Shown in pieces: positions 1 through 45,676 of a DNA stretch of 45,676 bases. A program made the position numbers and the translations under genes. Source of the stretch: Fragilaria crotonensis (taxonomy: Eukaryota; Bacillariophyta; Fragilariophyceae; Fragilariales; Fragilariaceae). Numbering within the stretch: position 1 is the first letter of the stretch; each line of letters begins with the position of its first letter. The notes beneath the pieces were generated by a model, which made no database searches, was not told the origin of the DNA, and saw nothing but the letters and a program-made list of their open reading frames with translations. Where the stretch lies: assembly GCA_022925895.1 (NCBI GenBank), contig JAKSYS010000513.1, forward strand, positions 1-45,676, read 5' to 3'.

Positions 1-2
1 CG

Positions 3-1268
3 GTCGGTCACCGACGGCTGCGATGTCTTGCAGCCTCCTTGGCAGTTCTTCAACGAAACAGTGCAGCGTTCGGCATTCCAGTACTTTCATCATCCGCAGC
101 ACTATTCTCAACAACGTCACTTTCAGCCACACCGGAGTACAACGAACTGCCCGAGGACTTTCCTCGTCGACAAGACGCTTTGGTCGCACTGGAAGCCGTC
201 CGAAAGGCATGCGCAATAACGCTTGCACTTCAACCTGATTCCTCCCAAAAAATTACCACAACTACAGTCTCGAAAACCGATTTGTCACCCGTAACGGTGG
301 GGGATTTTGCGGCCCAAGCGGTCGTTCTGCGACATTTGCACGAAGCTTTTGCCAACGACTCATTCATTGCCGAAGAAAGCAGTCAACCGCTGGCAGATGA
401 TGAAGAGCTGTCCAAGGAAGTTCTAGCGGCCACGTCTATGGAAAGCGTCGAAATCGTCATGGATAGCATCCAGTTAGGAAAGCAGTACGAATTGTGGGAT
501 GAGGTCGGTCGACCTCCTCGAGTCTGGTGTCTTGATCCGATTGATGGGACCAAAGGATTCCTGAGAGGAAAGAGAGAAGGAGGGCAATATTGTGTTGCCT
601 TGGCTCTCTTGGAGGACGGAGTTCCATCTATCGGGGTTCTGGGATGTCCAAATCTGCCTGCAAGTCCAGTTGACTTTGACTATGCGTGGAGACACGACGA
701 GACATCCGACAACAACCAAGGATCACGAGGGTGTATTTTTGTGGCGAGCAAAGGTGGGGGATGCTACCAACTTCCTTACATTCCAGGTGCACCATCTCAA
801 CTGCTTCACGTGACATCTAACGACGGATCAATCAAGGATCCATCGGAAGGTCGCTTTTGCATTGGGGTGGAGCGATTCAGTGACGCCCTAGGGCTATGTG
901 CCCGCACGGCGCGAGTCCTGCTTGGAGATGGTGCCCTCACGGACGACGGTGAAATTGTGAACGCGCGACGAATAGATAGTCAAGCCAAGTATGGTGTTTT
1001 GGCTCGAGCAGGAGCAGAGTATTACGCGCGTCTTCCCAAGCCAGGATATGTCGAGTGGATTTGGGATCACGCGGCAGGATATGTGGTGCTAACTGAAGCT
1101 GGAGGGCAAATGACGGACCAGGCTGGCAAGGAGATTGATTTTTCGCTTGGAGCCAAAATGTCAGACCACGTATCAGGTGTACTTGGTAGCAACGGGGGTA
1201 TGTTTCATGCAGCTCTTGTAGATGCCTTTCAGCAGCAAGAGGAAGAAAGACTACTGTCACAAAACTAG
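3..1268 (+). CDS. 3'(2'),5'-bisphosphate nucleotidase (SAL1/HAL2 type), 5' end outside window
   Basis: Removes a phosphate from 3'-phosphoadenosine 5'-phosphate (PAP) and possibly PAPS or inositol polyphosphates, so it clears the by-product of sulfation. Family evidence: SPVTVGDFAAQ near 280, the metal-binding AEES at about 370, the DPIDGTKGF signature of Mg2+/Li+-sensitive phosphatases from 534, and WIWDHAAG near 1060 followed by EAGG. About 410 residues are visible. The frame is open to the window edge and has no in-frame ATG before the conserved domain, so the start lies upstream. The visible N-terminus (Ser/Ala/Arg-rich, RLRCLAASLAVLQRNSA) could be part of an organelle-targeting peptide, which is inference. 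The stop lies 13 nt from the convergent PLAC8 gene. Confidence 0.9.
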   Translation, partial: VGHRRLRCLAASLAVLQRNSAAFGIPVLSSSAALFSTTSLSATPEYNELPEDFPRRQDALVALEAVRKACAITLALQPDSSQKITTTTVSKTDLSPVTVGDFAAQAVVLRHLHEAFANDSFIAEESSQPLADDEELSKEVLAATSMESVEIVMDSIQLGKQYELWDEVGRPPRVWCLDPIDGTKGFLRGKREGGQYCVALALLEDGVPSIGVLGCPNLPASPVDFDYAWRHDETSDNNQGSRGCIFVASKGGGCYQLPYIPGAPSQLLHVTSNDGSIKDPSEGRFCIGVERFSDALGLCARTARVLLGDGALTDDGEIVNARRIDSQAKYGVLARAGAEYYARLPKPGYVEWIWDHAAGYVVLTEAGGQMTDQAGKEIDFSLGAKMSDHVSGVLGSNGGMFHAALVDAFQQQEEERLLSQN

Positions 1269-1281
1269 AAAAGAGTTAAAG

Positions 1282-2360
1282 CTACACAATTATGACAGGG
1301 GACAAGGATGGTAAACCCGTTGGTGAGCAACACTCTGCACGCCTCTGCTCGTAGTTTGCAGTCTGCCGAGCAATTTGAGCCACGCTACAGCATCCGCACC
1401 AAAACGCACAGCAGCAGTCTTCCATACCGGCGCAGTGCTTCTCTGGAATCTCATAGTGCCGACGAACTGCAGAGCGAAGCTTGATGAGGAGAATGAGCGA
1501 GTAGAGATAAAACAGAGTGGTCACCACGTTGTAGAGAGATCGCTGCCACAGCGAACAAGGTGGATGTGTCACTCTCATGGTACCGTCCTCTTGGGCTTCA
1601 AACTCTGGACCTGGAGGGTCAAGAATGCTTGATATAATCCAGTACGAAATGACCAAGATTACCATGCGCTGAAAGGTGACCTTGTATTCGTTTTCAGGAG
1701 CAGGATCACCCCATAGATTCATCTTGAGACGAGTCAAGATCTGTGCCATGAGAATCTGAGGAACGCAACATGCTAACAAGACGCTGGGGTGGAAGACACC
1801 AAATTTACAACAGTCGAAAAGGCCGTCCTTCCAACGGCCATGCGGGGTAGTGTCTTCGAACCCTCCTCCGCTGGAGCCTGCAAGGGAAGTCAACTCCGTC
1901 GCAACAACGACAGGCACGAACGGTACCATCATAACCTGACCCTCTTTTACTCCACCATCAGGCTACAAAAGTGCAACAGCAGCCAGGAGCGAATGAGCAC
2001 TGGCTCGTTAGTTTCAAAATGTGAAGAATTGCATAAAGGCAACTGTCAACACTGATCACAAATCTGTGAACAAGCACTTCTATAACTTACAACAGTGACA
2101 GGAAACGTCATTCCACAGTAGATGGCCTGGAATGCAAAACCTGCAATGAGGAACAAGAGTTATGCGAGTTGAGTTGACACTGTGGGACTGCGACCATTGA
2201 TCACATCTCGCCTTCACATGTTGACGACGAAGCGCGCCGATTTCTACTAGGATCACGTATCACCCTGCTTCGCTTCTCACATTACCCACTTACCCGCCGG
2301 CAAATCGGCAGGCGCTACTACCTGCACCATCTCGGTGGCGATTGCATTTGGAATACCCAT
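1282..2360 (-). CDS. PLAC8-domain cysteine-rich membrane-associated protein, three exons
   Basis: Proposed join: 2360-2294, 2140-2091, 1962-1282 (265 aa). The two small 5' exons end in GTAAGT donors and the introns end in TTGCAG and TTGTAG. Splicing joins LPAG to FAFQ and FPVTV to PDGGVKEG, restoring a lead-in seen in algal PLAC8 proteins. The last exon carries the PLAC8 body: a W..GLFDCC motif, an ACCVPQILMAQ helix, two hydrophobic stretches, and a second Cys-rich block (EDCCCAFWCGCCSVAQIARQ). Relatives in plants and animals affect cell size, metal resistance or calcium flux, and the molecular function here is unknown. The alternative start at 1932 (ATGATG) would give a shorter protein missing the N-terminal motif, so I prefer the spliced form. 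Confidence 0.85.
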
Positions 2361-2682
2361 GGTGTACTAACGGTTCTAATCTCTTTTTGGTTCGGGTCCG
2401 TTTTGGACGAATCTCGAATCAGTTATTGATGGGAGTTCGTATTCAATGATGTGTTCGTTTTTGAGAATCACCATCCAGCCAGATTTCATTCTCCCAGGGT
2501 ATAGTGGAACGAATACTGCCGACATGTAGCACCCGCTTAGTATGCATACATACATACTACATACGGACTCCTATGCATACCGTCGGTATGCGTAGTAGTA
2601 GACATGGTACAAGTCTACTGGCCAAAAATTGCCAATATCAATATGCCCCTTCTGGAGTCTGTGACAGGAAACACGAGTCAGA
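2361..2682. other. Gap between PLAC8 and WW genes
   Basis: No gene seen. It holds the presumed PLAC8 promoter on the minus strand and the 3' flank of the WW gene. A short CATA-type repeat lies near 2542-2572. Confidence 0.5.
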
Positions 2683-3884
2683 TCAAAGATCACCGTCGAA
2701 GGCCGGTCCATGTCCGTACGACTTAACGACTCGCGTCTCGCGTCCTCCGATTCTAACCAGTTCATACTCTGAGTCGTATTTTGAAACATAGCGAGCCAAC
2801 TGAACATTTTGCCGTAATCCTGGATTGATGTCCCCAATCACAAGTCTCAAGAACCTATTTTGATAGAGCACAACCAAAATCTCGTGGCAGAAGTGAGACC
2901 GAATCAAACTCTTTCTTACAGCATCACTATGGCTTCTACTAGCGAATCAACGTTGAACAGAGGTCGATTCCTAGCCTCCTGGCGGCAGATTCGTGAAAAG
3001 ACATGCGCAAAAGGGACATAACACACCCGGTGTGGAACATGTAGGATAGCTACGTCCGATGCATCTGCGTCGACGGGCTCCATAGCGATGGTGGGTATCG
3101 ATTTCATAGCTGTTTCGTCACGCTCCATAGCATCGAATGGCGCGTGGCTCTCCACATGGAATGGTTTTACGGTCGTATCATGGTTTCGCGATGGATCCAA
3201 TTTTGAGCCTTTTATACCATGGAAGGTCTCAGTTCCGCGGTGGTTCCCTTCTTTTGGTTGTGTAGCGACAATAGAATTCTTGTTGTGCAGCGTTTCGACG
3301 GGTTCTTCGTCGACAACAGTCAAAGATTTATGACCATGCGGCGTATCATCCGTCAATATATTGATCGGTATCAGACCCTCTGCATGATCCACGTGTTTAA
3401 CCATGATTGATCCGACTACATGCCCGTCGTGACTTGACGTACCCTCCGGCATCGCCGTCACAACCATTGGAGAGTCCAGTATCTGAAGTGGATCATTGAA
3501 GCAAGTTCGTCCCCGCAGTTCAGTTGTACCACTATCAGCCCCATGCAGTCGCCACGAAATACCCGTTACAATAGCTGAAATGACCAGCATTACAACAGTC
3601 AACGTCTGTCCCGACATCATCTTCTGTTTGTTCAAAGCATTATGATGATTTGTATCAACAACAACGAAGCCTCTAGGGATTTCATTCCTCTGAGCATCGT
3701 GAGTTTCATTTTCTGCGTGCTCATTCAAATCGTTGTGCACATGATAATTCTCGTCATCCGGCAAGATCCATGTTACAATCCTAGTTTTGGGATGAAAGTA
3801 GTATTCGCGTTGAGCGCGTTCACTGTAATATGCCTGCCACGTCTCTTCAACTTCTCCTTGATCTTCTCGTTTCAGAGTCGTCAT
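2683..3884 (-). CDS. WW-domain protein with one transmembrane segment, function unknown
   Basis: Proposed join: 3884-2920 and 2854-2683 (378 aa). The donor is GTAAGA at 2919, the intron is 65 nt, and the acceptor AAATAG ends at 2855. Without splicing the protein would stop at 2916. Residues 16-42 form a WW domain (W16, the YYF aromatic block at 28-30, W39, P42), which normally binds proline-rich ligands. Residues 94-111 are hydrophobic and look like a membrane span. The middle (about 112-280) is polar, low in complexity and His/Thr-rich. The C-terminal part, partly from exon 2, holds another hydrophobic stretch and a conserved-looking basic tail. I do not recognise the whole protein. The 3' exon is supported only by splice consensus and frame. 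Confidence 0.6.
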
Positions 3885-4498
3885 TATACGCGATCAATGG
3901 AGAATCTCACAATGAAATCTGCGGCATGGGTGCTACTGTATCAACAATGGGTGCCAGGAAATTCGGATCTGTAGTAAAGGCGAGGACAGTGATTGTGATG
4001 TTCAGAGTTCGGATTGATGTAAAATGTGTAATATGGTGTATGGTCGTATGGTACATTATTCATACGCTCCTACCAGGTACTACATGTACATTGCACATGC
4101 GGCACCGAATACTGTAGTACAAAGTACTACCAGTAGTACCGACCACCAGAGTGCTGTGAATGGGCATACACACTAATTAATGGAATAATACGTACAGTAG
4201 AATACCGGTAATTACTAAAATAATATCTGATATAGTCGTATATATGATTAGAGGCTAAAATCCTTCAGAAATTGAACCATAATGAGGTTTGAGTTTGATG
4301 AGAGGGCAAAACTTCTTGAAAAAATTCTCCCGAACAAATACTACCGGTACCCAACCCCCAGTCCATGCTCCATACTGATACTATTGCGATTGCTACTTGC
4401 AGCCTTCAATCCTTCATTCTTCATCCCGCCATCCATCAACCATCACACCATCACCCATCACTCAACAGCATTATGTGTTACACCGGCTTCAACTCGAA
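3885..4498. promoter_or_regulatory. Divergent intergenic region with GTAC-rich block
   Basis: Separates the start of the WW gene (minus) from the pseudouridine synthase gene (plus), so it should hold both promoters. 4050-4140 is rich in GTAC and AGTACTAC words, 4200-4260 is AT-rich, and 4420-4475 is a CATC/CACC-rich strand that probably lies in the 5' UTR. No defined promoter element can be named. Confidence 0.45.
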
Positions 4499-5542
4499 AT
4501 GATGACTATTGAGACTTGTCCATGGATCCGCATCTGTTGGATAACGATCTTCATCCTCTCACCATCCTGGGCCTGGACCATACCAAAATCCTATCAAGCA
4601 TACAAGAGTAGTCGGTCGCGAGGATTGTACCAGCAAAGGTGGTCGGTGTCTCGAATCCACCTTTCGAACAATGTCGGAGATGAAGATCCAGATGTCCTAC
4701 CGGTAGTCTTCCATGACTCGGTTACCCTGATCGACGAAGGCCGTCATCATTTGGTCGTCAACAAACCATCTTCGGTCGTGTGTCATCATAGTGATTGGTG
4801 TGGTTCGCGTTCGCAGGTTTATCAAGTTCCCATGTTGCAACGCGTCCGAGAAGCTGTCGGTGGTCGCAAGGTCAATCTGGTACACCGGCTAGATCGAGGC
4901 GCAAGCGGGTGTTTGCTTCTCACGTACACGGACGATGCCGATTCTACGGCTGTATTGAGTGCCGCAATGTCACAGGCCTCGAAAACGTACGTGGCGCTGG
5001 TGCGAGGCGAAGGAATCTTGAGGGGTGACGATTTGAAAACCAAGGGATGGTTTGTTGTTGACCGGCCCATTAAGAACGAGAAAGGAAAGCTTCACAATGC
5101 AACTACGTACTTTCGATTTGTCGCTGGTCAGGATAACGACTCGGGACAAAATGATAAAGCTCGAGCATCGTTGGTCCTGGCTCGACCTGTTACAGGACGA
5201 TGGCATCAAGTTCGACGACATTTAAATGGCCTCAGTCACCCCATATTGGGCGATTCAACGCATGGGAACTCTCAGATTAATCGGGAGTGGAGGGAAGGTC
5301 GCGGCCTCCCTGCCGAACGAATATGTCTGCATCTGCTTAAGTTGTCTTTACCCCCTACTGAGTACACCCCCAATGGGATTGACGTTGAATGTCCCCTACC
5401 AGATGACATGATGACATTGCTACGGACACAGCTACCTGATGTCCTTCGAGACGCTGATACTATCCTAAAGGAAGAAGGGTTGACACTTCAACCACGACTT
5501 TCAGGGAGGACCATCCCAATTGCGATTTCGATAGATCGGTAG
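4499..5542 (+). CDS. RluA/TruC-family RNA pseudouridine synthase with signal-peptide-like N-terminus
   Basis: Isomerises uridine to pseudouridine in RNA. Intronless, 347 aa from the first ATG in frame; the open frame upstream has no ATG. Motifs: VVNKPSS at the start of the catalytic domain; HRLDRGASG, whose Asp is the catalytic residue of the RluA class, at about 4884; and GRWHQVRRHLNGLSHPILGD near 5200, which looks most like bacterial TruC (tRNA pseudouridine-65 synthase). The N-terminus (CPWIRICWITIFILSPSWAW) is hydrophobic with a likely cleavage before an aromatic residue, followed by a Ser/Arg-rich stretch. That resembles a bipartite plastid presequence, so plastid rRNA or tRNA is a plausible target (inference). 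Both PUS and targeting calls rest on motifs only. Confidence 0.9.
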   Translation: MMTIETCPWIRICWITIFILSPSWAWTIPKSYQAYKSSRSRGLYQQRWSVSRIHLSNNVGDEDPDVLPVVFHDSVTLIDEGRHHLVVNKPSSVVCHHSDWCGSRSQVYQVPMLQRVREAVGGRKVNLVHRLDRGASGCLLLTYTDDADSTAVLSAAMSQASKTYVALVRGEGILRGDDLKTKGWFVVDRPIKNEKGKLHNATTYFRFVAGQDNDSGQNDKARASLVLARPVTGRWHQVRRHLNGLSHPILGDSTHGNSQINREWREGRGLPAERICLHLLKLSLPPTEYTPNGIDVECPLPDDMMTLLRTQLPDVLRDADTILKEEGLTLQPRLSGRTIPIAISIDR

Positions 5543-5597
5543 CGATATAATTGGTTACACTTAGCATGTTGTAAGAAAGACGCCCAACTCGTGTTGG

Positions 5598-6585
5598 TTA
5601 GAAAGTGAACTGTCGGCGGACGCGCACTTTCGCAGCCAACGCCTTGAGAGACGTCCCCTTCAGTGGCAATGAACAGTCGGTGACCCAGCGACCATTCATG
5701 CTTCGGTCCGTCCAAGTTACATGAATTGCCTCGGTAGGATCAACTTTGGTTCGGATGGATCCAGATTCCAATCGAATGTTCCAATTGTACACAATCTTGG
5801 CCGTATGCAGGGAAATCTCCGGTGAAATAACATTTCTTTGCCAAGTGTGAAGATAAGTGAGTGTCGGATTTTTCGGCACGCGCAATAAACACGAGATAAG
5901 GGTATTACACTTTCGCCACTTGTGATTCTTACCGTTCGTCGATTGCATGGACAACGCTCAAAGTGGGTTCTTCGTACTGCAAATTGAGAATCGCCTTCGT
6001 CCTACCCGACCCAGTGATACCTTCCAACGTGCAACTTGGAGTGTTGCGAGTGAAGTCAAACGATGGAGAAACCTTGAGAGCACTAACGCTGATGGATGAG
6101 GGAAGATTCAGCATGAAATTTCCCTTGATCCCTTCCAAGATGCGCTTGCCTCCAAACGTTACCTTCGCGATGATACTGGCAGTGTTTCCTTTGGTTGCCT
6201 GGATGATACATGTAGTCCGTTTTTGTTTGAAGTGATACGACGGTTGGATATCTAAATCACCATATCCGTCTTTGGCAAACCGCCATTCCGAGTCGACCGT
6301 CGACGGCAATCCGCCCTCGGCATGGCTGTACCCCAAACTTGCTCGAATCGATTTGAGCAACGGCAGCCAGTGGGGAAGAGGAGGATCCCGGCTCTGCACC
6401 GACCACTGTGCCGTGGGACGGAGTGCACTCAGATCCGCCCATTTGGTAGGAGTGCCACCGCCTTCGGCATCCGGATCTTTCAATGTAATTGTCAGCACCG
6501 GTCCGCTGATTGCGAAGCGCGCCAAACCAAAATTCAAGCATGTCAGCAGTACGATCCAGCGAAGGGACGTTCCTGATTGGACCAT
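5598..6585 (-). CDS. Conserved-looking secreted or organellar protein, unrecognised
   Basis: Proposed join: 6585-5933 and 5835-5598 (296 aa), with donor GTAAGA at 5932, a 97-nt intron and acceptor CAAAG. Splicing joins VVHAIDER to NVISPEISL and rescues an 80-residue tail that would otherwise be lost. The ATG at 6585 is chosen because the open frame upstream has no ATG. Residues 1-30 look like a signal peptide (RWIVLLTCLNFGLARFA). The body is rich in short beta-like strands alternating with Gly/Pro turns, with repeated patterns such as GPVLTITLKDP, ASIIAKVTFGG and TKAILNLQY, suggesting an all-beta or barrel-like protein. No family is recognised. The neighbouring pseudouridine synthase converges with it, ending 55 nt away. 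Confidence 0.7.
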
Positions 6586-7288
6586 GATCGACTTGTAGTA
6601 TCCTGCAACAACTGCTACAGCTACAACGACGACTTCGTTTTGGGTTGTCAACTATTGGAGTACTCGAGCACTCGGGTCTCGAGGGTACACGATGTGCAAA
6701 TGAAAACCTTGACAGACGAGCGCAAAATACGTCGAGTCAAACGTTTCTGACGAGTGAAGCGCCTTTCGCGATCAAGAATCTTCCATCAGATGACATCTGT
6801 AGATCTGTACACTGTATGTACGCATACGCCATCCACTTATTATTGACACTCGCAGTGGTATACGACCGGTACTGTAGCTACTTGTAGTGGCTAGTACCGG
6901 TAGTACTGGAGTATGATTGTACACAGTACAGTACATGTACTTGGTACGTAATACCGGACCGAAAGGGCGAAAATCGATGAACTGCTCCCTGTTGATTTGC
7001 ACAAATATACAATGTACAGTACCAGTAAAGCGTGTAGCACTACTCGAGTATGTGGTACTACAGTACATGGGAACTGTTGATTTGTCTGTTCGAAGTACTG
7101 TAGCACTGTAAGTGAAATACTGTAGCACCTGTTAGAAGTACGGTTTAGTATGCAAGATGCCAGTACCAGGTACTGCGAGTATCGAGCATGACAAAAAGAA
7201 AGGAGAAACCACCACACATCAAGCTGCACATCAAATGCAAATTTCAAAGTTAGGTATCACCTCATGTTGATGTCACCTGTTACCCACT
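6586..7288. promoter_or_regulatory. Divergent intergenic region with GTAC island
   Basis: Lies between the 5' ends of the secreted-protein gene (minus) and the kanadaptin-like gene (plus). 6860-7190 is dominated by GTAC-containing words (AGTACTGGAGTA, TGTACTTGGTAC and similar). Open frames here are by-products of that composition. No gene seen. Confidence 0.5.
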
Positions 7289-8869
7289 ATGGCAGACTAT
7301 CAGAAGCCGTCTTGGTGTCAAGCTCCAGCTCATACGTGGACCTTAGTTGAAATAAAGAACGGAACTGAGATTGCGCAGCATGTTCTAAAGGATGCTTGCA
7401 TTGTACTTGGCAGGGCCGCCGACATGGTGGATGTGGAATTGGCCCACGAGAGCTGTTCTCGTCGGCACGCCCGCATTGCCTTTGATTCCAGGGGCATTCC
7501 GTGGTTGCGTGATTTAGAATCCACTCATGGGACGACCGTAAACAAGAAACACCTCCCCGCGGCGGCGATTGGAAAAGCGGAATCTGCATCGACAAAATTG
7601 GGGTCCAGGGGTGTTGTGTTGTTTCCTGGTGACGTCTTGCAGTTTGGGGCCTCAACTAGGTTGTTCTGTGTCGAAGGCCCAGCGGAATTCGAGCGTGGAG
7701 CCATGAAGGCGATGCAGCAGCAACAAGAAGCTCAAACCACAACCACAACAACCCGCCCTCTTCATCTCCAAGGTATCGATGATGAACCGGAGCAACCCAA
7801 GATTTTGGACGAGAATTCTATACCCTCGCAGCACTACAAGGCATGGGAAGCCTTGAAAGCAAGGCGATACAAACTACAGAACCTACAAACAGAAAATGAC
7901 CGTATCGAAGCCAAGGGGGAGCTAACTGAAGGCCAACAACGACAGCTGGAACGAAACAGGCAAAGGATGGAGAGTCTACAGGAGGAGATCGACGAAGCGG
8001 AGCAAGACTTGCTGAATAAGATTTATCCAGGACCAAAGGTCGGACCGAAAAGTTTGTTCAATGCTGCGGATGATGATGACGACGTTGACGATAGAACCGG
8101 TGATGCACGGCGCTCGGACAACAGCGAAGTCGAAACTGAGGATTCGCTCGTTGCGAAGTGGAAACAGTGTTACGTCGAATACGGCACTCATAAGTTGTCC
8201 GTCGCTAGAGCTGAGAGTAGACTGCGTGCGCTTGAAGAGCGACTTACGCATGCTGGGGATGAGGAAGAACGTTTTTATGTGCAAAACGATCTGGACTTGG
8301 CGCAGGATGTATACCAGAAATCGAGTCAGCGACTGGATGCGATCCTGTGTGACGTCAAGGAGACGGAAAAACTGCTTCGCATTGTGAACAGAAAGATCAT
8401 CGCAGACTTTGAAACAGGTTTCATCGGAATGGATGCAATGCCTCCGCCGGGGGTGTCAATAGACATGCCGCCACCTTCTCTCGCCATGCCTCCTCCACCT
8501 CCAATGTCGCAGATATTGCCTTCCCCTTCTCTCGCCATCGATTCTTTGCCAGTGCCGGCAGGGCAGATTCATCCTCCGACAAATGCAAAGGGGAAGGAAG
8601 CGCTTGTCAATGAGCCACTTGCGAAGCGACCACGTGTTGTCGGTCCAGTTATGCCTCCGCCTGCTCGGAAAGCTCCGACCCAGACGGGAACGCTTGCATA
8701 CCTTGCTTCATCGTCAACTGCGGGCGATCGGTGTGTTATTGCTGAAGGAAAGAAAGAAAAGTCCGCAGATGCATGGCTTGAATCGAAGAAAGACGAATGG
8801 AGGGCACCCGCCGGCCAAGACGGAAGCGGCAAGACGAAGTTGAACGACAAATTTGCAGGTAGATACTAA
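7289..8869 (+). CDS. FHA-domain protein, kanadaptin (SLC4A1AP) family
   Basis: Intronless, 526 aa. Residues about 16-125 form an FHA domain, which binds phosphothreonine peptides: VLGR, SCSRRHARI, and STHGTTVN, then a GDVLQFGASTRLF strand. The centre (about 180-240 and 290-360) is charged and helical, probably coiled coil, including KWKQCYVEYGTHKLSVARAE, a stretch typical of kanadaptin homologues. A proline-rich MPPP segment follows near 385-410. The tail ends WRAP..GQDGSGKTKLNDKFAGRY, which resembles the conserved end of kanadaptin. Animal kanadaptin is mainly nuclear and has been linked to RNA processing. The role here is unknown. Start: first ATG, just after CCACT. Confidence 0.85.
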   Translation: MADYQKPSWCQAPAHTWTLVEIKNGTEIAQHVLKDACIVLGRAADMVDVELAHESCSRRHARIAFDSRGIPWLRDLESTHGTTVNKKHLPAAAIGKAESASTKLGSRGVVLFPGDVLQFGASTRLFCVEGPAEFERGAMKAMQQQQEAQTTTTTTRPLHLQGIDDEPEQPKILDENSIPSQHYKAWEALKARRYKLQNLQTENDRIEAKGELTEGQQRQLERNRQRMESLQEEIDEAEQDLLNKIYPGPKVGPKSLFNAADDDDDVDDRTGDARRSDNSEVETEDSLVAKWKQCYVEYGTHKLSVARAESRLRALEERLTHAGDEEERFYVQNDLDLAQDVYQKSSQRLDAILCDVKETEKLLRIVNRKIIADFETGFIGMDAMPPPGVSIDMPPPSLAMPPPPPMSQILPSPSLAIDSLPVPAGQIHPPTNAKGKEALVNEPLAKRPRVVGPVMPPPARKAPTQTGTLAYLASSSTAGDRCVIAEGKKEKSADAWLESKKDEWRAPAGQDGSGKTKLNDKFAGRY

Positions 8870-9023
8870 AACGCTTGCGAGCGGATTCAACTAATGGAGA
8901 TTTGCCTTATCTACTGTCCATAGAGTCACTGAGTTGGGCAGCAACGACTAACAAACTCACTATACGGTCTCAGTAACTAACCTACCGGTAGACATGCCGA
9001 AGGTTAACGAGGGACTGACAAAT

Positions 9024-12105
<3,082 letters not shown>

Positions 12106-13504
12106 ATGGATTCAAAGATTCCTTCGCCACGCATCGCGTCAAAAAAGTTACCTGAAGGCTTCAAATGTGTCTCGAATGCAAAGGAGGCACATGGACAGCA
12201 AATCTACAGCGTAGCGTGGTCTCAAGATTTATATCAATACGACGACTGCAATACCCTCCAATGCTTTGCGACGTGTGGAGGGAACGTGGCGTCTGTCTAT
12301 GAAGTTCACGAGGGACCTGGCAAGACGACGAGCATTGTGTTGCGGCAGGGTTACGTGGATCCAATGGAGAGCGAGACTTTCTATGCGTGTGTCTTTGGCG
12401 GGAGATCGCTAGGTCGACCCTTTGGATACGGGCCACTGAAAACTTCCTCCGATACTCCCGACTCAGTAATGGTCCCCCTCCGAGGCCCCAATTGCAGCCC
12501 ACGCAAAAGGGCTCGAGCACCGACGGAAGGTGGCTGCAACCCGAAAGGCATACCCGAAGACACCGATGACATGTTCCAAATGCTCGTCAACACTGATTTC
12601 TTTGATGGACCGCAGCTCCTTTGTGTGGCAGGGACTGGTGCAATCATCAAGGTCATCGATACCTGCCGTCGTATGCTGTTCACGACCCTCTCTGGCCATG
12701 GGGATGATATTTATGATCTCCGGTTCAGTCCCACGGACGAATGGATTCTGCTGAGTGCCTCCAAGGATGAGAGTTTGCGCATGTGGAATGTCAAGACTTC
12801 AACGTGCGTGGCGATCTTTGCCGGCCATGAAGGACATCGTGATTGTGTGCTCAGTGTGGCTTGGCACTCTCACGGACACCAATTTGCCAGTGGGGGCATG
12901 GATACTACAGTCAAGCTGTGGGCTGTGGGAGAAGGGACGGATGTTCATGACGCAATTGCAAGAAGTAAATCCGTCAAACCAAAGCGTTGGGATGAGCGAG
13001 TTAACCCCAAGGAAGTTCCTCCTTATTTACGAGCAGACTCCTATCTTCTCGACGGACAAGGTCCACACCAGTTACGTCGATGTTGTTCAATATGTGGGTG
13101 ACCTCATTCTGTCAAAAGACACAAATGACATGATTGTACTCTGGAAACCAATTACTACCAAGACAAGTCGCGGCAACAATACGAAAACGCAGCAGCGACT
13201 GCCCAACGATGTCATTGCGTTGAGGGAATTTGAAATCAAGCACTGTGACGTTTGGTTCATTCGGTTTGCGACGGATAGTCAGTGTCGAATGCTGGCGGTA
13301 GGGAACCTAAATGGCGATATCAAAATTTTCGACATCGGATCCCGCCCCAACAAGAAACATCTTGCCAACCTCACCAATCAACATTGCACGTCCGCAGTTC
13401 GAATGGTGGCTTTCAATAACGATGCCACATATCTGGTAGCCGTTAGTGATGACTCGTCGGTTTGGTTATGGGAAGCCTTGCCTGGTGCGAGGAAGCAGCG
13501 ATAA
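12106..13504 (+). CDS. EED: EED/ESC-like WD40 protein (Polycomb PRC2 subunit), frame break near 13.0 kb
   Basis: EED binds H3K27me3 and activates the PRC2 histone methyltransferase in the nucleus. The WD40 propeller shows EED order: TCGGNVASVYEV, CVAGTGAIIKVIDT, LSGHGDDIYDLRFSP..LLSASKDESLRMWNV, FAGHEGHRDCVLSVAW, SGGMDTTVKLW, then YVDVVQYVGDLILSK and a last repeat ending in VSDDSSVWLWEALP. The first part is read in one frame to about 13,000-13,040, the rest (from about TPIFSTDKVH) in the next frame. The total length, 1,399 nt, is one base too many. Either one inserted base or a 37-nt GT..AG intron at 13000-13036 (donor GTTAAC, weak) would restore about 450-465 aa. The ATG at 12106 is the first in frame. 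Confidence 0.85.
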
Positions 13505-13590
13505 AGTCAAAAAAGCGATTAGCGACGACGAAAAGCGCTGCAAATCAACTAAGACTAGAGCCATTAATTCGTGCGGGATTTCACGCACAA

Positions 13591-14642
13591 CTAGTAGCCA
13601 GGGTCGGCCTTGTATTTTCTTGGGTCGAAACTTGCCTTTGCTTCGCTTCCGGTCTTTCCGCTTCCAGCCTCCGCAAAAAAAGGATTTGATCCGACAGTTT
13701 CGTTGTCAAATCCATCGGCGAAAAAATTCTTGTCACCGAACGATTCTGCAAAAAAGGAGTCAGTTGGGAGCGACGTTGAGACGGGTGGGCTTTTTTGTGG
13801 GGTGATGGCCTTCCCAGTGGAGGGCCTTTTGAGTGTTTTTCCTGTCTTTGAGGAAGTAGGTATAGGAAGGTCTCCATCTCGTTTCGGAGTGTCGCGAGTT
13901 GAGGGCCTCAGAAAGGATTTACCAGCAGCAGATGCGGAGGTTTTCTTGCTCTTATGGCTGGGGTCTGGAAATCTTGGTTAGCGCAACAACAACTGAGCTC
14001 CACGAAATGATTGACAAAGAACTCACCATCACCAAAACCTGAGACAATCTTTGGAATAGAAACCTTAATTTTTTCGCCTTCTTTGATGCTATAATCCTTT
14101 GGTGGGCCCAGGTCAACATGGATTGGAAGTTTCTCCTGTTCCCGTTCTCGTCTCGAGTCCTCCAGTGAAGTATTGAAATCAAAGGCATCGTTGCGCTCGT
14201 TAAATGCAACTCCAATAAACATGTGTCGTCCATTGGCATTTTCTATTCGGAGAACAAAGTATCGACTCGAGTCCACACACCGATCAACGGCACCCTCTTT
14301 GACAGGACAAACAGCGAAAATCGATCCGTTTGCTTTATCCACCAGCAGCACTGCGGTCAAGTCACCACGTTCCACAACCTTTACTGTCCCCTGCCAAACC
14401 TTCTCCTTCCAGTCTGCCCCTCGCCAACCCACTGACGCTGATTGCTTTGGAGGAAGCTTGAACACATGCGCATTCTGAATTGTCGCTCGAACGCGTTCAA
14501 CAATCTCCGCATCTTTCAGCGATTGAAGAAAGATGGCGGCATCGCTTGGTTTACCATCTGCTCCATTGGCGTTGGCGTTCGGTTTGACTTCTTTCGCAAA
14601 ACCCTTTTCGGCAGCGGTTTGTTTGCTAGATGCGCTGGGCAT
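13591..14642 (-). CDS. NECAP-family endocytosis adaptor (PHear domain), two exons
   Basis: NECAPs bind AP-2 and regulate clathrin-coated pits. Join: 14642-14027 and 13964-13591 (329 aa), 62-nt intron with donor GTGAGT and acceptor TTTCCAG. The PHear domain (about 45-205) shows NAHVFKLPPKQSASVGWRGA, WKEKVWQGTVKVV, DSSRYFVLRIENANGRHMFIG and AFNERNDAFDFNTSL, typical of the family. The second exon encodes a Ser/Pro/Lys-rich tail with three Phe-acidic motifs (SFFAESFG, NFFADGFD, NPFFAEAG). Such motifs bind adaptor ear domains in other endocytic proteins, so a similar role is inferred. Without splicing the tail would be replaced by unrelated residues. Ends 86 nt from the convergent EED-like gene. 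Confidence 0.88.
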
Positions 14643-16483
14643 TATAACGGAAGGCGAACACTCAAAGCTATGGTTGCGATGAGAGAAGAGAAATCGTGAG
14701 CTCCACTGGTTGAAGAGTATGTGCATGACAAGGTGGTTTCGATCTTAAGCAAACCTGGTAGGCATACAACATGCCGAGCCATCAAGAGGCGTGCATGTGC
14801 GCTGCAGTCCACTCTGGACTATGGAGTATTGATCACCCAAACAAATATGACTTGCCCGTCATGCGATACAGGAAATTGGAAATTCACGTCATATATCTAA
14901 GTGGTACTCTCTCAGGAACCGTAAACTATACCGTGGACTACCATAGACATCCAATGCCTTCCTCCAGCTTCCGGACACTCCTTTCAACACTATCCACCGC
15001 AGAGGCCATTCCCTGAAGCGATGTCGAAGAAACGTACCTGGCGCTTGGCTTGTTTCAATGAGATGGATGGAGACAGCGACAGGAGGTTCAGCAAGTCTTG
15101 TACAAGTAAAGCGAGGACTTCGAACTTTAGGAGTACTTTTACCGCTCTGAAGGCTGAAGGCGACGGGTGTGGGCATTGACGCTGTGACTATGTCGATCTA
15201 AAAAAGCGCGTAAGGTAGTTTTCCAGTACTCCTCCAGTACTGGAGTACCGAGCCATAACAGCAAACTCTCGTACTGGTCAGGTATGATAAATATACATAC
15301 GCGTATAGAGCAAGGAACAAAAGTCATTCTCCATCACTTCTGTAATACTCCGTGTATTATGTATTCCATATAGGAAGTCATGTATGGTAGACAAAATGCG
15401 AAAGTAAAGCAAAATTTTATCGCTTGTTATTGTACCGTTAAACGTTAATACGGTACTGCAGTCATCAGCATTGCATATTAAGGAGTACTACCGGTAGTAC
15501 ATGTACTGTACCTTGTACAGTAGCGTGCACTCCAGTACTCCAGACTCCAGAGCGTCCAGAGTCCAGAGCATGATATGACATAGTCGTATGATACTTGCAT
15601 GCATGTACCTTCTGCATTACCTACATACTGTAGTACCAGTTAAGGTACTGTAGTACCGTGGTCTACTTGTACTTGATGAGTGTTGAATTCGTCGGTATCT
15701 ACTATCTACGGTAGTTGTGCTGCCGCGCGCTGCGCTGCGTCGATGTGACCTTCTGACATACTCGGAGTACCAGGTACTACCACTAGAGTAGAGGGTAGGC
15801 ATCCCCGTCTGAAAAATGCATAAGATCATCAACGAAATCTCCATCCCACATCCAAGGTGACTGATTGCGTGTTTTTGTGAGATAGTTCGCAGTTTGCATG
15901 TTTGCACGGTGTTTTTGGGATGCCAGATGCCAGTGCTCGAATACTCAGCTTTGATCGCGCGAAGAGATATTCCTACTTACCACATTATATAGAGGGGAGT
16001 TAAACGATTGTAGGGTTGCTCATGGATGCTCCACTGAATTAATTATTATGCTTATGTAGCATTCGAGCATTCGTTATTATTGTTCCTGTAAAATCCCAAG
16101 TTCGGTTAACACATGGGCACAACGAAGAATAGTTCGAGCACTTGGGCGTTGATCCCTTTTCATTCCACAAGGTTGGACATCGAGACTAACCTGGGATCAA
16201 TGTAAACCGCGGGCAAAGATTGGCTTTCTCTGCTGTGGCGGTTCGGAATTTATACACCACACAATACATGCATGTTGGCATCGGTACACGGTGCACGGCC
16301 AACACGCCCCCGCCGGTGTGTGTGTGCGGCTCCGTTGGCGGGAAAGCAGGGTGAGGGTATCACATTCGCATCACCAGGAGTGATATCCAACCACCGACTT
16401 TTGCGTGGAACATTGACATCGATGTGTGTTGATGTCTCGGAAATGAGATTGCCAAAGTGAAACTTTGCATGTCCCTCGCAATC
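14643..16483. other. 1.8-kb gap, GTAC-rich, no firm gene
   Basis: 15210-15800 is a GTAC island with TCCAGAG repeats near 15540-15570. Minus-strand frames at about 14930-15190 could encode a small Leu-rich and coiled-coil-like peptide if a 25-nt intron or an indel is allowed; this is too weak to annotate. The remainder shows nothing recognisable. Confidence 0.4.
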
Positions 16484-17702
16484 CTACGTCGGAGTGTCTG
16501 CACGAAAGGATCCCACGCTCCGTATACTTCTCAAACTAGTTCCAGAGGTCCACATACTTCCTTGCGTTGTGCAGGAATCTGCTGAAAATGTACGACCACG
16601 ATTCGCAACCGTTGGGAAGATATCCTGCTGCTTCTTGGAGGCATTGGAGCCTCGCGGTGGATGACGATGACTCCACCATCGTCCTGCGAATACAACAATG
16701 GCGCCGAGGATGTCCTGGTACCGTCTTGCTTCACCCAATACTAGGGCAGCAGATGCCCATGTAACAATGCGACGAGTCAAATCGTACTGTGGCACAATCG
16801 CTCCCATGTCATTGCTAACACTGTACAAGACCCCCAAGAATGGAAGCGACCATACAACCTCTGCAAAATTGTCCTGATCCCGTAGGAATGATGAGGCTGT
16901 TTTGCCTTCGACGATAAGGCTGAGAGGCAATGCAACAAAGAAAAAACTAAGGGCACAAGTAACATCAAAGACATTTTGGCTCCCCTGAAAGCGATGGGTG
17001 GAAATGCGGACGCGAGAGCGCGCTGCGAAACACAGATTGGCAATGAAACCCAAAATGAGTTGGAAGATATTGGTAATAGTTGCTGCGATGCCAAGCCATG
17101 TGGGCAGCGAGGATAGGTGGAAGGGATAGGGGAGCAGTTTGAGGAGGACGCACGTTGTCATTGGCCCAAACTGAGCCGTGTAATGGAATGCAACGGTGCC
17201 CATTCCATGTGCAAGAGCGGCTACAAGGAGTCGATACCAATGTCGGCGTCGTATTCTTGAGAAGGATGGTGGTCGACGTGTTCGAAACAGAAACCATTTC
17301 GCCAAACTGTAGGTAAATTGCGTGCCCAGGACACATGTCGCTATACAGAGTGGATATGGAAAGGATTGCAATAGGCGGTTTAGCTTCAGAGCGAAGAGTG
17401 CGGAGGATGCGCACCAGATGGAAGCAAATGAACTGTTAAAGAGCAGTGAGGAATAAGTACTTAACACGACATGCACATTCCAAATCTGTCACTTACAACA
17501 CGTGAAAACGATCACGACTGGATGGGTTCTTGGCGTCTTCGTGGAAAACCACCTTGTAGACAGGTCGCTGTTCGGGCGGTTGCTGCAGTATCTGCTCTTG
17601 AGGTATCGTTACCCCAACGTCGTTGGCTATGAGGCCATCATTGCTCTCATATCGGTGGGGAGAGATTGGAGCAGTTGCAAGGTAGGAGGCACGATGCAAC
17701 AT
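16484..17702 (-). CDS. Triose-phosphate/sugar-phosphate translocator-like DMT transporter, diverged
   Basis: Join: 17702-17497 and 17432-16484 (384 aa), 64-nt intron, donor GTAAGT, acceptor TTAACAG. The splice fuses RDRFHV to FSFASIWCASSALFALKLN. Multiple hydrophobic helices and the blocks LNRLLQSFPYPLCIATCVLG, GPMTTCVLLK, GFIANLCFAARS, GSQNVFDVT, LPFLGVLYSVSNDMG and TRRIV..ALVLGEARRYQD..GAIVVFAG place it in the TPT/NST group that exchanges phosphate for triose or sugar phosphates. It is odd in that the segment after GPMTTCVLLK, where relatives have a K..EP motif, and the helix before TRRIV look shortened or replaced. It may be a fast-evolving carrier or a decaying copy that still keeps its frame. 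An unspliced start at 17476 is less likely. Confidence 0.7.
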
Positions 17703-18925
17703 GATACATTCTCGTTCCTATATGATCGAGAAATGCGAGTGGTAACTCCACAGCAGACACCACCACTTGTCAACGATTTTGTGAGCGAATAGAGTTGGAT
17801 TATCTGCTTGGATGTTAGCACCTTCCGAAGTTCACGCTGAATACTCAGTGATAAGTTGTACGAGACGAATGAGAGCGAAGGTTCAAGAGTGAAGAGTTCA
17901 CTTGTACTAGTGCCAGGAAGTCAAAGATGTCAACAAGAAGCCCCTTGACAGGTTTTGGTTTGCAATTCCACTGGGGGTTATGGACTCCGTTCCTCTGATC
18001 AAGGCTGATCGAGAACTCGAATGAAGCGCCGAGTTCAATTCGTGCAAATATTCATAGTTGCGGTACAATACCTGGTACAACGTGTAGTACCAAGTATGTC
18101 ATTCCAAGTGCTGAATTTGGAGTTGACTCCGTACATGCATACAGAGTACTGGAGTAGGGAGCCCGTGTATGTCCCCTAATCGAGCCGGCCATCACCTGCA
18201 GTATTGTACGGGAGTACTGAGTTCTACTTACTACTGGTACACTGTACGGTATTTCTGTCCTCAGATGAGCTGTGTTAGATCTTTGTAGGTAAAGTTGATG
18301 TATAACTTAATTTGCAATATAATTTATGGAGTCGATTTTTACACGGCCTCCCGTCGATATATCATCATACGATACACATCAGGTCACTGCAACACCGCTG
18401 ACTGTAAAAACTTACTGGTACCGGTACCAACCTCCGTGTCCCAAACAAGTCCTCGAGTTCTCTACGACTGTGATAGTACCGATAGTTCATCGTACTGGTA
18501 CTATGATATACAGTACATCATGCTCTGGTACTACCTCTTTCTGTACTGTACCACTGTATGTATACCTGCTGTATCATTTTTTTTTCGAGCATCTGATGAG
18601 CAGATGACATCCTTCATCCAAGTACAGTATGTCATACGTCGAATACACAAATAAGTTGTATTGTATATAGATATTGATTTATATGTTATATGGCTTGTAG
18701 CACATGTCGAGTCTGAGTCGGCTACTACAGTAGCGTATACCTCGTATCAGGAATAAAATGACGGAGAATATGTAATTTATATATATTCACACTGTGTATA
18801 TCATATGCCTTCGCGGTCCGAATCTGGGAATCTTGTCCGCAGGTTCTTCGCTGATCCCCCAAGTGTAAGTCGCAATTCCCAACTGCCATCATAACATCTA
18901 CTGTAACCTGTAACCACAACTGATC
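17703..18925. other. 1.2-kb gap with GTAC island
   Basis: 18050-18260 and 18400-18570 are packed with GTAC words; 18290-18330 and 18640-18700 are AT-rich. Presumed promoter of the mutase gene at the right end. No gene seen. Confidence 0.45.
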
Positions 18926-20707
18926 ATGGAAGATCGACCCCTCCTCCTGCCACCTCAACCCTCCGAGGCGGAAGTCATTCGTCTGTTGGAGCGGTATCCA
19001 TTGCCGTCGGAGAATGGACAGCCTTATTCATTTGACTACGGAACGGCGGGATTTCGTTATCAAGCAGTCCTGCTCGAGTCGGTTTTAGTCAGGGTTGGCA
19101 TTTTTGCCGCTCATCGTGCATCTCAACTGCAGCAGAGTATCGGGGTTATGGTAACTGCCTCTCACAATGATGAATCCTACAATGGAGTCAAGTTGGCCGA
19201 TCCTCATGGAGGAATGATGTCTCCTGATGGAGAAGCTCTGGTAGTAACGCTGGCTAATGCTCCATCGGTTCAGCAAGTCTTACAGTTGGTGACCGTTGGG
19301 ACCGCGAACGGAACCGGCGGCGTCATCCATGTTGGACGTGATACGCGATCCCATTCGCCGGCCTTGACACAGCTTTTGATCCGTGCTGCGCAAGCCATGG
19401 GAGCGACTGTTATGTTGCACGGAGTCGTCACCACACCCATCTTGCATTATTGTGTCATGATGTCCAATCCGCGCTATCTTCCGCCACTCATTCCTCCAAG
19501 ACCCAATGTGCAGGGATATTATGATCAAATTGCCAACGCATATGTGGCTTTGTTGCATGGAATACAGTCGAATGGCACGGGCGGCGCAACGTCATTTGAA
19601 ACACCGCTTGTGATTGACTGTGCATGTGGTGTTGGATATGCTCATGTGCAGCGCTTGAACCAAACCTTACAAGGGCTTGGCGCCAGACGTTTACTACTGG
19701 CCAAAAATTCTCCGGATGAGGGACCCTTGAATGAAGGTTGCGGAAGTGAGCATGTTCAGAAACATGTCATGCCACCTCAGTGGTACGCCGATCATGATGA
19801 TGATGCCAACAACTCTAATACGTATGCGGCGTCGGTAGATGGAGATGCGGATCGTATTGTGTTCTTCTCGCAAGTTCCCAAGTTTACTCTCTTGGATGGG
19901 GATAAGATTGCAGTCCTTCTTTGCGATTTTCTGCAGTCTCAAGTGTCAAGTGTCGAGTTGGCTCTCCAGCACTTGCAAGACAGTCCAGCGCCGACCAAGA
20001 AGGAAAAATCCCAGGCGCCGCCCCTTAAGCTAGGCGTTGTCCAGACAGCGTACGCCAATGGTGCGTCCACAACCTATCTTAAGCAAATTCTCAGCGATGA
20101 GCGTGTCTTGATTGCCAAGACTGGTGTCAAGCATGTGCACGAAGCCGCACATCATAACTTTGACATTGGTGTCTACTTTGAAGCCAATGGCCATGGGACG
20201 GTCTTGTTTGGCGACGCCTACTATGAGTTCCTCGCCCACGCCGACCAACATATCCGTGGTCATGTGGCACTCCAGCGCCTCCAACTTCTGCCATCGTTGA
20301 TCAATCAGGCTGTCGGTGATGCACTTAGTGATATGTTGCTGGTCGATGCCATCCTCCAAATCAAGGATTGGAATATTCACGATTGGAATAGTCTTTACAC
20401 GGACTTGCCGTCCCGCCAATGCAAGGTCTCAGTGGAAGATCGGACCATGATTCAGACTAATGTGAACGAGACCGAATGTACGTCACCAGTTGAACTCCAA
20501 CAGGAGTTGAATTCAGCCATGTCTCGGTATCCTCCAGGGGCCCGATGTTTTGTGCGTCCCAGTGGCACCGAGAATGTCGTTCGAGTCTACGCTGAGGCTC
20601 AAACACAGCAGCAGGCAGATGAATTGGCAACGCTGGCAGCCAAAATTGTGCATTCAATCTGCCATGGCGTTGGGGAACCTCCCGTCTTTCCGAGTAGTAA
20701 AATGTAG
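18926..20707 (+). CDS. Phosphoacetylglucosamine mutase (AGM1/PAGM)
   Basis: Converts N-acetylglucosamine-6-phosphate to the 1-phosphate, the step before UDP-GlcNAc, which feeds chitin, N-glycans and GPI anchors in the cytosol/ER pathway. Intronless, 593 aa, slightly longer than animal AGM1. Motifs in order: FDYGTAGFR (37-44), VTASHN with the phosphorylated serine at residue 79, IHVGRDTRSHS, the metal-binding DGDADRIV near residue 305, the sugar-binding FEANGHGT, and the phosphate-binding RPSGTENVVRVYAEA near 543. All catalytic motifs look intact. The first ATG is used; the upstream sequence has no better candidate. Confidence 0.95.
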   Translation: MEDRPLLLPPQPSEAEVIRLLERYPLPSENGQPYSFDYGTAGFRYQAVLLESVLVRVGIFAAHRASQLQQSIGVMVTASHNDESYNGVKLADPHGGMMSPDGEALVVTLANAPSVQQVLQLVTVGTANGTGGVIHVGRDTRSHSPALTQLLIRAAQAMGATVMLHGVVTTPILHYCVMMSNPRYLPPLIPPRPNVQGYYDQIANAYVALLHGIQSNGTGGATSFETPLVIDCACGVGYAHVQRLNQTLQGLGARRLLLAKNSPDEGPLNEGCGSEHVQKHVMPPQWYADHDDDANNSNTYAASVDGDADRIVFFSQVPKFTLLDGDKIAVLLCDFLQSQVSSVELALQHLQDSPAPTKKEKSQAPPLKLGVVQTAYANGASTTYLKQILSDERVLIAKTGVKHVHEAAHHNFDIGVYFEANGHGTVLFGDAYYEFLAHADQHIRGHVALQRLQLLPSLINQAVGDALSDMLLVDAILQIKDWNIHDWNSLYTDLPSRQCKVSVEDRTMIQTNVNETECTSPVELQQELNSAMSRYPPGARCFVRPSGTENVVRVYAEAQTQQQADELATLAAKIVHSICHGVGEPPVFPSSKM

Positions 20708-21658
20708 TTTACCCTCAACGTTACGCCACATCCGTTATTCCAGTTTACAACTCTCCGAAGCAATTCACGACGGAACAATACGCGCGTGCATTCTAGTCCT
20801 CGCTAGGTTGTGTGGTCCTTTGGTAGTCCTGTGTGCGTTGCAGAGAAAAAGTCAGGGACAGTGAGGTGCAGACTGCACGACCTAGTCTCCACTCAACACC
20901 ATCTGGACACGCGGGCCATCCTTCAGGTTCCGCTAGGTTTTGCCCAACGATCGATTTCTCTAGAGTGTTGCTGTACATAGCCTTCCGGTGTCGCCGTTTA
21001 CAATGCCTACAATCTGGACACGTGCCAAGTAATGCCATATCAAGATGATCATTTCCTCCTTTCAGTCGACAACTTCGCGGAGTCGTTGAGGCATAGACGT
21101 GGGCATTATGCATTGTCGTGCCGTGTCATGTCAGCGCGTCAATCTATCGACTTCACAATTTATTGTCATCTCGTGGGATCTACATCGCAATGTCCACTTG
21201 CAAGTGCGCATTAACGAAATGTCCACTTGCATCAGTGCACATTAACGAAACACGAATTACAATCCTATGAATGAAATACGCAAAAGCAGCTTCACGGCAT
21301 GAACGGCGTCTACGAGTTAGGACGACGGAAACGTGCAATTCAGTGCACGAAGAATTCGGCTCATAAGTTGTTACAGTCACTCAGACTCAACACCACTGGG
21401 GAGCAAGTATTTTTTTCGCCCAGAATAAGAAGTATCAATCTCGTGATTCCTGCCATCAAAAGCTACGAGACGAGCGATGATACGCAACGGCGTTTGCAGC
21501 TGTCAGCTGCCAAAAGCGTAAACAGCGCATTGACCAAAGACAATGTGCTATTCATAAGGTTTCTTTCTTACCAATGCCCTCTTTTGCAGGCGTTTTCGCC
21601 GCTTTGGCAAAAGATGGGATGAGCTGTTCCAGGAAGCAAAGACATGATTGAGATGCAA
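20708..21658. other. Gap between mutase and GSK3 genes
   Basis: 3' flanks of two convergent genes. Contains the imperfect tandem 30-bp duplication at 21189-21248. A 107-codon open frame at 21299-21622 has no recognisable motif and is not called. Confidence 0.4.
21189..21248. repeat. Tandem duplication of a ~30-bp unit
   Basis: AATGTCCACTTGCA..GTGC.CATTAACGA occurs twice back to back, the second copy two bases longer and with a small change in the middle. Non-coding. Confidence 0.85.
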
Positions 21659-22908
21659 TCAACGATTGCGGGACGCTTTTTTCACGCCACGGCAACGTAC
21701 CTTCTCCAGAAGCTCAGGTGTCGATTGAAGCTCGTGAGCTGTAAAGTCAAAAAGTGGTGGCAGTGGGTCACCAGTTGGAAGTCGAGTGCTCTCTAGTCGT
21801 AATTCATCGAACAAGGGATGCGCGCATCCTTCCAGTGGCAAGATTCGATTACCGGGTGTATAAGCTAGCGTCGACGCTATGAAGTCCATTGCTTCTTCTG
21901 GTGTTTTGTTCCTGAAGACCTTGCGCCATTGGCAACTCTTGATTTGAGGAAACTTGAATTCGATGTAATTCGAATTCATCGAATTGATTTCTTCTCTTGT
22001 GGGAGTACCAAGAACTTTGATAATCTCAACCAACTGATCCACACCAGAATCGCCTGGAAACAGCGGTTGACCTAGTAGTAATTCAGCACCGACGCATCCT
22101 AGTGACCACACATCGATAGCAGTCGTGTAATCAGTCGATCCAAAGATCAATTCAGGAGCTCGGTAATACCGAGAACAAATGTAGGACACATTTGGCTCTC
22201 CTTTTACGAGTGCCTTCGCCGACCCAAAATCACATAACTTGAGCTGCTGATTCGCCGGATTGACCAATAAATTCTGAGGTTTAATGTCTCGGTGGCAAAT
22301 TCCAAGGAAATGAATGTGTGCCAGCGCTCGCGAAAGCTGGTATAGATAAAGTTTGACGTACAAGAGCGGCAGTGCAGTTTTGGACTTCTGATGCAATCGA
22401 CTGATGGAGTACACAGTCTCCGGCACATACTCCAGCACAAGGTTCAGATAAAGCTCATCTTGTTTCTCACCCTGAAGAAGGCAAAGAGCAGGTAAGATAC
22501 GAAGTGTCAAGAATCACGAATCCGAACACTTCGCAAAGCAGTCATGCATCCAACCAAGCAACGGTAACAAAAACTCACTTGTGAATAAAAGCAATGCTTC
22601 AACGCCACAATATTCGAATGAGGATCTTTTACAAGCTGCCGCATAATCTGCAATTCTCGATTCTTGAACCTCTTATCTTGTAAAACCTTCTTGATTGCAA
22701 CAATTTCCCCGGTCTCCACAACTGCAGCTTGAAAGACAACCCCAAATGACCCATTACCAATGATACGCTCTGCCGAATACGAAATTTGCTGTTCGCTCGC
22801 TGCTGTAGGAGACGTGGGGTCAGAACTTAGTGCGCCTCGCGCAGTCGCAGGATCTTGGGCGGGTGCCACAGCAGATGACGAAGTTGGCATCGCAGCAGAA
22901 TCAGACAT
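21659..22908 (-). CDS. GSK3: GSK3/shaggy-type protein kinase, two exons
   Basis: Ser/Thr kinase acting on many regulatory substrates. Join: 22908-22579 and 22471-21659 (380 aa), 107-nt intron (donor GTGAGT, acceptor CTTCAG), joining KHCFYSQ to [20 protein letters not shown]. The first 45 residues are Ser/Ala/Pro-rich and disordered. Kinase motifs: [44 protein letters not shown], and the activation-loop [16 protein letters not shown] whose first Tyr is the autophosphorylated residue of GSK3. The Lys and Arg of the primed-substrate pocket (KGEPNVS..SRYYR) are present, so preference for pre-phosphorylated targets is expected. The ATG at 22908 is chosen; an in-frame ATG at 22998 would add 30 residues of no recognisable kind. 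Confidence 0.95.
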
Positions 22909-24390
22909 AATCAAGAGACAGGAGGAGGTGTATTGCGTAGTGTGTGTTTTCTTCTCGTCAAACGCACGCAGAGTCAGCTTGTCGTGAATAGTCGACAACG
23001 TACTGATGTCAAATCAAGCTTGTGATGCGTTTAATTGGACGTCTCACGAACCTTACTTTTTCAATCAGAACCCAGCACCGTTGCTGTGTACGTACGACAA
23101 TACCAGGATCTCTCAGCTAGTACTCAGTGTACTGCGGTGCCGCTCTGCGTTAGAAGAAATGACTACGGCAGGCAAACGAGATGAATCGGCGTAATGTTGT
23201 GGTAGTATGATGGGTGAGCAGGAAGATAGTGCGATGAGCTGCTCTTGTTGCACTGCGAGCGATGACTTGATAGGCAATGAAGCTCTTGACTGCCTGATCG
23301 CAATGACTGAAGAATCCAGATCTACCTCTCGTTACTGTCGTTCTATACTTGTCACACTACAGGGTTCGGGTGGATCTTGCCGATCGTAGAATTCGAACCA
23401 CGTGTTCGCTACTACACCTAGTACTAGTACCACGGATACACTCCGTGATCAAGCAGTAATGGTACCTGGTACGCTAGTACGCCACGCGCTTCGGACCCGT
23501 CCAAACTCCGAATCACCATAAGATCACCACGCTGTGAGCTGTGATACTGTGCCACGATTCTGCTAGTTGAGAACGGATTAAGTGGACTGTATGTCGTATT
23601 GACGTGGACTTGATACGAGGCTTAGTAGGACTTGTACCAGTATACGACTGCCTGCTACTTGTACGCCGAACAGTTTAGCATATATCAGTACCTGTATGGT
23701 GGGGGGTATTGTTCACCTTGTAGCAATTATGCATGGTACAGTACAGTACCATGTAAGAATACCAGTGGTACTGGAGTACTGTACTCCCTACCGTAGTCTA
23801 CCGGTAGTCCAGAGTCCAGAGTGCCCATTCTCCTTCCTGTCCAGGTACTGTCGTACAATTCACGTCGTCCAGGTACTATGTTTATGCTAGTACTCCGTAC
23901 TACATCAGTTGCAATTTTGCAATGAAACAAGAGCATTGAATAGAGTTGAGAGTAGACTACTCCGCAGTATTGAGACCGAGTAACACAACTTAGTTTAGAG
24001 GTTGACTGAAACCCGTCCTGCCTTCGATTACCCGCTCCCACTAGAGTCTTGGATTTACTCCAGACTCCAGCACTCCTGAGGAAATTGTGAGGGTCTCCAG
24101 TCTGGCGATGCTAACTGGTTCGATTCGAATATGAAAAAGGCTCGGAACGTGTTGTCTTCTAGCATTGCAACAACCTTGGGTGACCACACGGGCGACAAGG
24201 CATGCTCGTGCAGCACCTAGGCCGCCAATAACAGAAGGTCGAGAAAATTAGAAAAACCATTGCAGCATGCTTTGCTTTTTCGATGCGTCTACCGGTAGAT
24301 ATGTTCATTCTTCGGATCAAGTGAGATTCAGGGATATTCTAAACTAGTAGGTGTGGGCGATAACGGTTCTAATACGTGTGCATTCTGGGA
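22909..24390. other. 1.5-kb gap, GTAC island
   Basis: 23400-23480 and 23630-23920 are rich in GTAC and TCCAGAG words; 24050-24340 is plain. Plus-strand frames at 23006-23389 are short and motif-free. Nothing supportable. Confidence 0.45.
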
Positions 24391-25847
24391 CTACTTCCAC
24401 CTCATGACAAGGACTGGAACTGGGGATCGCTTCGACGCGTCAATATGCTCAGGGTGCAACGTCGATAACTCTAGCTTTCCCCGCAAGCTGGGCATGATGC
24501 TGGTTAAGCCGTTGCATTCCCTGGCAAACTTTTCAAACGACGTTGCCGACGACGACACAAAGTCAGTGTATACCAAGTATTGCGTCACATCGCTGCGGCG
24601 TTGCTGCATGGCAATGTTGTTGAAGACAAACTCATACGCCTCATCCACATACTTGCAGTCTGTCGCGGTAAACGTAGATGTATCCGCACGAAACGCTTCA
24701 TGGTGCTCGCTTACCCAGATTTGAGCTTGCCGAAAGGGTGAAATGAGAGTTACTTCTTGAATACCCTTGGCCTTGGCAAGTGCATCCCAGAAGGCGTCAT
24801 CATTGCTGGATTGTTTCTTCGTGACGGCCGCTTTTCCGAACAGCGCTTCAAGCCGTTGTACATCGTCCAGCGTCACTTTCTCCTCGGGGCCAACCTCAAC
24901 CGTATTCGTTCGCACCATCGATGGCGGAGGAGTTGCTTGGCTGAAATCTGGTGGCGGCGTTGCCCGGACTTCGACACAAACTGTCGGGTAGGGTGATTGA
25001 CGGGCCAAGAGGCGCTGTTTTTTGTAAGCCTCGAGATTGACATCCACTTCTGCCTCTTCATCTTTGAGCTGCTGAAGCTGCTCTTCCTTAGTAAGGGCGC
25101 CGAAGTTGGGATGCAAATGCGCACAATTGACGGAGACACTACGGATTGAAGGCAAGACGTACAGAACGATAAGTGAGATAAAGCATAGACAGCAGGAGGC
25201 ATGTGTCTTGCTAACTAAGCGAGGCCGAGCTAATTCGTCACTCACCTCCAATCTCGTTCGCCAAGCTCTTGTTTGGATGCTTCAAGTTTCTGGAGGTTTG
25301 CATCGAGAATGAAATCACGAGCATTGCGTCGGCAAGAGTTGATTTTCGTAATGAGACTATCGAACGTAATCCAATCGTCCAAATTGGCGTCATTGGGCAA
25401 AACGATGACTTGCGTCTGTCGAAAGGTTGGCGGCAGGCTGTCAGGATGGCTCTTGAGGTGCATTTCCGCCGTTTTGCCGTGCAATTCGCACTGTTCCCGC
25501 CCTTCTCGGAGGCGTCTCCAGAGGCCCGCCACGACCAAGGCGTCGTCGTCGGAAAGCTCGCAAATGTAACTCACTTCCTTCCGTGTGTAGGGATTCTCGC
25601 CCTGGCTCAAAATATCCGAGATCCACTTTTCGGTATTGGCAAGTACACTCCACATGTTATGTTTGGGACTGCCTGCTGAGGGCGGGTCGTGATTTTTCTC
25701 GTACATGACCATGGGTCCCATGTGATGACACATGGAAGGAACAGTTAGCGAACGAGCGCGAGTGAAGCTACTAGATAACGATCCAAAGCCAGCAACACCA
25801 TTGAGGATGAGTAGTAGAGGCAAAGCAAAGATAGCCATATTTGTCAT
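24391..25847 (-). CDS. Unrecognised, probably plastid-targeted protein with two similar halves (DUF1415-like?)
   Basis: Join: 25847-25246 and 25138-24391 (449 aa), 107-nt intron, donor GTGAGT, acceptor CCGTAG. The N-terminus MAIFALPLLLILNGVAGFG is a signal peptide with a possible site before Phe, then a Ser/Arg-rich stretch, consistent with a bipartite plastid presequence. Each half ends in a related pattern: LHPNFG ... RQSPYPTVCVEVR in the first and LHPEHID..KRSPVPVLVMRW in the second. The HP..(R)SPxP pattern recalls the DUF1415 family of unknown function, but I cannot confirm it. Start: ATG at 25847, with a second ATG three codons later; the frame further upstream has only a non-ATG codon. 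Confidence 0.7.
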
Positions 25848-26870
25848 TCGCACTAGGTTGTAAAATCGATCGCAGTGTCAAGACTCTCAACTTGTGAGAA
25901 AGAATTGGATCACTCTCTTATCCTTTGGTCGCATTCTCTTATCCTGAGCAGATCGATTTCGAAAAGAACAAGAGAAAAGAGAACAAAATTCAAACCACAA
26001 CCTGAATTTCTTTCCGAGTCGATGTCCAGATGTCTTCTCTGGGCTTCAAACCTGGAATTAGTATGTGTGTACGTACCGCGAACTTTGTGCAGCTGGTTCA
26101 ACTTTTCATGCCCCCTGATTGGTGGATTGTGTGTTGATTGTTGAGTGTTGAGTTTTGAGTTTGAGTTTAGCACCAATGAACTACTCCGTATGACGCTACT
26201 TGTAGCTGGTATGAATACAATAAGTGGGAGTATTGTATTGTATATATGCATACACTCTGAGAGCGCTACTGTACTACTAGAGCGTTCAAGGTACGGTAAG
26301 GTTTGCCGTTACGCATACGCTGCGTGACCATTTTCAAAACGTGAATGAATGAGCGTGACCTAACGTATCTTTAGATCTTGTCCTTTTCATTTCTTTACTC
26401 CTGTGTTCTACTTTCATTAGTCTTATGCAAGCGTAGCACCAATAGCATGGCAGGATTTATATACCAGGTTATCAGACCCACGAAAACATGCATCATACAG
26501 AGTGCTGGATAGGTGCTGAGAGGGAGGATTAGCAAATTATTCATAGTATGATTGATACGTGTATTCTATTGAAATGATGTTTGTGTTAATCATCATTCTC
26601 AGGATATCATGGTCGATGACCATATCCAAGGCCTCCAAGAGCACATGGCAGCGATGACAAGAAGGCATCTTCTTAGACATCACCGGCACCACCAGCGTAC
26701 TAGCAAGCGGCCGACAAGGAAGCTGATCATCTTGATGGAATTACAAGTGAGAAAATGTGAAGCTTTCCTGAGATTTTTAATTTACAAAGTTTATCACAGA
26801 AAAAGGCTGATTTGAATGTCGACGCTGGAGGGCTTGTTGGCATGGACGACGTTGGCTGTGCTCCAGGTCA
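25848..26870. other. 1-kb gap upstream of the transposon remnant
   Basis: 26120-26165 has a short TTGAGT/TTGTGT-type repeat. 26602-26627 is an imperfect inverted repeat around ATGGTCGATGACCAT. No gene supported; the left end of the transposon may lie here. Confidence 0.35.
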
Positions 26871-27479
26871 TTGGGTTCGAGGATGAGCGATGCAGACGGC
26901 AGGGACAACATCATGGAAGTGGGTCTGACGCGGTTCAAGGAATTCCGCTATTTGGTTGAAAAGGATATCGGTAATGAAGTTGATGAGTTTGGAAAGTGCG
27001 CCCAACAAATGGGAGAAATTGTTTTAAGAATTTGCCATTCCAGTCAGGAAGGTTATGGGTGCTTGGGTTCAGGATTGTTACAGGCCCTCAAGTGATATTC
27101 CCAATCACGAGCATTTCAATGAGGAGGCATTGTTTGAAGCACTGATTATGGCTCAAATTTTCAAAGCAGATATCGTGCTGCTGCAGGTTATTGTGAACTC
27201 TGAAGTGTATGATCACAAAAAGTTTAAAGATAAGCATATTGGCCTGAGTGGGAGAAATTGTTTATATCTATCTGGTGTCTGTAATTCCCAGATTTAGTGG
27301 CATTCCTCTCATACATCATCATGAGAGAGTAGGATGAACCTCCTCTTGGGGTGGAATACCTTACTTTCAATGAAGGGATGGTGCATTGTGCACCACAAAC
27401 AGGTCTATATTACATTGTGGATGCCAGGTGAGTCTCCCCATAGCCTCCCTATTGGGTTCTTCCAAGGAAAAATTAAGGA

Positions 27480-28640
27480 GAAGATGTCATTATGTGGGTG
27501 AAGGTAATTTGACCAGACATACAGCAGCAGATGCTGCCAAGTGAATTCAAACTTGCATTGTGGCTGACAAAGATTTTTGGAAGCAAAAGTTCTATTGACT
27601 TTGAAAACCTTTGCATGGTATGGAGTCACAAAGCACACATTCACTGATTAATTCCAGATATTGCCAGGACTTGCTGCAAAATGCTGTGATGAATTTGCTG
27701 GAACAAACAACTTATGATGAAGAATATCTCCACATCCCCACTGCAACTGATCTGAAGAGGATGATGAATTCATTTCTTCACCACCAGGAGCATGTGTCAC
27801 CAGGTTAATGGAATGTTTGGCTCATTGGATTGCGTGCACACTGGATGGAAAATTTGTTCAAAGGGATGGCAAGCATCCTTCAGGATGGGAAAGGAGAGTG
27901 GCAGACCGACAGTGGCTTGCGGTGCTTGAACCACTATGTGATTACAACTGGTGGTGTTGGCATGCAGCCATTGTTTGGATATGCTGGGTTGTTGAATGTT
28001 CTGAATATTCTCAATCTATTGCAATTTTGGAATCTTTGGTTGATGGAACATTTGCAGAGCTGGAGGAGAAGATCTGTGGGAAGGCTCCATGATCAATGGA
28101 ATGTCTTTCACCAATTCTTTGTGCTGGTTGACAGGATCTATCCCCTGAACTCAAGATTTGCCAAAGGAATCTAGATGCCACTGACCAAAATGGAAAAGAG
28201 GTATACAGCATGGCAGGAGTCGGCTAGAAAAATATTGTTGAATGTACACTTGCTGGTGTCCTTCAGACGAGTTGGTTCCAGGTGATGGCACACAGGTTTC
28301 CAGGACATTCCTTGAAAGAGATTAGCACAGTAGTCTCTGCATGCTTCATAAGAATGCAAAACATGTGTGTTTCTGACAGGGTCATAGATGGTAAGGTATA
28401 TGCAAGGTGCAATTCTGCAAACAAGAAAGCAACAACAACAGAGGAACCACTAATTGGGTATGAACTTGGCAATGAAAACACACCATGTACTCAAATTGGA
28501 CTTGTCAATGTACACAATCCAAATGTTGTTGAGAATGCTTTGTGTGACAAAATCATTGGCGTGAAGTCAACAACAGAGAGGTGCATGCATGCCTTCATAT
28601 GGTGCTGCTACCATTTAAGGGATATGCTGGGAGACTGAGA
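27480..28640 (+). pseudogene. PIF/Harbinger transposase (DDE_Tnp_4 type), frameshifted
   Basis: Family pieces appear in order but in changing frames: FTDYFQ near 27640, EEYLHIPTATDLKRMM near 27740, MFGSLDCVHTGWK at 27813 (first catalytic Asp), the DYNWW.WHAA and FGYAGLLNVLNILNL block near 27940-28020, FFVLVDRIYPLNSRF near 28125 (second Asp), and ARKNIVE near 28225 followed by GVLQT.WF.VMAHRFPGHS (the glutamate of DDE is still visible). Several stops and shifts separate them, so no full protein is made. The longest intact piece is the C-terminal 28282-28638. Autonomous transposition from this copy is not expected. Confidence 0.8.
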
Positions 28641-29160
28641 AGTACTAGATTGATAATCTTCTTATGTGAATCATGAAGGCATATGTCAGTAACATTGACA
28701 TGATCAATATTGTCACTGGTGGCAATGGTGATGACTTCTAATGGAACATCTGCCAGGTTTCTACTCTCGTGATGAATTGTTGCGAATGCTGCCTGCTTCT
28801 CTTGTTGTTCGTGCTGCTCTTTCATCGGAGCGTGGTAACTTGCAGACTTGCACGCTACACTTTGGTTGTCATCATCAATCTTTTCCATCATTTCCAGAGC
28901 CTTATCCTGTCGGCCACAAGAGATGTACATGGTAGCCATCTCCACCCATTTCTCATGTCTTCTAATCCTGGAGTCATCCCGCTTGATGTCATATTTTGCT
29001 TCCTGAGAACTAATGTCACATTTCTTCTCCTTTGCCTTATTGTCATCATTCTCCATCTTCCTCTTCTTCTCCTTGTCATCCTGCTCTTTTTCTCCTTGCC
29101 ATCTTTGGCCTTCTCAGAGCCACTATCATCAGAAGTAGAGTCATACTCGCTTTAATCAGC
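28595..29160 (-). pseudogene. Second Harbinger ORF remnant (Lys/Glu-rich, NAM/Myb-associated C-terminal type)
   Basis: Minus-strand frames encode an acidic Ser/Asp stretch, then KKRKMENDDNKAKEKK and a helical segment RRHEKWVEMATMYISCGRQD, ALEMMEKIDDD. Such charged helical tails are common in the DNA-binding partner of PIF/Harbinger transposases. The upstream DNA-binding domain is not visible and one frame change is needed near 29065, so this is a fragment. It could also be a host-derived ORF of similar composition. Confidence 0.4.
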
Positions 29161-29627
29161 GCGTCCTCTGCTGATGGAAGGCCATCACCACCACTTCGTG
29201 CTTTTTAGTTCAGGGAGAACATCAAAGTGGAGGTATTTCTGGCATGATGAATGTAAGTAACAGCAGACGCAGAAGTGCTATGCTGCATTGTGCGAGAAAT
29301 GCACGATGGCCCAAATGTCAAAGAGAATGCTTTTTCCTGGAAAACACAAAAAAAAATATTAATGTACCCTCTGATACAGAATGCTCTAATACAAGCATTG
29401 GCGCATTCCAGGAAAACCCACCGGTAGTCACGTACATCATCCGATTAGCCGAGGAGTACTGTGGTGCTACAAGTATCGCCATTGTAACTGCGTCGTTGGT
29501 CTATTGCACTTTTTTCTGTAGAAACGATCAGAATTGAAAAAGCCTGGTAACAACAGGACAAGAACCAACGTCTAAAGGGGGAGAACGCAAGCGCCAAAAC
29601 TGAACGGCTGGCACATCCGAAAACATT
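29161..29627. other. Gap between transposon remnant and EEP gene
   Basis: No gene seen. An A-run lies at about 29348-29358. The 3' end of the EEP gene abuts the right edge. Confidence 0.4.
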
Positions 29628-31559
29628 TCAGGGCTTGCACATCGTCTCCACAAAAACTCGTTGTAGATGGTTGCAAAAGAGTTTCGCCTCATTCATGGAT
29701 CTGCCATGGTCGTTCGTGTCCGCAGCTGATAACTCGGCCAGACGAATTATGTCTTGACGAGTTGCATCAGGAATTTCTCCAGCTTCGTCCATGAGAATCA
29801 CGAACGTATCGGATATCTCCAAACGGTCTGTAGCCGGAGCGGCACGAAGGAGTTCCGCGAGATCATCGTACTTGCTGAGCTTAGTTCGCCTCATTTGATC
29901 CGGCTTGTTCGCAACCGTCACCTCGAGAACCACGAGTGTATTGTTCAGAACACAGCACAAATCTGGTGCACGGAGCTTTCCGTTGACTTTTGGCACCCCC
30001 TCAAGCCAACTCCATTTCAACAAGGGTTGATCACGAATGAGCTGCAAAGCGCCACGAGCTACAAGCCATTCTGAGACTGCACGAAGAATCGCATTGTGTC
30101 GTCTTCGAACAAGGAGAGACCTGGAGTACGCTTCCCTTCGTCTTCTTGCATTTGCCGATATCGCTCCTTGTCGAAGGTCATGTTGCTGATTTTCACCTCC
30201 GTCGCGAGGGTTGTCGCATTCAATATCGCCACGAGCGTATTTTGGTTCTGGACTGAAGAATACGCCAATCGGGATGTGATCGGATGGAAATCCGGCCCGA
30301 ACGTTGGGCAAACCATCGGCAATGATAGAGGCACGAATTACATCGTCTGGATCAATCGTTGATAGAACCATCTCCACTCGAAGTGGTAAAGGACGCTCTG
30401 TGTTGGCAGCGGCCACCCGTTGTAGTGCGCTTTGTCTGCGTGCCTTTCGCTTGCCGACGAACTTTTCACCGCCACTTGTGGCTGGAAGCACAGCCCCTCC
30501 ACGGTTGTCGCGCGATGCATAGAATATATGGTCCATACATCCCGGACCCCGGCCCGTCAAAGACACCGTAACCGGTGCCGCGAGCTGCCTCAAGTCATTG
30601 GCATAGACATCCTTGAAACGGAAACTATGCTTCATTCCAAATGCCGCATCTTTAGTAACCTTTGCCTTGTAGTTGCGTTCATTCAAGGTTCCGTGGGGGG
30701 CAAATCCAGTTTCGAGGAATTTGGCAACGACCGAGTGATGATCACTGTTGAAGTCACCTGCAACAATTGCAGTCCCATCAAGTGCCGACAGCATTCTCGG
30801 CGACTCGCAACTTGCCATGCTCTTTATAACCGTCGACATCGCCTTGAGGCGACCTTCAATCGCCGCGGGTTTAGCTGGCAGATGCACGTTTCCGATGCAG
30901 AAAGTGGCTCCAGTCTCGATCTCTTCGAGTTGAACCACCATACCTCGACGAAAGCAATCTGGCGATATCAGATTGTGTTTCGTGGATCTCCATGCCACGC
31001 AGAGTCCCACAGTGTCACCTTTTCGATTCGGATGCAAGGCTGTCCATAGATAAGAATCATAGCCGGCACGATTATTCTGAGGTTCTTGCAGTATTTCCCT
31101 TAACACATTCTCGTTTGAACCGCCTTCGACTTCTTGAAGGCAGAGGATATCGGCATTGGTTTGCTTGGCCATCCGAATCGCCATGGGAACTCGGTTCCTT
31201 CTATCATCTTCGACTAAAATGTCCTTTTCGTCGTTTTCCTTGCCAAGCCAATGGTATGATGGGGCCAGAATGTTGAGGGAGACAACACTTAGTTCTCCAG
31301 CGTCTGTGTCACGAAAAGCAGCCCCCGGCCGAATGATTTCCGTAGTCAAGAGTGAAGCACCTACAGATCCTTTACTCGGCTGCCTCCCAGTGAATTGAAG
31401 ACTAGAGATTGGTAGACACAGCCAAATTATGAAAACCACTTGAACGCCATCGACAAAAACCCTCATGGGCAACACGCAACACACGTTGTCGAAGTGCACA
31501 ACATCCGCATCATGGGTAGATCCAAGTCGTAGGATCTGCGACGGGCGATGAATGTGCAT
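29628..31559 (-). CDS. EEP-family (endonuclease/exonuclease/phosphatase) protein with a C-terminal nuclease-like domain
   Basis: Intronless, 643 aa. The EEP fold spans about 90-440: SLNILAPSYHW, LCLQEVEGG (metal-binding Glu), GDFNSDHHS, GPGCMDHIFYAS and PSDHIPIG (catalytic His), most like CCR4/nocturnin-type deadenylases. A basic linker follows. Residues about 495-600 hold a second block: RRRHNAILRAVSEWL, RAPDLCCVLNNTLVVLEVTV, and KLSKYDDLAELL, a PD...E-x-T...K..KY pattern that recalls restriction-endonuclease-like domains next to some reverse transcriptases. This second call is tentative. A hydrophobic segment after M32 (VVFIIWLCLPISSLQF) may be a signal or anchor; the start could then be 31466. 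The substrate, RNA or otherwise, is not known. Confidence 0.75.
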   Translation of the reverse strand: MHIHRPSQILRLGSTHDADVVHFDNVCCVLPMRVFVDGVQVVFIIWLCLPISSLQFTGRQPSKGSVGASLLTTEIIRPGAAFRDTDAGELSVVSLNILAPSYHWLGKENDEKDILVEDDRRNRVPMAIRMAKQTNADILCLQEVEGGSNENVLREILQEPQNNRAGYDSYLWTALHPNRKGDTVGLCVAWRSTKHNLISPDCFRRGMVVQLEEIETGATFCIGNVHLPAKPAAIEGRLKAMSTVIKSMASCESPRMLSALDGTAIVAGDFNSDHHSVVAKFLETGFAPHGTLNERNYKAKVTKDAAFGMKHSFRFKDVYANDLRQLAAPVTVSLTGRGPGCMDHIFYASRDNRGGAVLPATSGGEKFVGKRKARRQSALQRVAAANTERPLPLRVEMVLSTIDPDDVIRASIIADGLPNVRAGFPSDHIPIGVFFSPEPKYARGDIECDNPRDGGENQQHDLRQGAISANARRRREAYSRSLLVRRRHNAILRAVSEWLVARGALQLIRDQPLLKWSWLEGVPKVNGKLRAPDLCCVLNNTLVVLEVTVANKPDQMRRTKLSKYDDLAELLRAAPATDRLEISDTFVILMDEAGEIPDATRQDIIRLAELSAADTNDHGRSMNEAKLFCNHLQRVFVETMCKP

Positions 31560-32531
31560 TTACGAACGACTCGCGACCAATCAAATTCCGCTGAGGCGTC
31601 ATCATTTTTTTCCATGTTCTCATCAGAGATCAGCGAGTGTCCTGCACGGCTACGCTTTTTCGTACTGCTCCCCGATCGGGGCACAGGCCAGACCATGGTT
31701 TTGATCGGGCGTGTGCCAGGTGCCAGACCGGTGGCTTTCATTGGTGATGTCACAGTGACGCAACCTGTCGCTTCTGTATCAGGGGCTGGTGGCCTGCGCC
31801 ACGGTGCATGCACCAGCTGCTATGATCTATGATACATTATGTATGGATGCAGCTTTGAGAACGTGGGAAATATTCTCAAGGCATGTCTACTACTAGTAGC
31901 ATACATATCATATAAGTTTTTGCTCGTCTAGAAGTACATTTCTTAATATATGACATACACGGCTTCGTGGAAAACGACGGATGCAACATCACATATCATA
32001 TATATATATCATATACCATATACGCTACTCTAGTATCATGCATTGCGATATGCGATGTTGCTCCCGTACAATAATGATCGACAGCACTGTAGATGAAGCC
32101 ATGAAAGACCTGCTCTCCAAACCTGGGGCAATAGGCATGGCTTTTGTATTGGTGGACATATTTTGAGTCTAACTTGGGGAATTATTAGTGGTTCAGATTC
32201 AAAGCCATTTTTATGTGGTACTACCATTAGAAGACTACCACTCACGGTTAGCGCGACATGAGCTATCATACGGAAGGTGTCGATCGTGTAATTCAGGCCC
32301 ACTATGCTGAGAGGAGATATCCAGAGACGCTGTGGAGAACTAGGCGCGACATAAAAGCGATGGACGCTGGTACCCTGGATTGTCCGGAACTGAGAGCAGT
32401 TGCCAAGACTCGCCTTAGGCACCGGTAGTAAGGATAATAAGGATGACCCCTAACCCATAACCGGGTCGAGATGCCATTGATGTGTCTCACAAGACTTCTG
32501 ATATTATTTCAATAACGTATGATTATAGCTT
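31560..32531. other. 1-kb gap between EEP and TOG genes
   Basis: 31560-31830 has open frames on both strands; the minus-strand one (to 31813) runs into the EEP gene region and could be an upstream exon, but no splice sites convince me. 31920-32040 is AT-rich with ATATATCATATA runs. Nothing else supported. Confidence 0.4.
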
Positions 32532-35500
32532 TCACGGGTCTCGATCGACATGCACTCCAGGAAGTGTATCCACGATGTCCTTCACAGCACTGCTTTGAGA
32601 TTGCCGTTTCACAGCTTGAAGTCGGGCTCGTAGGGCAGCAGCTTGGCTTGATTGTACCAAGGGATGAAGATCATCGGAGGTTGCTTCAACTTGTTCCGTT
32701 GCCTTCAATCCAGACGCCTGAGCTGCTGCTGCCAAGCGCTCTCTCAACGATAGCGCCGATGTGGATGGATGACTGTTTGCTGCTCCACCCTTTGGAATCC
32801 GGCTCGGTGTTGGAATCCTCGTTGGAGTAACAGTCGGATTCGGTCTTTCAGGCGGCAAATGTCCTACTTCAGGAGCTGCAACCTCAGCCACGCTCAATCT
32901 AGATCTTAAATCTCGAATTCTGGCAGACATAGGCATGTTGAAAGTGTCGCGAGACACGGATTTCGAAGGGCTTCCGACAGGAAGATCGAGCTGCTCCCAA
33001 ATGTATTCACTGAAGGTCTCCGAGACGTTGTCCAGGTGTGAGGTTAGATCATCGTCTCCATGTTTGTCTCGATAGCGACGGAGTTCATCTATTGCTGCAC
33101 TTCTCAGAGGTCCTTCTGGGGCACTGCCAATTGCAGAAACAAGGTGTGCCACGTCTCGCGATGGTACAGAGACTGATGGCAAGCCTCGTGACAAAGGCTT
33201 CGATTCCTCATTCCCTCCTTCACTTGACGAGTGAAAATCGAGTCCCATCACCACAGACAAAACACCGTCGTCAGATGGGCTCATGCCAAGCTCCCAGATC
33301 AATGCCCTGACATCCGCAGCACTGCGGAACTTCAGAATTGAAGTCATCAATGACGCAGCCATGTCTCGTGCCTCGCGATGACGCGGTGCACCACTCGGAG
33401 CTGTTGCAAGCATGTCCTCCATGGTGTAGAGAAGGGCCTCAAAATCCATGTCGGGCGATGAGTAAGGGGTTATTGTGGACTCTTCAGTCTTTATCACCTT
33501 TCCAAACAGCTTCGTCGCAATGCGAGAGAGGCGTCCTTTGAACGCGGCTTCTGTTGGTGATTCGGCTCCAAGCAGTGCCATTTGTCCTTGCAACACCATC
33601 AGCGCCTGGAGGGCCGTGAGGCGAGCTGAGCCTGTCGCAGCTTGCACAGCCAGCTTGAATTGAATTGATGAGATACATGCTGGAAACACATTTAGCAACG
33701 TCTATAAAACCACAAACTTACCTTGTTCATTCCCCTAACCATTTGCGAACTCGTCGATTCATCTAAGCCTGAGAGATACGTTGCAGTCACTGCTAGTCTG
33801 GAGTCTAAGAGGCAATACCCAGTCGCCTTTATCAAGACCAAAAGGGCGTCTTGAGAAACGAGAGGAGCGAGCTGCACATCCCTAAACAGTGCCATGAGTG
33901 TGGCGAGTACGACCGAAAGAAGCGGTACACACATGCCACCGTTTTCAGACTTGTCGCCGTGATCAAAAGCGAAGGTAAGAACGCGCGTCAGCCGTTCCAC
34001 ACAGCGTGTGACGTCTTGTTTTATGTCTTCCCTGAGCGATCCCTCGGTCATGTCATCGTTCTCGGAGATTGCGGTGTGAAACCGCTTCAATTCCTCGATG
34101 CATGATTGCACGTTTGGGTCGTCGTCTGTTATGTTAGAGCTCGCTAAAAGAGCCTCGAACACGCACGCAGCCGACGCATAATTCCCCGGTGCTTCAACAC
34201 GAGTAGTGCGAGTCACAGGATTTTCTTTTCTGCTTGGATGGACCGACTGCTCAAACCCTATTGTTGACGTTTGTTGCTTCGTTTCTCTTGCTAAGTTCTT
34301 TTGTCGGATTTTCATCAGGCGGGCCTGAAGAGCAGCTGCTGCTCCTGAAGGTGAATTGGAGGTTTCATGAATAGGATTTGTTTCGGTTTTGGCAGCGATG
34401 GGAATTGATTTTGTTTCAGCTGCGGCGTTTTCCTGATAACCTGTTCCTCCGACCGACATGGTGGGAGTGTAAGAAAATGTGAATGGACCAGTGGTCGGTA
34501 CAATTTCGGGCTTCTTATGATGTGGAGGTTGAGAATCAGTGGCCTGTAGGCGAAGCTGAAATTGTGGGAGCTCCTGGTCATGACTAGCATCCATCTTCGC
34601 ATGCGTTGCCGCGCTGCGATCTGTTAGACCCTGGAGAGCACGCCTACGCTCAATGATGGAGGACCTCGATGAGGGGATACGCGACAGTCTCCCAGGTCGC
34701 TCGCCATCAACGGAGGCACTCTGAAGATTTGAGCCAACGGTTGTACTTTTCTGGGGGAGCTTTTTTTGCCAACGCTCCTCAATCAGGGTCCTGGAACTGT
34801 CAGACATTTGAGGCGAGCACAACCTAGCCAAGCGCTCCGTGTCGCCATCCATCTTTCCCAATATTACCAAGATGAGATCAAGAGCAGCTGCTCTATTCTC
34901 TGGAAGCTTCTCGTCAGACACCATTCTTGCTACTACAAGCAAGCCTCGTTTCCCAATCCCACTTAACCCTATAAGACCGACTGATTCTGCACACTCATTG
35001 TAGGCCATCACTCGACCTCTGGCATTAGCTGATTTCTCAAACACGGTTGCACAAACAACTGCACCAAACATTTTCGGCGGAAGCACATGTACTGCCTTAA
35101 CTTTGTCAAGTAGGCCCTCAAAGAGCTCACGAAACCGACCTTTTGCGTTGCTGGTTTTTTCCAATACATAAGGGAACAACGAAAGGGCTTCACCGTCTGT
35201 GAGGGCGCGGTGTCGAGAGCCCAAGAAGGTAACCAAGCCAGAAAGCATCGATAGCAAGGAATGTAAACCAACCGGATTTTCCCTGCTGCAGAGAGTGAAT
35301 GCACTCCATTTTAACACGAATTCAAGCTGCTGAACGACTGCGTCCCCACCTTTCTTGGTCTCGTGTTCGATGGCTCTAGCAAGAAGCTCGCAACCGTCTT
35401 TCGCATCATCTTGCTTCTTTATCCCACTGCTTGGAAACAGAGCATTCTGAGCCTCTGTCGGTATTAGAGGGGACCAAACACTCTGAAGGGTGGTCATAAG

Positions 35501-38500
35501 CATTGTTCCGGCAGGCTCCTCAGGATATTCCACCCAGCTGACCTGCTTTCCGCAAAGCCGTCGGCTTCGTTGAACACCGGCGGTTTGTGGTGCCAGTAAG
35601 GGGTGACTCGAGGATTCAAACGATAGAGGTTGTGCCACTTCAGTGCAGGGTGATCCTGCACCCGTACCTAACCCAGTTGGGGCACTTCGTGAAGGGGGTT
35701 GTCTCCGAGTCAGTGGCCGGGGAGACCCAGCTCTTTCTTTTGGATTTGTGTTCGTCTCTATGGGCTTACTTCTCTCTGACCGGGCGTCCTCAGTTTCGAT
35801 TCGCGGCGACTTTGGGACTGATGCCCCGATGATCTTCTGAACTATTGGTGCGACAGTGCGTTGCTGGGCCGGTTTCAAGTGCTGAAGTCCCGCGCGCACA
35901 GTCTTGGAGCGTATCTTACCATGGTCGATGAATGCGCTGATGAGGATCTCAGCAGCGGCCCTTGTCTCGCTCTTAGAAGAAGTTAAACCGTTCACCATGA
36001 CAGTCGAGAACGATTCACCCAGCGGTTGTGCTCGCGCCATCATAATTGAGTCTATGTTTGGAACATGATTCGCGACGCTCGCAACAAACAGCAGTACAGC
36101 GGGGATGCCGGCCGTCTTGAACTCAGATTCCTTTAGTTCGCCAACAAGCGCTATCACGAGTGCTTCTAAGGATTGCTCGTGGTACTCGCCGCCATCAAGG
36201 TCATTGGACTTCGTCCCGATCTTTATTGCTTGCAGCGATTCGTCTCGCATAGGCTTACGACTGTCATTCATGGCAGCGCCAACCAGCGACGGGAAGACAA
36301 CCTTGCCGAGTTTCCCTTGCGAAGACTTATCAACTGCAGCAAGAATGGCCCCAATAACTCTCGCAGCAAGAGGCTTCAGATTGCTCTGTGAATCGGCAAG
36401 TCTGTCTTTCAGAGCCCGAAGTAATTCGAGCAGAGTATTCATCTCGGCACCGGTGGTCATTAACATTCCAGTGATATTTCCAAGGACATCAGCAACTTCG
36501 TCTAGAGCCTCTTTCCTGAGCTTCCATGCGGTCTTACCCTCTTTCGAGCCCATCTTTGCAATGCAGTCTTTACTGACCGCGCCGGCTAAATCGCAACGCG
36601 GAACATCCAGTGTCATTGCTGCCACAGAGTCAACTTGACCAGAGACTTCTTCACCACTTGAGACTAGGCATCGCCTTGGTCGAACCTTTTCGCTCGCAAC
36701 GGGATCAAACGGATTGGCCTGGAATATTGCTTCGAATTGATTCCTGCTAGAGGATTCCGTCAACTTCGACAAAGCCAGAGCTCGAAACGATGGCCCATAC
36801 TGGCGGTGTAATTCGCCAGCGACTGACAATGAAGCGTGTTTCACTTTCACATTGGCGCTCTGGCATTCCTTGTCGAGGAAGTCAAGAACGCTGGAAATAT
36901 TCAGTTGAAGAGCTCGACAACCGAAATCAAGCAGGAGCTTGTTCAACCATTTCGTGAATGCCTCGTGTACAAGAGGGGATTTTACTCGTTCGATGACTTC
37001 GAAAGATTCGTTTACTACCAAGGAAGGCGAGTTTACGACGCACATCTCGGTCAACAGCACGGTTGCGGACGTTGCTAGCTTTTTGTCCGCCACCTTGTCG
37101 GTAGCCGCAGCCACCCCGTCCTTGCACGCCCAAGTGGGAAAGGCAGTGGAAGTCTTTGCATGCACCTCGCAAAGAGTCACAAAGAGTTCAAATGTCGATT
37201 TCATGATGTTGACATTGGAGTCCTTGAATCCTTTTGTGTACTGTTTGACAACAGTCAGGACCGCCGACGTTTGAATTGCTGCTTCTGCGTGGCTCTGACA
37301 AAACGCATTGAGCGCCTGAATTGCACGTTGTCGATAAAGCCATTGGGTTGACTTCAACCCAGCCAAGATCCCACCATTGTCCTCAGCAGCACTCCAATTC
37401 GGGACATTGAGGGCCTGCAGACGGGCCAGCGAATCATTCAGTTCGGCAGTTTGAACCGAAGTCGTCTCCCCAGTCCTTTGGACCAACGAAGTTGAGGGGC
37501 GCAATGCTTTCGGCGATGCTTTCGTGTGCGTATTCAACGGCAGAATTATCGGTTTTCGAGAAGGACTAGATACTAAAGGACCTCGGGTAACGTCGCTTTT
37601 CGTCGCTGCATCCACGCGTGACGATGCAGTCGTGGCAGAGGATAAAGCTTTGTAAGCTCGAGCGTTTGACGTTTTCAGCCCCTCAGTCACGGATGTGACC
37701 GTTCCATGCTGTTCGGTATCCTTCAATTCCAACAGGGCTTGCAAAAGATTGAGAGCAGCTTGACGTACTTTGGCGTCGGTATCACTTAGCTTGTCAACAG
37801 CTAAAAGACTCAGCGCCTTAGTCGATTGAACATTAAGCTGGCCTCGTTTCCCAACATCTTCGGAGCGCTTGACACAACGCCCAAGGTAATCGAGGGCGCT
37901 GGATCGGACGACAGAATTCTTTTGATTCTTCTCATCCAGCTGTGAAGGAACCGAATCATCCTTGTCGAGGAGGTGATCTATTGAAAGAACAGAACCGAAG
38001 AACGAATCTAGGCACAAAGCGACGGCCTTCGTCAGTTTCTTATCTTTTCCCAGCTGCAGAAGTGCGGACACGAAAGGTCTGAGATTCGGATAGAGTTTCT
38101 CCCCAACACCCTCTGCAAGCATGGATAAAACCTGCATGCTTTTCGACGCAACAGCAAAGTGGGTATGGTTGATAAGTTTCCTCATCTCTCCGATTAACGG
38201 AACGTAGTTCATTGATGGACCAGGAAATTCCAACTTGTACGGGACCTCCCCTCCGCACTCCAAGACAAGATCAAGCGCCGAAACCTTCTCTGACCACTTG
38301 GGGAGCAGAATCCTCGTATAGTAATCTGTCGTGGCGAGCTTGCTGAACAGGTTCACTCGAGGCCGATTTGCGAATCGTTGTGCGTCCATCTCGGCTGATT
38401 GTTCTTTAAGTGCTAATAACGCGTCTTGCGATGCCCTCAAATTGTCGGATGACGCAATGCTTCGGAGGCTTCGAAGGCCTACACGAGGCACACTCGCGTT

Positions 38501-41500
38501 TGATTGACTTTCAAGCATGGAGTCCAATTGCGAAACTTGAGACTGCTTCAAACCGCCTAGGAGGTCTTCGAGGGGTGATTTGGACCCAAGAGCTCTACAA
38601 ATTTCAGCTATGATGCTGATACCTGTTTCTCGCACTACAACATTCGAGTGTTGTAGAATCTTGGGCGAACTTGCTTTGATCGCCGCCAGGGGCAAGGTCG
38701 CAGCTCCAAAATCGAGTGCAGCGCTGTGAATAACCTGCAAGGCATTGACAACAATCTTTGGTTTCTTGGATGTGACACCCTTTTCCAAAAGTACCCCGAC
38801 CACGGCATTGACCGACAACGCACCATTTCCCCCGACCTCCATGAGTTTTAATGCAAGGGAGGACGCATATTTAACAGTTGAAGCTTTTGACGCGGAGAAG
38901 CCGTTTCCCTTCAACAAGGAAACAACAATGTGTGAAGCTAGCTCCGGTTTCGTGGCGCTGCAGCAATGCTCAGCAAAGCTAAGCGCGAATTGCAGAGCGA
39001 AATCCAACGCACTTGCGTTCCCGTCTGCAACCATGGCAACGACTGCGTCGTCGAGGCCAGAAAGAACAATGTCGGGATCTAGGGACCCAACCTCGATCAT
39101 TTTCTTGGACTCTTCAAGGAGAACTTCATTCAATAAGACGTACGCCTGTTTCCTCACCTTCCAATTCTTGTCTTCCAGGCACTGCTGCAAAGAAAAACGA
39201 GTGACTAAAATTTCATCTGACCCACCTTCCACACGATTAGGAGATAGAACGGCGTCAGCCGATGGTGATTGGGAATACATTGATCCTTTCGTAGGCAAAG
39301 ATTCGCATAACGATCGAATGGTGGATGAAGTAACGATATCCAAAGGCGCAGCTTCAACGACTGACTTATTTGACTTTCGCTTCCACGGTGGGACTTCCGA
39401 CGGCTCGCGCTGATTTGACGACGCTCTCAATCTCGATGATTTGACTACGTCAACAACATCCACCGTCCCAGCCTGAACGCTATCCTCCATCGGTTCATCC
39501 GATGAGAAACGCGACGCACCTCCCGCAGAAATGGCCTTCAGCTCCGCCAGCAAGGCCGCATCCTCAGCTGTACCTCCTCGGTCGCCTTGAAACGTGAATG
39601 GAGTCGATGATTTGATAAAGCCAGGTGCTTCCTCCGCAACGCTCTCTCGATCGGAGGAAGGACCGTGATTAGGAGCCGGAGCTGCAATAATGATATCCAC
39701 TGGCGCACCTTCAACTACTGACTTGTTCGTCTTTCGCTTCCATGGTGGGACTTCCGACGACTCGCGCTGATTTAAGGTCGCTCTTAATCTCGATGATTTG
39801 ACTACGTCAACAACATCCACCGTCCCAGCCTGAACGCTATCCTCCATCGGTTCATCCGATGAGAAACGCGACGCACCTCCCGCAGAAATGGCCTTCAGCT
39901 CCGCCAGCAAGGCCGCATCCTCAGCTGTACCTCCTCGGTCGCCTTGAAACGTGAATGGAGTCGATGATTTGATAAAGCCAGGTGCTTCCTCCGCAACGCT
40001 CTCTCGATCGGAGGAAGGACCGTGATTAGGAGCCGGAGCTGCAATAATGATATCCACTGGCGCACCTTCAATTACTGACTTGTTCGTCTTTCGCTTCCAT
40101 GGTGGGACTTCCGACGACTCGCGCTGATTTAAGGTCGCTCTTAATCTCGATGATTTGACTACGTCAACAACATCCTCTATCCCGCCCTGAACGCTATCCT
40201 CCATCGGTTCATCCGATGAGAAACGCGACGCACCTCCCGCAGATATGGCCTTCAGCTCCGCCAGCAAAGCCGCATCCTCAGCTGCACCTCCACGGTCGCC
40301 TTGAAACGTGAACGGAGTCGATGATTTGATGAAGCCAGGTGCTTCCGCCGCAACGCTCTCTCGTAAGGAGGAAGGACCGTGAAAAGGAGCCGGAGCTGCA
40401 ACTATGATATCCACTGGCGCACCTTCAACTACTGACTTGTTCGTCTTTCGCTTCCATGGTGGGACTTCCGACGGCTCGCGCTGATTTGAGGACGCTCTCA
40501 ATCTCGATGATTTGACTACGTCAACAACATCCACCGTCCCAGCCTGAACGCTATCCTCCATCGGTTCATCCGATGAGAAACGCGACGCACCTCCCGCAGA
40601 TATGGCCTTCAGCTCCGCCAGCAAAGCCGCATCCTCAGCTGCACCTCCACGGTCGCCTTGAAACGTGAACGGAGCCGATGATTTGATGAAGCCAGGTTCT
40701 TCCTCTTCAACGCTCTCTCGATCGGAGGAAGGACCGTGATTAGGAGCCGGAGCTGCAATTATGATATCCACTGGCGCAGCTTCAACTACTGACTTGTTCG
40801 TCTTTCGCTTCCACGGTGGGACTTCCGACGGCTCGCGCTGATTTGACGACGCTCTCAATCTCGATGATTTGACTACGTCAACAACATCCACCGTCCCAGC
40901 CTGAACGCTATCCTCCATCGGTTCATCCGATGAGAAACGCGACGCACCTCCCGCAGAAATGGCCTTCAGCTCCGCCAGCAAAGCCGCATCCTCAGCTGCA
41001 CCTCCACGGTCGCCTTGAAACGTGAATGGAGCCGATGATTTGATGAAGCCAGGTGCTTCCGCCGTAACGCTCTCTCGTTCGGAGGAAGGACAGTGACTAG
41101 AAGCCGGAGCTGCAATAATGATATCCACTGGCGCACCTTCAACTACTGACTTGTTCGTCTTTCGCTTCCATGGTGGGACTTCCGACGACTCGCGCTGATT
41201 TAAGGTCGCTCTTAATCTCGATGATTTGGATGCGTCAACAACATCCACCGTCCCAGCCTGAACGCTATCCTCCATCGGTTCATCCGATGAGAAACGCGAC
41301 GCACCTCCCGCAGATATGGCCTTCAGCTCCGCCAGCAAGGCCGCATCCTCAGCTGTACCTCCACGGTCGCCTTGAAACGTGAACGGAGCCGATGATTTGA
41401 TGAAGCCAGGTGCTTCCGCCGCAACGCTCTCTCGATCGGAGGAAGGACCGTGAAAAGGAGCCGGAGCTGCAATTATGATATCCACTGGCGCACCTTCAAC

Positions 41501-42526
41501 TACTGACTTGTTCGTCTTTCGCTTCCATGGTGGGACTTCCGACGACTCGCGCTGATTTGAGGACGCTCTCAATCTCGATGATTTGGATGCGTCAACAACA
41601 TCCACCGTCCCAGCCTGAACGCTATCCTCCATCGGTTCATCCGATGAGAAACGCGACGCACCTCCCGCAGAAATGGCCTTCAGCTCCGCCAGCAAAGCCG
41701 CATCCTCAGCTGCACCTCCACGGTCGCCTTGAAACGTGAACGGAGTCGATGATTTGATGAAGCCAGGTGCTTCCTCCGCAACGCTCTCTCGATCGGAGGA
41801 AGGACCGTGATTAGGAGCCGGAGCTGCAATAATGATATCCACTGGCGCACCTTCAACTACTGACTTGTTCGTCTTTCGCTTCCACGGTGGGACTTCCGAC
41901 GGCTCGCGCTGATTTGAGGACGCTCTCAATCTCGATGATTTGACTACGTCAACAACATCCACCGTCCCAGCCTGAACGCTATCCTCCATCGGTTCATCCG
42001 ATGAGAAACGCGACGCACCTCCCGCAGAAATGGCCTTCAGCTCCGCCAGCAAAGCCGCATCCTCAGCTGCACCTCCACGGTCGCCTTGAAACGTGAACGG
42101 AGCCGATGATTTGATGAAGCCAGGTGCTTCCTCCGCAACGCTCTCTCGATCGGAGGAAGGATCTGGATTCGACAAGGGGTCCGTAATGGCTTCATCGAGT
42201 GTCTTTTGTTCAATAACTGAATTGTTAGTCTTTCGTTTCCAGTGCTCTTCGCAGGCATTTGAACCCTGCCACTTAGATTCAGGCGCCTTATTCGGTGATT
42301 GTGTCGTCATATTCTCAATCAATGACGACTCTGGCGCGATTGGATCTTTGTTTTCGTTCGTGACATTGGAATCCCTTGAAAAGTCCACCTTGTCATGGGT
42401 GTAAGTGGAGATTGATCCTGAAGCCATAGCTGTAACGGGATGCGATTCATCGTGGAATCGACTGGACGCGGATCTAGCCGAAATTGCTCTGAGCTCGGCA
42501 AGGAGGGCGGCTTCGTCATCGTTCAT
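32532..42526 (-). CDS. Giant XMAP215/Dis1/MOR1-type TOG-array microtubule polymerase, two exons
   Basis: Join: 42526-33722 and 33653-32532 (about 3,308 aa), 68-nt intron with donor GTAAGT; the join MNK|LAVQAATGSA restores a conserved C-terminal block. Family members bind tubulin through TOG HEAT arrays and speed microtubule growth at plus ends and spindle poles. Layout: a degenerate repeat unit (1-118); eight 119-aa units (119-1071); TOG arrays from about 1105 to 2590, with recognisable starts such as CLEDKNWKVRKQAYVLLNEV, LKSTQWLYRQRAIQALNA and KTAWKLRKEALDEVADVL, plus LEFVLKW near 2405; a Pro/Ser linker with GPFTFSYTPTM; and the helical C-terminal domain used for partner binding. Ordinary homologues are about 2,000 aa, so the excess is mainly the N-terminal repeat. 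The ATG at 42526 is the first in frame. Confidence 0.9.
39270..42170 (-). repeat. Eight in-register 357-bp coding repeats in the TOG gene
   Basis: A marker (GCGACGCACCTC on the plus strand) recurs near 39511, 39868, 40225, 40582, 40939, 41296, 41653 and 42010. The first and last are exactly seven periods of 357 bp apart, so there are no length changes. Each unit encodes 119 residues including AEDAALLAELKAISAGGASR, a DEPMEDSVQ acidic stretch, a PPWKRKTNKS basic stretch and PGFIKSS.PFTFQGDRGG. Copies differ only by scattered substitutions (for example GTP/SAP, SSNQREP/TLNQRES), pointing to recent amplification or gene conversion. Confidence 0.97.
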
Positions 42527-42772
42527 CGTAGTGAATGCAGCTAACTTGCCTTTTAAATAATTGAATATTGATCAGGTCGATGCGTCCTATCTTTATCTTA
42601 GATCTTGCTTCTATTGATAGATTGCAAAGCCCTATTTCTTCGAAGGATGCTCCTCTTGTCCCAATCGGTGGCGACGGCGTCTTAAACAATGATTGCAGAA
42701 GCAACGGCTTCAAATTTGAAAAATACTGTTGATTGTTGACTCTATGTTGCAGTACTACCGTTATAGCTAGTA

Positions 42773-42803
42773 ATACTCTGTACTCTGTACTCTGTACTGT
42801 ATC
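42773..42803. repeat. Short ACTCTGT tandem repeat
   Basis: TACTCTG is repeated three times in a row, running into a GTACTGTATC stretch. Another 7-bp unit only about 150 bp from the large minisatellite. Confidence 0.8.
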
Positions 42804-42951
42804 ATACTAAGCGACATCATTTTTTACAGTACAACAGTATACACTAATAATGTCTTCCGTAACACATACTGTAAAGATACATGTCAAGGGTGCTTGTACC
42901 ACCTACTGTACTTGTACTGCTCGTATACACTACGTGCACTCGTTCAAGGCT

Positions 42952-43206
42952 GCACACTGCACACTGCACACTGCACACTGCACACTGCACACTGCACACT
43001 GCACACTGCACACTGCACACTGCACACTGCACACTGCACACTGCACACTGCACACTGCACACTGCACACTGCACACTGCACACTGCACACTGCACACTGC
43101 ACACTGCACACTGCACACTGCACACTGCACACTGCACACTGCACACTGCACACTGCACACTGCACACTGCACACTGCACACTGCACACTGCACACTGCAC
43201 ACACTG
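42952..43206. repeat. Minisatellite of 7-bp unit CACACTG, about 36 copies
   Basis: An essentially perfect run of CACACTG (CAGTGTG on the other strand), ending in a CACACACTG junction. Because 7 is not a multiple of 3, the translated pattern repeats every 7 codons, and all three forward frames and at least two reverse frames stay open. The resulting open frames are not genes. Confidence 0.97.
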
Positions 43207-44014
43207 TAAGTAAGTCGTACTCCGAGTGTTGATACTCTGTATGCAGTACTTGTACATGTACATCTGGTACCTGGTACGTGGTAGCACTATGCATGAAGAA
43301 TGGTGTACGCCGTACGCCGTGAGTAAGGACCAAGATTGGGATTCCAGAATGTGCCAGTATCTGGTATCAAATGACTTGACCTTTGCACTCCATCTACTGC
43401 GATATGCATACGTGTTGCCAAGCGTTTGGTTGCTACATAGCAATGCTATAGCAATGCTATGTCGGTATGCTGATTGTTGGGACAGACACGGCACTGAAAT
43501 AAGTGAGTTGTCGCTACGAGGAGACTGTAGACTTCAGAGTATGCGAAGCGGGCAGTACGACAACGGCTGACTCTCCTACGCTTGGATATTGGAGGGGGTG
43601 GGAAGGGGTACTTGTGCTAACGGAAGTGAGTGATGGTGGGCAGTATGTTAGTAAGGAGGCTTTGCAATTGCACGACAGTCATTTGCTCGAACCCGGACCA
43701 TTGGACGTATCATAGCATCACTGGAACAAGCAGCTATCATGCCCTCTAGACCTGCGTCCGGCACATGGCATTTATATCACCGGTAAAAATCTCACGACGC
43801 CTCCTCCCCTCGATTATGTTCGCGTGGTAGTTAAGAGTATCTTGCGATTTTGGAGAGTCCCTTCCCCTAGACAAGCTTTCGATTGATCCACCACATGCTA
43901 TGGACTACAGGCGGCGCTGAAGACATGACCACAGCCATGCACAATGCGAATCAGGTGGAGAACAAACATCGCGCTCAAAACAAGATATCCGTTCCAGTAT
44001 CGAAGCATGCTCAT

Positions 44015-44392
44015 TCAGAGTGCCGGTTCATACAGTCCAATCATATGTCCATCGGGAGTTCGCATAGCAGCCACTTTCCCGTGTGCGGGATACTGAATCG
44101 GACCATCGAGATGAGCTCCAAGTTGGGCACATTTCGAGATGGTGCTATCCATATCCAAAACTTCAAAGGACAGCAGAGGGGAATATCCGACACTCAACTG
44201 AGCTTCATTGGACACGGCTTGTAGATTAAGAGTAAACGAACGGCCACAGCAGAGCTCGGCCCATTCATCGGAGTGTCGTAGCACTGAGAGACCCAACCCG
44301 TTGTGATAAAAGTCGACGGCTTTGTTGACTCCTTCGGCGCCACGAACCATGAAGACGGCGCGCGCGAAGCGTGTCGTTGCAGCTGCTGACAT
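44015..44392 (-). CDS. VOC-superfamily (glyoxalase/bleomycin-resistance fold) protein
   Basis: Intronless, 125 aa, one VOC unit made of two beta-alpha-beta-beta-beta modules: RAVFMVRG..KAVDFYHNGLGLSVLR and ..LSFEVLDMDSTISKCAQLGAHLDG, with RTPDGHMIGLYEPA at the end. Members include glyoxalases, dioxygenases and drug-binding proteins, and the reaction here cannot be told. The usual N-terminal metal-binding His is not evident, while the final Glu of LYEP is present, so metal binding is uncertain. It sits alone between a repeat-rich gap and the AATTTGCT array. Confidence 0.85.
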   Translation of the reverse strand: MSAAATTRFARAVFMVRGAEGVNKAVDFYHNGLGLSVLRHSDEWAELCCGRSFTLNLQAVSNEAQLSVGYSPLLSFEVLDMDSTISKCAQLGAHLDGPIQYPAHGKVAAMRTPDGHMIGLYEPAL

Positions 44393-45024
44393 GGCTTGAG
44401 CGTAAACTTTTGATGTGACCTGATGGGCGAGCAGTCATCACTTTGACTTGATGTTCGAATGGTTCTCGAACAAGCACAACACCAATCCCCCCGCAATACT
44501 GTGCAATGCACAGTATGTTTCTACAGTACTCGTACTCGAGCATACTAGTAGTACATGGGATAGAGTACTAACCGCTTCACTCGGAACTCGGAGTACATGC
44601 TAGTAGTACCTGGTACTACTATATGTCATACTTGTACCTGGTACATGATACTACGTAGGTACTGTACATGTACTTGACCGTCGAGTATATCATAGTACTC
44701 TCCACGAGTCCACGAGTACTCCGACCTTATTACTCTTTACTCTTGTACATATCATACGACCACACCACGTACAGTACCTGGTACGGTACTGAGTTCTGAG
44801 TTGTCCAATCTCCAAAGTGTACAGTGCACAGTGAACAGTCCACATTCATGATTCGTCTAACCTGCTGCACTCGTATGACCGACAGGAAGGTCCGGCACTT
44901 ACGTATTGAATCGTGAATGAAGATGAAACGCGCCGGCCGGTGGAGAAATCGGTTCCGTAAAAATCTGGCTGGTGTAAAACTGGATATGCCGGCGTGATTA
45001 TGATGCAGCTGACGTCTGCAAAAA
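44393..45024. other. GTAC island next to VOC gene
   Basis: 44526-44673 alone has 12 GTAC palindromes in about 150 bp, where random sequence would give fewer than one; more follow to 44790. 44830-45020 is plain sequence with no gene. Confidence 0.6.
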
Positions 45025-45462
45025 AATTTGCTTACAGGAAGACAAATTTGCTGACAGAATAAAATTGCTTAAACAATTTGCTTACGAAAAGGAAATTTGC
45101 TTACTGAAAAGCAAATTTGCTGAATCAGCAAAAATATTGCTGACGGAGAATCGAATTTGCTGATTCAGCAAAAAATTGCTTAGGTGAATCGAATTTGCTT
45201 CGTCAGCAAAAATAATTGTTTACAGAATTGGCTTTCAGTAGAACGTTAGTTTATGTCGCCGGGACATGGGAACTTACACTCACGTTTTTCTTTTAAGGAG
45301 CAATTTGCTGAATTGCTGATACAATTTGCTTACGACAATCAAATTTGCTGATTTGCTTACAAAATTTGCTGACGACAATCTGATTTGCTGACAGCAAAAA
45401 TTTGCTGACAAAATTTGATTTTGCTTACAGAATTTGCTGACAGACTGAAAAATTTGCTGACA
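45025..45462. repeat. Dispersed short-motif array, AATTTGCT followed by GAC/GA/TAC
   Basis: About 20 or more copies of an 8-11-bp word (AATTTGCTGAC, AAATTTGCTTAC and near variants) lie 10-20 bp apart, with irregular spacers and a few inverted TCAGCAAA copies near 45125, 45165 and 45203. A 70-bp unrelated stretch (about 45230-45300) interrupts it. On the minus strand the word reads GTCAGCAAATT or GTAAGCAAATT. Frames are closed on all strands, so it is non-coding. Confidence 0.9.
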
Positions 45463-45676
45463 AAGAAAGACCTTGCCGGCTCGGTTGGATCAACAAAATC
45501 GCTAAAATTGTCGCATCACGCCGATCGGAGGACGGCTGGCGTCAGCGCTCATCGATGTCACAAATAACGGCTGGAACGTGCTTGGGCCGGACCTTCCAGG
45601 TAAACACACGTGGCTACCATTCGAATGACATAACCACATTCTGACGAAGATTCTTCGCTCACTTTTCCTTCGTCAG
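45463..45676. other. Right edge, no gene seen
   Basis: The composition becomes more balanced (about 45470-45640) and could be the start of a unit beyond the window. No start, domain or motif seen. Confidence 0.3.

Follow-up and report, generated by a model that had tools for sequence, protein, structure and literature searches.

What kind of protein begins with more than a thousand residues of near-identical repeats and continues into microtubule-polymerase domains, and what might the repeats do? This question is raised by a minus-strand gene of the diatom Fragilaria crotonensis in the 45,676-nucleotide stretch of DNA analyzed here (the window; contig JAKSYS010000513.1). The genome of strain SAG 28.96 is described in the available text of its report as a nuclear genome of 61.85 Mb in 879 contigs with 47.40% GC (PMC9476933); our whole-genome searches covered 62,107,879 bases in 881 contigs, and a 100-kb sample has 46.9% GC.

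The gene and its TOG domains

The open frame at 33692-42526 encodes 2944 amino acids and runs through both the repeat array and the TOG domains without any stop, so the long array ahead of a TOG domain described in the first-pass annotation stands. Read backward from the ATG at 42526, the frame continues for 15 sense codons with no further ATG before it meets a stop. At its other end, the frame passes a donor-like GTAAGT, and the gene probably extends to 32532 across a short intron into another exon, giving a predicted protein of 3308 residues (Table 1).

The Pfam family XMAP215_CLASP_TOG (PF21041) matches the whole protein at 7e-42, with its best stretch in TOG1; in a genome-wide search the family is found in two places, both in this gene (a missing match in such a search does not show absence). 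Five TOG-type stretches can be placed, and the PDB matches follow one another along the protein in the order Stu2p/Alp14p, Mini spindles TOG3, CKAP5 and ZYG-9. All seven PDB sequences at E <= 0.01 are from XMAP215-family proteins, and on this count we rejected an identity as a CLASP; in a Foldseek search with a weak model, a CLASP TOG domain ranked first at E 2.0e-3, which is not significant at 0.001. The TOG domains place the protein in the XMAP215/Dis1 family, in agreement with the earlier assignment. In the usual layout of the family, which is not a defining feature, TOG1 is located at the N-terminus; here it starts at residue 1110, and this late start is a departure in layout that leaves family membership by TOG homology unaffected.

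Table 1. Positions in the window of the XMAP215-type gene, its repeat units, domains and motifs.
Feature	Residues	Position	Strand	Basis or remark
Exon 1	1-2935	33722..42526	(-)	open frame 33692-42526; donor-like GTAAGT at 33721
Probable intron, 68 bp		33654..33721	(-)	acceptor placed by eye where the frame resumes; from sequence only
Probable exon 2		32532..33653	(-)	373 codons + stop; frame downstream of GTAAGT
First (divergent) unit	2-152	42071..42523	(-)	array-like from ~42169 down to 42071
Tandem array		39331..42161	(-)	TRF and DNA matches of unit; period 357, 7.9 copies
Unit 1		41714..42070	(-)
Unit 2		41357..41713	(-)
Unit 3		41000..41356	(-)
Unit 4		40643..40999	(-)
Unit 5		40286..40642	(-)
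Unit 6		39929..40285	(-)
Unit 7		39572..39928	(-)
Unit 8, first part only		39331..39571	(-)	then diverges into linker before TOG1
TOG1	1110-1336	38519..39199	(-)	PF21041, 104 bits, 1e-29; helices in low-confidence model
TOG2, approximate bounds	1386-1612	37691..38371	(-)	Stu2p/Alp14p match of residues 1103-1603, 2.1e-10; PF21041 weak, 0.0099
TOG3		36758..37357	(-)	PF21041, 36.5 bits, 3.3e-9; Mini spindles TOG3, 4.3e-7
Part of TOG4	2000-2101	36224..36529	(-)	PF21041, 1.7e-5, 25.1 bits (below 27.1 cut-off); CKAP5 chain 4qmi, 0.0012
TOG5	2398-2587	34766..35335	(-)	ZYG-9, 4.8e-5; CKAP5, 7.8e-5; no Pfam family up to 0.1
SRIP, SxIP-type motif	2615-2618	34673..34684	(-)
Ninth PFTF	2681-2684	34475..34486	(-)	echo of array suggestive only
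TRIPTPSRIP, two SxIP-type motifs	3213-3222	32793..32822	(-)	in probable exon 2

Anatomy and history of the repeat unit

Tandem Repeats Finder (TRF) reports the array with 95% matches, 0% indels and a score of 5095. Counted from the helix that opens each unit, the N-terminal region consists of the first unit, seven full units of 119 residues (residues 153-985) and ~83 residues (~240 bp) of an eighth; together, array and first unit occupy ~1,100 residues ahead of TOG1 and contain nine helix/WKRK pairs and eight copies of PFTF. The period and the absence of indels are therefore as first described, with the count of eight near-identical units reduced to seven and part of an eighth. Between any two of the seven full units, identity is 93.3-98.0% as DNA and 88-97% as protein, and single-copy variants tell them apart. 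In its front part, the first unit has only AALLAEL.AIS and WKRKTN.SV.E in common with the array, and these two lie farther apart than they do there; its last ~30 residues are of the array type, so that only the front part deserves the description of a degenerate ninth unit. To call it the ancestor of the others is too strong, because unit 8 shows an array-type front half adjoining the TOG1 linker too; it reads as a divergent sister unit.

The unit is confined to this gene except for a decayed trace. As DNA, it is found in nine places in the genome, all in the XMAP215-type gene; the helix pattern gives nine matches, all nine in this gene (reversed control, 0), so a docking code shared with other genes, which we had considered, is not visible. 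The front part of the first unit, used as a protein query, matches itself only. Unit 1 as protein finds 12 places at E <= 10: the nine in this gene and one each on contigs C299, C488 and C701. The C701 match (E 1.08) was read in six frames and dropped as chance-like; the protein encoded there is, as judged by eye, presumably a proteasome-chaperone-type PDZ protein. The matches on C299 and C488 (2.0e-4 and 2.4e-4) each contain one internal TAG stop, and the two contigs are themselves almost the same sequence (96.3% across 5.6 kb, with 70 gap openings). On each, part of the unit core (34-107 bp, depending on the alignment, at 73-85% identity) precedes 56-57 bp that match the linker after TOG4 at 82%; the two pieces lie on the same strand and in the order of the gene. 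These pieces are apparently the relic of a decayed paralogue that already carried the unit, which suggests that the unit is older than its amplification (2-7% divergence inside the array).

Other collections add no relatives. Pattern searches gave 67 matches in viral contigs and 594 in prokaryote genomes, none of them confirmed, in collections where diatom genes are not to be expected; Pfam has no family for unit 1 or the first unit up to E 0.1, and the best PDB match to the unit (0.43) is not significant. GKRP_SIS_N, YtkA and TCTP pass in Pfam for the whole protein, with no single stretch passing; we take these matches to be summed from the repeats.

Each unit is a mosaic of variants shared with the others, a pattern that gene conversion or unequal crossing-over would produce: of the 171 informative site pairs in the seven full units, 79 occur in all four combinations, requiring at least seven exchange intervals, and neighboring units are no more alike than distant ones (r = -0.23). 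This bears out the earlier proposal of recent expansion or concerted evolution. Short-read polishing could add to such a mosaic pattern.

Between full units, mean dN is 0.039 and mean dS 0.061; the ratio of 0.65 points to weak constraint overall. The changes are unevenly located. In the helix segment (residues 1-33), pN is 0.006 vs a pS of 0.042; in the WKRK patch (residues 60-79), 0.013 vs 0.031; and in the PFTFQG segment (residues 102-119), 0.014 vs 0.110. In the linkers, the values are 0.072 vs 0.064 (residues 34-59) and 0.091 vs 0.054 (residues 80-101), and the two linkers hold 16 of the 20 amino-acid-changing sites. When residues 2-33, 60-79 and 102-119 are compared with the rest (3 amino-acid-changing and 6 silent sites vs 17 and 3), Fisher's test gives P = 0.010, for segments defined partly by motifs named in the first-pass annotation and partly once the data had been inspected. 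A stricter version uses the positions at which the first unit equals the array consensus: 3 of 14 changes fall there vs 5.7 expected (P = 0.09). An initial conservation test against the first unit (0/15) was discarded as circular, that is, invariant columns exclude changes by definition. Because the frame is intact and the change in the three segments is mostly silent, the sequence argues that the array is translated.

How unusual is such an array in this genome? We sampled ten 10-kb stretches from five long contigs, chosen before their sequence was seen, not at random, and found nine distinct arrays with a period of at least 30 (12 TRF rows before overlapping rows were merged). Seven of the nine, spread over seven of the ten stretches, combine a period in multiples of 3 with an open frame, although in short arrays an open frame says little about coding. 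The top score among these in-frame arrays is 426, vs 5095 for the XMAP215 array; the maximum of the whole sample, 1442, comes from an out-of-frame repeat of 370 bp. In-frame repeat growth thus seems common in the sampled stretches, with the XMAP215 array as an extreme case.

What the array may do

Structure prediction gives no fold for the unit. AlphaFold, given unit 1 with the other eight rows, predicts one helix (residues 3-15; pLDDT 57.5, pTM 0.13); for unit 8 plus TOG1 (single sequence, mean 52.9), residues 14-126 have pLDDT < 50, and TOG1 appears as a series of helices with block means of 48-77. Low confidence is expected either way, because the input sequences all come from this gene. 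Foldseek finds no match to the unit 8 plus TOG1 model at E <= 0.001, and its top matches include CLASP and Alp14 TOG chains. The helix LLAELKAIS had been described as amphipathic; its hydrophobic moment (0.28-0.29) is equalled by 43-46% of shuffles of its own residues, so it is no more amphipathic than chance arrangements of itself. The units carry net charges of -3 to -7, and residues 1-1104 sum to -49. A scan of the array for plus-end motifs found no SxIP and no LxxPTPh; the nearest sequence is IKSSTPF, in which T is replaced by A in three of the seven full units and in the first unit.

Tentatively, and at somewhat less than an even chance, we favor an XMAP215-family polymerase whose long disordered N-terminal tail acts as a multivalent docking tether; a flexible docking tail is preferred because the unit shows no fold, its charge is acidic, and its helix is not specially amphipathic. 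Each unit would present three segments, the helix AALLAELKAIS followed by ASRF, the tryptophan-basic patch PPWKRKTNKSVVE, and PGFIKSSxPFTFQGDRGG, joined by linkers that would evolve freely; the repeated helix/WKRK pairs and PFTF copies would provide avidity for a repeated or clustered partner, and the TOG domains and C-terminal tail would keep their usual tubulin work. The sequence itself establishes the anatomy of the array, its rarity in this genome, the mosaicism and the places where changes fall. The partner and the place of docking are our guess (spindle pole, kinetochore or spindle midzone); the disorder, the docking and the mechanism of amplification we infer, the last being that unequal crossing-over and gene conversion multiplied and homogenized a unit that already existed. 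The scarcity of amino-acid changes in the three segments and the retention of the helix and WKRKTN.SV.E in the first unit, despite their different spacing, argue for docking; the partly post hoc choice of segments, the result of the stricter test, the overall dN/dS, the confinement of the helix pattern to this gene and the frequency of in-frame arrays in the sample argue against it. A repeated docking element, as first proposed, accordingly remains plausible from the segment test and loses ground in the stricter one.

Given how often the sampled repeats have grown in frame, the main rival is neutral or nearly neutral in-frame expansion, by which a tolerated disordered N-terminus grew by unequal crossing-over into a flexible spacer with no specific partner; we consider this a serious possibility, though a less probable one than docking. 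It is in keeping with the sampled arrays, with a further array (units of ~31 residues) that C299 and C488 also hold, with the overall dN/dS, with the independence of similarity from distance and with the outcome of the stricter test; however, it does not predict that changes are uneven along the unit or that the diverged first unit retains the helix and WKRK segments, and the sampled in-frame arrays fall far below this one in score. That the copy number or the mosaicism is partly an artefact of assembly, with units merged, multiplied or cross-polished, is improbable. The available text of the genome report describes nanopore reads with an N50 of 17.8 kb assembled with Canu, Pilon polishing with Illumina reads of 250 bases from inserts of 350 bases, and removal of redundant heterozygous contigs (PMC9476933); the polishing reads and inserts are about as long as one unit and could be misplaced between units, and the gap openings between C299 and C488 point to leftover indels or to haplotypes that were not collapsed. 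However, the long reads would easily span 2.8 kb, single-copy variants separate the units, and the array is free of indels and frame breaks.

Two further readings assign the units a binding or sorting role of their own. In one, the WKRKTNKS patch would bind the microtubule lattice or tubulin and add processivity, as the first-pass annotation had suggested in calling the unit a possible microtubule-binding element. Nine such patches with few amino-acid changes would fit; the microtubule lattice is acidic, however, and because both the units and residues 1-1104 are net acidic, lattice binding is very unlikely. The linkers between and after the TOG domains, where a basic lattice-binding linker or tail would be looked for in this family, are, unlike the N-terminal region, neutral to slightly basic (+6 for residues 1613-1715, +4 for 2226-2375, +7 for 2596-2780), and the family's TOG domains and tail, in the portions of the literature available to us, supply such functions already. 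In the other, which is less probable still, the units would govern nuclear traffic, with KRK-type patches for import and leucine helices for export, repeated for strength. Nuclear import and export signals resemble such patches and helices, and the protein has nine PPWKRKTNK-like and nine LLAEL.AI segments; nine copies, however, are more than any need.

Known systems and the C-terminal tail

The diatom protein shares with the XMAP215/Dis1 polymerases (CKAP5/chTOG, Mini spindles, ZYG-9, MOR1, Stu2, Alp14) the order of TOG domains, a C-terminal tail and SxIP-type motifs in that tail; it is unlike them in the ~1,100 acidic, repeated and apparently disordered residues ahead of TOG1. The XMAP215 family is described, in the accessible part of one account, as having TOG repeats in its N-termini (PMC9891169). 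The matched Stu2/Alp14 chains, which are crystallized constructs, begin TOG1 at chain position 3-4. In trypanosomes, the microtubule-associated repetitive proteins (MARPs) likewise belong to a protist cytoskeleton and consist largely of long, nearly uniform repeat arrays; they are not known to have TOG domains, and their repeats bind microtubules. The likeness to the diatom unit, which we draw from description, lies in the long near-identical arrays, and the charge of the unit disfavors microtubule binding.

A further parallel is provided by the concatenated silicon transporters of the related diatom Synedra, as given in the available part of their description (PMC6114903). There, and in the F. 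crotonensis genome, a unit has been multiplied in frame inside a single gene; silicon transporter matches in the latter genome reach 4e-193, and single frames contain three and two transporter domains. These transporters point to a diatom; for an oomycete origin, which we had considered first, no elicitin match spoke, a weak sign in itself because control genomes gave none either. In Synedra, however, whole transporter domains are joined, whereas in the XMAP215 gene a short disordered unit is multiplied beside intact single domains.

Literature searches for XMAP215 or TOG domains with diatoms (titles and abstract starts) found no paper on a diatom XMAP215, and searches with stramenopiles, oomycetes, N-terminal extension or tandem repeats (titles, abstract starts and some passages) found no such array. 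To judge from the sequence, what is new is the N-terminal array as a variant of layout; the XMAP215 family itself is known. Diatom spindles are described, in the available text of one paper, as a key model of spindle elongation (PMC5192431). A polymerase with an array of potentially variable copy number would offer a natural way to study how multivalency sets microtubule growth, a significance weakened by the commonness of in-frame repeat growth in the sampled parts of the genome.

The C-terminal tail bears on one more reading, self-assembly, in which the nine acidic helices would capture basic helices at the C-terminus (AALQARLMKIR, AALRARLQAVK), either within one molecule or between molecules; it is highly improbable, and if true, it would make a polymerase cluster tuned by repeat number that might be of use in the central spindle of diatoms, which is large and ordered. 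In a BLOSUM scan of the C-terminus against locally shuffled sequence, the helix has an echo at residue 3274 (P = 0.03, uncorrected) and PFTFQG one at residue 2681 (P = 0.046, uncorrected). WKRKTNKS (0.51) and AISAGGASRF (0.85) have no echo there, AISARSASSRF gives 0.25 at its best place and 0.03 at its second, and an invented control 10-mer gives 0.12 and 0.04; the echo of the helix and PFTF is suggestive at most. A regular-expression version of the test (P 0.000-0.006) was set aside, its patterns having been written after the C-terminus was seen. SxIP motifs are tied to EB1 binding, and downstream of the array the protein has three [ST]xIP motifs, where shuffled sequences have means of 0.66 and 0.79 (P 0.03 and 0.05).

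Array-like segments in the C-terminal tail and in a relic

In the C-terminal tail of the XMAP215-type protein, the PFTF motif and both AALxARLxx[IV] helices resemble segments of the N-terminal array, a likeness that is suggestive at most. From its sequence, the relic carried by L009 and L010 (stretches of two near-identical contigs) is apparently the remnant of an XMAP215 paralogue.

Coordinates of the features
Feature	Location	Coordinates
Ninth PFTF, C-terminal tail of XMAP215-type protein	window	34475-34486
Two AALxARLxx[IV] helices, same tail	window	34307-34336; 32610-32639
Decayed relic: repeat-unit core, then linker after TOG4	L009; L010	3185-3385; 2977-3119
Further tandem array, ~31 residues/unit (PSPTKNGSNDVPSGKGKGSEPVKSPTKY)	L009; L010	193-890; 1-663
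Three silicon-transporter domains, single frame, 1456 aa	G000 (same assembly), contig C97	29749-33762
Two silicon-transporter domains, single frame, 1008 aa	G000, contig C771	21664-24330

Other tandem repeats

The further array of L009 and L010 lies close to an ArfGAP-like gene (name assigned by eye), whose frame spans 458 aa in L010 and a shorter 369 aa in L009. In the window, Tandem Repeats Finder identified a perfect heptanucleotide microsatellite (CTGCACA, 36 copies, 42950-43202), which precedes the XMAP215-type gene's start codon by ~420 bp, and clustered, degenerate, AATTTGCTGA-rich tandem repeats of 20 and 40 bp near the window end (45075-45430).

Silicon transporters

The multi-domain single frames on C97 and C771 are like the concatenated silicon transporters described in Synedra (PMC6114903).
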